Assembly (NCBI GenBank): GCA_017467865.1
Contig: JAFUKG010000032.1
Location: 181,681 to 245,680, forward strand
Source of the DNA: Clostridia bacterium
GTDB taxonomy: Bacteria; Bacillota; Clostridia; Oscillospirales; SIG627
DNA length: 64,000 nucleotides
Direction: 5' to 3'
A program made the translations under genes and the position numbers. The notes below the pieces were generated by a model. The model saw only the letters and a program-made list of their open reading frames with translations, was not told the origin of the DNA and searched no databases. This document shows positions 1 to 64,000 of the stretch, piece by piece. Each line of letters starts with the position of its first letter. The stretch's first letter is position 1.

Positions 1-339
1 ATTCTCTATATCGCAAAGCTCCTTTGGGGATTTACCTCCATTGAATACGAATATCTTATCGTATCGGGAGAAATGTCTATGGACAAAATTTACGGTGGCA
101 GAAAAAGAGTTAAAATGACAGAGTTCAATATTCACGATGCCCTGTCTATTGCACCTCTTAGTGAGACGAGACTGGACGGTGCAAGGGTTATTTTCGGCGC
201 TACGTCAATGAAGGACGACGACCTTTACTGCGCTGTCTACAACAATGCCGACGGCGAAAAGGAAGCCCTTATTTTCAACGTTCACGAAAAAGCCTTGCAA
301 ATGCTGAAATACTACAATAAATCTACTGTAATAAAATAA
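1..339 (+). CDS. Small protein, 5'-truncated by the window edge, DUF6106-like
   Basis: The reading frame is open from base 1, so the gene starts upstream of the window; the first in-window ATG (73) is internal. The visible 112 residues begin with a hydrophobic stretch (ILYIAKLLWGF) followed by an IEYEYLIVSGEMSMDKI segment and a basic RKRVK patch. This layout (membrane segments, then a short cytoplasmic domain) resembles the clostridial DUF6106 family as I remember it. No catalytic motif is visible. It is co-directional with the lipoprotein and alanine racemase that follow, 39 bp upstream of the first. Function unknown; the family call is from memory and tentative. Confidence 0.6.
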   Translation: MLYIAKLLWGFTSIEYEYLIVSGEMSMDKIYGGRKRVKMTEFNIHDALSIAPLSETRLDGARVIFGATSMKDDDLYCAVYNNADGEKEALIFNVHEKALQMLKYYNKSTVIK

Positions 340-378
340 AGGGCAAGAGAATATAGTATCTTAAAAGGAGTGACTCTT

Positions 379-759
379 TTGAAGATACTTTATATTCTTG
401 TGTGCCTTGTTTTACTCATTTCTTGCGGAAAAGGAGAAATAACTGCCCTTGACCTTCCCTTTGAAGAGGAAGTCACCTTCACAGACGGAGAGCTGACCTT
501 GACGGGCGTACTATACTTCGACGGCGAAAAAATGACCTTTTCACCCGACAGTCCTGAGGGCTATAAGGTAAGTATTACGAAGGACGGGGGCATCGTAGAA
601 TATGACGGAATCGTTTTTAGTGAAAACGTTCTTCCCTCGTCGCGCTTTCTCCCCCTTTTCGAGATACTCAAGGGAGAGTGTGAAGGCATCGTAATTTCGG
701 AAAATCCCCTTTCAGTTGAGAAAAAAAACATAAAAATAACTTTTAATAAGGATAAATAA
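379..759 (+). CDS. Small putative lipoprotein of unknown function
   Basis: About 126 residues. The N-terminus is a short lysine-led hydrophobic segment ending in LLISCGK, a plausible lipobox with Cys as the lipidated residue, so the protein is probably anchored outside the membrane. I chose the TTG at 379: the ribosome binding site AAAGGAG at 364-370 lies 8 nt before it, whereas the GTG at 370 overlaps that site. The rest is acidic and beta-rich with no motif I recognise. The stop codon overlaps the ATG of alr by one base (TAATG), so the two genes are translationally coupled. It may act at the envelope, but nothing in the sequence says how. Confidence 0.7.
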   Translation: MKILYILVCLVLLISCGKGEITALDLPFEEEVTFTDGELTLTGVLYFDGEKMTFSPDSPEGYKVSITKDGGIVEYDGIVFSENVLPSSRFLPLFEILKGECEGIVISENPLSVEKKNIKITFNKDK

Positions 760-1886
760 TGAAGAATCTCAGATGCTATGCAAGAATTTCCATCGACAAT
801 TTAATACACAATCTTTCCTGCATCCGCCGTGTTATAGGTGACGACACGCTGATTTTTCCTATTGTAAAGGCAGATGCTTACTCTCACGGCGATATAAGAT
901 GTGCGAAAGCCATTTGCAACGCCGTTGGCACCTTTGCCGTTGCCGAGATAAACGAAGCACTTCATCTGAGAGAAAACGGAATTGAAAACGATATACTGAT
1001 TTTGGGATACACCGACCCTTCCTTTGCGGCATTGCTCTGTGAAAACAAAATCACTCAGACTGTCACTGACAAGGAATATGCAAAATCCCTTTCGGAAAAT
1101 CTCGGTAAGGGAGTGCTTGGTATTCACCTTAAGGTTGACACGGGTATGCACCGCTTCGGCATTGACTGTGAGAGTGAGGACGGAATTGCAGACGCAGAAG
1201 AGATTTCAAGGCTTCCCAACCTTGAAATAAAGGGTACGTTCTCTCATTTTGCCGAAAGCGACGACCTTGCATCTACCTTTACCGACCTGCAGTTTTCACG
1301 CTTTAATTCCTTTACGGAAAAGCTTCGTGAAAGAGGCATCGACACGGGAGCTTTGCATATTGCAAACTCGGGGGCTACCCTCACCCGCCCCGATACTCAC
1401 CTTATGGCGGTAAGACCTGGAATAATTCTTTACGGCGCTTACCCCTCAAAAGAGGTAAAGGAAAAATATCTTTCCCTTTACCCTGAATACCCTCTGAAAG
1501 AGGTTATGACCATGTGCGCAAGGGTTGGTCAGGTACATAAGGTCAAAAAGGGAGAGGGCATCGGTTACAGCCGAACCTTTTTGGCAGAGGATGACATACT
1601 TGTAGCAACAGTTACCGCAGGCTATGCCGACGGAATTCCCAGAGGACTTTCCAACAAGGGTAGAGTCACCATAAACGGCGAGGTATTCCCTATTGTGGGT
1701 AACGTGTGCATGGACCTGTTGATGGTAGATATCACCAGTGCTAAAAATCCTGTCAAGGCAGGAGACGAGGTAATCTTCTGGGGAGAAGAGGGGCTTAGCA
1801 TAGACGAATACGCCGCCGACGCAGGCGAAATAAATTATACCGTTTACACGGGAGTTTCCCCGAGAGTTAAGAGAATATATAAATGA
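759..1886 (+). CDS. alr: Alanine racemase
   Basis: 375 residues, the normal length for the fold-type III PLP enzyme that interconverts L- and D-alanine for peptidoglycan. The N-terminal TIM barrel carries the PLP-lysine motif as KADAYSHG, where KADAYGHG is usual. The C-terminal beta domain has the GYADGIPR segment and the VGNVCMDLLMVDIT segment expected around the catalytic tyrosine and the dimer interface. Start at 759 overlaps the stop of the upstream lipoprotein gene. A rho-independent terminator follows immediately. Assignment is secure; the G-to-S change in the lysine motif is conservative. Confidence 0.97.
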   Translation: MKNLRCYARISIDNLIHNLSCIRRVIGDDTLIFPIVKADAYSHGDIRCAKAICNAVGTFAVAEINEALHLRENGIENDILILGYTDPSFAALLCENKITQTVTDKEYAKSLSENLGKGVLGIHLKVDTGMHRFGIDCESEDGIADAEEISRLPNLEIKGTFSHFAESDDLASTFTDLQFSRFNSFTEKLRERGIDTGALHIANSGATLTRPDTHLMAVRPGIILYGAYPSKEVKEKYLSLYPEYPLKEVMTMCARVGQVHKVKKGEGIGYSRTFLAEDDILVATVTAGYADGIPRGLSNKGRVTINGEVFPIVGNVCMDLLMVDITSAKNPVKAGDEVIFWGEEGLSIDEYAADAGEINYTVYTGVSPRVKRIYK

Positions 1887-1887
1887 A

Positions 1888-1913
1888 AAGAGGCTGTGGA
1901 AACAGCCTCTTTT
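1888..1913 (+). terminator. Terminator of the alr operon
   Basis: GC-rich stem AGAGGCTGT / ACAGCCTCT around a 3-4 nt loop, ending in a short T run, starting 2 nt after the alr stop codon. Confidence 0.85.
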
Positions 1914-1915
1914 CA

Positions 1916-2071
1916 ATGAATTGCCTGACAGCATGAATTGAAATTAAAATTTCATGAATTAAACCTTTCGGTTTCACGAATTGCACTGTGGTGCATAAAG
2001 CAATTTAATTCATGTGGTAATTACCACAATTCATGACAAAGTCAATTCATGATGCAAAGCATCAATTCATA
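1916..2071. repeat. Intergenic hairpin array with AATTCATG linkers (copy 1)
   Basis: Seven copies of the octamer CATGAATT/AATTCATG (two with one change) alternate with short unrelated palindromes: GAAATT-AATTTC, AAACC-GGTTT, GCAC-GTGC, GTGGTAATTACCAC, GAC-GTC and GATGC-GCATC. The first three linkers read CATGAATT (one as CACGAATT) and the last four read AATTCATG, so the whole array is also one large inverted repeat. No ORF of note. The rest of the 1914-2300 gap holds a second element (2125-2216) and the promoter of the ATPase gene. Confidence 0.75.
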
Positions 2072-2124
2072 AAACTAATGTAAATTTCCCTTTGGAAAAT
2101 TATTTTATTGTATTTTCGGTAATG

Positions 2125-2216
2125 CTTTAAAAAAAGCACGCTCTCAGACTCCCACGAAAACTGTAATTTTCATAGGGGTATTAGGGGAAACACTTTTATA
2201 AAAAGTGCTTCCCCTG
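2125..2216 (-). repeat. Intergenic element flanking the Ca2+ ATPase, copy A
   Basis: Contains the hairpin AGGGGAAaCACTTTT / AAAAGTGcTTCCCCT at its right end and the segment CCCACGAAAACT..ATTTTCATAGGGG. Read on the minus strand it aligns along its length with 5022-5143, so the ATPase gene is bracketed by inverted copies of one element. Confidence 0.65.
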
Positions 2217-2238
2217 AATATAATTTAAATGTAAGTAC

Positions 2239-2267
2239 TTGTAAAAAATAGAATTATTTGATATAAT
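2239..2267 (+). promoter_or_regulatory. Sigma-A promoter of the P-type ATPase gene
   Basis: -35 TTGTAA, 17-bp spacer, -10 TATAAT, 33 bp upstream of the start codon. Confidence 0.7.
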
Positions 2268-2300
2268 AGTAAAACTTAATATTAAAGGGGGAATTTTATT

Positions 2301-4922
2301 TTGTTACCGCATAGTACGGGCAAGGATGATTTACTTTTGTCCCTTGGGGCTGATGCCGAAAAGGGACTGACCGCCGCCGAAGCAAGTGAGAGACTCACAA
2401 AATACGGCGAAAACAGACTCAAGGAAAAGAAAAAGAAAACGATGCTTCGACGCTTTCTCGACCAATTCTGCGACGTAATGATAATAATACTGCTTATTGC
2501 GGCAGTTATATCCTTCGTAGTCGCATGTGCAGAGGGAGAAAAGAGCGAATTTTTCGAGCCTTTCCTCATCGTATTTATTGTTGTCGTAAACGCCATAATG
2601 GGCGTTATGCAGGAAAGCAAAGCAGAAAAGGCACTTGACGCCTTAAAGAATATGTCAGCTCCTCACGCAAGAGTTATCAGAGATGGTGAAGAAAGAATTA
2701 TTGATGCCTCTCTTCTTGTACCCGGAGACGTAATCAAGCTTGAAGCAGGCGACTTTGTACCCGCCGATGCAAGACTTATAGAAAGTGCAAGTCTTAAAAG
2801 CGAGGAGTCGGCTCTGACGGGCGAATCTGTACCCAGCGAAAAGGATGCTTTAGCCGAGGTTAAAGAGGACGCACCCATAGGTGACAGAACGAATATGGTA
2901 TTTTCGGGCTGTTCCATAACCTACGGAAGCGCTCTGGCGGTGGTTACCGCAACGGGTATGAGCACCGAAATGGGTAAGATAGCAAATCTCCTTGACGGAG
3001 AAGAGGAAAGTGAAACTCCTCTTCAGAAAAAACTTGCGAACCTTGGTAAATATCTTGGTATAGTTGCTCTCGTTGCTTGTGCCATAGTATTTATAGTTGG
3101 ACTTTTAAATAATATTTCGGTTATGGAAATCTTTATGATAGCGGTTTCCCTTGCGGTGTCTGCTATCCCTGAAGGACTTCCCGTAGTCGTAACTATCGTT
3201 CTTTCTATCGGTGTTCAGCGAATGGCGAAAAGAAACGCTCTCATACGCCGTTTACCTGCGGTAGAAACTCTGGGCAGTGCATCCGTTATCTGCTCGGACA
3301 AGACGGGAACGCTTACACAAAACAGAATGACTCTCGTCAGAGCTTTTGCCGACGGAGAGGAAGCTACTGAGAAGATTTCAGCTGAAAACAGCGAAAAAAT
3401 AAAGAGGCTGCTCGCCTATGCTACCCTCTGCTCTGACGGAACGGTCAACTTCCATGAGGGGAAGGAGGAGCACATCGGCGACCCCACAGAAACGTCAATA
3501 GTTGTTGCCGCTCATAAGAACGGACTTGAACAGAGTATGCTCAACGACAAGTTCCCGAGAGTTGCCGAGATACCCTTTGACTCAGACAGAAAGCTTATGT
3601 CCGTTGTCAACGTAATAAGCGGTAAAAACGTAGTTATCGTCAAGGGTGCCTTCGACGTAATGATGTCAAGGTGTATCAAGGGAGACCTTGAAAAAGCAAA
3701 GAAATATATGAACGAAATGTCTGCCGACGCTCTCAGAGTGCTTGCGGTAGCATATAAGGAAATAGACGAAGTACCCGAAAATCCCACCTCAGAGGAACTT
3801 GAATCAGGACTTACCTTTATGGGACTTGTGGGTATGATAGACCCGCCCCGACCCGAGGCGAAGGAAGCGGTGGCTGTCTGCCGTAAGGCAGGTATCAAGC
3901 CCGTAATGATAACGGGTGACCACGTGGTGACCACTACGGCTATCGCCCGTGAGCTTGGTATTTTCCTTGATGGCGACATTGCCATAACGGGAGCCGAACT
4001 CGATAAGATGAGCGACAAAGAGCTTGACGAAAACGTAGAAAAGATTTCTGTCTACGCCCGAGTTTCACCCGAAAACAAAATAAGAATAGTCAAGGCTTGG
4101 CAGAAGAAAGGACAAGTAGTTTCCATGACGGGAGACGGCGTAAACGATGCTCCCGCCCTTAAAGCTGCAGATATCGGATGCGCTATGGGTATTACTGGCA
4201 CCGACGTTGCCAAGGGCGCCTCGGATATGACCCTCACCGACGACAACTTCGCAACTATAGTTGATGCAGTAAAAGAGGGCAGAGGAATTTACGCTAACCT
4301 TAAAAAGGTTGTAGGCTTCCTCCTTGGTACAAATATCAGCGAGGTTATTGCAGTATTCATATCTATGATGGTATGGCACAAATCACCCTTCCTTTCCATG
4401 CATCTGCTTTGGATAAACCTTGTAGGAGACTCTCTTCCTGCGGTAGCGCTGGGTATGGAGCCCATTGAAAAGGACATTATGAACGAAAAGCCCAAGCCAA
4501 AAGCCGAGGGTATCTTCGCCCATGGACTTGGTGTGAGAATTGTGCTTCAGGGAGTTATGTTCTCTATTCTTACTCTGATTGCCTTTTACATCGGCTGGAA
4601 GGTACTTCCTCCCAAGGGCTGTGACCCCCTTGCAGCAGGCAGAACTATGGCGTTTATGGTACTCGCTTTGTCGCAAGCAGTTCACACCTACAATATGAGA
4701 ACCGACAAATCGGTGTTCAAGATAGGATTTTTCTCCAATAAGTACGTAAACCTCGCAACCCTTGCGGCAATTGTACTTATGTCGCTGGTGCTCTTCACAC
4801 CCCTCAGAGTACTCTTCAATCTTGAAATCCTCTCCCCTGTTCTCTATCTTATCGCACTTGTTCTCATCATAACACCTCTCGGTGTTGTGGAGCTTGCAAA
4901 AGCGCTGAAGCTTATAAAATAA
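2301..4922 (+). CDS. P-type Ca2+-translocating ATPase (SERCA/PMCA-like, P2 type)
   Basis: 873 residues, full length for a P2-type cation pump that uses ATP to export Ca2+ across the membrane. The sequence shows the N-terminal cation-ATPase domain (1-70), the actuator-domain TGES motif, the PEGLP transmembrane-4 ion-binding motif, the phosphorylation motif DKTGTLT, the hinge TGDGVNDAPAL, and six C-terminal membrane segments. No N-terminal metal-binding domain is present, unlike the copper pump at 47 kb. The start is a TTG at 2301 behind AAAGGGGG; the N-terminal HSTG..LLLSLGAD..GLTAAEA matches this family. It has its own promoter and terminator. Ca2+ is the likely substrate, but Mn2+ or others cannot be excluded by sequence alone. 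Confidence 0.93.
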   Translation: MLPHSTGKDDLLLSLGADAEKGLTAAEASERLTKYGENRLKEKKKKTMLRRFLDQFCDVMIIILLIAAVISFVVACAEGEKSEFFEPFLIVFIVVVNAIMGVMQESKAEKALDALKNMSAPHARVIRDGEERIIDASLLVPGDVIKLEAGDFVPADARLIESASLKSEESALTGESVPSEKDALAEVKEDAPIGDRTNMVFSGCSITYGSALAVVTATGMSTEMGKIANLLDGEEESETPLQKKLANLGKYLGIVALVACAIVFIVGLLNNISVMEIFMIAVSLAVSAIPEGLPVVVTIVLSIGVQRMAKRNALIRRLPAVETLGSASVICSDKTGTLTQNRMTLVRAFADGEEATEKISAENSEKIKRLLAYATLCSDGTVNFHEGKEEHIGDPTETSIVVAAHKNGLEQSMLNDKFPRVAEIPFDSDRKLMSVVNVISGKNVVIVKGAFDVMMSRCIKGDLEKAKKYMNEMSADALRVLAVAYKEIDEVPENPTSEELESGLTFMGLVGMIDPPRPEAKEAVAVCRKAGIKPVMITGDHVVTTTAIARELGIFLDGDIAITGAELDKMSDKELDENVEKISVYARVSPENKIRIVKAWQKKGQVVSMTGDGVNDAPALKAADIGCAMGITGTDVAKGASDMTLTDDNFATIVDAVKEGRGIYANLKKVVGFLLGTNISEVIAVFISMMVWHKSPFLSMHLLWINLVGDSLPAVALGMEPIEKDIMNEKPKPKAEGIFAHGLGVRIVLQGVMFSILTLIAFYIGWKVLPPKGCDPLAAGRTMAFMVLALSQAVHTYNMRTDKSVFKIGFFSNKYVNLATLAAIVLMSLVLFTPLRVLFNLEILSPVLYLIALVLIITPLGVVELAKALKLIK

Positions 4923-4924
4923 AG

Positions 4925-4949
4925 AAAGCACCCGAAAGGGTGCTTTTTT
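4925..4949 (+). terminator. Terminator of the P-type ATPase gene
   Basis: Stem AAAGCACCC / GGGTGCTTT with a GAAA loop and a run of six T, 2 nt after the stop codon. Confidence 0.9.
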
Positions 4950-5016
4950 GAATGCAAAATGCTGAATGCAAAATGCAGAATTATTGTTGATTTGCTAAAG
5001 CAAATCTTCATTTTAT
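4949..5016. repeat. Intergenic hairpin array, TGCAGAATG-linker type
   Basis: Imperfect direct repeats of the GAATGCA(A)AATG kind lead into the hairpin GATTTGC-taaa-GCAAATC. It belongs to the family described at 21956-22098 but has only one arm of linkers. Confidence 0.6.
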
Positions 5017-5021
5017 CAATA

Positions 5022-5143
5022 TTTAGGGGGAGCACTTTTCGTAAAAGTGTTCCCCCTATAACCTCTATGAAAATGATAATTAAAATTTTATTATAGTTTT
5101 CGTGGGTGTTTGAGGGAGCGCTTTTTTAAAAAGCACTCCCTCA
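5022..5143 (+). repeat. Intergenic element flanking the Ca2+ ATPase, copy B
   Basis: Inverted counterpart of 2125-2216. It starts with a hairpin GGGGGAGCACTTTT / AAAAGTGTTCCCCC, continues with CCTCTATGAAAAT..AGTTTTCGTGGG, and ends with a second hairpin GAGGGAGCGCTTTTT / AAAAAGCACTCCCTC. The right-hand hairpin may also end the minus-strand asnB transcript. Confidence 0.65.
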
Positions 5144-5174
5144 AGATATAATAAATTAATTTCCTAAGAAAATT

Positions 5175-7028
5175 TCAACGTCCAACAAAAAGGTCATACC
5201 ATCTCATAAACACCAAAACAACCCAAAGCTTGCGGTAGTTGTCTTCCCTGCCCTCTCGGTGTGCGTCAAGCATACGAAGGGCTTCTTTTTTGTCGATATA
5301 AGCATCAGCAGAAGAGTTTGTTATAATGTCCTTTGCCCAATCGTAGAGCTCGTTTTTCAGCCATTTGCGAACGGGTACGGGGTAGCCGAGCTTGGGACGC
5401 ATTACGGTTTCGGGATTTACAAGGTCACGGAAGGCGTGACGAAAGATATATTTCGTAGTGCCGTGGGAAAGCTTATCCTCGGTGTGAAGCTTCCTTGCAA
5501 ATTCAAAGACCTCTTTATCGAGGAATGGCACTCTGACCTCAAGTGAATGAGCCATGCTCAGTCGGTCTCCCTTGACGAGAATATCACCTCTCAGCCAGGT
5601 GTTCATGTCTACGTACTGCATTTTGGTAATGCCGGGTAGTCCCTGAACGTCGGCGTAAATATCCTTTGTAAGGTCAGAAAAGTGCACTCTGTCAGAGGCT
5701 GTTTTAAGAATTTTCTTCTTTTCTTTTTCATCAAAGATAAAGGCATTTCCAACGTATCTCTTTTCAAGAGGTGTTGTTCCTCGGTAAAGGAGGGCTTTGC
5801 CCTTTACACCCTCGGGAAGAATTTTTGAAGCAAAGGAGAGGGGCGCTTTTATAAGAGAAGGCAGGGCGTTTATCTTATCGGAGGTAAGGGTCTCGCCGTA
5901 CACCTTATAACCGCCGAAAAGCTCGTCGGAGCCCTCGCCTGACAGTACAACCTTAAGGTGACGCGCAGCCTCTTCGCAGATGAGATATATCGCCATAGTA
6001 GAGGGATCGGCAACGGGAAAATCAAGGTGATAGACCACCTTGTCAAAGGCACGTTTAAAATCCTCAAGCCCTGCCACAAGCTTTATATGCTCTACGTCAA
6101 GGTGACGTGCGATGCCCGAGGCTTCGTCGATTTCGGAGTATTCCTTTTCGCCGAAAGCAACGGTAAACGCCTTGATACCGGGGTTAAGCTTACTTGCGGT
6201 AGCGGTAATTACTGCCGAGTCGATACCGCCTGACAAAAACGTACCAACGTCAACGTCGCTTATCATATGATATTTTACACTTGTTTCAACTATTTCACGA
6301 AGCTCCTCGGCTCTCTTTTCAAAGTCGTCGGACTTCACGGGAGTGAAGGTTGGAGTATAGTACTTCTCCACTCTCACCTCACGCTCTGCCGAAAAGTCAA
6401 GCATCATATAAGAGCCTGCGGGGAGTATCCTTATTTCTGGGTGAAGAGTTGAGGGCTCGGGGATATACTGATAAGTAAAGTAGTGCTGAAGCTGTTCTTC
6501 ATCTATAAGAGTTTTGTCAAGAGCGGGGTCAAGGTAAAATACCTTGGACTCCGAGGAAAAGTACACCTGTCCCTCACGCTCTATATAGTAAAGAGGCTTA
6601 ATGCCGAAGGGGTCACGGCCAAGCATTACAGTATTCTTCTCTTTATCGTAAAAGGAGAAGGCAAACATACCGCGAAGCTTATTTATAAAGCTTTCTCCCT
6701 CGACAGAATAGAGGGTGAGCATAACCTCAATTTCGGAATTGGTTTTGAACTCATAGCCCTTTTCAATAAGCTGGGCTCTCAGCTCACGGTAGTTATAAAT
6801 CTCGCCGTTGAAGATGCCTACGAAGCGTTCTCCGTACTCAAAGGGCTGGCTTCCCTTTTCAAGGTCGATGATACTAAGTCTTCTGAAAGCAAGTACAAGA
6901 TTTTCAAAAAAGAGCATCTTGCCCTCGTCGGGTCCTCTGTACGCCATAGTCTCCGACATTTTTGTGACGATTTCCTTTTCACTCTCGCTGAGAGGTGATT
7001 TTTTAAACATTCCTACAAAGCCGCACAA
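5175..7028 (-). CDS. asnB: Asparagine synthase (glutamine-hydrolysing)
   Basis: 617 residues, full length. The N-terminal glutaminase domain begins MCGFVGMF, leaving Cys2 as the nucleophile after Met removal, and contains the GRDPFGIKPLYY segment. The synthetase domain shows the PP-loop SGGIDSA and the GEGSDELFGGY segment. The enzyme makes asparagine from aspartate, glutamine and ATP. The start codon is TTG, 9 nt after AAGGAG; a start elsewhere would displace the catalytic Cys. It is the last gene of the minus-strand UPF0340-gpsA-secA-membrane protein-asnB operon, 13 bp after its upstream neighbour. Related enzymes of this family can amidate cell-surface substrates, but the motifs fit AsnB. 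Confidence 0.95.
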   Translation of the reverse strand: MCGFVGMFKKSPLSESEKEIVTKMSETMAYRGPDEGKMLFFENLVLAFRRLSIIDLEKGSQPFEYGERFVGIFNGEIYNYRELRAQLIEKGYEFKTNSEIEVMLTLYSVEGESFINKLRGMFAFSFYDKEKNTVMLGRDPFGIKPLYYIEREGQVYFSSESKVFYLDPALDKTLIDEEQLQHYFTYQYIPEPSTLHPEIRILPAGSYMMLDFSAEREVRVEKYYTPTFTPVKSDDFEKRAEELREIVETSVKYHMISDVDVGTFLSGGIDSAVITATASKLNPGIKAFTVAFGEKEYSEIDEASGIARHLDVEHIKLVAGLEDFKRAFDKVVYHLDFPVADPSTMAIYLICEEAARHLKVVLSGEGSDELFGGYKVYGETLTSDKINALPSLIKAPLSFASKILPEGVKGKALLYRGTTPLEKRYVGNAFIFDEKEKKKILKTASDRVHFSDLTKDIYADVQGLPGITKMQYVDMNTWLRGDILVKGDRLSMAHSLEVRVPFLDKEVFEFARKLHTEDKLSHGTTKYIFRHAFRDLVNPETVMRPKLGYPVPVRKWLKNELYDWAKDIITNSSADAYIDKKEALRMLDAHREGREDNYRKLWVVLVFMRWYDLFVGR

Positions 7029-7041
7029 GGTTTTAGTCTCC

Positions 7042-8289
7042 TTATCTCATATCTTTTGATATCTGTCTTTTTAATTTAAAGAAAAAGTTTATTGTAAGCG
7101 CCGTATAAGCTATTCCGAAAACAATGGAGGGGAACACAAAGGTTGTATTAAGGGATGGGAAGGCGTAAAGCATTACACCGAAAAACGCCTCTATAACCGC
7201 CCCGATTTTAAGTAAGGTCAGGTTATCCTCCAAGGTGTATTTAGTGTACTTTTTATTAAAGCTGTCCGCCCATTTAAGTATCATAACTATTACCGCCACG
7301 GTAAATACCGCCTCGGCGATACTGAGGGGCAAGGTCAAGGGCTTTGAACCAAAGGTATAGGTCAGAACGAAATTCGTCTTTCCTCCCCAATAGAGTCTGT
7401 AAATGAAGGAGAAGAGAGAAACGGTAAAGCCCGCAAAGGCAAGAATAGCGGGAAGTGTAGTTCTTTCGTTCATTCTCCTCTTCATAAAAACGAAAGCAAC
7501 AAAAACGAGGAAAAATCCCACAAAGGTAGGAAGCACGTCTATGGCGTCAATATAAAAGTCGAAAAAGAAGAGCATAGCAGATAAGAAAAACGTAAGTACA
7601 AAAGAGGTGTTCTTCACGGTCATAACGTTCTCTTTTGACAGTACCTCTTCCCGACGGTGCTTCGTCATATTCCCTATCAGCTCTTTATTCTTTATGAGAG
7701 AAACAAAGAACTGTCCTGCGTAAATCACGCTGACAAGAGAAATCACCGCCGACAGGAAAAAAGCAAATACCATAAAGACACGCATAGCCGCTTCAAAGTC
7801 CACAAACCAGGTGTCCGCCGACAGATTGCCCGTAGTCTCGGTGTCGAAAAGTCCAACCGTTGCAGGCAGAAAGGCAAGTACGTTTTTAAGTACGAAGAAA
7901 ACGTACATATACCATTTAATACCACTTACTTTATCGGAGTTGAGAGAAGGTGTTATTCTCATTGCCGAATAATCGAGAGCGGTAAAGAAATTTGTAACAA
8001 AGGGAATTACAGTTATAATTTCAACAATTCCGTAGGCAAAGGTAGCAAGGAGCATATCCGACGTACCGAAGCGGAAGGTGAAAAGCGACACGGCAAGCTT
8101 TACTGCCGACACGAGCATCATTCTCAAAGAAAGCCTTTTCGCGTCCTCGGCACGCAGCTCAATATCTGCAAGTGGGGTAAGTCCAAGGGTTATAAAAAAC
8201 CAGCCTATCACGTCGGGGAGAAAATCGAAGAGTGTTATATCGGGTGAAAATATAAATATAAGTCCAAGAAATATAAGAGGAAATCTCAT
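7042..8289 (-). CDS. Polytopic membrane protein of unknown function
   Basis: 415 residues with about ten hydrophobic helices spread over the whole length, starting with LIFLGLIFIFSPDITLFDFLPDVIGWFFITLGL. A charged cytoplasmic loop (KNKELIGNMTKHRREEVLSKE) lies in the middle and a helix with FFDFYIDAIDVLPTFVGFFLVF resembles the first one, suggesting an internal duplication. I do not recognise the family and see no transporter signature. It starts 3 nt after the secA stop, with its ribosome binding site inside the secA 3' end, so its translation is coupled to secA; asnB follows 13 bp downstream. Any link to protein export rests only on position. Confidence 0.85.
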   Translation of the reverse strand: MRFPLIFLGLIFIFSPDITLFDFLPDVIGWFFITLGLTPLADIELRAEDAKRLSLRMMLVSAVKLAVSLFTFRFGTSDMLLATFAYGIVEIITVIPFVTNFFTALDYSAMRITPSLNSDKVSGIKWYMYVFFVLKNVLAFLPATVGLFDTETTGNLSADTWFVDFEAAMRVFMVFAFFLSAVISLVSVIYAGQFFVSLIKNKELIGNMTKHRREEVLSKENVMTVKNTSFVLTFFLSAMLFFFDFYIDAIDVLPTFVGFFLVFVAFVFMKRRMNERTTLPAILAFAGFTVSLFSFIYRLYWGGKTNFVLTYTFGSKPLTLPLSIAEAVFTVAVIVMILKWADSFNKKYTKYTLEDNLTLLKIGAVIEAFFGVMLYAFPSLNTTFVFPSIVFGIAYTALTINFFFKLKRQISKDMR

Positions 8290-8292
8290 TTT

Positions 8293-11049
8293 CTATTCTC
8301 CGTCTGCCATATTCTTGCCGCAGCATTTCTTGTATTTAAGTCCGCTTCCGCAGGGGCAGGGGTCGTTTCGTCCCACCTTTTCGCTCTCGGCTTTTCTGAC
8401 GGGAGCTTTCTTCACAGGGGATGCGTCGCCGCCGTGGGATGCACCTGTAATCTTCGCAACCTTTTCACGCTTTATCTCGGTTCTCGGCTGTACAGACAGA
8501 ATTCCTCTTACGGTGTCGCATCTTATTTCCTCGGTCATTTCGTCGAACATATCCGAGCCTACTATCTTATATTCTCTTACGGGGTCACGCTGACCGTATG
8601 CCTGAAGTCTTATAGTGCTCTGAAGAGCGTCCATAGCATCTATGTGCGCCATCCACTTGCGGTCAACGGTGCGAAGCAGTATAACACGCTCTGCCTCACT
8701 CATAACCTCTTCTCCGAGAAGCTCTGTCTTCTCCGCATAAAGCTTGTCTGCACGCTCACAAAGCTCATGCGTCACCTTATCGGCGGAAAGCTCGTCGAGA
8801 GCGTCCCCCGTTTCACGGAAGTCTGCATCTGTTGTGAAGAGTCCGAAAAAAGCTCGTCTGAGCTCGTCAAGCTGCCATTGGTCGGGGGTATCCCCTCTCA
8901 TGCATTCTCTGACCTTTGACTCAATCATAGAGTGCATCATAGACTTAATCTTATCGGTCAGGTCTATTCCGTCAAGGACCTCTCCTCTTTCCTTGTAGAT
9001 AACGTTTCTCTGCTCGCTCATTACGTTATCGTACATAAGCACGTTGCGTCGGCGGGCAAAGTTCTGACCCTCAAGGCGCTTTTGTGCGTTTTCTATTGTG
9101 TTTGATAAAATTCTGGCGTCAATGGGCTGGTCGTCCTCAAGACCGAGGCGGTCAACCACACCCACTATTCTGTCTCCTCCGAAAAGGCGCATAAGGTCGT
9201 CGTCAAGAGAGAGATAGAATGCCGACGCGCCGCTGTCTCCCTGACGTCCTGCACGTCCTCGGAGCTGATTGTCAATTCGTCTTGACTCGTGGCGCTCGGT
9301 GCCGAGAATAAAGAGTCCTCCCGCTTCTCTCACCTTTTCGCGCTCGGGTGCAATTTCACGCTCAAACTCTGCAACAAGCTCGTTATAGCGTGCTCTTACC
9401 CCGATAATCTCTTCGTTATCGGTGTCTGTAACAGTATCTGCAAGAACGATAAGCTCCTCGGAATAGCCCTCCTGACGAAGCTTTGTCTTTGCAAGGTACT
9501 CGGGGTTACCGCCAAGCATTATGTCGGTGCCTCGTCCTGCCATATTGGTGGAAATGGTAACGGCGCCGTACTTTCCTGCCTGTGCGATAATCTCTGCTTC
9601 CTTTTCGTGGAATTTAGCGTTAAGAACGTTGTGGGGAATACCGCGCTTCTGAAGTATCTTTGAAAGCTCCTCGGATTTATCAATAGAGACAGTACCCACA
9701 AGGACTGGCTGACCCTTTTTGTGGCACTCTTCTATCTGGGCTACAATGGCATTTATCTTGCCGCGGCTGTTCTTGAATACCTTGTCCTCGGCATCCTTTC
9801 TTATCATGGGCTTATTGGTGGGGATGACTATAACGTCAAGGTTATATATCTCACGGAATTCACCTTCTTCTGTAAGGGCAGTACCCGTCATACCCGAAAG
9901 CTTTGTATAAAGGCGGAAGAAGTTCTGGAAGGTGATAGTAGCAAGGGTTTTCGACTCACGCTCTACCTTTACGTTTTCTTTTGCTTCTATTGCCTGATGA
10001 AGTCCGTCGGAATAGCGTCTGCCGGGCATAAGTCTGCCAGTAAAGGCATCGACAATGATTACCTGATTATCCTTTACAACGTAGTCAACGTCGCGCTTCA
10101 TGGTGCCAAGTGCCTTTATGGCTTGGTTTACGTGGTGAGCGAGGGCCGCGTTTTCGGGGTCGGCAAAGTTATCTATTCCAAACTGCTCCTCCACCTTCTT
10201 TATACCTCTTGAGGTAAGGGTGGCGTTGTTCGCCTTTTCGTCTATGATATAGTCGTAGTTGGTTTCAAGGTTTTCGTCTATCTCCTTGTCGTTTGCCTCT
10301 TTTATCTTAAAGGATTTGAGAGTCTTTGCAAAGGCGTTTACGACGCCGTAAAGCTCGGTTGACTTTTCTCCCTGACCCGAAATGATAAGAGGAGTTCTCG
10401 CTTCGTCGATAAGTATGGAGTCCACCTCGTCCACAATGGCGAAGTTATGACCTCTCTGCACTCTGTCCTCTTTATATATAACAAGATTGTCTCTCAGATA
10501 ATCGAAGCCAAATTCGTTGTTAGTGCCGTAGGTAATGTCGGCGTCATAAGCCTTATGCTTTTCCTCGGGGGACTGTCCGTGAACTACAAGTCCTACCGTA
10601 AGGCCGAGAAAGTTATATATCTTACCCATCCATTCGCTGTCACGCTTTGCAAGGTAATCGTTGACTGTGACGATGTGAACACCCTTGCCTGTGAGAGCGT
10701 TAAGGTATGCGGGAAGCGTGGCAACAAGGGTTTTACCCTCACCCGTTCTCATTTCAGCAATTCTGCCCTGATGGATAATTATACCGCCGATAAGCTGAAC
10801 TCTGTAATGGCGCTTCCCGAGAACTCTGGTGGATGCTTCTCTGACCGTGGCAAATGCCTCAGGGAGAATATCGTCGAGAGTCTCACCTTTTGCAAGTCTG
10901 TCCTTAAAAAGCTGAGTCTGTGCCTTCAGCTCCTCGTCGGTCATTCCCGAGTAGTGGTCGGAGAGTTCCTCTGTTTTATTTACAAGAGAGGTTATTCTCT
11001 TTATTTCTCTTTCGCTGTGTGTTCCGAAAAGTTTTGTAATAATTCCCAT
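8293..11049 (-). CDS. secA: Preprotein translocase ATPase SecA
   Basis: 918 residues, within the normal range. SecA is the motor that pushes unfolded secretory proteins through SecYEG. Seen in order are Walker A in [16 protein letters not shown], the DEAD-like [12 protein letters not shown], the peptide-crosslinking region, the second helicase domain with [12 protein letters not shown] and [10 protein letters not shown], and the C-terminal zinc-binding tail [14 protein letters not shown] that contacts SecB or ribosomes. The start follows AAAGGAAC. It lies 11 bp after gpsA and is co-transcribed with it. Only one secA is visible and it is the housekeeping type. Confidence 0.98.
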
Positions 11050-11060
11050 TTTTGTTCCTT

Positions 11061-12020
11061 TCAGCCGTTGAATTCGCTTTTTATATCACGTGAAAATAAA
11101 GAATTAAGTGTTTGCTGCGGGTCGGCGTTTTCAAAAAGCACCTTATACACCGCCGAGCATATGGGAAGCTCCACCGAGTATTTTTCAGAGAGCTTCATTA
11201 TTCCCCGGCAAGTAGCAACACCCTCGGCAAGTTTCTGAAATTTTTCGCCCTTTACAAGCATTTCGCCGTAAGCTCTGTTATGAGAGTGCTTTGAAAAGAC
11301 GGTGGCTTCATAGTCACCAAGATGGGCAAGCCCGTAAGCCGAAAGCCGATTTCCCCCCATAGCCTCTATAAGACGGGAAATCTCTCCTGCTCCCCTTGCC
11401 ATAAGGGCACCCTTAAGAGAGGAAATACCAAGTCCGTCGAGCATACCTGCGGCAATGCCCACAACGTTCTTGGACGCCGCACCCACTTCGGTTCCGATAA
11501 GGTCGTTTCCGTAGTAAAAGCGGATAAGTGAGCTGGATAAGACGCTGGCAAGCCCTTCCTTAAAATCTCGGTTATCCGAGTCGATGAGCATACAGTTGGG
11601 GATAGCGTTGACAAAATCCTCAACGTGTCCCGGTCCTACCCACACTGCCAACTCATAGGGCTTCTTATAGCTCTCACGAAAAACCTCACTCAGCCTTTTA
11701 CCGCTTTTCTCTTCAATTCCCTTCATGCAGAGGATGAAGCGCTTAGGAGTGTTTATCCTTTCGGACAGCTCTTCTGCAAAGGCGCGCAAATTTTGGCTGG
11801 AAATAGATATAACGATAGTATCGTTTTCAATAGCACGGTTAAGGTCGGTGGTAACGATAGTCCTCTCACCAAGTGTAACCGTGCCGTTGGTACGAGTCTC
11901 CTTAAAGGCGCAGATACCCTCGGAGCCTTCTCTTCCCCAAAGGACAGTTTCGTCCATCAGCGAAAGATACCACGCAATAAAGCTTCCCCATCTTCCCGCG
12001 CCAAGTACTGATATTTTCAT
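11061..12020 (-). CDS. gpsA: NAD(P)H-dependent glycerol-3-phosphate dehydrogenase
   Basis: 319 residues, slightly short of the usual 330-340. It supplies sn-glycerol 3-phosphate for phospholipids by reducing dihydroxyacetone phosphate. The Rossmann motif is GAGRWGS near the N-terminus, followed by the conserved [12 protein letters not shown] segment and a C-terminal helical domain with [13 protein letters not shown], where the Lys is catalytic in the family, and the RGAGEISRL segment. The loops between these motifs are shorter than in typical GpsA proteins, and [10 protein letters not shown] replaces the usual SGPS(F/H)A(E/Q)E, so it belongs to a divergent clostridial subgroup. It sits 2 bp after the UPF0340 gene and 11 bp before secA. 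Confidence 0.88.
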
Positions 12021-12022
12021 TT

Positions 12023-12574
12023 TTACCTCAATTCATCAACGTAAAGAGCTCTCTCGCCACCTACAAATCTGGGGCGTGTTCTTGCAACGGTAAGCCTTGC
12101 ACCGCCAATCATACTGACGCTTGTTCTCACGGGTACAGCAACGGGTCTGAGCTGCATACCGATAAGCACCGAGCCGATATCCATACCTGCCGCCGCCTGA
12201 ACTTTTTCTACCGCAACAGGCTCCTCTAAAGTATCCCAAAGGGACATCGCAAATGCACCGCCTGCGTGAAGCTGTGGCTTCACGTTGACTCTTTCAAGTC
12301 CCCAAAGACGGACAGCTCTCTTTTCTATAATTACCGAGCGGTTAAGGTGCTCACAGCATTGAGCCGCCATATAAAGCCCCTTTTCCTTTATCATGGGATA
12401 AAGAGTGTCTACAAGGGCACGTCCTACCTCAAGGCTTGAATAGGTGCCCACCTTTTTGCCAAGCACCTCGCTTGACGAGCAGCCTATAACAACTATATCG
12501 TCCTTTTCAAGGCTTGCAGCCTCAAAAAGCTCTTCTAAAGCAATTTTTGCCTCTTTTTTTATCTGTTCAATCAC
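12023..12574 (-). CDS. UPF0340/TIGR01440 family protein (YwlG-like)
   Basis: 183 residues from the GTG at 12574, which has AGAAGG seven nucleotides upstream; an ATG at 12592 in the same frame has no ribosome binding site. The features of this family are present: IGCSSSEVLG near the N-terminus, the AAQCCEHLNRS segment, and a glycine-rich C-terminal GGARLTVARTRPRFVGG. The family is widespread in Firmicutes and lacks an assigned function; its Cys and His residues suggest an enzyme or metal site. It is the first gene of the minus-strand operon that includes gpsA and secA. Confidence 0.88.
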   Translation of the reverse strand: MIEQIKKEAKIALEELFEAASLEKDDIVVIGCSSSEVLGKKVGTYSSLEVGRALVDTLYPMIKEKGLYMAAQCCEHLNRSVIIEKRAVRLWGLERVNVKPQLHAGGAFAMSLWDTLEEPVAVEKVQAAAGMDIGSVLIGMQLRPVAVPVRTSVSMIGGARLTVARTRPRFVGGERALYVDELR

Positions 12575-12606
12575 TTGAATGCCTTCTTTCAAAAATAGTT
12601 ATATAC

Positions 12607-12635
12607 ATTATAATATATTTTTGCTCTATTTACAA
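12607..12635 (-). promoter_or_regulatory. Promoter of the UPF0340-gpsA-secA-asnB operon
   Basis: On the minus strand, -35 TTGTAA, 17-bp spacer, -10 TATAAT. Its position gives a leader of about 25 nt to the GTG at 12574 and supports that start. Confidence 0.65.
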
Positions 12636-12661
12636 GTACATTGTGTGAACTTTTTAACAGT

Positions 12662-12690
12662 TTGACAAGAAAAAGAAGTTATGTTAAAAT
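12662..12690 (+). promoter_or_regulatory. Sigma-A promoter of the nitroreductase gene
   Basis: Perfect TTGACA, 17-bp spacer, TAAAAT; ATG 25 bp downstream with AAAGGAGA before it. Confidence 0.85.
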
Positions 12691-12715
12691 ACTAAAAAAG
12701 CAAAGGAGAATATTT

Positions 12716-13228
12716 ATGGATATTTTATCACTTCTTCAAAACCGTTATTCGGTAAGAGATTTTAAAGATACACCCGTGGAAAAAGAAAAGCTTGACAAAA
12801 TCCTTGAAGCCGCCCGCGTTGCCCCCACAGCAAAGAATATGCAGCCTCAGAGGATCTTTGTCATTGAAACAAAGGAGTCTCTTGAGAAAATAAGAGAAAT
12901 CACCCCCAGCGCATACAACGCTCCCACAGTTCTTATGATCTGCGCCGACACCGACGTAGCATGGACGAGAAACAACGACGGCTGGTGTGCAGCTCCTATC
13001 GACTCATCTATCGTCACCTGCCATATGATGCTCGAAGCCGAAAGTCTAGGTTTGAACTCCGTATGGGTATGCGCTTTCAACAAGGAAAAAGTGAAAAATG
13101 CCTTTAATTTGCCCGATAATATTGTCCCCTACTCACTTCTACCCGTCGGATATAAAAGTGATGAATGTGAGCCCAATCCCCGTCACTTTGAAAGACAGTC
13201 TATCGACGACTTTGTAAAGAGGATCTAA
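12716..13228 (+). CDS. Nitroreductase family protein
   Basis: 170 residues from ATG 12716, which is preceded by AAAGGAGA; a longer frame opening at 12641 would start before the promoter. Nitroreductases are FMN-dependent NAD(P)H oxidoreductases. The sequence shows the family's N-terminal NRYSVRDFKDTPVE with the FMN-contacting RxSVR, the AARVAPTAKNMQPQRIFVI segment, and the C-terminal LLPVGYKSDE segment. The length is that of the short subfamily. Physiological substrate unknown. It is monocistronic and divergent from the secA operon. Confidence 0.92.
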   Translation: MDILSLLQNRYSVRDFKDTPVEKEKLDKILEAARVAPTAKNMQPQRIFVIETKESLEKIREITPSAYNAPTVLMICADTDVAWTRNNDGWCAAPIDSSIVTCHMMLEAESLGLNSVWVCAFNKEKVKNAFNLPDNIVPYSLLPVGYKSDECEPNPRHFERQSIDDFVKRI

Positions 13229-13245
13229 AAAGCCAAGGGCTTTTT
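13227..13245 (+). terminator. Terminator of the nitroreductase gene
   Basis: AAAAGCC / GGCTTTT stem with an AAG loop and five T, directly at the stop codon. Confidence 0.75.
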
Positions 13246-13246
13246 A

Positions 13247-13314
13247 GAATGCAGAATGATGAGTTATGAATGATGAATTAAGGTAAATTATAATCAATTG
13301 TGAATTCTGCATTA
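13247..13314. repeat. Short intergenic array, TGCAGAATGATGA-linker type
   Basis: Begins GAATGCAGAATGATGAGTTATGAATGATGA-like (direct repeats of AATGATGA) and ends with the opposite orientation AATTCTGCATT. Same family as 21956-22098. Confidence 0.6.
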
Positions 13315-13343
13315 AAAAAGAGTCTCATCGAGACTCTTTTTTT
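13314..13343. terminator. Bidirectional terminator between converging genes
   Basis: Stem GAGTCTC / GAGACTC flanked by A and T runs on both sides. On the minus strand the stem encodes the last codons of the oxidoreductase (Glu-Ser-Arg-stop), so the terminator overlaps the coding end. Confidence 0.85.
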
Positions 13344-14341
13344 CTTGCGTTTTCATATATATCACAAATAAGCTTATGTGTTTCAAGAGCGCTGTCAAAG
13401 GTCACTCTCATGGGTGTGCCCGAGGTCAGATGGTCGTAAAAATCAAAAATCTGTTTTATATGGCTTGCACCCCAATATTCCTTAACGTCACCGTAGTCAA
13501 AGCTGTCTTCTCCCGCATCCGAGGACACAGCTTTGCCGTCGTTAAAGTAGATTGTGGCTTTATCCGATAGCATCTGCACCCGTCCCTTTTCGCAATGCAA
13601 TTCAAGAAAGACGGGGGAATTGTCGGAATAGCAATTGATGGCATGGAAGTTTGCAAGAACCCCGTTTTCAAATTCAATAATGCCCTCGGCGCTGTCCTCT
13701 ACCTCAATATTGCATCTTCCTCTTTTGGCTATGGTGGAGTCCACTCTCACAACCTTAGAGTCTACAAAATGATGCATAAGGTCAATGGTATGTATTGCTT
13801 GATTTATAATTACTCCGCCGCCGCTCTCGGCAATATTTCCACGCCAAGGAGCCTCGTTATAGTAGCTTTGATTACGAAACCAAGTGACAGAGCACCGAGC
13901 TCCGAGGATTTTGCCCAAAGCTCCTTCACGTAACGTCTTTTCTATAAAAAGGGTACCCGTGTTGTAACGGTTTTGCATAACTGCCGAAAGGGTAACGCCG
14001 TTCACCTCTGCGCATTTTTCCATAAGGAGTGCATCCTCAAGATTTGTGGCAATAGGCTTTTCCACAAGAACGCTCACTCCTCTTTCCATGCACCAAAGAG
14101 ATACAGGAGCGTGAAGAAAGTGAGGTAAGCATATATGTACACAGTCAGGCTTTTCCTTTTCCACCATCTCTTTATAGTCAGTGTAAGCTCGGGCAGAAAA
14201 TTCCTCGGCGCACCTTTCAGCTCTCTCTTTTATTACGTCAGCTACCGCAACAAGCTCTGCTTTTGCACACGCATTTATGCTGACAAGATGAACTCTTGAA
14301 ATAGTACCGCAGCCTATCAGGGCAACTCTCTTCTTCGACAT
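13325..14341 (-). CDS. Gfo/Idh/MocA family oxidoreductase
   Basis: 338 residues from ATG 14341, which has AAAAAGGAG nine nucleotides upstream; an in-frame ATG at 14368 lacks such a site. These are NAD(P)-dependent sugar or cyclitol dehydrogenases. Visible are the Rossmann motif GCGTISRVH, the VEKPIATN segment that holds the conserved EKP lysine, and the C-terminal domain with GGGVIINQAIHTIDLMHHF, whose His is the usual catalytic residue. Substrate cannot be read from sequence. It has its own promoter and ends inside a bidirectional terminator. Confidence 0.92.
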   Translation of the reverse strand: MSKKRVALIGCGTISRVHLVSINACAKAELVAVADVIKERAERCAEEFSARAYTDYKEMVEKEKPDCVHICLPHFLHAPVSLWCMERGVSVLVEKPIATNLEDALLMEKCAEVNGVTLSAVMQNRYNTGTLFIEKTLREGALGKILGARCSVTWFRNQSYYNEAPWRGNIAESGGGVIINQAIHTIDLMHHFVDSKVVRVDSTIAKRGRCNIEVEDSAEGIIEFENGVLANFHAINCYSDNSPVFLELHCEKGRVQMLSDKATIYFNDGKAVSSDAGEDSFDYGDVKEYWGASHIKQIFDFYDHLTSGTPMRVTFDSALETHKLICDIYENARKKESR

Positions 14342-14372
14342 AAAACTTACTCCTTTTTCATTCTTCAAAACT

Positions 14373-14400
14373 ATTATACTTAAAATGCCGAAAAAATCAA
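14373..14400 (-). promoter_or_regulatory. Promoter of the Gfo/Idh/MocA gene
   Basis: Minus strand: -35 TTGATT, 16-bp spacer, -10 TATAAT, about 30 bp upstream of the start codon. Confidence 0.6.
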
Positions 14401-14533
14401 CTGATTTCTTATGTTTTTTAAATAAATTTAAGAAAGCTTTTATGTTAAAGTTTTACGAATTCGCAATTTATTCGTCTTACCACTACCATTTTTGTCCTTT
14501 GTGTGTTATGATAAATATAAGAGGTGATTAATA

Positions 14534-15064
14534 ATGCAACCGAAAATTAAATTACTTAAGGTTCTTGATATTCTTCGCGCTACCGACGAGACTCATCCCA
14601 TAACTGCCGTTGGTGTATGTAAGCTTCTTGAAGCAGAGGGTATTTCTGCAGAGAGAAAATCCGTTTGCCGTGACATCAACACTCTCATTGAATACGGCTA
14701 TAAAATAACCCTTTGCCACGATAACAAAAAGGGATATTATATGGAAGATGGCAAGGCTTCTCCTCCCCCCGCCCCCGTCACACTCGACCTTGTTCATATC
14801 AGTATCGAATATAAAAAAGAGGACGCCGAGGACGTTTACGCCATTCTCGGCAAGGGTAAAGAGAGCGAGGATGGTGACTACGTTACCGCAGAATTAGGAG
14901 TGCCCTCCAGCCTGCTCTTCCCTGCCCTTTTCACTTTGGGCACAGAGGTAAAGCTTCTTGAGCCCACCGAGCTTAAAGAAGAGTTTGAAAAGAAGCTTGA
15001 CGAGCTTTCCGAGTTTTACAAGAAGAGACGCTCAAACGGACGAATGGAAGTCTGGCTTTTATAA
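14534..15064 (+). CDS. YafY-like HTH transcriptional regulator with a reduced effector domain
   Basis: 176 residues. The N-terminal winged helix-turn-helix (about 5-70) has the pattern LKVLDILRATDETHPITAVGVCKLL..ERKSVCRDINTLIEYGY typical of HTH_11/DeoR-like regulators, in which the RDINTL segment is the recognition helix. A complete WYL domain is not visible: the remaining 95 residues include a TAELGVPSSLLFPALFTLG segment that recalls the C-terminal part of WYL proteins. The ligand and targets are unknown. No neighbour on the same strand points to a regulon. Confidence 0.82.
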   Translation: MQPKIKLLKVLDILRATDETHPITAVGVCKLLEAEGISAERKSVCRDINTLIEYGYKITLCHDNKKGYYMEDGKASPPPAPVTLDLVHISIEYKKEDAEDVYAILGKGKESEDGDYVTAELGVPSSLLFPALFTLGTEVKLLEPTELKEEFEKKLDELSEFYKKRRSNGRMEVWLL

Positions 15065-15167
15065 ATTAACGGATTTGACCTATAAACTTCCCCTCAACTT
15101 TTGTTGATTTTACCTATTACATATTTTTTTAAAATATGGTAAAATATAGATAGTAGGAGGGAATAAT

Positions 15168-15677
15168 ATGTGGAAATTATCTGATACGGTTGTTTACGGC
15201 TCTGCCGGTGTATGTAAAATCGAGGATATAAGAGAAGAGCTTTTTGCAGATGAAAAAAGGACATATTTCATCTTAAAACCACTTTTCGATGACAAAACGA
15301 CTATTCACGTACCTTCTTTCAACGAAAAGCTTATGTCTAAAATAAAACCCGTTCTGAAAAAGGCGGAGGCGCTTTCGCTGATAAAGAGTATTCCCGCCAT
15401 CGAGCCCCTTTGGATAGACGGTGACAAGCTGAGACAGGAAAAGTACAAGGAAGTTCTCGACTCGGGAGACAGGACGCTTTTAGTATCTGTAATAAAGGCG
15501 CTTTACGAAAGAAGATTGCAGCTCACCGAAAAGGGCAAGAAGATGAGAGCGTCCGACGAATATGCCTTTAAGGATGCCGAACAGCTTTTTGAAAATGAAT
15601 GTGCCCATATATTCGCTCTGCCGAGAGAGGAAGTACGCGGGTTTATAATATCGAATATGGAAAATGCAGAAGCGTAA
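15168..15677 (+). CDS. CarD/CdnL family transcription regulator
   Basis: 169 residues. The first 60 match the RNA-polymerase-interacting Tudor-like domain of CarD/CdnL and TRCF: VVYGSAGVCKIEDIRE, then a long strand-turn and YFILKPL..TIHVP. The rest is helical, with the LRQEKYKEVLDSGDRTLLVSVIKALYERR segment typical of clostridial CarD-like proteins. These proteins bind RNA polymerase beta at promoters and affect open-complex stability. It is monocistronic; the last codons (Ala-Glu-Ala-stop) form the 5' arm of its own terminator. Confidence 0.9.
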   Translation: MWKLSDTVVYGSAGVCKIEDIREELFADEKRTYFILKPLFDDKTTIHVPSFNEKLMSKIKPVLKKAEALSLIKSIPAIEPLWIDGDKLRQEKYKEVLDSGDRTLLVSVIKALYERRLQLTEKGKKMRASDEYAFKDAEQLFENECAHIFALPREEVRGFIISNMENAEA

Positions 15678-15693
15678 AGCTTCTGCATTTTTG
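15663..15693 (+). terminator. Terminator overlapping the end of the CarD-like gene
   Basis: ATGCAGAAGC / GCTTCTGCAT stem followed by five T. The stop codon TAA lies in the loop. Confidence 0.85.
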
Positions 15694-15695
15694 TC

Positions 15696-15724
15696 TTGAC
15701 AAAAGAGCTTTATTGTGAGATAAT
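15696..15724 (+). promoter_or_regulatory. Sigma-A promoter of the PIG-L deacetylase gene
   Basis: TTGACA, 17-bp spacer, GATAAT; 40 bp upstream of the ATG at 15765, which is preceded by TTGGAGG. Confidence 0.8.
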
Positions 15725-15764
15725 CGTAGTGTTAAGTTAAAATTTACTAATTTGGAGGTTTTTT

Positions 15765-16469
15765 ATGAGAGTTTTAGCTATTACAGCGCATCCCGACGAT
15801 ATGGAATTTATGTGTGCAGGCACACTTCTCAAGTGCAAGGCAAGAGGCGACGAGGTTTTTGTCTGCACTATCAATAACGGTAACATGGGTCATATGGTTA
15901 TAATGCCCGATGAGCTCAGAGATATCCGCCGTGCAGAAGCACAGAAGTCTTGCGATATGGCAGGCTTTACATATCTTCCTGCAGATATAGGCGACCTTTG
16001 TTCCTACTATCAGAGCAAGGAGCAGAAGGATATCCTTGTTGACATAATCCGTCAGGCAGACCCCGACCTTCTCATCATTCCCGACCCCGAGGACTATATG
16101 TGCGACCACGTTGCAGCATCTAAGCTCGCTTTCGATGCAGCATTCATGGCAACCTGCCCTCATTACTTCACAAAGTATCCTGCAACAGATAAGATTACTC
16201 CTATCTATTATATGGCAACAGCCGCAGGTATCAACTTTAACCCCACCGAGTATGTTGACATCACAGAATTTTATGAAAAGAAGCTTCAAATGCTTCACTG
16301 CCACGAGTCTCAGGAAATATGGCTCAGAGACCACGACGGCGTTGATTATACTAAGGAGTGCAGAATTCTCTCCGAGTACTATGGACTTCAGTGCCACAAG
16401 GATTATGCAGAAGCTTTCCGTCCCTGCCTTGTATCTCACAGAATTGTAACCGAAAGAATGCTCCCCTAA
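15765..16469 (+). CDS. PIG-L/LmbE family deacetylase
   Basis: 234 residues, the usual length. These are Zn2+-dependent N-deacetylases acting on GlcNAc-containing substrates. The first metal motif is AHPDDMEF (residues 8-15), with the family's TC..NNGNMGH region next, and the second metal His is in DHVAASKLAFDAA around residue 111. Members in anaerobes act on N-acetylglucosamine conjugates or glycan breakdown products; the substrate here is unknown. It is monocistronic behind a strong promoter. Confidence 0.92.
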   Translation: MRVLAITAHPDDMEFMCAGTLLKCKARGDEVFVCTINNGNMGHMVIMPDELRDIRRAEAQKSCDMAGFTYLPADIGDLCSYYQSKEQKDILVDIIRQADPDLLIIPDPEDYMCDHVAASKLAFDAAFMATCPHYFTKYPATDKITPIYYMATAAGINFNPTEYVDITEFYEKKLQMLHCHESQEIWLRDHDGVDYTKECRILSEYYGLQCHKDYAEAFRPCLVSHRIVTERMLP

Positions 16470-16492
16470 AATTTAAAAACACGTTTTCAGAC

Positions 16493-16560
16493 AGTGAATA
16501 GGTAAAAGTGAAGAGGTAATAGGTAAGGACAATTTCTCTGAAGCGAAATTCATACTTATA
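16493..16560. repeat. Intergenic repeat remnant with GTGAATAGGTAA-like linkers
   Basis: Direct repeats such as GTGAATAGGTAA, GTGAAGAGGTAA and TAGGTAAGG precede a hairpin AATTTC..GAAATT. The layout (linkers, then palindrome) recalls the other arrays but the linker differs, so it may be a fourth or degraded type. Confidence 0.4.
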
Positions 16561-16619
16561 TTGTTGCTTCTCATTTGAACTTTGGTGCGTTAAGCACAAC
16601 CGAAAGGAATGATTTAATT

Positions 16620-16850
16620 ATGAAAAAAGTTAATATTAAATTCAGCACTATTGCACAGATTCAGAACTTCGTAAACGATATGAGCCGTTTTATGTCGGAT
16701 ATTGACCTGACAAGCGGTAAATACGTAGTTAACGCAAAGTCTGTTATCGGTGTATTCAGTCTTGACCTTGCACACCCCATCGGACTTACTGCCGAGGGTG
16801 AGGACGAGGACCAAGTAATTGAAGCAGTTAAGGACATGATTGTTGAATAA
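16620..16850 (+). CDS. HPr-like protein without an obvious phospho-histidine
   Basis: 76 residues from ATG 16620, which follows GAAAGGAATG; a frame opening at 16575 adds 15 residues without a ribosome binding site. The C-terminal half (KYVVNAKSVIGVFSLDLAHPIGLTAEGEDEDQVIEAVKDMI) is typical of HPr: the regulatory Ser region as AKSVIGVFSL. The N-terminal region where HPr has the catalytic His15 reads FSTIAQIQNFVNDMSRF with no His, so it should not act as a PTS phosphocarrier. Such proteins are common in Clostridia. A regulatory role through the Ser site is possible but unproven. Confidence 0.85.
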   Translation: MKKVNIKFSTIAQIQNFVNDMSRFMSDIDLTSGKYVVNAKSVIGVFSLDLAHPIGLTAEGEDEDQVIEAVKDMIVE

Positions 16851-16865
16851 TTTCTTTTAAAAGGA

Positions 16866-16898
16866 CAGCCCGCGGAGAATTCCGCGGGCTCTTTTTTT
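16866..16898 (+). terminator. Terminator of the HPr-like gene
   Basis: Strong GC stem AGCCCGCGGA / TCCGCGGGCT and a run of seven T. Confidence 0.95.
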
Positions 16899-16968
16899 GC
16901 AAATTCAACAATTTACAGTTTTTGCATAATATGTAATGACCGAATTATTTAATAGGAGGAAAAATCAA

Positions 16969-17772
16969 ATGACTCAAAATTGCTCTTCAACAAACGGTAA
17001 CTCTCTTTGCAACGACGACGTTTGCTGCATTGATACTAACAGAATATATGATACGAGTCGGGCGCAGGACTGCATTGAAGGTCTTCGTGTAATACTTACC
17101 CCCGACGGAATGGCGAAGCTTGAAAACTGCAGAACCCCCCGTGCCAAAGAGGTGCGTGTAATATGGGCTCAGATAAGTGCAGACGAACTGCCCTTTAACT
17201 GCGGTTACTTTCAGGTTACCATACGCTATTATTTTTACGTACTGCTCACCTGTTGCGTGAACGGTGTAAGCGAGGATATAGAAGGCCTTGCCATCAGCGA
17301 GAAAACGGTCGTTCTCTACGGCGGTGAGGGAAACGTCAGCGTGTTCAAGTCTGACACCAACTCCGATCCCTGCTTCACTCCAACACTCACAGGTGCTATC
17401 CCCTCGTCAAACGCTCCCAAGGTTGTAGTAGAGGTGGCAACCCCTATACCTCTTGCTGTTAATATTATAGAAAACTGCAACGGCATTCCCACCCCTCCCG
17501 AATATGACAATATCCCCGAACAGATAGTTAACCTCTTTGAGGGCGGGCTTGTTACAGGCTGTACCAATATTGCAGTGTGTCTCACCCTTGGCATCTTTGC
17601 ACTTATCAGAATTGAACGCCCCTCACAGCTTATCATCCCTGCCTGCGACTACTGTATCCCCGATGCAGACAAGTCCCCCGTGTCGGTTACAGATCCCTGC
17701 TCAATGTTCTGCTCTACTCCCTTCCCTATCGAGGAATTCTACCCCAGCACCTGCGCTCAGAACAGAAACTGA
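16969..17772 (+). CDS. Cysteine-rich protein of unknown function, clostridial type
   Basis: 267 residues from ATG 16969, with TAGGAGG eight to nine nucleotides upstream. It has 20 or so cysteines, many in pairs (VCCIDTNRIYDTSRAQDC near the N-terminus, then LTCC, and CDYCIPD / CSMFCSTPF near the C-terminus). There is no signal peptide or membrane helix. I recall similar proteins with a CIDTxRIYDSCRDKDC motif in spore-forming Clostridia, where they are listed as hypothetical; a spore-coat or disulfide-linked structural role would fit the composition but is inference. Monocistronic with its own terminator. Confidence 0.8.
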   Translation: MTQNCSSTNGNSLCNDDVCCIDTNRIYDTSRAQDCIEGLRVILTPDGMAKLENCRTPRAKEVRVIWAQISADELPFNCGYFQVTIRYYFYVLLTCCVNGVSEDIEGLAISEKTVVLYGGEGNVSVFKSDTNSDPCFTPTLTGAIPSSNAPKVVVEVATPIPLAVNIIENCNGIPTPPEYDNIPEQIVNLFEGGLVTGCTNIAVCLTLGIFALIRIERPSQLIIPACDYCIPDADKSPVSVTDPCSMFCSTPFPIEEFYPSTCAQNRN

Positions 17773-17781
17773 ACCACAAAC

Positions 17782-17813
17782 AAAAAAAGAACATCTCACG
17801 ATGTTCTTTTTTG
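17782..17813. terminator. Bidirectional terminator between the Cys-rich gene and tRNA-Val
   Basis: AAAAAAGAACATC / GATGTTCTTTTTT stem with a TCAC loop; serves the plus-strand gene and the minus-strand tRNA. Confidence 0.9.
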
Positions 17814-17816
17814 CTT

Positions 17817-17892
17817 TGGTGGGGACTACAGGGCTCGAACCTGTGACCCTCTGCTTGTAAGGCAGATGCTCTCCCAGCTGAGCTAAACCCCC
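17817..17892 (-). tRNA. tRNA-Val (UAC)
   Basis: The minus strand folds as a complete 76-nt cloverleaf: acceptor GGGGGTT / AGTCCCC, D arm with TAGCTCAGCTGGGAGAGCA, anticodon loop CTTACAA (anticodon UAC, valine), T loop GGTTCGAGCCC, discriminator A and encoded CCA. The tRNA's UAC anticodon and ACCA end are exactly what the Val T-box at 22.2 kb would have to bind. Confidence 0.97.
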
Positions 17893-17902
17893 AACGCACA
17901 AT

Positions 17903-17931
17903 ATAATATCATAAAACTGTGCGAATGTCAA
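17903..17931 (-). promoter_or_regulatory. Promoter of tRNA-Val
   Basis: Minus strand TTGACA, 17-bp spacer, TATTAT, 11 bp upstream of the tRNA. Confidence 0.8.
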
Positions 17932-17940
17932 TAGTTTTTT

Positions 17941-17980
17941 TAAAAAATTATCCCCTGCTTTTATTTTTGCAGGGGATTTA
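17941..17980 (-). terminator. Terminator of the sugar-phosphate isomerase-like gene
   Basis: On the minus strand, TCCCCTGC / GCAGGGGA stem with a 10-nt A-rich loop and a T-rich tail. Confidence 0.8.
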
Positions 17981-17985
17981 AGACA

Positions 17986-18837
17986 TCAGACGGTCTTTTT
18001 AAGGAAATCAAGTCCTGCTTCGAGGGCTGGGATATTATCTTCCATTCCTTCAAATTCAATTGCCACGTAGCCGTCATAGCCTACTCGTTTGAGAGCGGTG
18101 ATGCAATTCTTTACGGGCACAACTCCGTGTCCTACGGCGGTGCCTCTTATGTGATTACCGCCGAGGGTTGTGAAAAAGCCTTTGGGACAGTCAACGTCTC
18201 CCGATTTCAAGAGAAAGTCCTTTGCATGAACGTGGAAGGTGTAGGGAGCGGCAATTGCCACGGCGTGCACGGGGTCGGCATCGGCACAGAGGAAGTTACC
18301 CATATCGCAGAGCCAGCCGTAGTTTTCGTGATTAACTTCACGGATGAGGGCTTCTACCCGCTCGGGGGCTTGGAAAATATATCCGTGGTTTTCGGTGCAG
18401 GTCTTTACGCCCTTTAACTTTGCGTACTCACTTACTTCCCTTATTCTCGGTGCCATTTCCTTCACAGCATTATGCCATGTGTAAAGATGCTCCTTTGGAA
18501 GAGAGTAGCAAACGTCATGCCTCATGCAGGGAGAGCCGAGAGCTGCGGCAATATCTACGCTCTTTTTCACCTTGTCAATCTCTGCATCTATATCGACTGC
18601 AAGGAAATTTGCACCTATGGCGTAGTTGATAATTTCAATACCTGTCTTTTCGCAATGCTCTTTTATCTTCCCGGCAAGAGAAATCAAATCTTCTCCCTCT
18701 TTAGCATAAGACTCAAGCCCGATAAACTCAATACCTTCAAAGCCCATCTCCTTGGCTTTGTCAATAACGGCGAAGATATCCGAGCCCGTCTGGGAAATAT
18801 ATTTTGTAAAGCTATAGCTTGAAACTCCGATTTTCAT
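17986..18837 (-). CDS. Sugar phosphate isomerase/epimerase family protein (AP endonuclease 2 TIM barrel)
   Basis: 283 residues from ATG 18837, preceded by GGAGG; the in-frame extension to 18906 has no ribosome binding site. The fold signature of the xylose isomerase-like TIM barrel is clear: KIGVSSYSF at strand 1, GFEGIEFIGLES at strand 2, CTENHGYIFQ with the metal-binding Glu, CDMGNFLCADADP, FHVHAKDF with the HxHxKD motif, and GYVAIEFEG at the end. Members isomerise or epimerise sugars and inositols with a divalent metal. The substrate is unknown. Monocistronic. Confidence 0.92.
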   Translation of the reverse strand: MKIGVSSYSFTKYISQTGSDIFAVIDKAKEMGFEGIEFIGLESYAKEGEDLISLAGKIKEHCEKTGIEIINYAIGANFLAVDIDAEIDKVKKSVDIAAALGSPCMRHDVCYSLPKEHLYTWHNAVKEMAPRIREVSEYAKLKGVKTCTENHGYIFQAPERVEALIREVNHENYGWLCDMGNFLCADADPVHAVAIAAPYTFHVHAKDFLLKSGDVDCPKGFFTTLGGNHIRGTAVGHGVVPVKNCITALKRVGYDGYVAIEFEGMEDNIPALEAGLDFLKKTV

Positions 18838-19001
18838 AATTTTTATCCTCCATATTATCTCGTCCCGAAGGGACATCGCATTACGAATTAATATATCGCA
18901 CCACAAGGTATATCACAAATTCCATCAGGATTTCATATCGCTGAATTCAACTTCTTTGAATTCATTTTAAAATTCGTGAACAATTTAGATGTCTAACATT
19001 A

Positions 19002-19113
19002 AAGGCTCCACTGTGTAAGGGGAGCTGTCAGCGTAGCTGACTGAGGGGTTGTTTCTTCTTTAACAATCCTCCCGCCACGCTCTGCGTGCCACCCTCCTTT
19101 ACACAAGGAGGGC
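19002..19113. repeat. MITE-like inverted-repeat element
   Basis: About 112 bp. The ends AGGCTCCACTGTGTAAGGGG and, on the other strand, AGCCCTCCTTGTGTAAAGG are imperfect terminal inverted repeats of about 25 bp. Internal hairpins CAGCGTAGCTG and CACGC..GCGTG are present. I recall near-identical elements in many gut Firmicutes intergenic regions. It has no coding capacity. Confidence 0.7.
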
Positions 19114-19300
19114 TATGAATTGACAACTATCGTTGTCATGAATTGGCGTTACGCCATGATTTCTCGCTTTGCTCCATGAATTGAATTGCCTTTATAATGC
19201 ACGAAGTGCAATTCATGAGCCGTCAGGCTCAATTCATGAAATCATAGATTTCAATTCATGCCGAAGGCAATTCATTGAGTTTGCTTTGCAAACTCATTTT
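19114..19300. repeat. Intergenic hairpin array with AATTCATG linkers (copy 2)
   Basis: Eight linker copies: the first four as (C/T)ATGAATT (one altered), the last four as AATTCAT(G/T). Between them lie short palindromes GACAAC-GTTGTC, GGCG-CGCC, GCAC-GTGC, GAGCC-GGCTC, GAAATC-GATTTC, GCC-GGC and GAGTTTGC-GCAAACTC. The hairpin stems differ from those at 1916-2071 while the linker is the same. The gap 18838-19672 otherwise holds the MITE-like element, a promoter and a T-box. Confidence 0.75.
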
Positions 19301-19352
19301 ATCACAAGCTTTTTTTATTTTCAATAAGAAATATAAAAAAATAAAAAAACTA

Positions 19353-19381
19353 TTGACAAACCGAAATTTTGGTGCTATATT
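19353..19381 (+). promoter_or_regulatory. Promoter of the Ile T-box transcript
   Basis: TTGACA, 17-bp spacer, TATATT, just upstream of the T-box leader. Confidence 0.85.
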
Positions 19382-19389
19382 GTACTTAG

Positions 19390-19660
19390 CGAAATATTTA
19401 AAGGCTGTGACGAAGACGGTTTTGAAGGTTGTTTTCAGAGAGTCGGCATTTGGTGTGAGCCGATAGCATACCGACAAAGTGACCTATCACTTCCGAGCCG
19501 AAGTGCTGAAACATGAGTAGGTGCTTCCGTGATTGCTGCGTAAATGCATAGGAATTGTTTGATTCCAAAAAGTGGCAGTTTTACTGCAATTTGAGTGGTA
19601 CCGCGAGTAATTTTTTACCCGTCTCAAAGAAAAGCTTTGAGACGGGTTTGATTTTTTTAG
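19390..19660 (+). promoter_or_regulatory. T-box riboswitch, specifier AUC (Ile)
   Basis: Stem I carries the distal-loop signature CAGAGAG..TTGGTGTGAG; its base pairs GGCT..GAAG with CTTC.GAGCC. Between that helix and AGGT/ACCT the 3' side of the specifier loop is ATCA, so the codon is AUC (19486-19488) plus the usual purine. The T-box sequence TGGTACCGCG is at 19596-19605, pairing with a tRNA ACCA end. A terminator (ACCCGTCTCAAAG / CTTTGAGACGGGT and T run) ends the leader, 15 bp before the gene. T-boxes allow read-through when the cognate tRNA is uncharged. Confidence 0.93.
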
Positions 19661-19672
19661 GAGGAAATTATT

Positions 19673-21937
19673 ATGTCAACAACTTCAAAAGAAAAGCTTA
19701 TAGAAGTAGCTCGCCGAATTCGCGAGATGCGTGAAATAGACGGCATAAGCGTTGAAGAAATGGCAGAAAAAACCGAAGTATCTGTAGAAGAGTATCTCGA
19801 CTATGAAGCAGGAAAGAACGATTTTCCTTTCTCTTTTATTCATAAATGCTCCCTTGCCTTCGGCATTGATATGACAGATATCCTTGAAGGACAGAGTGCA
19901 AAGCTTCGTTCCTATACTGTTACACGTAAGGGCGAGGGTCAGGACACCGCCAAGGAAAACGGCATTGAAATTCAGAGCCTTGCTCCCAAGTTCAAGGGTA
20001 AGATTGCCGAGCCGTACTGGGTAAGATATGAGTTTGACCCCGAGCTTCAGAACAAGCCCATTAACCTTGCAACCCATTCGGGTCAGGAGTTCGACTTCAT
20101 TATGAAGGGCAGACTCAAGGTGCAGGTGGGCGACCACGTAGAGTATCTCAGCGAGGGTGACAGCATTTACTATAACAGCTCTACCCCTCACGGAATGATA
20201 GCCGTTGACGGTGAGGACTGTCTTTTCGTTGCAGTAGTACTTCCCGGTGAAGCAGAGGAAGAAACAACTGTCAGAAAAACCATTTCGGCTTCCAAGGCAC
20301 CCAAGGGGCTGGTCAGCGATGCCTTCGTAAAGACTGTTGAGGACGAAAACGGAACGCTTCTCAAGATAGATTTTGAAAACGAAGATAAGTTCAACTTCGC
20401 TTTCGATATAGTTGACGCTATTGCAAAGAAAGACCCCGAAAAGCTTGCAATGGTACATATAGATAAGAACAAAACCGAGAGATTTCTTACCTTTAACGAT
20501 ATGAAGCGTAAGTCAAATCAAGTAGCAAACTACTTCAAGTCTCTTGGCATCAAGAAGGGCGACAGAGTAATGCTTGTACTCAAGCGTCACTATCAGTTCT
20601 GGTACGCTATCCTTGCTCTTCATAAGCTTGGTGCGGTAGCTATTCCCGCTACTAACCTGCTTGTGGCTCACGACTTCGAGTACCGCTTCAATGCAGCGGG
20701 GGTTTCGGCTATCATCTGTACTGCCGACGGCAAGGTTGCAGAAGAGGTAGACAAGGCGCAGGATGACTGTCCCACACTTAAGACAAAGGTTCTTGTGGGC
20801 GGAGAGCGTGACGGCTGGCACAGCTTTGACGAAAATTATCCTCTCTTCTCGGCTCACTTCTACCGTGACGAAAACACCGCCTGCGGAAACGACCCCATGC
20901 TCATGTTCTTCACATCGGGTACAACGGGTTATCCTAAGATTGCAAACCATTCCTATAAGTATGCGCTGGGTCACTACATCACCGCTAAATATTGGCACAT
21001 GGTAGAGCCCGACGGACTTCACTTCACCATTTCCGAGACAGGCTGGGGCAAGGCTCTTTGGGGCAAGCTCTACGGTCAGTGGCTCTGCGAGGGTGCGGTG
21101 TTCACCTATGACTTTGACAAGTTTGACGCCTCCGACATTCTCCCCATGTTTGCAAAGTACAATATCAAGACCTTCTGTGCACCTCCCACAATGCTTCGTA
21201 TGATGATAAAGGAAGATTTATCCAAATACGACCTTTCCTCCATCAAGCATATGACCACGGCAGGAGAGGCACTCAACCCTGAGGTTTACTATCAGTTTGA
21301 AAAGCTGACGGGACTTCAGATTATGGAAGGCTTCGGTCAGACAGAGCTCACCCTTACCATTGCAAACCTTATCGGTCAGAACCACAAGATAGGCTCTATG
21401 GGTAAGCCTACTCCCCTTTACGACGTCGTAATTCTCGACCCCGACGGAAATCCCGTTCCCGACGGTGAAAACGGAGAAATTTGCGTAAGATATAGTGAAA
21501 AGGTACCCTGCGGTCTCTTCCTTGGCTACTACGGAAACGAAGAAAAGACAAACGAGGTTATGCACGACGGATACTACCACACGGGTGACGTTGCTTGGCG
21601 TGACGAGGACGGCTTCTTCTGGTACGTTGGACGTACAGATGACGTTATCAAGTCCTCGGGCTACCGTATCGGTCCTTTCGAGATAGAAAGCGTTATTATG
21701 GAGCTTCCCTACGTTCTTGAATGCGGAGTTTCCGCCGCTCCCGACGAGGTGAGAGGTCAGGTAGTTAAGGCGAGCATCGTACTTGTCAAGGGAACCGAGC
21801 CCACAGAAGAATTAAAGAAGGAAATTCAGGACTACGTAAAGAAGCACACCGCTCCTTATAAATATCCGAGAATCGTTGTATTCCGCGATGAGCTTCCAAA
21901 GACCATCAGCGGTAAAATTCAGAGAAACAAGCTTTGA
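19673..21937 (+). CDS. XRE HTH - cupin - acyl-CoA synthetase fusion (paralog 1, Ile T-box)
   Basis: 754 residues in three parts. Residues 5-70 form an XRE-type helix-turn-helix; 120-195 a cupin (THSGQEFDFIMKGRLKVQVGDHVEYLSEGDSIYYNSSTPHG); 245-754 an AMP-forming acyl-CoA ligase with TSGTTGYPK (about 414), GFGQTE (553), YHTGDVAWRDEDGFFWYVGRTDDVIKSSGYR-type A7/A8 motifs, and the C-terminal Lys in SGKIQRNKL. Details such as SETGWGKALWGKLYGQW resemble medium/short-chain ligases (ACSM type). Under an Ile T-box, 2-methylbutyrate to 2-methylbutyryl-CoA is the likely reaction (inference). The N-terminal half looks like a regulator fused to the enzyme. Start ATG 19673 follows TAGGAGG. Confidence 0.9.
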   Translation: MSTTSKEKLIEVARRIREMREIDGISVEEMAEKTEVSVEEYLDYEAGKNDFPFSFIHKCSLAFGIDMTDILEGQSAKLRSYTVTRKGEGQDTAKENGIEIQSLAPKFKGKIAEPYWVRYEFDPELQNKPINLATHSGQEFDFIMKGRLKVQVGDHVEYLSEGDSIYYNSSTPHGMIAVDGEDCLFVAVVLPGEAEEETTVRKTISASKAPKGLVSDAFVKTVEDENGTLLKIDFENEDKFNFAFDIVDAIAKKDPEKLAMVHIDKNKTERFLTFNDMKRKSNQVANYFKSLGIKKGDRVMLVLKRHYQFWYAILALHKLGAVAIPATNLLVAHDFEYRFNAAGVSAIICTADGKVAEEVDKAQDDCPTLKTKVLVGGERDGWHSFDENYPLFSAHFYRDENTACGNDPMLMFFTSGTTGYPKIANHSYKYALGHYITAKYWHMVEPDGLHFTISETGWGKALWGKLYGQWLCEGAVFTYDFDKFDASDILPMFAKYNIKTFCAPPTMLRMMIKEDLSKYDLSSIKHMTTAGEALNPEVYYQFEKLTGLQIMEGFGQTELTLTIANLIGQNHKIGSMGKPTPLYDVVILDPDGNPVPDGENGEICVRYSEKVPCGLFLGYYGNEEKTNEVMHDGYYHTGDVAWRDEDGFFWYVGRTDDVIKSSGYRIGPFEIESVIMELPYVLECGVSAAPDEVRGQVVKASIVLVKGTEPTEELKKEIQDYVKKHTAPYKYPRIVVFRDELPKTISGKIQRNKL

Positions 21938-21958
21938 TAGCCTTGGGCTATCAAAGAA
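21934..21958 (+). terminator. Hairpin after ligase paralog 1
   Basis: GATAGCC / GGCTATC stem with a TTG loop at the stop codon; no T run, so termination is uncertain. Confidence 0.5.
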
Positions 21959-22098
21959 TGCAGAATGATGAGTGATGAATGATGAATTATGGTTGATTTG
22001 CGTTCCGCAAATCTTCATATGATTAATTGTGAATTTCGGCATCGCCGAAATTATCCTTAATTCTGCATTCTGCATTCTGCACTCTGCATTCTGCATTT
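21956..22098. repeat. Intergenic hairpin array, TGCAGAATGATGA-linker type (best copy)
   Basis: Left arm: GAATGCAGAATGATGAGTG-like direct repeats. Centre: hairpins GATTTGCG-ttc-CGCAAATC and AATTTCGGC-atc-GCCGAAATT. Right arm: the same words inverted, (TTCTGCA)n. The array is nearly duplicated at 24743-24898. Confidence 0.75.
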
Positions 22099-22135
22099 AC
22101 TGAAAGGTATGACGGAAAAGACGAAGAAATAATCC

Positions 22136-22164
22136 TTGACAAAAGTAAAAATGTGTGATATACT
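22136..22164 (+). promoter_or_regulatory. Promoter of the Val T-box transcript
   Basis: TTGACA, 17-bp spacer, TATACT. Confidence 0.85.
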
Positions 22165-22179
22165 TCATTTATTCAAGAA

Positions 22180-22441
22180 AAAGACTTTGACGAAGAGTTT
22201 ATCAAAAGTTACCCTTCAACAGAGAGACGGCGGTTGGTGTGAAGCCGTTGAGGGCGTTTGATATTTGTAGCTTCTGAGTCGGGAGGAAGAAAGATTTTCG
22301 AGTAGACCCTCTCCGTGATTGCTGCGTTAATGCATAGGAATTGGTTGATTCCAAGAGTGGTGCTTCGGCACAACTTGAGTGGTACCGCGGGTGTTTATAA
22401 TACTCGTCTCAAGGATTATATCTTTGGGACGAGTTTTTTTG
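22180..22441 (+). promoter_or_regulatory. T-box riboswitch, specifier GUA (Val)
   Basis: Stem I contains GACTT..GAAG pairing with CTTC.GAGTC and ATCAAA pairing with TTTGAT. The 3' side of the specifier loop is ATTTGTAG; by its place directly before the purine and the CTTC helix, the codon is GUA (22267-22269). The distal loop reads CAGAGAG..GTTGGTGTGAAG. The T-box TGGTACCGCG is at 22380-22389 and the terminator ACTCGTCTCAA / TTGGGACGAGT plus T run ends the leader. The tRNA it would sense, tRNA-Val(UAC), is encoded at 17.8 kb. The reading UUG (Leu) is possible if the loop is offset, but less consistent with the other two leaders. Confidence 0.88.
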
Positions 22442-22462
22442 TCCCGATTTTCGGAGGTTAAA

Positions 22463-24745
22463 ATGGAAAACAATATTGATTTTAAAATCAAAGAAATGGC
22501 AGGGCGTATAAGAGAGCTTAGAGATATTCAGGCTCTCAGCATTGAGGATATGGCAACCGCCACCGACGTTTCTGTTGAAGAATACGAGGCTTCGGAAAAG
22601 GGCGAAAGAGACCTTACCTTCGCCTTTATCTTCAGATGTGCAGGAGCGCTGGGCGTTGACGTTACCGATATCATCGAGGGCTACAGCCCTACCCTTAAAA
22701 GCTACACCGTGACCCGCCGCGGTATGGGTCAGAAAATTGAAGAGGCTCACTCTATGACCTATTATAACCTTGCCTCTTCCTTTAAGAACAGAATTGCAGA
22801 GCCTCTTTACGTAAGAGCGTCCTATACCGGTGAGGTTGCAGACAGCGACATCGAGGTGACAACTCACTCGGGTCAGGAATGCGACATTGTAATCGAGGGT
22901 TCTCTTAAAGTAAAGGTAGGAAATCACACAGAGGTGCTCAGAGCGGGAGACAGTATTTACTATAACAGCTCTACCCCTCACGGAATGGTTGCCGTTGACG
23001 GCGGAGACTGTCTGTTCTATGCTATCGTTCTTAATCCCACGGGAGAGCCCATTCCCGAGCTCACGCCCGTAAAGGCTATCTCCACCGAGAGACAGCTTCC
23101 CAAAGACAACGAAGAAAGAGCTTACCGTAAGTTCATTGACACCGTTGAGGACGAGAACGGAACTCCCACGTCAATAAAATTCAAAAACGAAAATGAGTTC
23201 AATTTTGCATTCGATATTGTAGATGCTATTGCGGATAAAAATCCCGATAAGCTTGCTATGTTACATATTTCTCTTGATAAGACAGAGAGAAGATTTACCT
23301 TCAAGGATATGAAGAAGATGTCCAATCAGGCGGCAAACTACTTCAAGTCTCTCGGCATCAAGAAGGGCGACAGAGTAATGCTTATACTCAAGCGCCACTA
23401 TCAGTTCTGGATAGCGATGCTCGGTCTTCACAAGCTGGGCGCCATTGCAATTCCCGCTACAAATCAGCTTCAAGAGCATGACATTGAGTACCGCTTCAAC
23501 GCAGCAGGCGTTTCGGCAATTCTTTGTACCGCCGACGGCAAGGTTGCAAGCGAGGTTGATGCGGCGGCTGAAAAATGTGACACCCTCAAGCACAAGATAA
23601 TCGTTAACGGCGAGCGTGAGGGCTGGAGAAGCTTTGATGAAGAGAGAACACTCTTCTCTACCCATTTCACAAGAACAGAGGACTCCCCCAAGGGTGAAGA
23701 CCTTATGATAATGTACTTCACATCTGGTACAACGGGCTATCCCAAGATTGCGGCTCACGCCTGCAAGTATGCTCTCGGTCACTTCCATACTGCAAAGTAT
23801 TGGCACACAGTTGACCCCGACGGACTCCACCTGACTATTTCGGACACCGGCTGGGCTAAGGCGATGTGGGGTAAGATGTACGGACAGTGGATATGCGAGG
23901 CAGGTCTCTTCGTTTATGACTTTGACCGATTTGACGCTGCAGATATTCTTCCTATGTTTGCAAAGTACAATATCACCACCTTCTGCGCTCCTCCCACAAT
24001 GCTTCGTATGATGGTTAAGGAGGATATTTCCAAATACGACTTGTCAAGCGTTAAGCATATGACAACGGCAGGAGAGGCACTCAACCCCGAGGTTTACTAT
24101 CAGTTTGAAAAGCTGACAGGACTTCAGATTCTCGAAGGCTTCGGTCAGACAGAAAGTACTATGATTATAGGTAACCTTGTAGGTCAGAGCCACAAGATAG
24201 GCTCTATGGGAAGACCTGCTCCCATTTACGACGTTCACCTTCTCGATGCTGACGGCAATGACGTGCCCGACGGTGAAACGGGTGAAATATGCGTAAGAGT
24301 GGCTGACGGCGCTCCCTGCGGACTCTTCACGGGCTACTACGGAAGCGAAGAGAAAACAAAAGAAGTTTGGTACGACGGCTATTATCACACAGGCGACGTT
24401 GCTTGGCGTGACGAGGACGGCTTCTTCTGGTACGTTGGACGTACCGACGACGTTATCAAGTCATCGGGCTACCGCATCGGTCCTTTCGAGATAGAAAGCG
24501 TTATTATGGAGCTTCCCTACGTTCTTGAATGCGGAGTTTCCGCCGCTCCCGACGAGGTGAGAGGTCAGGTAGTCAAGGCGAGCATCGTGCTTGTCAAGGG
24601 AACTGAGCCCACCGACACCCTCAAAAAGGAAATTCAGGACTACGTAAAGTCGAGAACCGCTCCCTATAAATATCCGAGAATAGTAGTATTCAAGGACTCC
24701 CTTCCCAAAACGGTAAGCGGTAAGATACAAAGAAACAAGCTTTGA
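22463..24745 (+). CDS. XRE HTH - cupin - acyl-CoA synthetase fusion (paralog 2, Val T-box)
   Basis: 760 residues from ATG 22463 (TCGGAGG upstream; the open frame before it lies inside the T-box). It has the same three-part layout as paralog 1: XRE domain, cupin with THSGQECDIVIEGSLKVKVG, and AMP-forming ligase with TSGTTGYPK, GFGQTE and the C-terminal SGKIQRNKL. The two differ at positions likely to line the acyl pocket (ATNQLQEHD against ATNLLVAHD; TMIIGNLVG against TLTIANLIG), while the 3' fifth is almost identical in DNA. With a Val T-box, isobutyrate activation is the expected reaction (inference). It is followed by the ferredoxin/Vor/IlvE genes, possibly on the same transcript. Confidence 0.9.
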   Translation: MENNIDFKIKEMAGRIRELRDIQALSIEDMATATDVSVEEYEASEKGERDLTFAFIFRCAGALGVDVTDIIEGYSPTLKSYTVTRRGMGQKIEEAHSMTYYNLASSFKNRIAEPLYVRASYTGEVADSDIEVTTHSGQECDIVIEGSLKVKVGNHTEVLRAGDSIYYNSSTPHGMVAVDGGDCLFYAIVLNPTGEPIPELTPVKAISTERQLPKDNEERAYRKFIDTVEDENGTPTSIKFKNENEFNFAFDIVDAIADKNPDKLAMLHISLDKTERRFTFKDMKKMSNQAANYFKSLGIKKGDRVMLILKRHYQFWIAMLGLHKLGAIAIPATNQLQEHDIEYRFNAAGVSAILCTADGKVASEVDAAAEKCDTLKHKIIVNGEREGWRSFDEERTLFSTHFTRTEDSPKGEDLMIMYFTSGTTGYPKIAAHACKYALGHFHTAKYWHTVDPDGLHLTISDTGWAKAMWGKMYGQWICEAGLFVYDFDRFDAADILPMFAKYNITTFCAPPTMLRMMVKEDISKYDLSSVKHMTTAGEALNPEVYYQFEKLTGLQILEGFGQTESTMIIGNLVGQSHKIGSMGRPAPIYDVHLLDADGNDVPDGETGEICVRVADGAPCGLFTGYYGSEEKTKEVWYDGYYHTGDVAWRDEDGFFWYVGRTDDVIKSSGYRIGPFEIESVIMELPYVLECGVSAAPDEVRGQVVKASIVLVKGTEPTDTLKKEIQDYVKSRTAPYKYPRIVVFKDSLPKTVSGKIQRNKL

Positions 24746-24898
24746 TAGCCCAAGGCTATCAAAATGATGAATGATGAATGATGAGTGATGAATTATGGTT
24801 GATTTGCGTTCCGCAAATCTTCATATGATTAATTGTGAATTTCGGCATCGCCGAAATTGTCCTTAATTCTGCATTCTGCACTCTGCATTCTGCATTAA
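24743..24898. repeat. Intergenic hairpin array, near-duplicate of 21956-22098
   Basis: Starts with the hairpin GATAGCC-caa-GGCTATC at the stop codon, then the same linkers, the same two central hairpins and inverted TTCTGCA repeats. I see no promoter in it, so the downstream operon may depend on the Val T-box transcript. Confidence 0.75.
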
Positions 24899-24909
24899 AG
24901 AAGGAAACT

Positions 24910-25572
24910 ATGGAATTCAAACGAATGACTCTTCTGGCAGGTCATTACGGAAGCGGTAAGACAAATATCGCCGTAAACCTTGCATTTTCGCTAAAAAAGC
25001 GTTATGATAATGTAGTGGTTGCGGATATGGATATAGTTAATCCTTACTTCCGCACCAAGGACAGCACAGAAGATTTTGAAAAAGCAGGTATCAAGCTCAT
25101 TGCATCCCGCTTTGCAGGCTCAAACGTTGACCTGCCCTCTCTTCCTCAAGAAATGTACTCGCTGACAGACGATAAGACTTGTCATGCCATTCTTGACATA
25201 GGAGGAGACGAAAGAGGCGCGCTGGTGCTGGGACGATACGCACCTATGATACAAGAAGAGGGCGACTACGAAATGCTTTTCGTTTTCAACTCTGCCCGCC
25301 CCCTCACTCCCGATGCCGACTCGGCAATCGAGGTAATGCGTGAAATTGAATGGGCGGGAAAGATACCCTTTACCGGTATCGTAAACAACACCAACATCGG
25401 AGAGGAAACTACACCCGAAACCGTTATTTCGTCAATGAAGAAGGCAGAAGAGCTGTGTGAAAAGACGGGGCTTCCCATTCTTATGACAACGGTTCACGAG
25501 AGGATTTTCTCCTCCCTTGAAGATAAAATACCAAACCTATATCCCCTGAAATTACAAGCAAAAATTCTCTAA
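24910..25572 (+). CDS. ParA/MinD-like P-loop ATPase
   Basis: 220 residues from ATG 24910, with GAAGGAAACT before it; an open extension to 24835 only translates the upstream repeat. Walker A is GHYGSGKTNIAVNLAFSL (about residues 11-28), with a deviant-Walker style layout, VVVADMDIVNPYFRT as the switch I/A' region and ILDIGGDERGA as Walker B. It has no DNA-binding domain. The position directly before a ferredoxin and 2-oxoacid oxidoreductase subunits suggests a role in cofactor insertion or in the amino-acid pathway, but the function is not known. 14 bp separate it from the ferredoxin gene. Confidence 0.85.
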   Translation: MEFKRMTLLAGHYGSGKTNIAVNLAFSLKKRYDNVVVADMDIVNPYFRTKDSTEDFEKAGIKLIASRFAGSNVDLPSLPQEMYSLTDDKTCHAILDIGGDERGALVLGRYAPMIQEEGDYEMLFVFNSARPLTPDADSAIEVMREIEWAGKIPFTGIVNNTNIGEETTPETVISSMKKAEELCEKTGLPILMTTVHERIFSSLEDKIPNLYPLKLQAKIL

Positions 25573-25586
25573 AAGGAGTGTAAAAA

Positions 25587-25793
25587 ATGGCGAAGCTTAC
25601 TTTTAAAACCGACAACTGTAAGGGCTGCGGACTTTGCGTTGACGCTTGTCCTAAGAAGGTTCTTGCACTTGCGAAAGAAAAAATCAACAAAAAAGGTCAT
25701 CACCCCGTTGAAGCGGTGAATGAGGACGCTTGTATCGGCTGTGCTTTCTGCGCAACTATGTGTCCCGACTGTATTATCAAGATTGAGAAATAG
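25587..25793 (+). CDS. 2[4Fe-4S] ferredoxin subunit of 2-oxoacid:ferredoxin oxidoreductase
   Basis: 68 residues with two cluster motifs, CKGCGLCVDACP and CIGCAFCATMCP. This is the delta-type electron-transfer subunit (KorD/VorD position) and is encoded just before the alpha, beta and gamma subunits, with a 15-bp gap and AAAGGTTGTG-type spacing to the next gene. It passes electrons between the TPP site and free ferredoxin. Confidence 0.93.
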   Translation: MAKLTFKTDNCKGCGLCVDACPKKVLALAKEKINKKGHHPVEAVNEDACIGCAFCATMCPDCIIKIEK

Positions 25794-25808
25794 AAAGGTT
25801 GTGAAAAA

Positions 25809-26876
25809 ATGGCAGATAAAGTATTGATGAAAGGAAATGAGGCAATAGCTGAGGCGGCAATTGTTGCAGGCTGCAGACACTACTTCGGCTACCCCATCAC
25901 TCCTCAGACGGAAATTGCCGCTTATATGGCAAAGAGAATGCCCAAAATCGGCGGTTGCTTTTTGCAGGCAGAAAGTGAAATTGCCGCTATAAATATGGTT
26001 TACGGAGTTGCTTCCACGGGACTTCGTGTTATGACCTCTTCATCATCCCCCGGAATTTCCCTTAAGGGTGAAGGACTCTCCTACCTTGCAGGTGCAGACC
26101 TTCCCTCCCTTGTAGTTAACGTACAGAGAGGCGGTCCGGGTCTGGGCGGTATCCAGCCCTCACAGTCCGACTATTTTCAGGCAACAAAGGGCGGTGCTCA
26201 CGGCGACTTCCACATGATTGTTCTCGCTCCCGCATCCGTTCAGGAAATGGCAGACCTGACAGTTCACGGCTTCGACCTTGCAGACAAATACCGCATGACC
26301 TCTATGATTCTTGCCGACGGTACTATGGGTCAGATGATGGAGCCCGTCTCCCTTGACCTTGAGGTAAAACCTATGCCTGAAAAGCCTTGGGCAACCACAG
26401 GTACAAAGCTTCAAAGAAAGCACAACATTACAAACTCTCTTTCTCTTGACCCCGAAGAGCTTGAAATGCTCAACTTCAAGAGATATGAAAGATATAAAGT
26501 AATCGAAGAAAACGAGGTTATGTACGAGGAGTATATGATGGAGGATGCCGAAATTTGTATTGCGGCATTCGGAATTGCTTCCCGTGTAGCAAAGAACGCT
26601 ATCACCGAGGCAAGAAAGATGGGTATCAAGGTTGGTCTCATCCGTCCCATCACACTCTGGCCCTTCCCCACAGCCCCCTTCAAGGCAGCGGCTGACAAGG
26701 TACATACCTTTATTTCGGTAGAGCTTTCTATGGGTCAGATGATTGAAGACGTGCGCCTTGCAACAGAGTGCCGCCGTCCCGTGAAACTCGTTAACCGTGC
26801 AGGCGGTATGATTCCCTCTCCCGAACAGATTCTTGAAGCAATAAAGGAAGCAAATAAAAACGGAGGTGCTAACTGA
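25809..26876 (+). CDS. vorB: 2-oxoacid:ferredoxin oxidoreductase alpha subunit (VorB/KorA type)
   Basis: 355 residues. It has the domain I fold with KGNEAIAEAAIVAGCRHYFGYPITPQ and the AESEIAAINMVYGVASTG segment that contacts TPP in the partner, and the SSSPGISLKGEG and GPGLGGIQPSQSDYFQA stretches typical of the branched-chain (3-methyl-2-oxobutanoate) subfamily. The enzyme links 2-oxo acids, CoA and CO2 with ferredoxin; the reaction is reversible, and reductive carboxylation is used by anaerobes to make amino acids from acids. Overlaps the next start by one base (TGATGG). Assignment to Vor rather than Kor is by subfamily resemblance and by the IlvE neighbour. Confidence 0.9.
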   Translation: MADKVLMKGNEAIAEAAIVAGCRHYFGYPITPQTEIAAYMAKRMPKIGGCFLQAESEIAAINMVYGVASTGLRVMTSSSSPGISLKGEGLSYLAGADLPSLVVNVQRGGPGLGGIQPSQSDYFQATKGGAHGDFHMIVLAPASVQEMADLTVHGFDLADKYRMTSMILADGTMGQMMEPVSLDLEVKPMPEKPWATTGTKLQRKHNITNSLSLDPEELEMLNFKRYERYKVIEENEVMYEEYMMEDAEICIAAFGIASRVAKNAITEARKMGIKVGLIRPITLWPFPTAPFKAAADKVHTFISVELSMGQMIEDVRLATECRRPVKLVNRAGGMIPSPEQILEAIKEANKNGGAN

Positions 26877-27646
26877 TGGTAGTATTCGATAAACCCCATG
26901 CACTCAATGATATTCCCATGCACTACTGCCCCGGCTGTACTCACGGTATTATCCACCGTCTTGTTGCCGAGTGCCTCGATGAGCTTGGAATTGAAGGACA
27001 GACAATAGGTATTGCACCCGTTGGATGTTCAGTACTTGCATACAACTATTTTAACTGTGATATGATTGAAGCGGCTCACGGAAGAGCGCCTGCCATTGCA
27101 ACGGGTGTTACGCGTGCAGACCCCGAAAACCACATTGTATTCACCTATCAGGGTGACGGTGACCTTGCATCCATCGGTATGGCTGAGACAGTTCACGCCG
27201 CAGCAAGAAACGAAAACATCACCGTTATTTTCGTAAACAACGCTATTTATGGTATGACGGGCGGTCAGATGGCTCCCACCTCTCTCCCCGGACAGGTAAC
27301 ACAGACCTCTCCCTACGGAAGAGACACCAATCACTGCGGTTTCCCCATCAAGGTTTGCGAAATGCTCTCCGAGCTTGACGGACCCGAATACCTTGAAAGA
27401 GTTGCAGTAAACAACGTAAAGAACGTTAAGAACGCTAAGAAGGCTATAAAGAAGGCTTTTGAAAATCAGATAAACAAGAAGGGCTTCTCTCTTGTTGAGG
27501 TTATTTCAAGCTGTCCCACCAACTGGGGTATGACACCTCAGAAGGCTCTTGAATGGGTAGCGGACAAGATGATTCCTTACTATCCTCTCGGAGTATACAA
27601 GGACAGAAGCGCAGGAATTGTAAAGGGGGAAGTTAAAAATGACTAA
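26876..27646 (+). CDS. vorA: 2-oxoacid:ferredoxin oxidoreductase beta subunit (TPP-binding)
   Basis: 256 residues. The TPP motif is GDGDLASIGMAE..(N)..FVNNAIYGMTGGQMAPTS, and the N-terminal HYCPGCTHGIIHRL segment contains the cysteines and His near the cofactor. It is the catalytic partner of the VorB-type alpha subunit. Start overlaps the alpha stop and the end overlaps the gamma start by 8 bp, so the three are translationally coupled. Confidence 0.92.
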   Translation: MVVFDKPHALNDIPMHYCPGCTHGIIHRLVAECLDELGIEGQTIGIAPVGCSVLAYNYFNCDMIEAAHGRAPAIATGVTRADPENHIVFTYQGDGDLASIGMAETVHAAARNENITVIFVNNAIYGMTGGQMAPTSLPGQVTQTSPYGRDTNHCGFPIKVCEMLSELDGPEYLERVAVNNVKNVKNAKKAIKKAFENQINKKGFSLVEVISSCPTNWGMTPQKALEWVADKMIPYYPLGVYKDRSAGIVKGEVKND

Positions 27647-28169
27647 TGAATTTCTTTTTGCAGGATTTGGCGGTCAGGGTATCCTCTTTGCAGGAAAGCT
27701 GCTCGCTTACAAGGGTCTGACCGACGGCAAGGAGGTTTCTTGGCTCCCTTCCTACGGCCCTGAAATGAGAGGCGGTACGGCAAGCTGTTCTATCATCCTC
27801 AGCGACACCCCCGTGGGTTCTCCCATCGTTTCAAATCCCGATATTCTCATTGCTATGAATCTCCCCTCTCTTGACAAGTACGAAAAGACTGTCAAGAAAG
27901 GCGGTATGATATTCTACGATTCTTCACTTATCAGCCGTGAGGTTATCAGAGATGACGTAAAGGCGTTCCCCATCCCTGCTACAAAGATGGCAGAGGAAAA
28001 CGGCACTCCCACCCTTGCAAATATGATTATTATGGGCAAGGTGCTCAAAGAAACAGACGACTTCACAGAGGAGTCTGTAAGAGCGGCGCTTACTAAGGTA
28101 ATCTCAGCTAAGCGTGCCGATATGCTTGACGTTAATTTCGGCGCAATTAAACTCGGTTATGATTTTTAA
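27639..28169 (+). CDS. 2-oxoacid:ferredoxin oxidoreductase gamma subunit
   Basis: 176 residues, full length for the gamma domain. It begins FLFAGFGGQGILFAGKLLAYKG and contains WLPSYGPEMRGGTASCSI, both signatures of the KorC/VorC family. It completes the four-part complex (ferredoxin, alpha, beta, gamma). Its start overlaps the beta subunit gene by 8 bp; 20 bp separate it from ilvE. Confidence 0.93.
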   Translation: MTNEFLFAGFGGQGILFAGKLLAYKGLTDGKEVSWLPSYGPEMRGGTASCSIILSDTPVGSPIVSNPDILIAMNLPSLDKYEKTVKKGGMIFYDSSLISREVIRDDVKAFPIPATKMAEENGTPTLANMIIMGKVLKETDDFTEESVRAALTKVISAKRADMLDVNFGAIKLGYDF

Positions 28170-28189
28170 TTCTGAAAGAAGGTATTAAA

Positions 28190-29254
28190 ATGGAAATCAA
28201 AATTACAAAGGCTCCTGAGCTGAAAACAAAGCCCGATCCTTCAACTTTGGGGTTCGGTAAAATATTCACCGACCATATGTTCATTATGGACTACTCCAAG
28301 GAGGAGGGCTGGCACGATGCAAGAATCGTTCCCTTTGGTCCCTTCCCCATCCACCCTGCTTCCACAGTTCTTCACTACGGCTCAGAAATATTCGAGGGAC
28401 TTAAGGCTTACCGCACCGCCGACGGCTCGGTTCAGCTTTTCAGACCTCTTGAAAACATCCGTCGTATGAATAACTCCGCAGAGCGTCTTTGTCTCCCCGA
28501 AATTCCCGAAGAGCTGGCGCTTGAAGTACTTACAAAGTTTGTTAACTTTGAAAAGGATTGGACACCTTCAGCTGATGGTACTTCCCTTTACATCAGACCT
28601 TTTATGTTTGGTAACGACGAGACCCTCGGCGTTCACGCAGTTCACAACGCAACCTTCATGATTATCACCTCTCCCGTTGGAAGCTACTACAAGGAAGGCA
28701 TCAATCCCGTTAAGATTATGATTGAAGCCGACGACGTTCGTGCTGTCCGCGGCGGTACGGGCTACGCTAAGTGCGGCGGTAACTACGCAGCAAGTAACCG
28801 TGCCGGTCAGAAGGCAGAAGAAAAGGGATATTCTCAGGTTCTTTGGCTTGACGGCGTTGAAAGAAAGTACATTGAAGAAGTAGGCGCTATGAACGTTATG
28901 TTCAAGATTAACGGCGAGATAGTTACTCCTATGCTTTCAGGCTCTATCCTCCCCGGTATTACACGTAAGTCTTGTATTGAGGTTCTCAAATCCGAGGGCT
29001 ACAAGGTAAGTGAGAGACTTCTCTCTATCGACGAGCTTGAAGAGGCTATGGACAACGGCACTCTTGAAGAGGCTTGGGGCTGCGGTACTGCGGCAGTTGT
29101 ATCTCCTATCGGCGAGCTTGCGTACAAGGATAAGAAGTTCACCGTTAACGGCGGTAAGATTGGTGAGGTTACTCAGCACCTTTATGATACTCTCACAGGT
29201 ATTCAGTGGGGCAAAATCGAAGATAAATTCGGCTGGACATTGAAGCTTGACTAA
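28190..29254 (+). CDS. ilvE: Branched-chain amino acid aminotransferase
   Basis: 354 residues, the length of the BCAT-beta (eukaryote-like) form. PLP-dependent transaminase between Ile/Leu/Val and 2-oxoglutarate. Visible are HYGSEIFEGLKAYR, the catalytic region VLWLDGVERKYIEEVGAMN that follows the PLP Lys segment, and the phosphate-binding GSILPGITRKS. AWGCGTAAVVSPIG is near the C-terminus. As the last gene after the ferredoxin oxidoreductase subunits it closes the proposed route from branched acyl-CoA through a 2-oxo acid to the amino acid. A strong terminator follows. Confidence 0.95.
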   Translation: MEIKITKAPELKTKPDPSTLGFGKIFTDHMFIMDYSKEEGWHDARIVPFGPFPIHPASTVLHYGSEIFEGLKAYRTADGSVQLFRPLENIRRMNNSAERLCLPEIPEELALEVLTKFVNFEKDWTPSADGTSLYIRPFMFGNDETLGVHAVHNATFMIITSPVGSYYKEGINPVKIMIEADDVRAVRGGTGYAKCGGNYAASNRAGQKAEEKGYSQVLWLDGVERKYIEEVGAMNVMFKINGEIVTPMLSGSILPGITRKSCIEVLKSEGYKVSERLLSIDELEEAMDNGTLEEAWGCGTAAVVSPIGELAYKDKKFTVNGGKIGEVTQHLYDTLTGIQWGKIEDKFGWTLKLD

Positions 29255-29263
29255 TAATTAAGG

Positions 29264-29293
29264 AAGCTTTCGGGGAAACCCGAAAGCTTTTTG
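29264..29293 (+). terminator. Terminator of the vor-ilvE operon
   Basis: AAGCTTTCGGG / CCCGAAAGCTT with a GAAA loop and T run. Confidence 0.95.
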
Positions 29294-29324
29294 TTTTTAT
29301 TTATTGTGAGGAAAAATTATAATA

Positions 29325-29470
29325 AGTTTAGAACTTAGAGTTATGAGAAAGCCTTTGGCTTTCGTTATGATATGATTGCACTCCGGTTTCAGCATTGCCG
29401 ACGGCAACTCATAACGATGCAAAGCATCTCTAAACTCACAACTTGCCGTAAGGCAATCATAACTTAAAAG
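29325..29470. repeat. Intergenic hairpin array with GTTATGA linkers (copy 1)
   Basis: Left linkers read TTAGAGTTATGAG and GTTATGAT; right linkers read CTCATAAC, CTAAACTCACAAC and TCATAACTT, so orientation flips. Between them are GAAAGCC-ttt-GGCTTTC, TGCCGACGGCA, GATGC-aaa-GCATC and TTGCC-gta-GGCAA. The GATGC/GCATC hairpin also occurs in the array at 1916-2071. Confidence 0.7.
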
Positions 29471-29494
29471 CACTCTCCCGAAAACTATGTTGTA

Positions 29495-29752
29495 CTATTT
29501 CATATCTAAAATGAGTCTCATTGCAAGAGAAAAGCCGTTTATAAAGCCTTCTTCTCGAAAAAAGCAATTAAGCTTACCATACGAAGAATTAATCTCCTCC
29601 AAGGTCTCTGCACCGATATTATATTCATTAACAAGCTTCTCTTTCAGGCGGGTAAGCTCAAAATATATTTCCCTTTCGGTTTCAACGTCAATAATCCTTT
29701 CTTCAAAGGGACGGATATTCCCCGACCACAATTCACGCAAAGTATCCTTCAT
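29495..29752 (-). CDS. DUF6809-like small protein
   Basis: 85 residues with start ATG 29752 behind AAAGGAG. It begins MKDTLRELWSGNIRPFEE, continues with a helical, charged middle and ends FREEGFINGFSLAMRLILDM. This resembles the DUF6809 family, small helical proteins common near mobile or XRE-regulated genes in Clostridia (from memory). Function unknown. It is divergent from an XRE gene with dyad sequences between them. Confidence 0.75.
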   Translation of the reverse strand: MKDTLRELWSGNIRPFEERIIDVETEREIYFELTRLKEKLVNEYNIGAETLEEINSSYGKLNCFFREEGFINGFSLAMRLILDMK

Positions 29753-29787
29753 TTTTTCTCTCCTTTTATGATTTTGGATATTTTTTT

Positions 29788-29830
29788 ACATACGCTCGTA
29801 TGTGACTTCAACACATTCGATTATATGTGT
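29788..29830. promoter_or_regulatory. Two dyads between divergent DUF6809 and XRE genes
   Basis: ACATAC-N4-GTATGT (29788-29803) and ACACAT-N8-ATGTGT (29811-29830), 25 bp centre to centre. Likely operators of the XRE protein encoded next to them. Confidence 0.5.
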
Positions 29831-29864
29831 GCTACAATTAACAAAAAATAACTGCGAGGTAAAA

Positions 29865-30077
29865 ATGTATATTTATCAAAGACTCAGAGACCTGAGAGAA
29901 GACCGAGACCTCTCTCAGCTTGACGTAGCTAACATTTTAAAAATTTCTCAACAGCATTATTCCATGTATGAAAGCGGGAAAATAGAACTACCAGTTCACC
30001 ACTTCATTACCCTTGCAAAATATTACGGTGTAACCCTTGACTATATGGCAGGGCTGACAAATGATATAAAGAAATAA
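29865..30077 (+). CDS. XRE-family transcriptional regulator (small)
   Basis: 70 residues from ATG 29865; longer open frame upstream has no ribosome binding site. It is a single helix-turn-helix domain: LRDLREDRDLSQLDVANILKISQQHYSMYESGKIELPVHHFITLAKYYGVTLDYMAGLT. It is a close paralog of the gene at 31011, and the two share a nearly identical 65-bp 3' segment. Probably represses its own promoter and that of the neighbouring small genes. Confidence 0.9.
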   Translation: MYIYQRLRDLREDRDLSQLDVANILKISQQHYSMYESGKIELPVHHFITLAKYYGVTLDYMAGLTNDIKK

Positions 30078-30088
30078 CTTCGATACCA

Positions 30089-30117
30089 TTGACAATATCA
30101 CGATATCGTGATATTAT
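30089..30117 (+). promoter_or_regulatory. Promoter with a perfect 20-bp palindrome in its spacer
   Basis: -35 TTGACA (30089-30094), 17-bp spacer, -10 TATTAT (30112-30117). The palindrome with arms ATATCACGAT / ATCGTGATAT (30095-30114) fills the spacer. A repressor bound here would block polymerase directly. It drives the DUF4160/DUF2442 pair. Confidence 0.8.
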
Positions 30118-30138
30118 ATTAGTAAAAGGAGCGATATC

Positions 30139-30393
30139 CTGCCTGTTATATCAAGATTTTATGGAATAATAATAAGGATGTATTTTCAGCAAAGTGAGCA
30201 CAATCCCCCTCATTTTCACGCTATATACGGAGAAAATATGGCAGCAATAAACATTAATGACGGTAGCATTTTGGAAGGGGAATTACCGAAAAAAGCTCTT
30301 GAAATGGTGCTTGAATGGAATGAAACACATCGAGAAAAACTATTAAAAATGTGGGAAACTCAAGAATTTGAAAGCATCAGTCCCCTTGAATAA
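30139..30393 (+). CDS. DUF4160 protein, probably starting at CTG
   Basis: 84 residues if translated from CTG 30139. The nearest ATG (30178) would remove the family's conserved start, which here reads (M)PVISRFYGIIIRMYF followed by EHNPPHFHAIYGE. AAAGGAG at 30125-30131 lies 7 nt before the CTG, and the promoter fits. DUF4160 proteins pair with DUF2442 proteins across bacteria and are suspected toxin-antitoxin partners; the NPPHFHA motif is the hallmark. 17 bp separate it from the DUF2442 gene. Confidence 0.78.
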   Translation: MPVISRFYGIIIRMYFQQSEHNPPHFHAIYGENMAAININDGSILEGELPKKALEMVLEWNETHREKLLKMWETQEFESISPLE

Positions 30394-30410
30394 TTTAAGG
30401 AGGTGTTATA

Positions 30411-30848
30411 ATGTTCCACAAGATAAAAAGTGTAAGCGCTTTGCCCGATTATAAGCTGAGCGTGCAGTTTTCAGAAGGTATAACTAAAATATACGACGTT
30501 TTACCTCTCATTGAAAAGCATAAAATGTTCGAGCCTTTGAAAGACTCAGAGCTTTTCAGTGCGGTGAGTGTGGATATGGGCGGTTACGGAGTTATATGGA
30601 ACGATGACATTGACATTTCTTGCGATGAACTGTTCTTTGAAGGTACAAGCATTAAAACCCCCTTTGATAACCTTATATCCTTCGGAGATGCGACTCTGCT
30701 TTGGGATTTAAACGAAAGTACTTTAAGAAAAGCAATTTCCTACGGAAAGCTGATAAACGGTGTTGACGTTTGCAAATTTGGAAAGCAATGGGTCATTTCA
30801 GCTGAAGCAATGAAAAGAGAATATGGAGAACCATGTAATTCCCTTTGA
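30411..30848 (+). CDS. DUF2442 - helix-turn-helix protein (partner of DUF4160)
   Basis: 145 residues, start behind AAGGAGG. Residues 1-85 are the DUF2442 fold (KIKSVSALPDYKLSVQFSEGITKIYDVLPLI..GYGVIWNDDIDISCDELF). Residues 90-140 form a helix-turn-helix (LWDLNESTLRKAISYGKLINGVDVCKFGKQWVISAEAMKREYGE), the excisionase/MerR-like type that often ends such antitoxin-like proteins. It probably binds the palindromic operator of its own operon. Which of the pair is toxic, if either, cannot be told here. Confidence 0.85.
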   Translation: MFHKIKSVSALPDYKLSVQFSEGITKIYDVLPLIEKHKMFEPLKDSELFSAVSVDMGGYGVIWNDDIDISCDELFFEGTSIKTPFDNLISFGDATLLWDLNESTLRKAISYGKLINGVDVCKFGKQWVISAEAMKREYGEPCNSL

Positions 30849-30880
30849 TTATAAATCAAGTATTCAATAAAATTGCCTAT

Positions 30881-30913
30881 GAAAGATTTCGGACAAATGT
30901 CCGAAATCTTTTT
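30881..30913 (+). terminator. Terminator of the DUF4160/DUF2442 operon
   Basis: AAAGATTTCGGACA / TGTCCGAAATCTTT perfect stem with T run. Confidence 0.9.
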
Positions 30914-30973
30914 ATATCCATTTGAATATATTATAATATCTATTTGGATATATGTCAATATCTATTTGGATAT
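30914..30973 (+). promoter_or_regulatory. Three 16-bp operator-like repeats at 22-bp spacing
   Basis: Dyads ATATC-N6-GATAT at 30936-30951 and 30958-30973 are identical; a weaker copy lies at 30914-30929. All start exactly 22 bp apart (two helix turns). The -10 candidate TACAAT is at 30980-30985, so the last copy covers the -35 region. Probable autoregulatory sites of the XRE gene at 31011. Confidence 0.7.
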
Positions 30974-31010
30974 TTATGCTACAATGATAAAAAAATTCAA
31001 GAGGGAAAAT

Positions 31011-31220
31011 ATGTACTATTACAGAAGGCTCAGAGACCTGAGAGAGGACAACGACAAAACACAAAAGGATATTGCCGAGCTTTTAAAGACAACTCAGCCT
31101 CAATACGCCAGATATGAGACGGGTGAAAGAGAGCTCCCCATGCACCACTTCATTACCCTTGCAAAATACTACGGTGTAACCCTTGACTATATGGCAGGGC
31201 TGACGAACAAGATGAGATAG
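31011..31220 (+). CDS. XRE-family transcriptional regulator (small, paralog of 29865)
   Basis: 69 residues from ATG 31011 (GAGGGAAAAT before it); an open frame from 30873 runs through the terminator and operators and is not real. The helix-turn-helix LRDLREDNDKTQKDIAELLKTTQPQYARYETGERELPMHHF is followed by ITLAKYYGVTLDYMAGLTN, as in the paralog at 29865. Its promoter region carries three phased operators. Confidence 0.9.
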   Translation: MYYYRRLRDLREDNDKTQKDIAELLKTTQPQYARYETGERELPMHHFITLAKYYGVTLDYMAGLTNKMR

Positions 31221-31222
31221 AA

Positions 31223-31258
31223 ATTGCACCTTCGCAAAAACGTGAAGGTGCAATTTTT
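31223..31258 (+). terminator. Terminator of the 31011 XRE gene
   Basis: TTGCACCTTC / GAAGGTGCAA stem and five T. Confidence 0.85.
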
Positions 31259-31299
31259 GCACTTTTCATATTGACACAAAAGTGCAAATGTGATATATT
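31256..31299 (+). promoter_or_regulatory. Promoter of the MNT-HEPN pair with an 11-bp dyad around the -35 box
   Basis: -35 TTGACA (31271-31276), 17-bp spacer, -10 TATATT (31294-31299). TTTGCACTTTT (31256-31266) and its exact complement AAAAGTGCAAA (31278-31288) flank an 11-bp centre that contains the -35 box. Likely operator for the XRE domain of the antitoxin. Confidence 0.8.
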
Positions 31300-31320
31300 A
31301 TAAGCAAAGGAGCTGATAAT

Positions 31321-31800
31321 GTGTCTGATTTGAAAGAATTGCGTTTATCAAAAAATCTGACTCAAAAAGAAGCGAGTGCTATATTAGGAGTGTCGCTCAG
31401 ATCTTACAAGGAATATGAAAACAGTGAAAAAAAGGTTGGCACACTTAAATATAAATCGATGATAAACGAGCTTGAAAAATATATTACTATTGACGAAGAG
31501 CACGGAATTCTCACCCTTGATGAAATCAAAGAGGGATGCAAAAATGTATTTGAAGAATATGACGTTAAGCGTTGCTTTTTGTTTGGCTCTTACGCCAAAG
31601 GAAAAGCAACTCCTAAAAGCGACGTAGACCTTTTAATATCAACAGATATAACAGGCTTAAAATTTTACGGATTAGTTGAACGTCTCAGAGAGCAGCTGTG
31701 CAAGAAAATTGATTTGCTTGACACAAGACAGCTTGTAGAAAACAAAGACCTTATTGAAGAAATCTTAAAGGACGGAATAAAAATTTATGAACAACATTAA
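31321..31800 (+). CDS. XRE-fused MNT nucleotidyltransferase antitoxin (MntA-like)
   Basis: 159 residues from GTG 31321, 8 nt after AAAGGAG; an overlapping ATG at 31319 is out of frame. Residues 1-55 are an XRE helix-turn-helix (LRLSKNLTQKEASAILGVSLRSYKEYEN). Residues 65-159 form a minimal nucleotidyltransferase with the active-site pattern GSYAKGKATPKSDVDLLI (GS-x10-DxD). In MntA/HepT systems this enzyme adds AMP to the HEPN toxin and neutralises it. The fused DNA-binding domain is not part of classical MntA and would give autoregulation. It overlaps the HEPN gene by 14 bp. Confidence 0.92.
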   Translation: MSDLKELRLSKNLTQKEASAILGVSLRSYKEYENSEKKVGTLKYKSMINELEKYITIDEEHGILTLDEIKEGCKNVFEEYDVKRCFLFGSYAKGKATPKSDVDLLISTDITGLKFYGLVERLREQLCKKIDLLDTRQLVENKDLIEEILKDGIKIYEQH

Positions 31801-32122
31801 AGGTGACTCTTATTACGTAGAAAAAATACTGAACGATTTAAGCTTCATTATAAAGCATATGAAAAATACTTCAAAAGAAGAATTGAATTCCAATGACTTG
31901 CTTTGGGATTCGATGATGTTCAGGCTAATTCAAATATCGGAAAATTCAAAAAGTTTAACCGAAGAGTACAAAAACACACGCAAGGAAATTCCTTGGCGTG
32001 ATATTTCAGGACTTAGAAACCGAATTGTTCACGATTACGGAAACGTAGATATTGAAATTGTCTATAACACGTTAACAGAAGATATCCCCGCTTTACTGAC
32101 GCTATTTGAAAAAGACAATTAA
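31787..32122 (+). CDS. HEPN (DUF86) ribonuclease toxin, HepT-like
   Basis: 111 residues. The HEPN toxin motif is present as RNRIVHDYG (RX4HXY): Arg and His are the RNase residues and the Tyr is the target of AMPylation in HepT. The rest is the typical four-helix DUF86 fold (LNDLSFIIKHM, MMFRLIQISENSKSL, WRDISGLRNRIVH). The gene overlaps the 3' end of the MNT gene, the usual order for this module, and is the last gene of the block between the vor-ilvE operon and the Leu T-box. Confidence 0.93.
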   Translation: MNNIKGDSYYVEKILNDLSFIIKHMKNTSKEELNSNDLLWDSMMFRLIQISENSKSLTEEYKNTRKEIPWRDISGLRNRIVHDYGNVDIEIVYNTLTEDIPALLTLFEKDN

Positions 32123-32146
32123 TTTTGAAAAAATTTTAAAAAGTGC

Positions 32147-32175
32147 TTGACACAAAGCCTGATTTATGATAAAAT
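32147..32175 (+). promoter_or_regulatory. Promoter of the Leu T-box transcript
   Basis: TTGACA, 17-bp spacer, TAAAAT. Confidence 0.85.
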
Positions 32176-32189
32176 TTCATATCATAGAA

Positions 32190-32460
32190 AAATGCATTGA
32201 AGGAATTATCACTTATTCCCCTTTTGTCAAAGAGAGCCGAGTTTGGTGAGAGTCGGTACAAAAAGCTTAGGTGAGTCTCGTTCCGGAGCAGAATTGCAGA
32301 AGGTCCTCGGACTGCGTAAGCAATTACGGCTTGCCCCGTTACCATGGCAGAAGGCTTGATTGAGTCTTGACGAGTGACTGCACTTGCAGTAATTCGGGGT
32401 GGTACCGCGAAAATGTATTTTCGTCCCCTTGACAGGAAAACTGTCAAGGGGCTTTTTGTA
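32190..32460 (+). promoter_or_regulatory. T-box riboswitch, specifier CUC (Leu)
   Basis: Stem I pairs GGAAT with GTTCC at the base and CACTTA with TAGGTG above it. Between these helices the 3' side reads AGTCTC, so the codon next to the conserved purine (G) is CUC (32277-32279). The distal loop has AAGAGAG..GTTTGGTGAGAG. T-box TGGTACCGCG at 32400-32409; terminator CCCCTTGACAG / CTGTCAAGGGG plus T run at the end. It precedes a LeuA-like gene, which independently agrees with leucine. Confidence 0.93.
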
Positions 32461-32480
32461 TTTCAGAAAGGAAAAAAGAA

Positions 32481-33857
32481 ATGAAACAAATCAGAATTTC
32501 AGACGTTACTCTTAAGAAGCTGGCGGAGGAAAAGCTTTTATTCCGCGATAAAACCGCTATTTCAATTTGCGCTTCCTCTCTTGGAGCAGATACGGTTGAG
32601 CTTGCGCCCGTCAAAAGCATCCGCGAGGACACTATAATCTATAAAACAATCTGCCAGAACGTGAAGGACTCAGCGGTTGCAATTCCCGTAGGATTTACTG
32701 CCGATGACGTTAAGAACGCCTTTGAATGCATCAAGGAGGCGAAAAGCCCCCGTCTGCAGATTGAGCTTCCCGTTTCCACCGTTCAGATGGAATATATCTA
32801 TCATCTTAAGGCGGAAAAAATGCTCTCGAAAATCAGCGAGCTTGTAAAGGAAGCGAAAAATTACACTAACGACGTTGAGTTTGTTGCCCTTGACGCTACA
32901 AGAGCTGACGAAAAATTCCTTATTGACGCCATAAAGGAAGCTGAGGCTCAGGGAGCAACAAGCGTTACTATTTCCGATGATGCAGGTATCGCTCTCCCCG
33001 AAGAAATTGAAGCTCTCGTCAAGAAAATCAAGGCTGAAAGCGCAATTCACCTCAACGTTCAGCCCTCTGATAAGATAAGCATGGCTGTATCCGTTGCACT
33101 CTCGGCAGTGAGAGCAGGAGCCGACGGTATCAAGTGTGCTATGGCAGGCAAGGACGCTCTTCTTATGGGCAAGATTTCCGACGCCATTTCTACAAGAGGT
33201 GAGACAATCGGGGCTGAAACCAAGCTTCAGAACACCAAAATTCACGCAAACGTTGACGAAATGCTTTCTTCATTAAATCACGCAACCTACGAGGAAGCCG
33301 TTGTCAGCGACAAGAAGAAGATACTTCTCGACAAGGACACAACGCTGACAGAGGTTTCCAAGGCGGCAATGCTCCTTGGCTACGACCTTTCCGACGAGGA
33401 TGCGGGAAAGGTACACCGCGGACTTATGCAGGTTTGCGAAAAGAAGGACAGCATCGGCTCGAAGGAGCTTGAGGCACTTATTGCAAGCTTTGCTATGCAG
33501 GCGCCCTCAACATATCACCTTGAAAGCTACACCACAAGCTCTTCCAATATAACGGGCTCTATGTCTCAGGTAACTCTCACCTCAGGGGATGAGACCTTAC
33601 TTGGCGTGAGCACGGGTGACGGTCCCATCGACTCGGCTTTCCGCGCTATTGAGCAGTGTATCGGATACCACTACGAGCTTGACGATTTTCAGGTGCAGGC
33701 AGTAACCGAGGGAAAAGAAGCCCTTGGCTCGGCAATTGTCAGACTTCGCAATAAGGGTAAGCTTTATTCGGGCAACGGTATTTCCACAGACATTGTTGCC
33801 GCAAGCATCAGAGCGTATATCAACGCTTTGAACAAGATAGTATACGAGGGGGAATAA
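32481..33857 (+). CDS. LeuA-like (2-isopropylmalate synthase family) protein with altered metal-site motifs
   Basis: 458 residues: a TIM barrel (1-270), a linker, and a C-terminal LeuA allosteric domain (about 350-458: DFQVQAVTEGKEALGSAIVRLRNKGKLYSGNGISTDIVAASIRAYINALNKI in pieces), which binds leucine in LeuA. The catalytic motifs are changed: DTTLRDGEQ at strand 1 reads DVTLKKLAEE (residues 8-17), losing the Arg-Asp pair, and the metal-binding HxH of strand 7 reads H190-L-N192. So ordinary LeuA chemistry is doubtful. It could be a Leu-sensing partner or a new enzyme. Under a Leu T-box, 1 bp before the ligase fusion gene. Confidence 0.85.
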   Translation: MKQIRISDVTLKKLAEEKLLFRDKTAISICASSLGADTVELAPVKSIREDTIIYKTICQNVKDSAVAIPVGFTADDVKNAFECIKEAKSPRLQIELPVSTVQMEYIYHLKAEKMLSKISELVKEAKNYTNDVEFVALDATRADEKFLIDAIKEAEAQGATSVTISDDAGIALPEEIEALVKKIKAESAIHLNVQPSDKISMAVSVALSAVRAGADGIKCAMAGKDALLMGKISDAISTRGETIGAETKLQNTKIHANVDEMLSSLNHATYEEAVVSDKKKILLDKDTTLTEVSKAAMLLGYDLSDEDAGKVHRGLMQVCEKKDSIGSKELEALIASFAMQAPSTYHLESYTTSSSNITGSMSQVTLTSGDETLLGVSTGDGPIDSAFRAIEQCIGYHYELDDFQVQAVTEGKEALGSAIVRLRNKGKLYSGNGISTDIVAASIRAYINALNKIVYEGE

Positions 33858-33858
33858 T

Positions 33859-36315
33859 ATGAAGCTTGTATTTTCAAGTGAAAACGTAGGCAGAAGCACC
33901 TTTCTCGACCTGTGCCGCTATGCGCACGACTACGGGTACAAGGGCTTTGAAATATATGATGCTATAAGCGAAAGAAAGCATCACTATGACAGTATTCTCA
34001 GAAGCGGATACTCAGCAGATGCCAAGAGAAAGCTTTTGAACCGCGGACTTTCGGTTTCTGCTCTCACTCTTCCTCTTCCTCTCAATGACGACGAGATAAC
34101 CTCTGAGCTTGTTATGAAGTACGTTACTATGGCAAACAGCGCAGGCATTGAAAACGTCATTGTAAGAATAGACGAAAAGATGTCGGATTACGAGATATCA
34201 AAAAAACTCTCACACGCTATAAAAGAGGCTGAAAAGGATAACGTACAAATTCTCTTCGAGACCTCGGGTTATCTTGCACACACCGAAAACGTAATAGAGA
34301 TAATAAACTATCTTTCCTCTACGGTGGCAGGTGCGGCTTGGAACGTAAGGGAGACCTATTTCAAAGCGGGAGAAAGTGCCGAAACCACAATAAAGAGCCT
34401 TGGTGCATACATAAGATATGCAAAAATAGGTGACATGAAGGATGGCAAGACCGTTCTTATCGGGGAGGGTGAGCTTCCCGTCGAGAGCTTTATAAACGCT
34501 CTTTCCTCTCTTAACTTTGACGGCTACGTTTCTGCTCTTTGGAATGAAGAGATAAACGATGCCGACATTGTACTCACCCACTTCGAGAGCTTTATGAGCA
34601 GGATAGAAACCAAAAAGGCAAAGCCCGTAAAGGTACACTACAACAGGTCAAAGACGGGCACCTTCCCTTGGCAGAAATACGAAATCGTGGATGCCACCTT
34701 CTCTGACGTTCTTGACACAATGGTAAAGAACTACCCCGACCAATACGCTTTTAAATACACTACTCTCGACTATACCAGAACCTACACCGAATTCCGCCGT
34801 GACGTTGACGACTGCGCCGCCGCTCTCATTTCCCTTGGCGTTAAGGCAGGCGACCACGTTGCAGTTTGGGCTACAAACGTTCCTGCTTGGTATATAACCT
34901 TCTGGGCTACCACTAAAATCGGTGCAGTACTTGTAACGGTAAACACCGCTTACAAAATTCACGAAATAGAATACCTTTTGAAGCAATCCGACACTCATAC
35001 TCTCGTTATGATTGAGGACTGTAAGGACATTAACTACAAGGAGATTATAGAGGAGCTTTGCCCCGAGCTTGAAGGTCTTGAGCCCGGTCAGCCCATTTAC
35101 TCCAAGAGCCTTCCCTTCCTTCGCAACGTTGTAACCGTAGGATTTTCAATGAAGGGATGTCTTACCTGGGATGAAATGATGAGACGAAGCGAGCTCGTAC
35201 CCCGTGAAGAGGTTCGCCGCCGTGCTTCTCTTGTAAAGCCCGACGACGTATGTAATATGCAGTACACTTCGGGTACAACAGGCTTCCCCAAGGGCGTTAT
35301 GCTCACTCACCGCAATATTGTAAACAACGGTAAGACCATCGGTGACAGAATGGACCTTTCCACTGCTGACCGTATGATGATACAGGTTCCCATGTTCCAT
35401 TGCTTCGGCATGGTGCTTTCCATGACCTCCATGATGACTCACGGCGGAACACTCTGCCCCATGCCCTACTTCTCCCCCAAGTCATCTCTTGCTTGTATCA
35501 ACGATGAGCACATCACCTGCTTCAACGGCGTTCCCACCATGTTTATAGCACTCTTCAATCACGCCGACTTTGCAAAAACCGACTTCTCTTATATGAGAAC
35601 AGGTATCATGGCAGGTGCTAACTGTCCCGCCGACCTTATGCGCCGTGCGGCAGACGAAATGAATATGCGTGAGATTATCTCGGTTTACGGACAGACCGAG
35701 GCTTCCCCGGGCTGTACAATGGGTGAAGTAAACGAAGATATCGACCACAGAGTTGAAACTGTCGGAAGTGCATTCCCCGGCGTTGAGTGTAAAATCATCG
35801 ACCCCGAAACGGGAGCGGAGCTCCCCGACGGAGAATCGGGTGAGTTCGTGGCACGCGGCTTCAACATTATGAAGGGCTATTATAAAATGCCCGAGGCAAC
35901 TGCACAGACAATAGATGCTGACGGCTGGCTTCACTCGGGAGATATCTGCTGCCGTACACCCGACGGATACTACAAGGTAACGGGCAGACTTAAGGATATG
36001 ATTATCCGTGGCGGTGAAAACCTATATCCCCGTGAAATTGAGGAATTTTACCTCACCAACTCCAAGGTTCGTGACGTTCAGGTAGTAGGTGTTCCCGACG
36101 AGCGTTACGGCGAGGAATGCTGTGCATGGGTAATTCTCCACAAGGGAGAAACCGCCGACGAAAACGAAATGAAGGAATATGGCAACGCATCCATCGCAAG
36201 GCACAAGGTGCCCCGCTACTTCCTTTTCGTTGAGGAATTCCCAATGAATGCCGCGGGTAAAATCCTCAAATACAAAATGAGAGAAGAGTCGGTTGAAATA
36301 CTTGGACTTAAATAA
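33859..36315 (+). CDS. TIM-barrel (isomerase-like) - acyl-CoA ligase fusion
   Basis: 818 residues. Residues 1-255 resemble the sugar-phosphate isomerase/epimerase TIM barrel (LDLCRYAHDYGYKGFEIYD, IENVIVRID, ILFETSGY, AAWNVRETYFKAGE, ARY-type AKIGDMKDGKTVLIGEGE), but the HxHxKD metal motif is not clear. Residues 265-818 form an AMP-dependent ligase with TSGTTGFPKG (about 469), VYGQTEAS (611), LHSGDICCRTPDGYYKVTGR, IIRGGENLYPREIE, and the C-terminal Lys in AAGKILKYK. The ligase is like long-chain/fatty acyl-CoA synthetases. Downstream of the Leu T-box, isovalerate is a plausible substrate. The fusion is unusual. Coupled to the LeuA-like gene (1-bp gap). Confidence 0.88.
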   Translation: MKLVFSSENVGRSTFLDLCRYAHDYGYKGFEIYDAISERKHHYDSILRSGYSADAKRKLLNRGLSVSALTLPLPLNDDEITSELVMKYVTMANSAGIENVIVRIDEKMSDYEISKKLSHAIKEAEKDNVQILFETSGYLAHTENVIEIINYLSSTVAGAAWNVRETYFKAGESAETTIKSLGAYIRYAKIGDMKDGKTVLIGEGELPVESFINALSSLNFDGYVSALWNEEINDADIVLTHFESFMSRIETKKAKPVKVHYNRSKTGTFPWQKYEIVDATFSDVLDTMVKNYPDQYAFKYTTLDYTRTYTEFRRDVDDCAAALISLGVKAGDHVAVWATNVPAWYITFWATTKIGAVLVTVNTAYKIHEIEYLLKQSDTHTLVMIEDCKDINYKEIIEELCPELEGLEPGQPIYSKSLPFLRNVVTVGFSMKGCLTWDEMMRRSELVPREEVRRRASLVKPDDVCNMQYTSGTTGFPKGVMLTHRNIVNNGKTIGDRMDLSTADRMMIQVPMFHCFGMVLSMTSMMTHGGTLCPMPYFSPKSSLACINDEHITCFNGVPTMFIALFNHADFAKTDFSYMRTGIMAGANCPADLMRRAADEMNMREIISVYGQTEASPGCTMGEVNEDIDHRVETVGSAFPGVECKIIDPETGAELPDGESGEFVARGFNIMKGYYKMPEATAQTIDADGWLHSGDICCRTPDGYYKVTGRLKDMIIRGGENLYPREIEEFYLTNSKVRDVQVVGVPDERYGEECCAWVILHKGETADENEMKEYGNASIARHKVPRYFLFVEEFPMNAAGKILKYKMREESVEILGLK

Positions 36316-36470
36316 ACTATAATTATTTCAGAAGAAATAATTATATCAAAACATTCGGCGAAGCTGAATTCATAACTCTAAACTCTAAACTTAACAATTC
36401 TTCTGAAATAAGTTATGAGTTTAGATTGCCTTGTGGCAAGTTATGATTGGCTTCGCCAAGTTTATAACAG
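36316..36470. repeat. Intergenic hairpin array with GTTATGA linkers (copy 2)
   Basis: Left part: AATTATTTC-agaa-GAAATAATT, then TTCATAACTCTAAACTCTAAACTT linkers; right part: inverted linkers AAGTTATGAGTTTAGA and AGTTATGA with hairpins TTGCC-ttgt-GGCAA and TTGGC-ttc-GCCAA. Same linker vocabulary as 29325-29470, with orientations in opposite order. Confidence 0.7.
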
Positions 36471-36489
36471 ATTTCTGCAGTTTTGGCAA

Positions 36490-36520
36490 AAGAAAAGACC
36501 GCTTCAAAGCGGTCTTTCTT
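36490..36520 (-). terminator. Terminator of the yunB/CapA-like operon
   Basis: AAAGACCGCTT / AAGCGGTCTTT stem; on the minus strand the T-rich tail TTTTCTTTT follows. Just after the CapA-like stop codon. Confidence 0.85.
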
Positions 36521-36521
36521 G

Positions 36522-38111
36522 TTATTTCTCTATTCTTATGTAGTTAAAATCTGTTATGGCGTTTGAGAAGTATCTTGACTGATATACAAGGTTTTCGATA
36601 ATCTCGTCTGCCGTTTCGTCAAAGACGGGGGTAGGCAGATAAAGGTTATCCTCAGAGGTATTGACAATGGGGATGATGCGGTAGGAATGAGACTTAACCG
36701 AGCTTCCGTCTTTAACGAAGGTCTGACGGAAGATGAAGGAATAATTCGTGTTCTTCTGCTCCGCGTCAAGAGCTCCGCTATAAGTCAAATCACCCGTTTC
36801 ATAAACGATAAACTTGTTGTTATAGGACTCAATTCCCTGAGCCACTCTTGAGCCGTATCCAACTACAAGGTCGGCGCCGCTGACACCGTTGCCGATAGCG
36901 GCACGTGCGATTTCTTTATTGTAAGCGTCGAAGTGGGGCTCGTATACGCTGACTGCAGTTCCAAGGTAATCTGATGAAAGAGAGTCTGCCTTTCTCTGTC
37001 TTGTGTTCCAATGGAGAAGAACTATAACAAGGTCGGCACCGTTTGTACGCTCTGCTTCTACGGCGTTCTTTATAACCTCTTTGTTTCTCTCCTTCTGCTC
37101 GTCGGTAACGGGAGTATCGGTCAGATCAAAGGTGATATACACAACCTTTCCGAAGTCGGAGTTTACAGTCTGTGAGCCCTCCTGCACAGAGTAGGAAATT
37201 CCGTTCTCACGCAGTGCCTTGACGGTTTCGTCAAAGCCCGCTTCACCGTAATCCATAATTGACGATGAAGCAAGGCTTACTGCGTCGATACCGAGAAGTC
37301 TCTTGGCATAATCGGGAGAGCCCTTGGAGGGGTTGAAGGATTCGGAGTCGGTTGCGGTGGTGAGAGGCGCTTCAAGGCTTGAAAGGGTCAGGTCATCCCT
37401 CAACGTAATAGCAGAAATCTTATAGAAGGGGTAGAGATACTTATGCCCGCTCAGTTGGTCGGAAAACTTAAGTCCTGCGGTAGTACCAAGCCGGTCTCCC
37501 ATAAGAGCACCGCCTGTAACTGTTACGGTAAAGGTGTCGGCATCGGTTGAAAGACTATCCTCATAAATTGACAATAATGCGAGAGTCAAAGCTCCGTTTG
37601 CATCGGTGTCTATTTCGGGATAGAAGCTCGCGTGCTCTTCGGTGAGGGCGTTTTTCTTATTGTCCAGCTCAACAAGAGCTGTGCTGACACGCTGAGAGAA
37701 GTCCTTGTCGTTTACAAAGCCCTCTTTAGCAGTCTTTAACGCAGAAGAAAGAGAGGCAAGGTATTCGCTTCCCTTTTCGTCTCCTACCTTATCCGAAGCG
37801 AGATAAGAGGAAATGCTGTCAAGGTTTTCTACTATATAAGAAAGCTCTTCTTTATACTCCTTCTTTTCGCCGTAGGCAAGGTCGCTTATAAAGGCTTCGG
37901 TCTTATCTGCAAAAGAGGATATGGCATTGTTTGTCAGAGCTACAAGTCCGTTCTTATCCTTATTTGATTCATCAGAGTCGGGGTTCTTACCCTTGTCCGC
38001 GCTTATTACAGGCGGGTCTTTCTCCTCGGAATTTATAAGCTTAACTGTCATGAGCATTGAAACACCCAACGCTACAACACAAAGGCAAAGACAAATAATT
38101 CTGCTTTTCAT
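36522..38111 (-). CDS. CapA-like (PGA_cap) membrane-anchored protein with lost metal-site histidines
   Basis: 529 residues. An N-terminal signal anchor (LCLCVVALGVSMLM) leads a low-complexity charged linker, a helical region (60-190) and a C-terminal CapA fold (about 195-490). The fold is recognisable by TVTGGALMGDRL, LSSLEAPLT, DYGEAGFDETVKALRENGI, VIVLLHWNTR, GADLVVGYGSRVAQGIE and YETGDLTYSG. CapA family proteins usually have NNH..DYG and SHPHVxQ with metal-binding His; here they read SSSIMDYG and GYGSRVAQ, so phosphoesterase/ligase activity is doubtful. CapA acts in poly-gamma-glutamate capsules. It follows yunB by 74 bp on the same strand. Confidence 0.82.
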   Translation of the reverse strand: MKSRIICLCLCVVALGVSMLMTVKLINSEEKDPPVISADKGKNPDSDESNKDKNGLVALTNNAISSFADKTEAFISDLAYGEKKEYKEELSYIVENLDSISSYLASDKVGDEKGSEYLASLSSALKTAKEGFVNDKDFSQRVSTALVELDNKKNALTEEHASFYPEIDTDANGALTLALLSIYEDSLSTDADTFTVTVTGGALMGDRLGTTAGLKFSDQLSGHKYLYPFYKISAITLRDDLTLSSLEAPLTTATDSESFNPSKGSPDYAKRLLGIDAVSLASSSIMDYGEAGFDETVKALRENGISYSVQEGSQTVNSDFGKVVYITFDLTDTPVTDEQKERNKEVIKNAVEAERTNGADLVIVLLHWNTRQRKADSLSSDYLGTAVSVYEPHFDAYNKEIARAAIGNGVSGADLVVGYGSRVAQGIESYNNKFIVYETGDLTYSGALDAEQKNTNYSFIFRQTFVKDGSSVKSHSYRIIPIVNTSEDNLYLPTPVFDETADEIIENLVYQSRYFSNAITDFNYIRIEK

Positions 38112-38185
38112 TTTTATATCCTCTCATTTTTACTTTAATATAATAATAACATACTTTTATATTTTTGAAAAGGCTTTTTTGAAAT

Positions 38186-38848
38186 TTACTCTGCTTTGAA
38201 GTCAACAATATCTCCAATAAGCTCATCGCTCGCCTTATTTATAGCGGTATATCCGTCTGGCACCTTGCCCACAATAACTGTATCCGCAACTACTATACTG
38301 TCCTCTGTTTCAACGCTGTAAATTCCTGTGAGTACGGCTATTTGCATTATGATTTTTACCTTAATATTCAAGGTGTGTCGGGTCTGGTTAATTCCGCATT
38401 GAGTAAAGGTGCTCTCAAGAGTGCTTTCGGCAAAGCTCACCTCAATAATCCGAGCCTTGATACGAGGACCTCTTCCCGTAAAAAAGAGTGTTCCCGTAAG
38501 GTTGCCCAAGGGAATGGAAATATCTCTTGCGCCTTCCTCTGAAAGCCTTTCAAGAATTTCAGAGGAAACCTCGCTTTTAAAGACGTTGACGTTTTCCACC
38601 CTTGTGGAAATACTTGTGACGTTCTTATCTTCATCCGTCTCAACGGCAACAAGGTCACTATACCTGATGCCCCTTTTTTCTATAACCTCTTCAACCGAGC
38701 GTGACAAAACATCAAGGGCCATATTCCTTGCACGGCTTTCGGCAAAAGCGGTGGCAAGGGGGCGGAGTCTTGAAACGCTCCAAAAGAACAAAAGAAGAAG
38801 TAAAATCAAGGTTATAAGAAAAATTATGACCTTTTTCACATTTTTCAC
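38186..38848 (-). CDS. yunB: Sporulation protein YunB
   Basis: 220 residues with one N-terminal membrane segment (VIIFLITLILLLLLFFWSV) and an extracytoplasmic domain. The family's diagnostic segments are present: SEEGARDISIPLGNLTGTLFFTGRGPRI, CGINQTRHTLNIKVKIIMQI, and TVIVGKVPDGYTAI. YunB is a sporulation protein of Bacillus and Clostridia controlled by SigE, needed for efficient spore formation, with unknown biochemical role. Its presence indicates that this organism can sporulate. Confidence 0.93.
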   Translation of the reverse strand: MKNVKKVIIFLITLILLLLLFFWSVSRLRPLATAFAESRARNMALDVLSRSVEEVIEKRGIRYSDLVAVETDEDKNVTSISTRVENVNVFKSEVSSEILERLSEEGARDISIPLGNLTGTLFFTGRGPRIKARIIEVSFAESTLESTFTQCGINQTRHTLNIKVKIIMQIAVLTGIYSVETEDSIVVADTVIVGKVPDGYTAINKASDELIGDIVDFKAE

Positions 38849-38942
38849 CTCATTTTAAGTCTATTCGGTCTTTTGTGAATGGGTGAAAGTGTGAAATATC
38901 AGTTTTTTCCTTTTATTATCGGTTTTTAAAATAATCTAATCA

Positions 38943-39689
38943 TTAATCGCTTTCTTTTTCAAAAAGCTCTGCCATTCCTCTTTTATGGGCGGAACGTGCA
39001 TGGTAGCGCTCTATTATTTCGCGTGAGGCAGGTGCAACCTCTTCTCCTCTGATATAGCTTTCCACCTCGGCGTAGGTTACTCCCATTTCCTTTTCGTCTG
39101 TCTGCCCCTCGAAAAGTCCTGCCGAGGGCGCCTTATTTATAATACTTTCGGGGCATCCAAGATACCTTAAAAAGTCGTAAACCTCACTGACGTAAAGGTC
39201 GGCAATAGGGTTAAAGTCAAAGGCTCCGTCTCCCCATTTGGTAAAATATCCCATAAATCGCTCGCATCTGTTTCCCGTTCCTGCAATGAGAAGGCTTTCA
39301 GCAGCCCCAACGGTATAAAGAGTTGTCATACGAAGTCGAGGGGCGATATTGTTAATGGCAACCGAGTTAAGTGTTGAAGCTTCACTTACTCTGCCCACTA
39401 TCTCTTTCTTGGCATCTGTTAAGTCGATGACCCTCTTTTCGATGCCGAATTTCTCGGCAAGGGCATCGGCATCGTCCTTATCGGTGGTAAAGTTAATTTT
39501 GGACTCGCAAGGGAGTATAAGCCCAAGCACACGATAGTCTTTGGGGAGAGCGTGTCTTGCAAGTATTCCCACAAGGGCGCTGTCCTTTCCTCCGCTGTTG
39601 CCGAATACCACCCCTTTTGCGTGGGCGTTTTCAACAAGTCTTCTTATATATTCACATCTTTTTTCAAGTTCAATTTTCCAATTACGCAT
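38943..39689 (-). CDS. nadE: NH3-dependent NAD+ synthetase
   Basis: 248 residues, ammonia-dependent short form without a glutaminase domain. It makes NAD+ from nicotinate adenine dinucleotide. Present are the PP-loop GNSGGKDSALVG (about 30), LCTxNRxE-like motifs as AGTGNRCERFMGYFTKWGDGAFDFNPIADLYVSEVY (in pieces), and APSAGLFEGQTDEKEMG near the end. It has its own promoter and ends before the yunB start. Gly/Lys in GGKDS mark the NadE subgroup. Confidence 0.94.
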   Translation of the reverse strand: MRNWKIELEKRCEYIRRLVENAHAKGVVFGNSGGKDSALVGILARHALPKDYRVLGLILPCESKINFTTDKDDADALAEKFGIEKRVIDLTDAKKEIVGRVSEASTLNSVAINNIAPRLRMTTLYTVGAAESLLIAGTGNRCERFMGYFTKWGDGAFDFNPIADLYVSEVYDFLRYLGCPESIINKAPSAGLFEGQTDEKEMGVTYAEVESYIRGEEVAPASREIIERYHARSAHKRGMAELFEKESD

Positions 39690-39721
39690 ATATTTTACTC
39701 CGTTAAATTTTTCTATTAGAA

Positions 39722-39750
39722 ATTATACAACATAGTATATTTATTTGCAA
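39722..39750 (-). promoter_or_regulatory. Promoter of nadE
   Basis: Minus strand TTGCAA, 17-bp spacer, TATAAT. Confidence 0.7.
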
Positions 39751-39760
39751 TAATTTTTTG

Positions 39761-39789
39761 TAGACATTTCGATAGGTTTATGGTACAAT
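39761..39789 (+). promoter_or_regulatory. Promoter of the zinc-ribbon/SBP gene
   Basis: TAGACA, 17-bp spacer, TACAAT; ATG 34 bp downstream behind ACGGAGG. Confidence 0.65.
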
Positions 39790-39822
39790 GATTTCAGAAA
39801 ATAATTTTACGGAGGTATAGTT

Positions 39823-42800
39823 ATGATTTGTAAAAACTGTGGAAAAGAGCTTCGCGACGGTGTAAAGTTCTGTGCCTTCTGCGGTACAAAGGTTGAAGAA
39901 CCTGCAGTTGTTGAAGAGCCTGCGGTTACTGAAGAGCCTGCGGTTACTGAAGAGCCTGCGGTTACTGGAGAGCCTGCAATTGTTGAAGAGCCTGCGGTTG
40001 TTGAAGAACCTGCGGTTGTGGAAGAGCCTGCGGTTACTGAAGAGCCCGCTAAGGTTGAAGAGCCTGTTCTTCAAAGCGAAGCACCCGTGATAAATGAAAT
40101 ACCCGTTGCCCCGAAGAAGAAAAAGGGATTTTTGAAGGGACTTATAATTGCTCTTGTTGCGGTAGCAGCCGTTCTTGGCATTACCGTTGCGGCGGCCTTC
40201 CCTTACGTGAAGAATTTCGTTGAAAAGACGATTTTGCCCGCCGAAAAGTATTACGAGAGCATTGAAACCAAGAATATTGACAAGCTTCAGGACGGTGTGG
40301 TAACAGTCTTTGATTCTATTAAGGAAAGCTCAAAAGCACTTAAGAAAAGCTACGACGGGCTCCGTCAGGGCAAGCTTACCGTCGAAAATGATGAGCTTGA
40401 CGGCAAGAACGTTTCCACCGAGCTCTCCGTTACTCTCGGTGACCCCGTAATGTCATACCTTAACAGTATGGGTATGAATCTTGACGTTTTTAAGAAGATT
40501 GCCATCGGCGTTGATACGTCCTCCAAGGACGGACTTTTCTCCTCCGACGTTGCTATCAAATTATCAGACAAGGACCTTCTTTCCATAAATACTGCAGTAG
40601 ACGGCGACGGTGTGGCATACGTAAGCTATCCGGGTCTTTCCGATACTGCTATGAAGATGGACGTGGCAGAGCTTCTGGGCTTTGAAGACCTTTCAGAGCT
40701 TTATTCCTCGGCGGAGTTTGAAGAGGTTTACGGCGTTCTCTTCGACGTGCTGGACGCTCTTCCCGACGGAGAAACCGCATCTGAAATCATTTCAAAATAT
40801 GCCGACGTAGCCCTTGCAGAAGCAGACGACGTGAAGAAGTCGAAGGAAACTCTCTCGGCAGGCGAGATAGAAGTAAAGACTACCGCAATAGAAGTGACCC
40901 TTGATGAAAAGGCACTTAAGAACATTGCTCTTGCCCTTATCGAAGAATTTGAAGACGATGAAGAGCTGATGTCCATTGTTGACGAAATTATATCCGCAAC
41001 CGGTTATGCAGAGAAGGGCGAAATCAAAGCCTACCTTGAAGAAGCTGAATTCTTTGACTATGCCGACGAAATGCTTGAAGAGGTTCTTGACGGCTTCGGC
41101 GAAATCGTTTTGACGGTTTTTGTTGATGCAAAGGGCAACACTCTCGGACGTAAGATAGAATATCAGGACTTTACTCTCAACCTTGTAAGCCTTGAAAAAG
41201 GCAAGAATACCGCCTTTGAATTAAGCCTTGACTCAGCAGATATGAGCTTCTCAGTTGCAGGCGAGGGTACTCTTAAGAAGAATATCTTCAACGGACAAGC
41301 AAACGTAAAGGCTATGGGACAGTCCATTGTAACAATAGATATTGCAAACTTCGACACAGAAAACCCCTGTAACGGCACCTTTACCATCAAGCCCTCCAAA
41401 ACGGTTTCCACTCTAATTTCAAGCTTTGAAACCGAAGATATTGAGAACACTTTAGGTATAAGCCTTGATGATATGGGAATCGACCTTTCGGACCTCTCGC
41501 TTGTACTTGATATGAAGGGCGACGATAAAAACGCTTCCTTCTCACTTGACCTGATGACGGGGAAAACCTCTGTTATAAAGCTTGGTGTATCCTCTCTCAT
41601 TGAAGATGCAAAAGCAATCGAAATTCCCGAAAAGGCAATGGAAATCACAAACGAAGAGGACATCACGGCATGGGCATCAACTCTTGATATTGAAGGCTTT
41701 ACAAAAACACTTCCCGAGGAAGTGCAGAGCATTTTCACTCTTCTTACCGAGTCGGGATTATTTGGCGGAAGTACAGACGTGGATGTGCCCGCTGAGGATA
41801 ACCACGAGGATGAATGGGACTACGAGGACTACGTGTCGGACTCAGGACTTTCAGAGACTCTTGACGTTGCAACCTCGGCTGACTTCCCTCCCTTTGAATA
41901 CTATGACGGAGAATATATCACGGGTATTGATATAGACATTGGTATGCTCATTGCCGAATACCTTGGCATGGACCATGCAGTATACAATATGGAGTTCAGC
42001 GAAATAGTTCCCTCTGTTGCCGAGGGTGCTTATGACGTGGGAATTGCGGCTATTACCGCCACAGAAGAAAGACTTATTGACGTTAATTTCTCTGTTCCCT
42101 ACATTGCAAACACTCAGGTGATAATTATGAGAGAGGACTCCCCTCTTAAGTACCGCACCGACCTTTATGAAGACGGCGCAAGCCATATTGTAGGAGTAAA
42201 GTCAGGCACCACCGCGGATATCTACGCTACAAGCGACTTCGGAAGCGAAAGAGTTGTTTACTACACCGAGTACGAGGATACACTTCAGGGACTTTATGAC
42301 GGTCAGGTAGATTATATCATCGTAGACTATCCCGTAGCGAAAACGTTCCTTGAGAACAACACGGGAATAAAGCGTCTTGAAGAGGATTTCTCCTTTGAAG
42401 AGTACTGCGTTGCAGTATCAAAGGACAATGACGAGCTTCTCTTCGCCATAAACGAAGCCATTGAATCACTCCGTCAGAGCGGTACTATCGAATACGTATA
42501 CAACGCTTATATCTTCGGATATGTAGAAGAGGGAGAAGAAATTCCCGAGGGCTATGAGGTAATGGAAGAGCCCATGGAATACGATTACAGTGAAGAGTTT
42601 ATGCAGGGCGTTTTGGAAGGTATGCTTTCCTATAACGACAGCTCTTACGATAGCGGAAGCTACAACAGTGCCACAATGTTCGACAGCAGCATTGACCTCG
42701 ACGGCGTGTATGACAATTTCGGATATGACACAAGCGCAGGCTACGCTGCCTCCGAGGAAAAGGTAATGGACGATTACTATTACAACGATTATTACTACGG

Positions 42801-42843
42801 CAGACAATCAACCGAGGACTATTTCGAGGACTACGGATATTAA
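39823..42843 (+). CDS. Zinc ribbon - repeat linker - TM - periplasmic-binding-protein fusion
   Basis: 1006 residues with an unusual order. Residues 3-20 form a zinc ribbon (CKNC..CAFC); 24-83 are ten six-residue repeats like VEEPAV; about 106-130 is one membrane helix; 130-660 is an extracellular region with beta-rich and acidic segments that I do not recognise; 681-905 is a family-3 solute-binding domain (LDVATSADFPPFEYYDGEYITGIDIDIG..MEFSEIVPSVAEGAYDVGIAA..EERLIDVNFSVPY), typical of amino-acid binding proteins; the last 90 residues are rich in Tyr, Asp and Ser. So a binding domain outside is joined to a zinc ribbon inside. It may be a sensor or a scaffold; no permease is adjacent except the ABC exporter that follows. 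Confidence 0.85.
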   Translation: MICKNCGKELRDGVKFCAFCGTKVEEPAVVEEPAVTEEPAVTEEPAVTGEPAIVEEPAVVEEPAVVEEPAVTEEPAKVEEPVLQSEAPVINEIPVAPKKKKGFLKGLIIALVAVAAVLGITVAAAFPYVKNFVEKTILPAEKYYESIETKNIDKLQDGVVTVFDSIKESSKALKKSYDGLRQGKLTVENDELDGKNVSTELSVTLGDPVMSYLNSMGMNLDVFKKIAIGVDTSSKDGLFSSDVAIKLSDKDLLSINTAVDGDGVAYVSYPGLSDTAMKMDVAELLGFEDLSELYSSAEFEEVYGVLFDVLDALPDGETASEIISKYADVALAEADDVKKSKETLSAGEIEVKTTAIEVTLDEKALKNIALALIEEFEDDEELMSIVDEIISATGYAEKGEIKAYLEEAEFFDYADEMLEEVLDGFGEIVLTVFVDAKGNTLGRKIEYQDFTLNLVSLEKGKNTAFELSLDSADMSFSVAGEGTLKKNIFNGQANVKAMGQSIVTIDIANFDTENPCNGTFTIKPSKTVSTLISSFETEDIENTLGISLDDMGIDLSDLSLVLDMKGDDKNASFSLDLMTGKTSVIKLGVSSLIEDAKAIEIPEKAMEITNEEDITAWASTLDIEGFTKTLPEEVQSIFTLLTESGLFGGSTDVDVPAEDNHEDEWDYEDYVSDSGLSETLDVATSADFPPFEYYDGEYITGIDIDIGMLIAEYLGMDHAVYNMEFSEIVPSVAEGAYDVGIAAITATEERLIDVNFSVPYIANTQVIIMREDSPLKYRTDLYEDGASHIVGVKSGTTADIYATSDFGSERVVYYTEYEDTLQGLYDGQVDYIIVDYPVAKTFLENNTGIKRLEEDFSFEEYCVAVSKDNDELLFAINEAIESLRQSGTIEYVYNAYIFGYVEEGEEIPEGYEVMEEPMEYDYSEEFMQGVLEGMLSYNDSSYDSGSYNSATMFDSSIDLDGVYDNFGYDTSAGYAASEEKVMDDYYYNDYYYGRQSTEDYFEDYGY
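39892..40071 (+). repeat. In-frame 18-bp tandem repeat, about 10 copies
   Basis: Encodes ten copies of (V/T)(E/G)EPA(V/I/K) and a variant end. Copies differ at silent sites, and a change in copy number would stay in frame. Confidence 0.9.
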
Positions 42844-42851
42844 TAAAAGGA

Positions 42852-42874
42852 GGGCACCGACAAATATCGGTGCC
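42852..42874 (+). other. Hairpin between ribosome binding site and ABC ATPase start
   Basis: GGGCACCGA / TCGGTGCCC stem (loop CAAAT). The site AAAAGGAGG directly precedes it and the ATG at 42888 follows it, so the stem could hold the site away from, or bring it near to, the start codon. It might instead be the terminator of the upstream gene, but no T run follows. Confidence 0.45.
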
Positions 42875-42887
42875 CCTTATTGAAATT

Positions 42888-43553
42888 ATGAAAACAGAAA
42901 TTATCAACGTTACAAAAAGCTATGGCAAAAAAAGAGTACTCACAGGTGTGAATATCACCGCCGAAAGCGGTAGCTGTGTAGGCATAATAGGAAAAAACGG
43001 AAGCGGAAAATCCACTCTTTTTTCTGTCCTTTCGGGGATAGCGAGAAAAGAAGAGGGGGACTTCCTATACGGCGGGGAAAGTCTCTTTTCTTCTAAAAAA
43101 AAGAGACGGGAGCTTCTGGGCTTTGTTCCTCAGACACCCCCTTTGATGGAAGAGCTTTCGGCAAAGGATAATTTGAGTCTGTGGTACACGAAAGACGCCC
43201 TTGAGCTCTCCCTCGACGAAGGCGTTTTGAGGATGCTTGGCGTGGGAGATTTTCTCAAAACCGAGGTGCGTAAAATGTCGGGCGGTATGAAGAAAAGGCT
43301 TTCTATCTGCTGTGCCGTAGCCCACGACCCAAGGCTTCTCATTCTCGATGAGCCCTCTGCATCCCTCGATATTGAGGGCAAGGAGAAAATCGCCGAATAC
43401 CTGACTCTTTTCAAGGAAAAAGGAGGAACCGTGCTTTTGGCAACTCACGATAGCCTTGAATTTGAAATATGCGACAAGACCTATCTTTTAAAAGATGGAA
43501 AAGCCGAGGAGTTTTCCTATGACAGAAGCAGTTTTAAGGAGATGTTCAGATGA
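42888..43553 (+). CDS. ABC transporter ATP-binding protein
   Basis: 221 residues from ATG 42888. Walker A is GKNGSGKSTLFSVLSG, the Q-loop FVPQTPPL, the signature MSGGMKKRLSICCA, Walker B RLLILDEPSASLD, and the H-loop LLATHD. It overlaps the first permease by 4 bp. It forms with the two permeases an ABC-2 type exporter of unknown cargo; a GTG at 42870 would extend the frame into the hairpin, so ATG is preferred. Confidence 0.93.
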   Translation: MKTEIINVTKSYGKKRVLTGVNITAESGSCVGIIGKNGSGKSTLFSVLSGIARKEEGDFLYGGESLFSSKKKRRELLGFVPQTPPLMEELSAKDNLSLWYTKDALELSLDEGVLRMLGVGDFLKTEVRKMSGGMKKRLSICCAVAHDPRLLILDEPSASLDIEGKEKIAEYLTLFKEKGGTVLLATHDSLEFEICDKTYLLKDGKAEEFSYDRSSFKEMFR

Positions 43554-44713
43554 GCTATCTTAAGCTTTGCCTTAAAAGAGCGTCAAAAGCCTCTGTGCCG
43601 CTTATAGTTATAACTCTTATCCTTCTGTCAGCCGCGTCCCTTCTTCTTTTCACCTACCTCTCACGAGACAAAGAGGTGAAGAGAATAGGCGTTGTGGGAA
43701 ATACCGAGGATACCTACATAGATATCGCCCTGACTCTCCTTTCGGAAAATGAATCCTTTGAGATAACACCCTTGTCACGGGATGAAGCGGAAAGCCTTCT
43801 CAAGTCGGGGGATATTCAAGGATATGCCGAAATTCCCGAGGGCTTCGTTTCCTCTGCCATGAAGGGTAAAAATATTCCTTTTACCTACATTGCGCTGAAA
43901 AAGCCATCATCCCTCTACCACGTTATTACAAAGGAGACGGTTTCGTCGGTGGCGGTTCTGCTCAACGAAAGCCAGAACGCAGTATATGGAATGAGACAGT
44001 ATCTCAAGGATAACGCCATGAAGTCACAGCTCGGTGAAAAGAGTGAGGAAATGTCCTTCAAATACGTTTCCGCCATTCTTCAAAGGAAAAATCTTTTTGA
44101 CGTAAAGACTGTGGGGATAGCTGACAGCGTATCCACCGTAGAATACTATTTCGTCAGTATAATTATAGTTTTCGCCCTTCTTCTTGGAGCCTCTGCCTCC
44201 CCTTTCATGATAAAAAGCCACGCAGGGCTCCCCGTCCTTCTGAAGTCACGGGGTATCTCACCGCTAAAGCAGGTTTTATGTGAGCTTTTTGCCTTCTTTT
44301 CGGTTATATACGCTATTGTTTTCTCTCTTCTTTTCGTTGTGTCCTTTGTCCTTGACGCATCGCTCTTCATTTACGCTTTAAAGCTTATACCCGTCATATT
44401 CACTCTCACAGCGTTACAGTTTATGATATACGAGACGTCAGACGCCCTTGTGAGCGGAACACTTTTTCAGTTCTTCGCGTCCCTCACCTTCGCATTTATT
44501 TCGGGATGCTTCTACCCTTCCTTCCTTTTCCCCCGCCTTTTAAGGGATATGGCGGGAGTCCTTCCCGTAGGCTCTGCCTTTTCACTGGGTCGCTCTCTTC
44601 TGTCGGGAGGTGCGGGCTTTTATGACGTGACGCTTCTTCTTTTATGGTGTGTCATCCTTACGGCTCTTTCGGTCATTATCAGAAAAATAAGAATTGTGAG
44701 GTGGGGAATATGA
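43550..44713 (+). CDS. ABC-2 type transporter permease 1
   Basis: 387 residues with the ABC-2/linearmycin-like layout: one N-terminal helix (LIVITLILLSAASLLLFTYL), a large extracellular region (50-215) and five C-terminal helices from FVSIIIVFALLLGASA on. The overlap ATG-TGA with the next gene and the 4-bp overlap with the ATPase gene indicate one operon. The domain between the first two helices is typical of YhgE/ABC-2 permeases. Substrate unknown. Confidence 0.85.
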   Translation: MSYLKLCLKRASKASVPLIVITLILLSAASLLLFTYLSRDKEVKRIGVVGNTEDTYIDIALTLLSENESFEITPLSRDEAESLLKSGDIQGYAEIPEGFVSSAMKGKNIPFTYIALKKPSSLYHVITKETVSSVAVLLNESQNAVYGMRQYLKDNAMKSQLGEKSEEMSFKYVSAILQRKNLFDVKTVGIADSVSTVEYYFVSIIIVFALLLGASASPFMIKSHAGLPVLLKSRGISPLKQVLCELFAFFSVIYAIVFSLLFVVSFVLDASLFIYALKLIPVIFTLTALQFMIYETSDALVSGTLFQFFASLTFAFISGCFYPSFLFPRLLRDMAGVLPVGSAFSLGRSLLSGGAGFYDVTLLLLWCVILTALSVIIRKIRIVRWGI

Positions 44714-45831
44714 AGCTCCTCTTCCTTTTCTTTAAGAGAAATTTCAAGCACCTCTCCTTTATCTTCATTCTCTTGCTTATGCCTCTTTTTACTTTCTTTA
44801 TGAAAGAGGTCATAAATGCTGATGACAGTGCGTTAAAAATAGGCTATACTGCGTCGGGTACACCCGATGGGACGCTTTGTCAGGTTTTTTCAAAGATTGA
44901 AGAGGACGATGGTGTAATTCACTTCACAAGGTACGAAAGCAAGGGCTTAGGTGAAAAAGCCCTTGAAGATGCTGCAATCGACTCCCTTTGGATATTTGAC
45001 GGGGAATTTGAAGAAGCACTTGACGAATACTACAATAAAAAACGTGACTGTGTCATAACCGTTTTAAACCGAGAGGAAAACGAAATGCAGGATATGGCTC
45101 TCGAAAAGCTCTTCTGCTTCATCTATCCTCACCTGTCATTTACTCTCTTTGAGGATTATATGAAAAGTGAGATTGAAGGCGGAGACAAGCTTTCACACAA
45201 GGAGCTTAAAGAATACTACGGCTATAAGGGTATGAGCTCGGAAATCGTTGAAATAAGAATGGTTGACAATAGCGGAAATGAAAGAAGCGAAGAACCAAGT
45301 TTTATCTTAACCGCTCTGAGAGGAATTTTATCCCTTATGGTTCTGCTCTCGGCTCTTTCCTCGGCACTCTTCTTAAAGGAAGATGGGGAAAGGGGGCTCT
45401 TTCTTCAATTCAAGCCCTTAAAGCGCGTCGCCATTTACTTTGAGGCAACTATGTCGGCTCTTATTCCGACGGGTGCTGTTTTCTTCCTGTCGGTGTTGCT
45501 GTCGGGAACCTTTACGGGATTTTTAAAAGAGCTTTTCTCCCTTCTCGTTCTCCTTCTCACCTCAGCCTCCCTTTCGGTTGCCCTTCTTACCCTCTGCCCT
45601 TCCAAAAAAGCGCTGTGCGTAACCTTACCCATAACCTTGACGGCATCGGCGGTGCTCTCCCCCATATTCCTGAACGTGAGGGCATTCCCTGTCATACAAT
45701 CCCTTTTCCCAACATATCATTATTTATATTCCTTGACCGATTACCGAGAATTCCTTTATTCCCTTATTTATTTTGCCTTGACAACGGCAGTTGCTTTTTC
45801 GGCGGAATATTTTTACTGTCGCAAAAGATAA
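44710..45831 (+). CDS. ABC-2 type transporter permease 2
   Basis: 373 residues from ATG 44710, overlapping the previous stop (ATGA); an open frame from 44644 runs inside that gene and is rejected. Like the first permease it has an N-terminal helix (FIFILLLMPLFTFFM), an extracellular domain and a C-terminal group of five to six helices (GILSLMVLLSALSSALFL..). It is a weak paralog of permease 1. The heterodimeric permease plus ATPase form a complete exporter. Confidence 0.83.
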   Translation: MKLLFLFFKRNFKHLSFIFILLLMPLFTFFMKEVINADDSALKIGYTASGTPDGTLCQVFSKIEEDDGVIHFTRYESKGLGEKALEDAAIDSLWIFDGEFEEALDEYYNKKRDCVITVLNREENEMQDMALEKLFCFIYPHLSFTLFEDYMKSEIEGGDKLSHKELKEYYGYKGMSSEIVEIRMVDNSGNERSEEPSFILTALRGILSLMVLLSALSSALFLKEDGERGLFLQFKPLKRVAIYFEATMSALIPTGAVFFLSVLLSGTFTGFLKELFSLLVLLLTSASLSVALLTLCPSKKALCVTLPITLTASAVLSPIFLNVRAFPVIQSLFPTYHYLYSLTDYREFLYSLIYFALTTAVAFSAEYFYCRKR

Positions 45832-45838
45832 AAATATG

Positions 45839-45867
45839 TTGACAAGAGAATGATAAAATGGTACAAT
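45839..45867 (+). promoter_or_regulatory. Promoter of the second zinc-ribbon gene
   Basis: TTGACA, 17-bp spacer, TACAAT. Confidence 0.85.
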
Positions 45868-45907
45868 TAAGTCACAGAAAATTAATATTTTTTAGGAGGT
45901 AATCCAT

Positions 45908-46582
45908 ATGGCATTTTGTCCTAAGTGCGGTAAGCCCTTTGAAGAAAACGCATCTAACTGTGCGTACTGTGGGGCTAAAAATCCTGCTGCTCCCGCTGCA
46001 GCTAATCCTAAGGTAAACGAAATTGTAAACAAAGCTAAGTCCCTCAACAAGAAGAACGTTGTTATTCTTGCAGGTGCTGTTGTTGCAGTAATCGTTGTTA
46101 TTGCTCTTCTCTCCAGCATTTTCGGCGGCGGATACAAGAAGGCTATTGACAACTTCTTTGACTTCTCTGTTAAGGGCGAAGTAGACAAGCTTGAAGACAT
46201 CGCTCCCGAAGATTTCTGGGAAGAGCTTGAAGAAGAATACGACGTTAAGATGAAGGACCTCAAGGACTCCATCGAAGAAGAATTTGAAGCACAGCTTGAA
46301 ATGCTTGAAGATGAGTATGGCAAGAACATAAAGGTTAAGTATAAGGTTATCGAAAAGGAAAAGATGGACGAGGATGACCTTGACGACCTTAAGGATGAGC
46401 TGAAGGAAACCTACGGCATCGCTAAGAAGAGCGTAAAGAAGGCTTTTGAAGTAGAAATTGAAGCTACTATCAAGGGCAAGGATGACGAGGACACAGACGA
46501 GCAGGAAATGGTTATCGTTAAAATCGGTAACAAGTGGTACATCCCCACTATCTTCTCAATGCTTAAATACTACGCATACTAA
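45908..46582 (+). CDS. Zinc-ribbon membrane protein, small
   Basis: 224 residues. A zinc ribbon (CPKCGKPFEENASNCAYCG) is followed by an Ala/Pro-rich linker, one membrane helix (NVVILAGAVVAVIVVIALLSSIF) and an acidic coiled, lysine-rich extracellular domain with a strand-rich end (EQEMVIVKIGNKWYIPTI). The order matches the first 140 residues of the 39.8-kb fusion protein, so the two may be related. The domain end recalls NTF2/DUF4878-like lipoproteins. Function unknown. The start has TAGGAGG. Confidence 0.85.
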   Translation: MAFCPKCGKPFEENASNCAYCGAKNPAAPAAANPKVNEIVNKAKSLNKKNVVILAGAVVAVIVVIALLSSIFGGGYKKAIDNFFDFSVKGEVDKLEDIAPEDFWEELEEEYDVKMKDLKDSIEEEFEAQLEMLEDEYGKNIKVKYKVIEKEKMDEDDLDDLKDELKETYGIAKKSVKKAFEVEIEATIKGKDDEDTDEQEMVIVKIGNKWYIPTIFSMLKYYAY

Positions 46583-46584
46583 GA

Positions 46585-46616
46585 TAAAAAAGAGCCTTTT
46601 AAAAGGCTCTTTTTTA
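46585..46616 (+). terminator. Terminator of the zinc-ribbon gene
   Basis: AAAAGAGCC / GGCTCTTTT stem and T run. Confidence 0.9.
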
Positions 46617-46706
46617 GGTAATCAGTAATAGTGAATATGTAACAAGTATTGTAAATTTCGGCGTTGCCGAAATTATCCACAATCATTCAATATTCATTTT
46701 TCATTA
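46617..46706. repeat. Intergenic hairpin array (variant linkers)
   Basis: Linkers of the AGTAATAGTGAATATG type lead to the hairpin AATTTCGGC-gtt-GCCGAAATT, and the right arm reads AATCATTCAATATTCATT. The central hairpin is the same as in the arrays at 21956, 24743 and 56530. Confidence 0.6.
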
Positions 46707-46750
46707 GAAAAAAATAATCTGTAAAACTAAGTTTTACAGATTATTTTTTG
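46707..46750 (-). terminator. Long perfect hairpin at the end of copZ
   Basis: AAAAAATAATCTGTAAAAC / GTTTTACAGATTATTTTTT, 19-bp perfect stem with a 3-nt loop. It lies directly after the copZ stop on the minus strand. Confidence 0.85.
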
Positions 46751-46942
46751 TTACTTAACTATAAATCCTAAGTCCTCGATAGCATCCTTTACTGTCTTGT
46801 CGTCGATGCTCTCTCCCGTCACCTTCGCTTCACCCTTTGCAAGGTCAATCTCACATTTAAGTCCAAGGGCTTCAAGAGCCTTTGTAACACGGGCAGAGCA
46901 ATGCTGACAGCTCATTCCTTCGATTTTAATAATTTTTTCCAT
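46751..46942 (-). CDS. copZ: Copper chaperone (heavy-metal-associated domain)
   Basis: 63 residues, a single HMA domain with GMSCQHCSARVTKALE as the CxxC metal motif. It carries Cu(I) to CopA. It lies 116 bp downstream of copA on the same strand, the typical cop arrangement. The stop is adjacent to a strong hairpin terminator. Confidence 0.93.
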   Translation of the reverse strand: MEKIIKIEGMSCQHCSARVTKALEALGLKCEIDLAKGEAKVTGESIDDKTVKDAIEDLGFIVK

Positions 46943-46971
46943 AATTCTTCTCCTTTTATTTTAATATAATA

Positions 46972-47040
46972 AAATCGTAAATTTCGGTAAAACCGAAATT
47001 GTCCTTAATTCATCATTCATCATTCATCATTCTGCATAAA
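46972..47040. repeat. Intergenic array, TGATGA/ATTCATC linker type
   Basis: Hairpin AATTTCGGT-aaa-ACCGAAATT followed by (ATTCATC)n and TTCTGCAT, the right half of the array type seen at 21956. Confidence 0.6.
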
Positions 47041-47058
47041 AAAATAATTTTCCTAAAA

Positions 47059-49293
47059 TTATTTTTTATAAAGTCTTAGTGCATTAGTTACAACAAAAAC
47101 GGATGAAAAGCTCATTGCCGCCGCCCCTATCATAGGGTTCAGCACTATTCCAAGCGGATAGAACAAAACGCCTGCCGCAAGGGGAATACCGAGGGCATTA
47201 TAGAAAAATGCCCAGAACAGATTTTGTTTTATATTTCTGACGGTAGCCTTAGCATAGGTCACACAGCGAAGTACTCCGTGAAGTCCCCCTGACATGAGAA
47301 TTATATCCGAAGCGTCAATGGCGATATCAGTACCCGTGCCGATAGCCATACCTACGTCGGCTGTGGCAAGGGCGGGAGAGTCGTTTATTCCGTCTCCTAC
47401 CATAAGAGTTCTGCCCCGCTCCCGATACTCTTTCACCACTCTCTGTTTATCCTGAGGCAATACGTCGGAGATAACCTCATCAAAGCCTGCGATACTCCCT
47501 ACCGCCTTAGCAGTATAAGAATTGTCTCCTGTGAGAAGAACGGTCTTTATGCCAAGCCTTTTAAGCTCTTCAATTGTGCTTTTCGCATCAGCCTTCACTG
47601 TGTCGCTGATAGCCACAACGCCAAGCGCCTTACCGTCAAGGGCGAAGTAGGTTGCAGTCTTGCCCTCCTCGGCATAGCCTTCGGCAATTTTTTCAAGAGA
47701 GGATATATCTATATTCTTTTCCTTCATAAAGCGTAAATTTCCGCCCAAAGCCTCTTTGCCATCTATTTTACCCTCAACGCCTTTACCTGCAACTGCCTTG
47801 AAATCGGTGATTTCAAGGGACGTGCTCTCTGAGGTATACTCGGTCATAGCAAGGGCAAGGGGATGGTCGCTCTTTTCTTCAAGAGTCTTTACAAGAGAGA
47901 GGAAAAATTCCTTTTCCGACTCCTTTACGCTCACATCAGACACCGACATTTTACCCTCAGTTACAGTTCCCGTCTTATCGAAAATTGCTATTTTCACCTC
48001 AGCGAGACTTTCTGCAAAGGAAGCGGATTTTACAAGAATTCCCTCACGGGCAAGCCTTCCTACCGATACCGTTATGGCAACGGGGGTAGCAAGTCCGAGC
48101 GCGCAGGGGCAGGAAATAACAAGAACCGACAGCGCTCTTGACAATGAAAATTCAAAGCCCTCGCCAAGCAGCATCCACACTCCAAAGGTTACAAGAGCTA
48201 TCGTCATAACGGTGGGAACAAACACACGGCTTATCTTATCGGCAAGTCTTGCGATAGGGGCTTTACTTGCTCCTGCACCTTCCACAAGCTCGATGATTTT
48301 CGACAGCGTTGTATCCTTGCCAACACCCGTAGCTTTTATTTTAATTTCACCGTCAAGGCTGAGAGATGCCGACGCTATTTCGTCTCCAACGCTCTTAAAG
48401 ACGGGTACACTCTCACCTGTTAATGCCGACGTATCAAAGGAAGCACCGCCGTCGGTGATAACGCCGTCGATGGGTACACGTGAGCCGGGGCGAACGATAA
48501 CTGTATCCCCTACTTGTATTTCGGAGGTTAAAATTTCAACTACTGTTCCGCCGCGCTCCACCAAAGCCTTTTCGGGAGAAAGGGACTCAAGCCCTCTAAG
48601 AGCATCCCCCGTTCTGTCCTTGGAGCGTGACTCGAAGAATTTTCCCAAGGTTACAAGGGTGAGTATCATAGCTGATGACTCAAAATAGAGATTGTGACGG
48701 TAGGTATCCACTATCTCCCATTGACCGTGACCTTGTCCGTAGCCTATCATATATATGGCGAAAACGCCGTAAACCGCACCTGCCAGCGACCCTATTGCCA
48801 CAAGGGTATCCATATTGGGAGCGCCGTTTTTCAATGCTTTAATGCCCGTAAAGAAAAACTTTCTGTTCACGTAGATAACAGGGAGAGTGAGAAGAAGCTG
48901 AGTGAAAGCAAATGTCAGGGCATTCTCACGTCCCTTGAAAAATGGGGGCTCGGGTAGTGATAGCATATGTCCCATAGAAACGTACATGAGAATAAAAAGG
49001 AAAATAAAGGATACTATAAGTCTTGTCTTGACAGGTGTATAATCCTCTTTTGTTTCTTCTTTTTTTGTCTCTGCTTTTTTCTCTTCTTTAAGAGTTGCAG
49101 AAAATCCTGCCTTTGAAACTGCATTTATAACCGTGTCTGCTGTGACCTTCTTTTCATCAAAGTCACAGATAAGTGTTTTTGAAAGTAAATCGACAGATGC
49201 ACTGTTCACACCCTCGATTTTCCCGACGGCTCTCTCAACGCTTGCCGAGCAAGCGGAGCAGCTCATACCCTCAACGTTAAATTTTTTTTGCAT
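47059..49293 (-). CDS. copA: Cu+-exporting P-type ATPase
   Basis: 744 residues from ATG 49293, preceded by AAAGGAAGGGA; an extension to 49356 lacks a site. One N-terminal HMA domain (GMSCSACS) is followed by eight membrane helices. The P1B-1 signature CPC (ISCPCALGLATPVAI), TGES actuator, phosphorylation DKTGTVTEG, HP (SDHPLALAM), and hinge MVGDGINDSPAL are present. It pumps monovalent copper out of the cytoplasm. No CsoR/CopY gene is adjacent, so the regulator is elsewhere. Confidence 0.96.
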   Translation of the reverse strand: MQKKFNVEGMSCSACSASVERAVGKIEGVNSASVDLLSKTLICDFDEKKVTADTVINAVSKAGFSATLKEEKKAETKKEETKEDYTPVKTRLIVSFIFLFILMYVSMGHMLSLPEPPFFKGRENALTFAFTQLLLTLPVIYVNRKFFFTGIKALKNGAPNMDTLVAIGSLAGAVYGVFAIYMIGYGQGHGQWEIVDTYRHNLYFESSAMILTLVTLGKFFESRSKDRTGDALRGLESLSPEKALVERGGTVVEILTSEIQVGDTVIVRPGSRVPIDGVITDGGASFDTSALTGESVPVFKSVGDEIASASLSLDGEIKIKATGVGKDTTLSKIIELVEGAGASKAPIARLADKISRVFVPTVMTIALVTFGVWMLLGEGFEFSLSRALSVLVISCPCALGLATPVAITVSVGRLAREGILVKSASFAESLAEVKIAIFDKTGTVTEGKMSVSDVSVKESEKEFFLSLVKTLEEKSDHPLALAMTEYTSESTSLEITDFKAVAGKGVEGKIDGKEALGGNLRFMKEKNIDISSLEKIAEGYAEEGKTATYFALDGKALGVVAISDTVKADAKSTIEELKRLGIKTVLLTGDNSYTAKAVGSIAGFDEVISDVLPQDKQRVVKEYRERGRTLMVGDGINDSPALATADVGMAIGTGTDIAIDASDIILMSGGLHGVLRCVTYAKATVRNIKQNLFWAFFYNALGIPLAAGVLFYPLGIVLNPMIGAAAMSFSSVFVVTNALRLYKK

Positions 49294-49327
49294 TATTCCC
49301 TTCCTTTCAAAAATAATTTCATACCCT

Positions 49328-49356
49328 ATAATAGCACGAAACGGGCTATTTTTCAA
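49328..49356 (-). promoter_or_regulatory. Promoter of copA-copZ
   Basis: Minus strand TTGAAA, 17-bp spacer, TATTAT, 34 bp before the ATG. Confidence 0.65.
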
Positions 49357-49442
49357 GTAATAAAAAACTTATATTGCCAAAACCGCAGATATATGGTAAA
49401 ATAAGCTTTAGTAAATTTCAATTTTGAAATATTTTTTTGCAG

Positions 49443-49563
49443 TCACGTGCGGGGGATTTTCTCGTGCGGAGCGGATTAGCGTAGCCTGAGAAAATTCAAG
49501 CCATACAGTGAACGAAGGTGGAGCAATGTGCGACACCGTAGTGAGTCGTAACAAAGTATGGTG
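49443..49563. other. Repeated structured element, copy 1
   Basis: Starts GTGCGGG and ends near GTATGG. It has a 10-bp stem GGATTTTCTC / GAGAAAATTC around a 24-nt loop (GTGCGGAGCGGATTAGCGTAGCC-type), then CCATAC..GTATGG, and an inner GGTG / CACC hairpin with a 22-nt block identical to copy 2 (51311-51418). It is not coding on either strand. May be an RNA or a mobile DNA element. Confidence 0.65.
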
Positions 49564-49581
49564 AAAAAATACGAAAAAATT

Positions 49582-49612
49582 TGTGACCTTTTCACTCCCT
49601 AATACGTGTTAA
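49582..49612 (+). promoter_or_regulatory. Candidate ECF-type promoter of the sigma factor operon
   Basis: TGTGACCTTTT, 12 bp, CGTGTTAA, resembling ECF -35 (AAC-TTTT) and -10 (CGTC) boxes; 15 bp before the ATG of the ECF sigma gene. It would give autoregulation. Confidence 0.45.
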
Positions 49613-49627
49613 GGTTAGGAGGTACAA

Positions 49628-50104
49628 ATGAGCCGTTCTTCTCACGATGAGATAAATGCGGTGTATGATAAATATTCTGACACGATGTACAGAATTGCGC
49701 TCTCCCACCTTTTGAATAAAGAGGATGCCGAGGATGCAGTCCACGACGTTTTTATAAAGTACATGAACGGAAGCTTTGCTTTCTTCTCTGAAGAGCACGA
49801 AAAGGCATGGTTCATCAGAGTGACCGTCAATCACTGTCACGACCTGATGAGACGGCGGAAGCTCAGAAGCCACGCTCCTCTCGAAGAAGCTATGGAGGTT
49901 TTCGCCGAGGCAGGTACGTCTGACACTATGAGAGAAATACTCACTCTCGAGGATATTTACAAAACGCCCATCATACTCCATTACTTTGAAGGATATTCTG
50001 TTGAAGAAACAGCCAGAATGCTGAGGATTTCAGTATCTGCTGTAAAAATGAGACTTTCCCGAGGACGGGATAAGCTCAAAGATAAGCTTTCGGGCGAGAT
50101 TTAG
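49628..50104 (+). CDS. ECF-family RNA polymerase sigma factor
   Basis: 158 residues with sigma-70 region 2 (YDKYSDTMYRIALSHLLNKEDAEDAVHDVFIKYM..KAWFIRVTVNHCHDLMRRRK) and region 4 (LTLEDIYKTPIILHYFEGYSVEETARMLRISVSAVKMRLSRGRDKLKDKL). The N-terminal linker has no other domain. It is followed by an anti-sigma-like gene after 17 bp and a lipoprotein, so it is likely held by the anti-sigma until an envelope signal arrives. The promoter candidate upstream suggests autoregulation. Confidence 0.94.
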   Translation: MSRSSHDEINAVYDKYSDTMYRIALSHLLNKEDAEDAVHDVFIKYMNGSFAFFSEEHEKAWFIRVTVNHCHDLMRRRKLRSHAPLEEAMEVFAEAGTSDTMREILTLEDIYKTPIILHYFEGYSVEETARMLRISVSAVKMRLSRGRDKLKDKLSGEI

Positions 50105-50121
50105 AAAAGAGGTGTTGCCCG

Positions 50122-50646
50122 ATGAACGAAAACGATATCAGCGCTTACAAAAAAATAACCGCACCAAGCTCCATAAAAGAAAGACTTATAAGTGAAAGTG
50201 CCAAGGAAAGAAAAAATCATCACGTAAAGGCAGCTTTTTGTTATGCTGCGGCGGGAATTGCCGCAATGATAATATTCGCCTTTACCTTCTTCTGGAACGA
50301 GGGGGCAAGCCTATACCTCAACGGCGATGAGATTGGCGGTAAAAACGTATTTGTTTATGAAAACTCGTCGGTGGCTGTGGCACGCACCTTTACAGCCTCC
50401 CGTGTTACCATTCCCTTAAAGACCGACAAGGATGCCGAAATTACGGTTTCGTCAGGGATGATAGTAATTGACGGAGAGGATATGGGGCAAAAGATAAAAA
50501 CCAAAAAAAACGCAGAATTCATCTGGATGTTTGAAGGCGAAGCCGACGGATATCAGCTCGAAGTAAAAACGGATAAGAAAAGCTCCCTTTACAGTATCTC
50601 ACACAAAGAAGGAACTGAAAAGTTCTACATTAAAAAAGTAAATTAA
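50122..50646 (+). CDS. Putative anti-sigma factor
   Basis: 174 residues. A short cytoplasmic N-terminus (MNENDISAYKKITAPSSIKERLISES) precedes one membrane helix (about 38-56: AAFCYAAAGIAAMIIFAFTFFW) and an extracellular beta-rich domain (LYLNGDEIGGKNVFVYENSSVAVART). The layout and the position after the ECF sigma gene are those of membrane-bound anti-sigma factors. No ZAS His/Cys motif is visible, so the ID rests on context. The N-terminal helix would bind the sigma. Confidence 0.72.
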   Translation: MNENDISAYKKITAPSSIKERLISESAKERKNHHVKAAFCYAAAGIAAMIIFAFTFFWNEGASLYLNGDEIGGKNVFVYENSSVAVARTFTASRVTIPLKTDKDAEITVSSGMIVIDGEDMGQKIKTKKNAEFIWMFEGEADGYQLEVKTDKKSSLYSISHKEGTEKFYIKKVN

Positions 50647-50669
50647 AAAGCCGAAAGGAAAAAAGAAAA

Positions 50670-51281
50670 ATGAAAAAGCTCGCACTTGTACTCGCACTCA
50701 TTCTCGCACTTGCAGTAATGCTCGTATCCTGCGCAAAGGACGATGCAGAAGCACCCGAAAACAACAATGAGGTTGTTGACAACGTCAACAACAACGAAAC
50801 ACCCGACGTTCCCGAAACACCCGACGTTCCCGAAGCAAGCACTTCTGTTCTCAGCGCGGAAGAACTTCAGGCGGCAGTTGACAAAATCTATGAAAAGTAT
50901 CCCGTTCCCTTTATGGCAGGCACTATTCCTGCAGAAATGATTACCGCTGATTATTATGCATATTACACAGGTCTTGCAGATGACTCTAAGGTAAATGCAG
51001 TAATCGTTTCAGAGTCTATGATAGGCTCTCAGGCTTACTCTCTCGTTCTTCTCAGCGTTAAGGACGGCGAGGACGCAGAGGCAGTTGCAACAGAAATGAT
51101 CAACGGCATCAACCAAAGAAAGTGGATGTGCGTTGAAGCAGACCTTATCAGAACTGTTGTATCAGGCAACACAGTTATGCTCGTTATGATTGACTCCGAA
51201 ATGCAGATCGGTATCGACGGCTTTGTTGATGCATTCGTTGAAGCAGTTGGAGAGGTAACCTTCGAGGCTACAAAGAACTAA
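50670..51281 (+). CDS. Lipoprotein, DUF4358-like, in the ECF operon
   Basis: 203 residues. Signal peptide ending VMLVSCAKDD with a lipobox Cys; a linker with the repeat TPDVPETPDVPE; and a C-terminal domain (about 65-200) with EELQAAVDKIYEKYPV..MITADYYAYYTGLADDSKVNAVIVSESM..YSLVLLSVKDGEDAEAVATEMI, similar to DUF4358 as I remember it. It is 23 bp after the anti-sigma gene. Such lipoproteins follow ECF sigma pairs in many Clostridia; function unknown. The last codons lie in a hairpin. Confidence 0.78.
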   Translation: MKKLALVLALILALAVMLVSCAKDDAEAPENNNEVVDNVNNNETPDVPETPDVPEASTSVLSAEELQAAVDKIYEKYPVPFMAGTIPAEMITADYYAYYTGLADDSKVNAVIVSESMIGSQAYSLVLLSVKDGEDAEAVATEMINGINQRKWMCVEADLIRTVVSGNTVMLVMIDSEMQIGIDGFVDAFVEAVGEVTFEATKN

Positions 51282-51301
51282 GGCTCAGCCTTAGTTCTTT
51301 G
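51271..51301. terminator. Perfect palindrome at the end of the ECF operon
   Basis: CAAAGAACTAAGGCT / AGCCTTAGTTCTTTG arms with a one-base centre, covering the stop codon. There is no strong T run, so termination is likely but not certain. Confidence 0.6.
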
Positions 51302-51310
51302 AATGCAGAT

Positions 51311-51418
51311 GTGCGGGTTACTTTTGCGGTGTAGCGAATTAGCGGAACCTGCAAAAGTAAAAGCCATGCAGTGAACGTAGGTGGAGCAATGTGCGACACC
51401 GAAGTGAATCGCAATGCA
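51311..51418. other. Repeated structured element, copy 2
   Basis: Aligns to 49443-49563. The 10-bp stem here is TTACTTTTGC / GCAAAAGTAA, perfect; copy 1 has GGATTTTCTC / GAGAAAATTC. At positions 1, 2, 4, 8 and 9 both strands of the stem changed together. The following block GGTGGAGCAATGTGCGACAC is identical in both copies. Confidence 0.65.
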
Positions 51419-51550
51419 GAATGTAGAATGTAGAATGCAGAATGCAGAATTAAGGAAAATTTTGCTGAAAGCAAAATTTTAATTAAAAGTAAATTTGCCT
51501 AAAGGCAAATTGTCCAAAATTCATCATTCTACATTCATCATTCTGCATTT
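51419..51550. repeat. Intergenic hairpin array, TGCAGAATG-linker type
   Basis: Left arm (GAATG(C/T)A)n in five copies; hairpins AAAATTTTGC-tgaaa-GCAAAATTTT and AATTTGCC-taaa-GGCAAATT; right arm inverted ATTCATCATTCTACATTCATC words. Same family as 21956-22098. Confidence 0.7.
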
Positions 51551-51572
51551 TATTTTTAAAGGTGGTGTTTAA

Positions 51573-52970
51573 ATGCTTTTTTCGGGAATGCCCTTTCTTT
51601 TTTATTTCCTTCCCGTAGTGCTTATAATATATTTTATCGTTCCCAAATGCTTGAAAAATACCGTTCTCATGCTTTCCAGCCTTATCTTTTACGGCTGGGG
51701 TGAGCCCAAGTATTTGTTTTTGATGATAGGATCCATACTTTTAGGATATTTCCTTGGAATGGCTATTGATAAATCGAAAACTGCAGGGCTTAAAAAGCTC
51801 TTTCTTTCCCTTTCGGTTATATCAAGTGTTATTCTCCTTGGATTTTTCAAGTACGCCGACTTCTTTATATATAACTTCAATGCAGTAACGGGGCTGAGTA
51901 TCCCTCTTTTGAAGATTGCTCTTCCTATCGGTATCAGCTTTTATACCTTCCAGATACTCAGCTATACCATTGACGTTTACAGAGGCGACGTGCCCTATCA
52001 GAAAAATATCATAAATTTCGCAACCTACGTTGCCCTTTTCCCTCAGCTTATTGCAGGCCCAATTGTAAGATACGTTGACGTATGCCGTGAGCTTGAAGAG
52101 CGCACACACTCCTTTGAGAAATTTTATCTCGGTATAAGACGCTTTGCAGTCGGTCTTTCCAAAAAGGTACTCATCGCTAATCAGATGGGTGAGGTTTGCG
52201 ACGTTTTCAGAGAGAGTGCTGACAAATCCGTCCTCTTCTTCTGGGTTTATGCCCTTGCCTTCGCCATACACGTTTACTTCGACTTTTCGGGTTATAGCGA
52301 TATGGCAATAGGTCTTGGTAAGGTATTCGGCTTCAACTTTATCGAAAACTTCAACTATCCCTATATTTCAAAGAGCATCAGCGAATTCTGGAGACGCTGG
52401 CATATGTCCCTTGGCTCTTGGTTCAGAGACTACGTGTATATCCCCCTTGGCGGAAACAGAGTTAAGACAATGCGCTGGCTTTTCAATACCTTTGTCGTAT
52501 GGATGCTGACGGGTCTGTGGCACGGTGCTGCGTGGAACTTCGTCGTATGGGGTCTCATATACGCGATACTGCTTATCGGGGAAAAATTCTTTGTAAGAAA
52601 GCTTATCGGCAAAAATGCCATTATTGCCCATATCTATACGATGCTCTTCGTCATAATCGGCTTCGTTGTATTCAACGCACCCAATATGGCGACGGCGGGT
52701 CAGGACCTTATCGGTATGTTCGGTCTTGGAGGATATGCCCTTTCAAGCAAGGCGACCATATATCATCTCTCAAGCAACGCCGTGATTTTCATTCTCGGTA
52801 TCATAGGTTCAACTCCCCTGCCCAAAAAGCTTCATTCCAAGCTTTCCGAGTCGAAGCTTCAAGGGCTTATTTCGGTTATAGAGCCCGTGGCAGTTGTATG
52901 TCTTTTGCTTGTGTGTACCGCTTACCTTGTTGACGGCTCTTACAATCCGTTCTTGTATTTCAGATTTTAA
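51573..52970 (+). CDS. MBOAT family O-acyltransferase (AlgI/DltB-like)
   Basis: 465 residues, about 11 membrane helices. The MBOAT hallmarks are FYTFQILSYTIDVYRG, FATYVALFPQLIAGPIVRY, the HVYFDFSGYSDMAIGLGKVFGF segment, the SISEFWRRWHMSLGSWFRDYVYIPLGGNR motif and the catalytic His region in WMLTGLWHGAAWNFVVWG. These proteins move acyl groups across the membrane to extracellular glycans. Paired with the downstream DHHW protein (13 bp apart), as AlgI with AlgJ/X, so surface-polysaccharide O-acetylation is likely. Confidence 0.94.
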   Translation: MLFSGMPFLFYFLPVVLIIYFIVPKCLKNTVLMLSSLIFYGWGEPKYLFLMIGSILLGYFLGMAIDKSKTAGLKKLFLSLSVISSVILLGFFKYADFFIYNFNAVTGLSIPLLKIALPIGISFYTFQILSYTIDVYRGDVPYQKNIINFATYVALFPQLIAGPIVRYVDVCRELEERTHSFEKFYLGIRRFAVGLSKKVLIANQMGEVCDVFRESADKSVLFFWVYALAFAIHVYFDFSGYSDMAIGLGKVFGFNFIENFNYPYISKSISEFWRRWHMSLGSWFRDYVYIPLGGNRVKTMRWLFNTFVVWMLTGLWHGAAWNFVVWGLIYAILLIGEKFFVRKLIGKNAIIAHIYTMLFVIIGFVVFNAPNMATAGQDLIGMFGLGGYALSSKATIYHLSSNAVIFILGIIGSTPLPKKLHSKLSESKLQGLISVIEPVAVVCLLLVCTAYLVDGSYNPFLYFRF

Positions 52971-52982
52971 GGAGGATGTAAT

Positions 52983-54107
52983 ATGAAAATTAAATATATA
53001 CTGTCATCACTTCTTATAATAGCAGTAATGCTCACTTTATCGGTGCTGGCTTGGATGAAAGCCCCCGGCGCCACGTCTGAAAGTGAAAGACGTCCTCTTG
53101 CACAGTTCCCCGAAATAAGCGTTGACACCGTTCTTTCGGGCAAATTCACAAAGGAATTTGAAAGCTACGCTACCGACCAATTTCCCTTCCGCGACAGTTT
53201 CAGAACGCTGAAGGCCATATCAAAGTTCTATATTTTCCGTCAGAATGACAACAACGATATATATATTCACGACGGATATGCCGCAAAGCTTGAAAGCACC
53301 ATATCGGATGCATCAATAACAAATGCGGTAAACAAGCTGAACTATCTATATAAAACCTATATTGAGGGAAAAACAAGTAACGTTTATCTTTCCATTATCC
53401 CCGATAAAAATACTACTCTTGCAGGGGCGGGAAATTACCCGAGCCTTGACTATAATAAGCTGACGGAAAGCGTTGTGTCGGGTGTTCCCTTTGCAAAGTA
53501 TATCGACGTCTTCCCTCTTCTCCACTACACCGATTATTATAAGACCGACACTCATTGGAGTCAGGAGAAAATTGTTGACGTTGCCCACGCTATTCTTGAC
53601 GCTATGGGAGCCGAAAAGACAAGTGACTACAAGGAAGTTACTCTTGACACCGACTTCTACGGAGTATATTACGGTCAGTCCTCTCTTCCTCTTCCTCCCG
53701 ACAAGATAACTTATCTTACCAACGAGACGATTGAGAACTGCAAGGTTTATAACTACGAGGGAACAGACGGAGTCCTTGAAAACATCAAGCCCTCAAAGGT
53801 TTACAATATGGATAAGCTTAACTCCAAGGACCCTTACGAAATGTTCTTATCGGGCGCAGTTAACCTTATGAGAATAGTAAACGAAAAGAACACGTCGGGC
53901 AAAAAGCTTATTATCTTCCGCGACTCTTATACAAGCAGTCTTGCTCCTCTTATGACAGAGGGCTATTCCGAGATAATACTCATTGATATAAGATACCTTG
54001 CCTCCCACTTTATCGGGGCATTCGTATCACCCGAGGAGTTTGAAAATGCCGACGTACTCTTCCTTTACAGCGCACTTATATTAAATCAAAGTATGTCGTT
54101 TAAATAA
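52983..54107 (+). CDS. DHHW-family (AlgX/AlgJ-like, SGNH-type) protein
   Basis: 374 residues with one N-terminal helix (YILSSLLIIAVMLTLSVLAWM) and an extracytoplasmic SGNH-like domain. ESERRPLAQFPE and FESYATDQFPFRDSFRTLKA are the DHHW N-terminal features; YYKTDTHWSQ holds the conserved D-x-H-W, and IFRDSYTSSLAPLMTEGYSEIILIDIRYL the Asp-Ser and C-terminal region. It probably completes acetyl transfer by the MBOAT partner. The operon ends with a strong terminator. Confidence 0.92.
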   Translation: MKIKYILSSLLIIAVMLTLSVLAWMKAPGATSESERRPLAQFPEISVDTVLSGKFTKEFESYATDQFPFRDSFRTLKAISKFYIFRQNDNNDIYIHDGYAAKLESTISDASITNAVNKLNYLYKTYIEGKTSNVYLSIIPDKNTTLAGAGNYPSLDYNKLTESVVSGVPFAKYIDVFPLLHYTDYYKTDTHWSQEKIVDVAHAILDAMGAEKTSDYKEVTLDTDFYGVYYGQSSLPLPPDKITYLTNETIENCKVYNYEGTDGVLENIKPSKVYNMDKLNSKDPYEMFLSGAVNLMRIVNEKNTSGKKLIIFRDSYTSSLAPLMTEGYSEIILIDIRYLASHFIGAFVSPEEFENADVLFLYSALILNQSMSFK

Positions 54108-54108
54108 T

Positions 54109-54141
54109 AATATGGGAGCTTTGGCTCCCATATTGTTATTT
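54109..54141 (+). terminator. Terminator of the MBOAT/DHHW operon
   Basis: AATATGGGAGC / GCTCCCATATT with a TTTG loop. Confidence 0.85.
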
Positions 54142-54144
54142 AAA

Positions 54145-54225
54145 TTCAGAATTCAGAATGCAGAATTATTGTTGAAAACACTTTGTGTTTTCTTCTTCAA
54201 TTTTTATTCTCATAAAAGCACACAA
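54145..54225. repeat. Short intergenic array, TTCAGAATGCAGAATT linkers
   Basis: Linkers TTCAGAATTCAGAATGCAGAATTATTG, then GAAAACAC-ttt-GTGTTTTC, then CAATTTTTATTCTCAT. Single hairpin. Confidence 0.5.
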
Positions 54226-54231
54226 CAGAAA

Positions 54232-54260
54232 ATTAAGGAGAGCGAAAAGCTCTCCTTAGT
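54232..54260 (-). terminator. Terminator of the AraC gene
   Basis: AAGGAGAGC / GCTCTCCTTA stem; overlaps the stop codon of the minus-strand AraC gene. Confidence 0.8.
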
Positions 54261-55056
54261 TTTTGTAAAATGACGGCGGTTGACCGAAATATTTTTTGAA
54301 GAAGTATGAGAAGTATCCCACCGACGAAAAATTGAGCATATCCGAGGTTTCTTCAACGCTCTTTCCTTCCCCCAGCAGTCTCATAGCCTCCGTTGCTCTC
54401 ATATTGGTGTAATAAGTCTTGGGCCCGATACCTGCATAGGTTCTGAAAAGTGCCTTTATAGAGCTTGTACTCATGGCGCAGATTGACGATATGTCCTCGA
54501 GAGAAAGGTTTTCATAAAGGTTGTTCTGCATAACTTGTATAACCTTTCTGTAATTCTCGGCACTCTTTGAAGAAGCGAAGGTTCTATGGGGATGGTGGCG
54601 CGTAACAAGCTTCACCGCAAAGGCGCTGAGAAGAAGGGACGCCTCGGCGCCCAGAGTCTCGCTTTTATCGTGGTTCTTGTAGAGGCATTCAAGAATGTCC
54701 TTCATTATGAGAGAATACTCTTCTATCTCTTCGTGAGAGAGGAAGAATACACCCTCTGAAAGGCTTTTGGGCATAACTCCCTCGTGGACAAAGGAAACCA
54801 CAAACAGATGGGGGCTTGTATTGTTAGAGCTTTTAATTCTATGAAACTCCAAGGGGGCGTGAGCGATGAAATTTCCTGCACAAAGCTTATATACGTTGTG
54901 CTCCTCTACTATCTCAACCTCGCCCTCAAGAACGCAGACAAATTCCCAGCTGTCGTGAGTCTCACCTGTAAAATCAAAGGTGCTGTCCCATTTGTAGTCA
55001 TAGCCGGTATTTACTCTTTTTATAACAAAAGGATAATTAACGTTAAAACTTTTCAT
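54256..55056 (-). CDS. AraC-family transcriptional regulator
   Basis: 266 residues. The N-terminal half (1-150) is a cupin-type ligand domain (DSWEFVCVLEGEVEIVEEHNVYKLCAGNFIAHAPLEFHRIKS in pieces). The C-terminal AraC domain (about 165-262) has two helix-turn-helix units (LSLEDISSICAMSTSSIKALFRTYAGIGPKTYY, and VEETSDMLNFSSVGYFSYFFKKYFGQPPSFYK). It is divergent from the GH109-like gene and probably regulates it in response to a sugar. Confidence 0.94.
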   Translation of the reverse strand: MKSFNVNYPFVIKRVNTGYDYKWDSTFDFTGETHDSWEFVCVLEGEVEIVEEHNVYKLCAGNFIAHAPLEFHRIKSSNNTSPHLFVVSFVHEGVMPKSLSEGVFFLSHEEIEEYSLIMKDILECLYKNHDKSETLGAEASLLLSAFAVKLVTRHHPHRTFASSKSAENYRKVIQVMQNNLYENLSLEDISSICAMSTSSIKALFRTYAGIGPKTYYTNMRATEAMRLLGEGKSVEETSDMLNFSSVGYFSYFFKKYFGQPPSFYKN

Positions 55057-55115
55057 ACATTCACCAAAATCTAAAATTTTTATCCAAATTTGTAAAAAAT
55101 ATATCTTAAAACATC

Positions 55116-55143
55116 TTGATTTATATTTTAAAGCGTATATAAT
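55116..55143 (+). promoter_or_regulatory. Promoter of the GH109-like gene
   Basis: TTGATT, 16-bp spacer, TATAAT, 46 bp before the ATG at 55190; lies in the AraC intergenic region. Confidence 0.6.
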
Positions 55144-55189
55144 TATAGTTGGTATTTAAATTATTGTCAATAGAATTCAGGAGAAACTT

Positions 55190-56491
55190 ATGAAAGAAAA
55201 GATTAAAGTTGGTTACATAGGACTTGGCAGACGCGGATATGCGGTTTTAAATCAGTGTGTATCCGAAATGAACGACGTTGAGGTTGTGGCTATCTGTGAC
55301 CTCAATCCATTAAAGATGGAAAATGCAAAGAAAACTCTTGTAAAAAAGGGACGCACTGAGCCCATTATGACCACAAACTACAAGGACATTCTTGCAATGG
55401 AAGAGATAGATGCAGTGTTTATCATGACAAGCTGGAATTCCAGAATTAAGCTTGCCATTGAAGCTATGTACGCAGGTAAATACACCGGCATCGAGGTTGG
55501 ATGCGCATTTGACATATCAGAGTGCTATGAGCTTGTTGACGCTTACGAAAAGACAGGCGTGCCTTGTATGATGCTTGAAAACTGCTGCTACGGAAGAAAC
55601 GAAATGATGGCTCTCAGAATGGTTAAAGAGGGTCTCTTCGGCGAAATTGTACACGCCAACGGTGCTTACCACCATTATCTCAATGAAGTTGAGTTTTTCT
55701 TAGATAGCACTGAATTTTACCTTGAAAACGGTGAAAAGAAGATTATTACGGACCATTACAGACTTGCTGAGTACAAGAACAGATGTCTTGAAAACTATCC
55801 TACTCACGAGCTTGGCCCTATCTCCAAGTGCCTTAATATCAATAAGGGTAACCGCATGCTTTCTCTTGTTTCAGTTGCATCAAAGGCAAGAGGTATTGAA
55901 ACCTATATGAAGGACCACGTTCCCGCAGACCATCCCTTTGCAGGTGAGACGTTCAAGCAGGGCGATATAATCAATACTATCATCACCTGTGCTAACGGTG
56001 AGACCATTCACCTCACCCTTGACACTACTCTCCCCCGCGCATTTTACAGCCGTGAGTTCACAATAAGAGGAACTAAGGGTATGTGCGAAGAAAGCGGAGC
56101 AAAAAGATACACCTTCTTCCTTGAAGGAATGAAGGAAGGAGATGAGACCTTCGACAACAAGGCTGAAATGTATGAAAAATACGACCATCCTCTCCACCGT
56201 GAATTTGCAAATGCCGGAGAAAAGGGCGGTCACGGCGGTATGGACTGGCTTGTTGTAAGAGCGTTTGTTGAAAGCGTTAAGACAGAGACCGAGCCCCCCA
56301 TCGACGTATACGATACCGCTACTTGGCTTGCTATCGGTCCTCTTTCCGAGGCTTCTATTAATCAGGGCGGTCATCCCGTTGAATTCCCCGACTTCACAAG
56401 AGGAAGATGGTTCAGAAGAGAAAACGAAATGTGTCAGAGTAAGTATTCTCTCGACCTTGTTGTTGACGACCCCGAAACGTCTATATTTTAA
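55190..56491 (+). CDS. Gfo/Idh/MocA family protein, GH109-like
   Basis: 433 residues. The Rossmann motif is GLGRRGYAV; EVGCAFDISECYELVDAYEKTG is in place of the usual EKP segment, and the GH109 features MLENCCYGRNEMMALRMVKEGLFGEI and ENYPTHELGPISKCLNINKGNRM are clear. GH109 enzymes are NAD-dependent alpha-N-acetylgalactosaminidases using an elimination mechanism. The C-terminus continues with GGHGGMDWLVVRAFVE and ATWLAIGPLSEASI. Substrate specificity is not proved. The gene has no signal peptide, so it would act inside the cell. Divergent AraC regulator. Confidence 0.9.
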   Translation: MKEKIKVGYIGLGRRGYAVLNQCVSEMNDVEVVAICDLNPLKMENAKKTLVKKGRTEPIMTTNYKDILAMEEIDAVFIMTSWNSRIKLAIEAMYAGKYTGIEVGCAFDISECYELVDAYEKTGVPCMMLENCCYGRNEMMALRMVKEGLFGEIVHANGAYHHYLNEVEFFLDSTEFYLENGEKKIITDHYRLAEYKNRCLENYPTHELGPISKCLNINKGNRMLSLVSVASKARGIETYMKDHVPADHPFAGETFKQGDIINTIITCANGETIHLTLDTTLPRAFYSREFTIRGTKGMCEESGAKRYTFFLEGMKEGDETFDNKAEMYEKYDHPLHREFANAGEKGGHGGMDWLVVRAFVESVKTETEPPIDVYDTATWLAIGPLSEASINQGGHPVEFPDFTRGRWFRRENEMCQSKYSLDLVVDDPETSIF

Positions 56492-56499
56492 GTAATAGT

Positions 56500-56655
<156 letters not shown>

Positions 56656-56659
56656 ATTG

Positions 56660-56690
56660 AAAAAGCGGACTCTTTCGAGTCCGCTTTTTC
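56660..56690 (-). terminator. Terminator of the phosphoesterase/peptide operon
   Basis: AAAAAGCGGACTC / GAGTCCGCTTTTT perfect stem, one base after the peptide stop codon on the minus strand. Confidence 0.92.
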
Positions 56691-56816
56691 TTATCCCCAA
56701 ACAGTGGGAGGAAGCTGGTCTTCTTCGTCGTTCCAAGCGAAGCTTACGGTGACAATATCCGCGCTGTCGAAAAGGACTGCTTCGATTTCGGGGGACTCAT
56801 AAATTGTTTTTTCCAT
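56691..56816 (-). CDS. 41-residue peptide gene downstream of the large phosphoesterase
   Basis: Encodes 41 residues, starting MEKTIYESPEIEAVLFDSAD and ending LPPTVWG, from ATG 56816. An AGGAGG lies 7-8 nt upstream; an overlapping ATG at 56820 has a 7-codon frame. The sequence is acidic with no signal peptide. The YxxPEIExxxFxxxDI pattern recalls a class of short peptides in gut Firmicutes (MKxxYxxPxIEVxxFxxxDVI..SG) that I know only from memory. It lies 12 bp after the 1488-residue gene, before a strong terminator, so the two share a transcript. Confidence 0.75.
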   Translation of the reverse strand: MEKTIYESPEIEAVLFDSADIVTVSFAWNDEEDQLPPTVWG

Positions 56817-56828
56817 TCATTTATCCTC

Positions 56829-59800
56829 CTATTTGATATATTTTTCTGCCTCAACCGAGTAGTTATAGATAGCTCTTGCAAGGTTTTTAAGCTTTGCATC
56901 TGTTGAGTTATAAGTGAGCTTTACGTAATTGAGAACGCTGTAAGTTACAGAAATTTCGTTTCCGTCAGAATCTGTAAGGGTTACCGTGTAGCGTGTATCG
57001 AGATTTCCTGCGTCTATATCAGGTATATCCACAAAGAGATACTTATTTGAGCTCTCTGCCGTTATTATATTCTCCACGCTGAAGCCTGAAGCGTCTGAGG
57101 TAAGTCCCTCAAGGACAGTCTCGTCGTTTACCTTGAAGTAGTGTCGGATTGACACTGTGTCCTCAAGGATAAGAGAGGTGGAGTGATGCTCGATGGGAGC
57201 GTTTTCGGTGTAGGTAGTGGTCTTTGCGGGGTTGGTGATATTCTGAATAGCACTTGTATCGGCAGCCACCTCATCAAGAGCATCAGCGGTGTCAAAGAAG
57301 TTGTCCGCGTTCTTGCAGTATGCTTCAAGTGCCTTTACAAGACCGTTTGCTGCAATGCACTCCTCGTTGCCCGCTTCAACCTGCTTGTTAAATGAGTCAA
57401 TGTAAGAGGAAACGGAGAACTCTGTACTTGGTGCCAGACTAACGAAGGTAGAGGAATCTGTGTAAGCATAAATCCAATCAAACTTTACGTAAACGTTTTC
57501 GTAGTCCTTAGGAGAAACGTAAACTGTGAAATAAGCCGTTCTTCCGTCTGCCTCATAGGAAGCGTAATTCCATCCGTTCCACTTGTTTATAAAGGTATAT
57601 CCTACTTTGGAGCTTATTACCGTACTGCCGTCATATACACTAAACTTAGTCTGCGTGTTTTTATGAGCTACAGACTTATCAATGTCGAAGTAGAATTTAA
57701 GTCCTATCTGTCCGTCGAGAATAAGACTTGCTCCCTTGAAGAGCATAACTGCAGAAGGTGTTGTTGCCGTTGCCACTTCACTTTCAAAGTGAGAGTCATC
57801 TGCCAGAGCCTTAACCTGATAGTAGGTGTTTGCTCTTGTAAGGGTCAAAGTTTTACTTGTATGCTCTGTCCAGGTCTCGCCGTTGTCTGCCGAATAAGCG
57901 TAGGTCACATCCTCGTCGTAATTGGAAATCGTAAGAGTATTCTTCTTAGAATTGATAGTAACTACAGGTGTTGTATGCTGAGTTTTAAGCACGTAGTCAG
58001 CAGGGTCAAACATCAATTCAAAGCTTGCAAGACCCGAGCCCATCTCTGCTTCATCGAACTCGTAGTAGGGATAGCACTGAATACCTATGATATAGCCTTC
58101 TTCGGGAAGATTAAATGCGGAAGCAAGAACTGTATCAGTCTTGCTGTTACTGCTTGAACAGCTTGACATAGCAGTGTATTCAGATACCGTTGTGTCAAGA
58201 TTCAGCACGTAAATAATAAACTTTGATTTAGGACTTGCAGTTGACATCATTTTGTCATTACCGCTTCTTATAAAGGCACGGTATCCAAAGGATGCAAGCA
58301 TATCGGCGGGAATAATTTCATTTCCGTCATATGCATATTTAAACACTGCCGCCTTAGCTTGACCTGCTCTGTCAGAAGAATCCGCTGTAACGTGCTGTCC
58401 GCTGCTTGTTACACAGTAGTTGCTGGGCCAACCGTCAAGATTACCTTCTGCATCAACCGCTGAACGAAAAGGAAGAACGTATCCTGAATCTCCTGTCCAA
58501 TAGCCCGCCATCCAATCGTCTGTGGCTTTTGTCTGAATTGTAGCTGCTGTTTCTGTTATAACAAGGTTTCCTATTTCCTTTTGTTCCTCAGCCGTTCCGC
58601 TTACAAAGAGAACGTAAGGCTCGGAATCTGTGCACTCACCCTCAATGCCGAGAACCTTTACAGAGTAAAGTCCTGCAGGGAAGGTTGTGTCAGCATTCAC
58701 TGAAGTGTAAGTGAGGCTTTCGCCGTTGAGCATATCGGCTGAGCTGATAGGTGCGTACATATAGACAGTACCCTCTGCAGTTCCCGCAAGCTTTCCGTTT
58801 TCGTCTACCGAAAGGTAGTCGGGCTTGGGAACCTGAGGAACGTCTATAGAATACGTGCCGTTAAAGCGAACTCTTATAGAGTAACTCGCCGGATCACTGG
58901 TACAGTTCTTAGGAGTACGACCTACAGTTGTAAGCTTTTCCGGATCAGTCATCCCTGCAAACGGATAAAGCTGGAATCCCACAAGATATCCTTCTGTAGG
59001 AAGAGCAGGTGTCCATGAAGCGGTCTCAAAATTGATACTTCTACTTCTCCATGTACCCGATAAATCATGAGCACTGGTATAGGCTGAACACTTTGTTACA
59101 GTTCCGTCTTTGAGAAGAACATAGGCTACTATTTTTGCTGAAAATTTCTCTTTATAGCTTAAACATCCCTGCCTGTTAACTTGATTATATGAAAGGCTGT
59201 TCACTTCGGAAATAGGAACAATCTGGTCGCTGGCATAAGCATACTTCATATTCAGGCTCTGAACAGTTGTAATTACGTTGCCAAGATAGGTAGCCCTCGC
59301 CGATTCATAAGCAGTTTTGGTTGTGGCATCTATAAATTCAGAGTGACTATCTGCCTTGAAATATTGACCGTAGAAGCTTTCAAGGTTAGCAAGGTAAGTA
59401 GCAAGGTTTGTTTCATTACCTGCTGCAAGGGCTTCAGCTTCTGCAATCGCTTCATCCCAACTGCGACTGTAAAAATATACATTTTTTGTTTTTGCAACAG
59501 AAAGGTGTGAACCCGTAGTTGACAATTCATTGGTATAAAAACTACCTGTCATTGTTGTAAAGGGTCCTTTTCCGCCAAATATACCTGGGTAGAATTTATC
59601 GGAGTCAATACCCTTTATTCTTCCCACCCAGCTTGAGTCTACTGCACTGCTTGTAGCGGGATTAAGTTCACCTTCCGCCCACTTTCTAAGGAAAGTGCTT
59701 CTGGTATTATATTCGCCGTAGACGTAAACGATATCATAATTGCCGCCAAAGGCTTGGTCAGTTGACACTGCATAGAGACCTGCAAGCTTATGGTTATTCT

Positions 59801-61295
59801 CTGAAGTAATCTGAAAGGCACTATCGGTATCAATATTGAGCCCGTTGCCTGCATTATTAAGAGTTGCGGGTGCGGCGTAGTAGGTATCGTCATAGCCTAC
59901 GATAGTGCCAAATCCACCGGGGAGTCCGCCTGTTTTAAAGTCTACGGTTATTGGTGTGCCCTCAACGTACCACATATTAACAGGATAGACCGAAAGAGTA
60001 TACTCTGTGTCATAAATAAGACCTGAAAGACTGCAAGAATAGGTAGTTCTTCTATTCTTCGGCATAAAGTAGTCGCTTATGATTTTCTTTGTAACTGTTT
60101 CCCCTGTTTCCTTGTTGTATGCCTCTATCTTATAATAGCCAACGTAGTTGTCCTCGCCGTCAAGAGCGGGCGTACCTGCGGGGAAGGTGAAGCTTATATC
60201 CTTTGTGGAAAGAGAGGTTACTGTTATTTCGTCACCTTCGTTGAAAATAGGTGCTGTGCTGCTCGCTTCTCTTTCGTCATAGGTGTATTTATAAACGGAT
60301 AAATCTATTTCTTCCTTTGCGCTTTCTGCAATCATTGCAGGAATATCGAGAACCCAGTCACCGCCCTCAATCCAGGTGGGAGTGTTGTCTGATGTAACGT
60401 AGAAGCGCTTCATGGTAACAACGTTTGTAGCACTGTCTATCTGCATAATATATGCCTGTGAGGGGTATGACGTTGCATGGCGCTCTGTTGCATAGGGGTC
60501 GGAAAGCTTGTTTCCGCTGTTTACCGAGCTTGTATACATAAAGGTTGCACCGCCCGCCACCTGATAAATGGAACGGGGGTTAGAGATGGGATAGTGGTTG
60601 TGTCCGCTGATTACAACAAGACGGGGATTAGCCTTAAGGAAAGCCGTAAACTCATCGGTGTTTCTTCCTCTGTCTGCAGTATTATAAAGAGTATCGTCAA
60701 TGGGGTGGTGAATAAGAACGAATATGGGCTTATCCGTGCCATCCTCAAGAGCCTTCGCTACCTCGTCCATTACGTACTGCTCCTGCTCGGCAGACATCTC
60801 ACCCATATAAGTATCGGGTCCAGCGGTGATGAAATGATAACCGCCGATAATCTTATGGCTCTCAGGTGCCTGACCTATCTCTTGTGTAAACACCTCTTTT
60901 GAAAGGTCACACACAGTCTCATCCGTTGCACTGATAGGAAACTCATGATTACCCATAGCAAAGGAAACTACGTCCTTTTGAACGAAATACTGATAGTTTT
61001 CGTTCTCGTCGAGCATATCGTAGAAAGATGCTTCAGGGGTCTCGTCTTGCTGAAAATAAACGATGTCTCCCACAAGTGCAAGACCGTCAATATTTTCCTT
61101 TCCGTCCGCCATAGTAATAAGGTCATTCATTACTCTTTCAAGGAAAAGAGGTTGTTTATGAATGTCCGAAAATACACCGAAGGTTACGGTAGTGTCCTCG
61201 CTGACTGTAGTATCGTCAGCAAATGCGGTAAAAGCTACAGCCGATATAATAAGAATAAAAGCCATAACTATACTGAAAATTCTGTTTTTAAACAT
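56829..61295 (-). CDS. Large secreted metallophosphoesterase with long C-terminal repeat/beta region
   Basis: 1488 residues. A signal peptide ends at AFTAFADD (about 26). Residues 36-300 form a calcineurin-like phosphoesterase with FSDIH, GDIVYF, MGNHEF, HHPID and GHNHY metal motifs, all intact. The remainder includes a fibronectin-like region (350-450), two similar segments with CxYxFAGM/CYPYYEFDEAEMG (about 760 and 1080), a GxTWTEHTSKTLTLTRANTYYQVKA Ig-like domain (about 1160), and a C-terminal alpha-helical part. No LPXTG or dockerin is visible. Substrates unknown; likely glycan or phosphate scavenging outside the cell. Co-transcribed with the peptide gene. Confidence 0.9.
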   Translation of the reverse strand: MFKNRIFSIVMAFILIISAVAFTAFADDTTVSEDTTVTFGVFSDIHKQPLFLERVMNDLITMADGKENIDGLALVGDIVYFQQDETPEASFYDMLDENENYQYFVQKDVVSFAMGNHEFPISATDETVCDLSKEVFTQEIGQAPESHKIIGGYHFITAGPDTYMGEMSAEQEQYVMDEVAKALEDGTDKPIFVLIHHPIDDTLYNTADRGRNTDEFTAFLKANPRLVVISGHNHYPISNPRSIYQVAGGATFMYTSSVNSGNKLSDPYATERHATSYPSQAYIMQIDSATNVVTMKRFYVTSDNTPTWIEGGDWVLDIPAMIAESAKEEIDLSVYKYTYDEREASSTAPIFNEGDEITVTSLSTKDISFTFPAGTPALDGEDNYVGYYKIEAYNKETGETVTKKIISDYFMPKNRRTTYSCSLSGLIYDTEYTLSVYPVNMWYVEGTPITVDFKTGGLPGGFGTIVGYDDTYYAAPATLNNAGNGLNIDTDSAFQITSENNHKLAGLYAVSTDQAFGGNYDIVYVYGEYNTRSTFLRKWAEGELNPATSSAVDSSWVGRIKGIDSDKFYPGIFGGKGPFTTMTGSFYTNELSTTGSHLSVAKTKNVYFYSRSWDEAIAEAEALAAGNETNLATYLANLESFYGQYFKADSHSEFIDATTKTAYESARATYLGNVITTVQSLNMKYAYASDQIVPISEVNSLSYNQVNRQGCLSYKEKFSAKIVAYVLLKDGTVTKCSAYTSAHDLSGTWRSRSINFETASWTPALPTEGYLVGFQLYPFAGMTDPEKLTTVGRTPKNCTSDPASYSIRVRFNGTYSIDVPQVPKPDYLSVDENGKLAGTAEGTVYMYAPISSADMLNGESLTYTSVNADTTFPAGLYSVKVLGIEGECTDSEPYVLFVSGTAEEQKEIGNLVITETAATIQTKATDDWMAGYWTGDSGYVLPFRSAVDAEGNLDGWPSNYCVTSSGQHVTADSSDRAGQAKAAVFKYAYDGNEIIPADMLASFGYRAFIRSGNDKMMSTASPKSKFIIYVLNLDTTVSEYTAMSSCSSSNSKTDTVLASAFNLPEEGYIIGIQCYPYYEFDEAEMGSGLASFELMFDPADYVLKTQHTTPVVTINSKKNTLTISNYDEDVTYAYSADNGETWTEHTSKTLTLTRANTYYQVKALADDSHFESEVATATTPSAVMLFKGASLILDGQIGLKFYFDIDKSVAHKNTQTKFSVYDGSTVISSKVGYTFINKWNGWNYASYEADGRTAYFTVYVSPKDYENVYVKFDWIYAYTDSSTFVSLAPSTEFSVSSYIDSFNKQVEAGNEECIAANGLVKALEAYCKNADNFFDTADALDEVAADTSAIQNITNPAKTTTYTENAPIEHHSTSLILEDTVSIRHYFKVNDETVLEGLTSDASGFSVENIITAESSNKYLFVDIPDIDAGNLDTRYTVTLTDSDGNEISVTYSVLNYVKLTYNSTDAKLKNLARAIYNYSVEAEKYIK

Positions 61296-61346
61296 AATTG
61301 CCTCCCTAAAAATATAAATTTATAATTATTAATTTATAACATTTAA

Positions 61347-61376
61347 ATTATACTATAAGTCACTGACCCGTATCAA
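61347..61376 (-). promoter_or_regulatory. Promoter of the metallophosphoesterase gene
   Basis: Minus strand TTGATA, 18-bp spacer, TATAAT. The rest of 61296-61654 is AT-rich with no gene or repeat that I can see. Confidence 0.6.
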
Positions 61377-61609
61377 TTGACAAAAATACCAAAAGAACGC
61401 CGCATTTTCCTGCTCGAAAAAGTATATTATTAGTAATATTGCAGTAAAATTTTAGATTTCAGGCATTTTTCTTTGGATAACAGTCAAATCTTAACACCCC
61501 TTTTATAAGTCTAAAATATTATAGCATATTGTCAAAATCTTTTCAAGATGTTTCCATAAACTTTTAAATATTTGATAGTTTCACAAATCATTTTATAATA
61601 TCATAGATA

Positions 61610-61650
61610 GAAAAAAAGAAACCGCATACGATACGTCGGTTTCTTTTCAA
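61610..61650 (-). terminator. Terminator of the ior-paaK-ACT operon
   Basis: AAAGAAACCG / CGGTTTCTTT stem followed by T-rich sequence on the minus strand, 5 bp after the ACT gene. Confidence 0.85.
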
Positions 61651-61654
61651 CCTT

Positions 61655-62077
61655 TTATAAATTTTCGGGGTTAAGCATTTCAACGCCCTTGAGTCTAAGT
61701 GCCTTCTCGGCAGCCTCTTCATCGTCTGCCTTCACTACCATGAGTGCCTTTGAAGTATCTCTTGATAGGAATGCATACATATATTCAACGCTTATCTTCT
61801 CCTCGGTGAGGTATCCCAGCACCTTGGCAAGTCCGCCCGTTTCGTCGTCGATATAAACGGCAATTACGTCGGTAGCCTTTGCCACAACACCCGCGTCGCT
61901 CAGGCACTTCTTTGCCTTCTCTGTGTCGTCAACAATGACTCTGAGTATTCCGAAATCAGTTGTATCCGCAATAGAAAGGGCTCTGATATTAACGCCGTTC
62001 TTACCGATAGTGTCAATTATGGCTTCAAGTCTGCCGAATTTATTTTCAACAAATATAGAAAGCTGTTTTATAAACAT
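61655..62077 (-). CDS. Tandem ACT-domain protein
   Basis: 140 residues made of two ACT domains: 1-65 (QLSIFVENKFGRLEAIIDTIGKNGVNIRALSIADTTDFGILRVIV) and 70-140 (DVIAVYIDDETGGLAKVLGYLTEEKISVEYMYAF). ACT domains bind amino acids. Tandem ACT proteins of this type follow PaaK ligases and indolepyruvate oxidoreductases in many Clostridia and archaea, where they may control flux in response to an aromatic amino acid. It starts 12 bp after the ligase gene. The ligand is not established. Confidence 0.93.
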   Translation of the reverse strand: MFIKQLSIFVENKFGRLEAIIDTIGKNGVNIRALSIADTTDFGILRVIVDDTEKAKKCLSDAGVVAKATDVIAVYIDDETGGLAKVLGYLTEEKISVEYMYAFLSRDTSKALMVVKADDEEAAEKALRLKGVEMLNPENL

Positions 62078-62089
62078 ACTCTTTCCTCC

Positions 62090-63394
62090 TTAGCTGAGTT
62101 TTCTCATATCAATTATTCTCTTCGCCTTGCCCTCGCTGCGAACGATTGACTTGGGGTTAACGAGAGTCACCTTGGGACCTATGCCGAGAGTTGAACGCAG
62201 GTTTTCGGAAATCGTCTTTTCCACTCTCTCAATTCCCTTAACGCCATCCGAGAAGAGCTCTTCGCTCATTTCCACCTTTACTTCAAAGGTGTCGTTGTTG
62301 TTTACTCTGTCAACAACGATCTGATAGTTAGGAGTAACGTCACCGCCCACCTTAAGAAGCACCTCTTCAATCTGTGAGGGAAATACGTTTACACCGCGGA
62401 TGATGAGCATATCGTCTGTTCTTCCGTGGGGCTTATTCATTCTCACGTGAGTTCTTCCGCACTTGCAGGGCTCGTAGTTAAGAGAGCATATATCTCTCGT
62501 TCTATAACGGATAAGGGGGAAGCCTTCCTTAGTAATAGTAGTAAATACAAGCTCTCCGTCCTCGCCGGGACCCTTTACCTCCCCTGTGTCGGGGTCAATG
62601 ATTTCGGGTATAAAGTGATCCTCGCAAACGTGCATACCACACTGATATTCACATTCGTAAGAAACACCGGGACCCATAATCTCGGAAAGCCCGTAGATAT
62701 CGTATGCCTTAATATTAAGCTTTTCTTCAATCTGCGCTCTCATTTCCTCTGTCCAAGGCTCTGCGCCAAATATTCCTGCTTTAAGGCTGAGCTTGTCCTT
62801 GAGTCCCATCTCTTCGATGGTTTCGCCAAGGTACATAGCGTATGAGGGGGTACAGCACAACACCGTTGAGCCGAAGTCAATCATAGTCTGTATCTGTCTT
62901 TGAGTATTACCTGCCGAAATGGGAATAGCGGTAGCGCCTATTCTTATCGCACCGTCGTGAGCGCCGAAGCCTCCCGTAAAGAGACCCAGACCGTAGCCAA
63001 CGTGTACGAAGGAGTTTTCATCGGCACCAACGGCAATAAGCATTCTTGCAAAGCAGTCCGCCCACATTTCAAGGTCGTTGTCGGTGTAGCCTACAACTAT
63101 CTGCTTACCCGTTGTACCCGAGGAAGCATGAACACGTCTTATCTCGGACATAGGAGTAGCGAAAAGTCCGTAAGGATAGTAGTCTCGCAGGTCCTGCTTA
63201 TATGAGAAAGGAAGCTTATGTAAATCTTCAATTCCGTGAATATCCGAAGGCTTAAGCCCTTTTTCGTCCATTCTCTTTCTGAAAAGCTCTACCTTTTCGT
63301 ACATTCTTTTTACTTGTGCCACAAGGCGCTCGCTCTGGAGCTTTTCAAGCTCATGACGAGGTAGTGCTTCATATTCGGGTTGCCACATAGCCAT
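62090..63394 (-). CDS. paaK: Phenylacetate-CoA ligase family protein
   Basis: 434 residues from ATG 63394, with AAAGGAG nine nucleotides upstream; an extension to 63430 has no site. It is an AMP-forming ligase of the PaaK class: [24 protein letters not shown], and [20 protein letters not shown], with the C-terminal EGKAKRIID holding the Lys. It joins phenylacetate or a related aryl acid to CoA. In the ior context it may act in aromatic amino-acid fermentation, or in the reverse biosynthetic route. 13 bp after iorB. Confidence 0.93.
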
Positions 63395-63407
63395 AATTAT
63401 TTCTCCT

Positions 63408-63965
63408 TTATGCGTTATATCCAAGTTCAAATGCCTTAAGGTTTACGTCGAGGAATTTCGGTGGAACTGTGGTTTTTATGGTTTCCACCCAATTTTCATA
63501 AGGAATATCGGTGCTCTTCGCCATAACGCCGATAAGCACAACGTTAACCGCCTTTATATTTCCTGCCTCTTTTGCAAGACTGAGGGCGTCAACAACTGTG
63601 GCGTCGGGAAGCTTTTCTGCTATATTTTCGGGATATTTCGCAAGTCCCGATATAACGGGCATAGGGTCAATCTTCTGATTATTGACGATAATCTTACCGC
63701 CTTTTTTGAGATAAGGAAGTGCTCTGTAAGCTTCAAGAAGCTCGAACGCAAGTATTATATCCGCTTCTCCCTTGTCAACAATGGGAGAATAAACCTTATC
63801 GCCGTATTTCACGTAGGTTACAACACTGCCTCCGCGCTGACTCATTCCATGAACCTCAGATACCTTAACGTCGTAGCCCTCATTGATAACTGTATTACCG
63901 AGTATTCGGCTGGCAAGGAGTGTTCCCTGTCCGCCGACACCCACTATCATAATGTTCTTTGTCAT
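63408..63965 (-). CDS. iorB: Indolepyruvate:ferredoxin oxidoreductase subunit beta
   Basis: 185 residues, full length for the small subunit. It starts [55 protein letters not shown] in pieces, the signature of the gamma-like IorB fold. Together with IorA it converts aryl-2-oxo acids (from Trp, Phe, Tyr) to CoA esters and reduced ferredoxin, or the reverse. It follows the IorA gene directly with AAGGAGAG before the start. Confidence 0.93.
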
Positions 63966-63967
63966 GG

Positions 63968-64000
63968 TTATCTCTCCTTCTTTTCAATGGCGCCGAAAGG
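63968..64000 (-). CDS. iorA: IorA C-terminus, cut by the window edge
   Basis: Only the last ten codons and stop are inside the window. They read PFGAIEKKER, the end of a CxxC..CPFGAIE ferredoxin domain as found at the C-terminus of IorA, and the stop is 2 bp before the iorB start. The identity rests on this tail and the iorB neighbour. Confidence 0.7.
   Translation of the reverse strand, partial: PFGAIEKKER

Follow-up and report, generated by a model that had tools for sequence, protein, structure and literature searches.

A small interspersed repeat with two covarying hairpins and conserved G.A mismatches in a genus of Oscillospirales

The pneumococcal BOX, RUP and SPRITE elements are short, modular, intergenic and strongly folded, and they are supposed to be mobilised in trans; the parasitic BOX and RUP repeats are over-represented between convergent genes (PMC3049150). 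REP, BIME and REPIN sequences, which are associated with RAYT (TnpA-REP) proteins, form extragenic hairpins in composite arrangements and are supposed to be recognised as folded single-stranded DNA (ssDNA) (PMC6006769, PMC8266576, PMC3116915). The repeats bcr1-bcr18 of the Bacillus cereus group are taxon-restricted, intergenic and ~100-150 nt long, some being MITE-like and some structured (PMC3446304). Certain interspersed repeats are transcribed and certain ones have a conserved RNA structure, as described for bcr10 and bcr18 (PMC3446304).

The element described here, a unit of ~105 nt in the genome of a Clostridia bacterium (G000), appears to be a variant of such small structured interspersed repeats, and its working mode resembles that of REP/BIME and BOX in being short, folded, extragenic and presumably spread in trans. 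With BOX, RUP and SPRITE it shares the modular build and the excess between convergent genes, but it has no sequence or Rfam match to them, its ends are defined by empty sites without target-site duplication, its stems covary between subfamilies around fixed G.A mismatches, and its hosts are other palindromic elements. It is taxon-restricted, intergenic and of similar length like bcr1-bcr18, but comes from an unrelated taxon, is unrelated in sequence and lacks a duplication. Compared with REP/BIME/REPIN it is a larger two-hairpin unit whose hairpin feet lack the GT[AG]G guide, and only one of its four carrier genomes has a Y1 gene. On balance, we lean toward reading it as a non-autonomous, genus-restricted mobile repeat; its folded single strand, probably ssDNA, would be the form that is recognised, and its movement would depend on an activity in trans.

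Copies in the window and distribution of the family

The window, i.e., the whole analyzed stretch of 64,000 nucleotides, corresponds to positions 10547-74546 on the minus strand of contig C29 (256,226 bases) of G000. Copy 1 (49446-49550, plus strand) was matched with 117.4 bits at 49441-49554 by R1, a covariance model built from 24 G000 copies, and its ends follow from filled and empty sites. It is located between two divergent genes, one for a P-type ATPase and one for the ECF sigma factor. Copy 2 (51310-51413, plus strand), which has exact ends and an R1 match of 132 bits at 51305-51417, lies between the final gene of the ECF operon and an MBOAT gene. A 21-mer common to both copies was found in none of 100 dinucleotide shuffles of the window, and the fold z-scores of the copies are -2.6 and -3.4.

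About 30 copies are present in the 1.59-Mb genome of G000, 27 clear places being found by blastn within this genome. The covariance model search suggested in the preliminary description was carried out with R1 and yielded 32 matches in G000. Two of these mirror the window copies, as C29 looks like an inverted duplicate of itself, with position p pairing with 256227-p. A 19.9-kb stretch from the far end of C29 equals the window letter for letter, and the loci L001 and L013 are reverse complements of L002 and L014, respectively. This duplication is probably an assembly artefact, and copy counts from C29 are therefore doubled.

Six, nine and nine copies were detected in the congeneric genomes G007, G008 and G010, whereas none was found in the other 18 genomes of the family searched (G009, G011 and 16 further ones). 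Across 394 genomes of the order, R1 gave only two weak, unconvincing matches outside the carriers, in G298 and G355, which were rejected on inspection as ordinary hairpins; the G355 match is part of a different repeat with tRNA-Ser-like pieces. A second covariance model from 47 copies, used with stricter filters, matched its own genome alone among 391 sampled genomes of the class. The searched viral contigs, phages and plasmids held no match, and no Rfam family matched the element at gathering or permissive thresholds, in agreement with the initial impression that it belongs to no known RNA family. A pattern scan of GTDB contigs, from which the own genus was possibly absent, gave 12 single matches in unrelated phyla, which were read as chance. 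The element is thus multi-copy, dispersed, intergenic, folded, non-coding and taxon-restricted, as expected of a small interspersed structured repeat. A longer, autonomous version was sought among partial covariance model matches, and only truncated or internally deleted copies were found.

Three near-identical cores (L032, L035 and L043) stand head-to-tail with a 116-base period in G008 (C25:39673-40015). The repeat in G355, a genome of another family of the order, is a distinct multi-copy element adjoining tRNA genes (L096, L097, L102); it shares GGAGAGATATCGAAGCGG-like pieces with the 5′ halves of tRNA-Ser and possibly consists of tRNA-derived repeats.

Fold, covariation and conserved mismatches

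The core consists of TGWGCGG, hairpin 1, AAGCCRTRCA, hairpin 2 and GAGTCGKA, in this order. In the consensus, the long stem of hairpin 1 is followed by a 3x3 internal loop (GNA/GNA type), a 2-bp helix and finally a loop resembling GAATTA. Hairpin 2 has a GA/GA foot and continues with 2 bp, a 3x3 loop similar to GNA/GNA, 4 bp, a second GA/GA, 3 bp and a triloop. In copy 1, hairpin 1 (49454-49497, plus strand) is formed by the stem arms GGATTTTCTC (49454-49463) and GAGAAAATTC (49488-49497), followed by the 3x3 internal loop, the 2-bp helix and the loop GGATTA, while hairpin 2 (49510-49544, plus strand) carries GA/GA at its foot (49510-49511 with 49543-49544) and inside (49521-49522 with 49532-49533). 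Hairpin 1 of copy 2 (51318-51360, plus strand) has the arms TTACTTTTGC (51318-51327) and GCAAAAGTAA (51351-51360), and its hairpin 2 (51373-51407, plus strand) shows GA/GA at the same two places.

The stems are as first reported: five of the ten pairs differ between the two copies and all five are compensated, one pair in copy 1 being a G.T wobble. Two copies on their own are weak evidence for covariation. Among the 24 G000 copies, 19 of 30 pairs show double-sided changes with 98.5% of the cells paired, and the covariation score of 0.426 (mean of shuffled alignments 0.168) was reached in none of 500 shuffles. An alignment of 47 distinct copies from the four congeneric genomes, made with MAFFT, gave double-sided changes in 22 of 31 pairs (221 cells), 96.6% paired cells and a score of 0.444 (shuffled mean 0.167, again 0 of 500); the covariation collapses to at most 0.094 when the partners are slid by one column. 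A covariation test, as the preliminary description had proposed, was performed with our own R-scape-like script, in which a parsimony tree with 300 simulated alignments serves as the null; a single tree is a simplification, since the copies recombine. Only the pairs 20-41, 17-45 and 75-89 pass this harsh null, exceeding all 300 simulations; nine of the ten best column pairs overall are structure pairs, and the tenth lies one column off a stem pair. Within G000 there is covariation in the outer TRC/GYA helix; 13 congener copies have a broken middle pair, and outside G000 this helix is doubtful.

The pairing itself is real and conserved, as had been claimed from the two copies; the further step from covariation to selection calls for caution, since template switching in the course of replication is able to preserve hairpins and to yield multi-base compensatory changes (PMC8794818). 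This established mechanism, together with gene conversion, might keep the arms complementary, in which case the covariation would be a mutational product of passive repeats. Some pairs are broken in a number of copies, and two pairs of copies (L012 at 1498 and at 2103; L005 and L018) are identical except for the entire hairpin 2, which would fit exchange or templated change by module. Both arms change in these swaps, which a single correction would not do. Moreover, the GA/GA and GNA/GNA mismatches should have been lost under templated correction, but more than 90% of the copies retain them, and we regard unselected palindrome maintenance as improbable. The hairpin-2 differences seem to indicate module exchange between copies.

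The tandem GA/GA mismatches are kept within variable stems in 44 and 43 of the 47 copies, and the GNA/GNA-like loops in most of them while adjacent pairs change type. The opposite strand would carry TC/TC, for which no such pairing is known, and the plus strand was therefore taken as the folding strand. Near-invariant tandem G.A within stems makes selection for the folded plus strand likelier than mere palindrome repair. The element is a test case in that covariation among paralogous repeats alone is no proof of a functional RNA.

In two shortened copies from two species (L004:641-730 and L048:1501-1588) the upper part of hairpin 2 is exactly missing. What is left is GCGAAGC, which is known to form an extraordinarily stable DNA mini-hairpin. 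These copies represent either two independent deletions or an old subfamily.

Insertion sites and search for a mobilising gene

The cores sit within other intergenic palindromic repeats, namely elements made of GAATNNN heptamers and elements with the small hairpin GGCGTACNNNNGTACGCC, and both kinds exist with and without a core. The GAATNNN elements of the window (46995-47040, 51414-51550 and 56530-56660, the last one core-less) combine heptamers, AT-rich hairpins and inverted heptamers; the stems of the AT-rich hairpins differ in sequence while their complementarity stays. The host repeat of copy 2 (51414-51550) has GAATNNN heptamers at 51419-51449, two AT-rich hairpins and inverted heptamers at 51520-51543. 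A separate palindromic repeat of ~120 nt, GAACAAACCTCGCC...GTACNNNNGTAC...GGCTTCGGTTTGTCC (L076, L077, L079, L083, L089 and others), is likewise a host site of the core. It was found in all six genomes of the genus, with more than 40 matches in G009, and often at contig ends.

Filled and empty sites were compared in four cases: L057 with L149 (both G008), L034 with L136 (both G010), L058 (G010) with L076 (G008), and L040 with L081/L087 (all G007), the core of L040 being inverted relative to its host repeat. The empty sites are paralogous host repeats instead of the same locus in a sister strain. All four comparisons agree on the core ends TGWGCGG...GAGTCGGA (the GAGTCGKA end), and none shows a target-site duplication. 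Wherever a clean empty counterpart was found, a small hairpin precedes the core on the core's own strand, with 0-2 nt between its 3′ foot and the core; the host repeat at L024 (G000) apparently lacks four bases. Elsewhere the distance to the bordering hairpin reaches up to 30 nt. Within 30 nt of the core, a hairpin with a stem of at least 7 bp was found on the 5′ side of 22 and on the 3′ side of 21 of the 47 copies, whereas 21% of the intergenic points drawn at random have one (p = 2e-4 and 4e-4, respectively). One example is the 14-bp palindrome CAAAGAACTAAGGCTCAGCCTTAGTTCTTTG (51271-51301) directly upstream of copy 2, which overlaps the end of the preceding gene. Since many unrelated sites are occupied, insertion instead of loss is the probable direction at the host repeats, and the feet of other hairpins are apparently the points of entry for the copies. 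The early suggestion of an insertion-type element is borne out by this behavior as a mobile repeat. Evidence this clear for a maintained fold on one strand, together with exact ends and empty sites, is rare for bacterial interspersed repeats.

Group IIC introns insert without duplication just 3′ of hairpins or terminators. The element seems to insert in a similar way, but it is only ~105 nt long and has no Rfam group II match, and the six genomes of the genus gave no match for a reverse transcriptase gene (PF00078). In these six genomes the DEDD recombinase of IS110/IS1111 (PF01548) and TnpB/Cas12f-like genes (PF07282) were also not detected, while the control genomes gave matches. The classical DDE-type MITEs do not fit either: TGWGCGG and GAGTCGKA are not terminal inverted repeats and a target-site duplication is absent.

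Two hairpins on the same strand, without terminal inverted repeats or target-site duplication, are consistent with a miniature IS200/IS605-type or REP/RAYT-type element that a hairpin-recognising Y1 (HUH) transposase would mobilise. One Y1_Tnp gene (PF01797), for which control genomes gave matches, is present in G008 (L075), but its 3.3-kb locus holds no copy of the element, and none was detected in the other three carriers G000, G007 and G010 (draft genomes, 82-90% complete); the associated RAYT/Y1 transposase considered in the preliminary description was thus not found in G000. A search for the Y2 transposase of IS91/Helitron-like elements (Y2_Tnp, PF04986) gave no match, in the control genomes either. 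In the 5′ flanks of the 47 copies no constant target tetra- or pentanucleotide stands beside TGWGCGG, and the GTAG/GTGG tag that marks the 5′ foot of REP hairpins (PMC6006769) is not conserved at either hairpin foot. We consider such a Y1-driven miniature very improbable. On the defining features tested, the element does not qualify as a REP/RAYT element, an IS200/605 miniature, a classical MITE or a group II intron, and the absence of mobilising genes is provisional because the genomes are incomplete.

In the favored reading of a folded strand moved in trans, the identity of the element would lie in its two covarying hairpins and conserved G.A motifs, which are found on one and the same strand throughout. 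This strand might be recognised in trans, in the course of replication or repair, by an ssDNA-directed protein or activity that cuts or joins at hairpin feet, as TnpA-REP does at REP hairpins, though without a conserved target tetranucleotide. A bolder version, which we put forward only tentatively, is an undescribed class of mobile repeats that propagates as folded ssDNA, is recognised by tandem G.A and GNA/GNA, joins the 3′ foot of hairpins without duplication and depends on an enzyme outside the HUH, DDE, IS110 and RT groups. A mobiliser, if found, would explain the spread of orphan repeats without detectable transposase and would show a hairpin-foot insertion route beyond the known transposase groups.

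Gene context and the ECF operon

The copies adjoin unrelated genes, most of them standing behind a gene or between two convergent ones; of the 39 with both neighbors called, 17 are convergent, 18 tandem and 4 divergent. The upstream gene is co-directional with the folding strand in 27 of the 41 copies for which it was called. This bears on the choice between RNA and ssDNA, both of which had been named at the outset and which the sequence of the folded plus strand could fit alike. As a functional RNA, the plus strand would be transcribed mostly as the 3′ tail of the upstream gene, its fold would bind a protein or shield or process the transcript, and dispersal would be secondary. Helices that covary and contain conserved G.A motifs are a usual feature of structured RNA, G.U-type pairs are frequent, and bcr10 and bcr18 provide a precedent for transcribed or structured interspersed repeats (PMC3446304). 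However, the copies usually come after a terminator-like hairpin, leader-like divergent positions are rare, and the neighboring genes show no common function. In addition, about one third of the copies (14 of 41) are opposite to the upstream gene, which leaves many without an obvious transcript, and the unrelated flanks hold no conserved promoter. The last two points count for DNA over RNA, and we judge a primary RNA function to be rather unlikely. Against the mobile ssDNA reading stands, besides the failure to find a mobilising gene, the lack of an orientation bias relative to local gene polarity (19 of 42, p = 0.64), which a lagging-strand route might show; the lagging-strand bias sought as a mark of ssDNA mobility was thus not found.

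The two window copies do flank the ECF operon, but this is incidental, as they are two of ~30 dispersed copies. Copy 1 is one of the rare divergent copies; the gene that it precedes was confirmed to encode an ECF-type sigma factor. A promoter scan of this region gave sites not more numerous than in shuffles. The proposed regulatory role at the operon was rejected, since the neighbors of the copies are unrelated and few copies stand in divergent gaps.

Apart from the repeats, two T-box leaders (RF00230) were identified in the window at 19398-19629 and 32188-32431, both on the plus strand.
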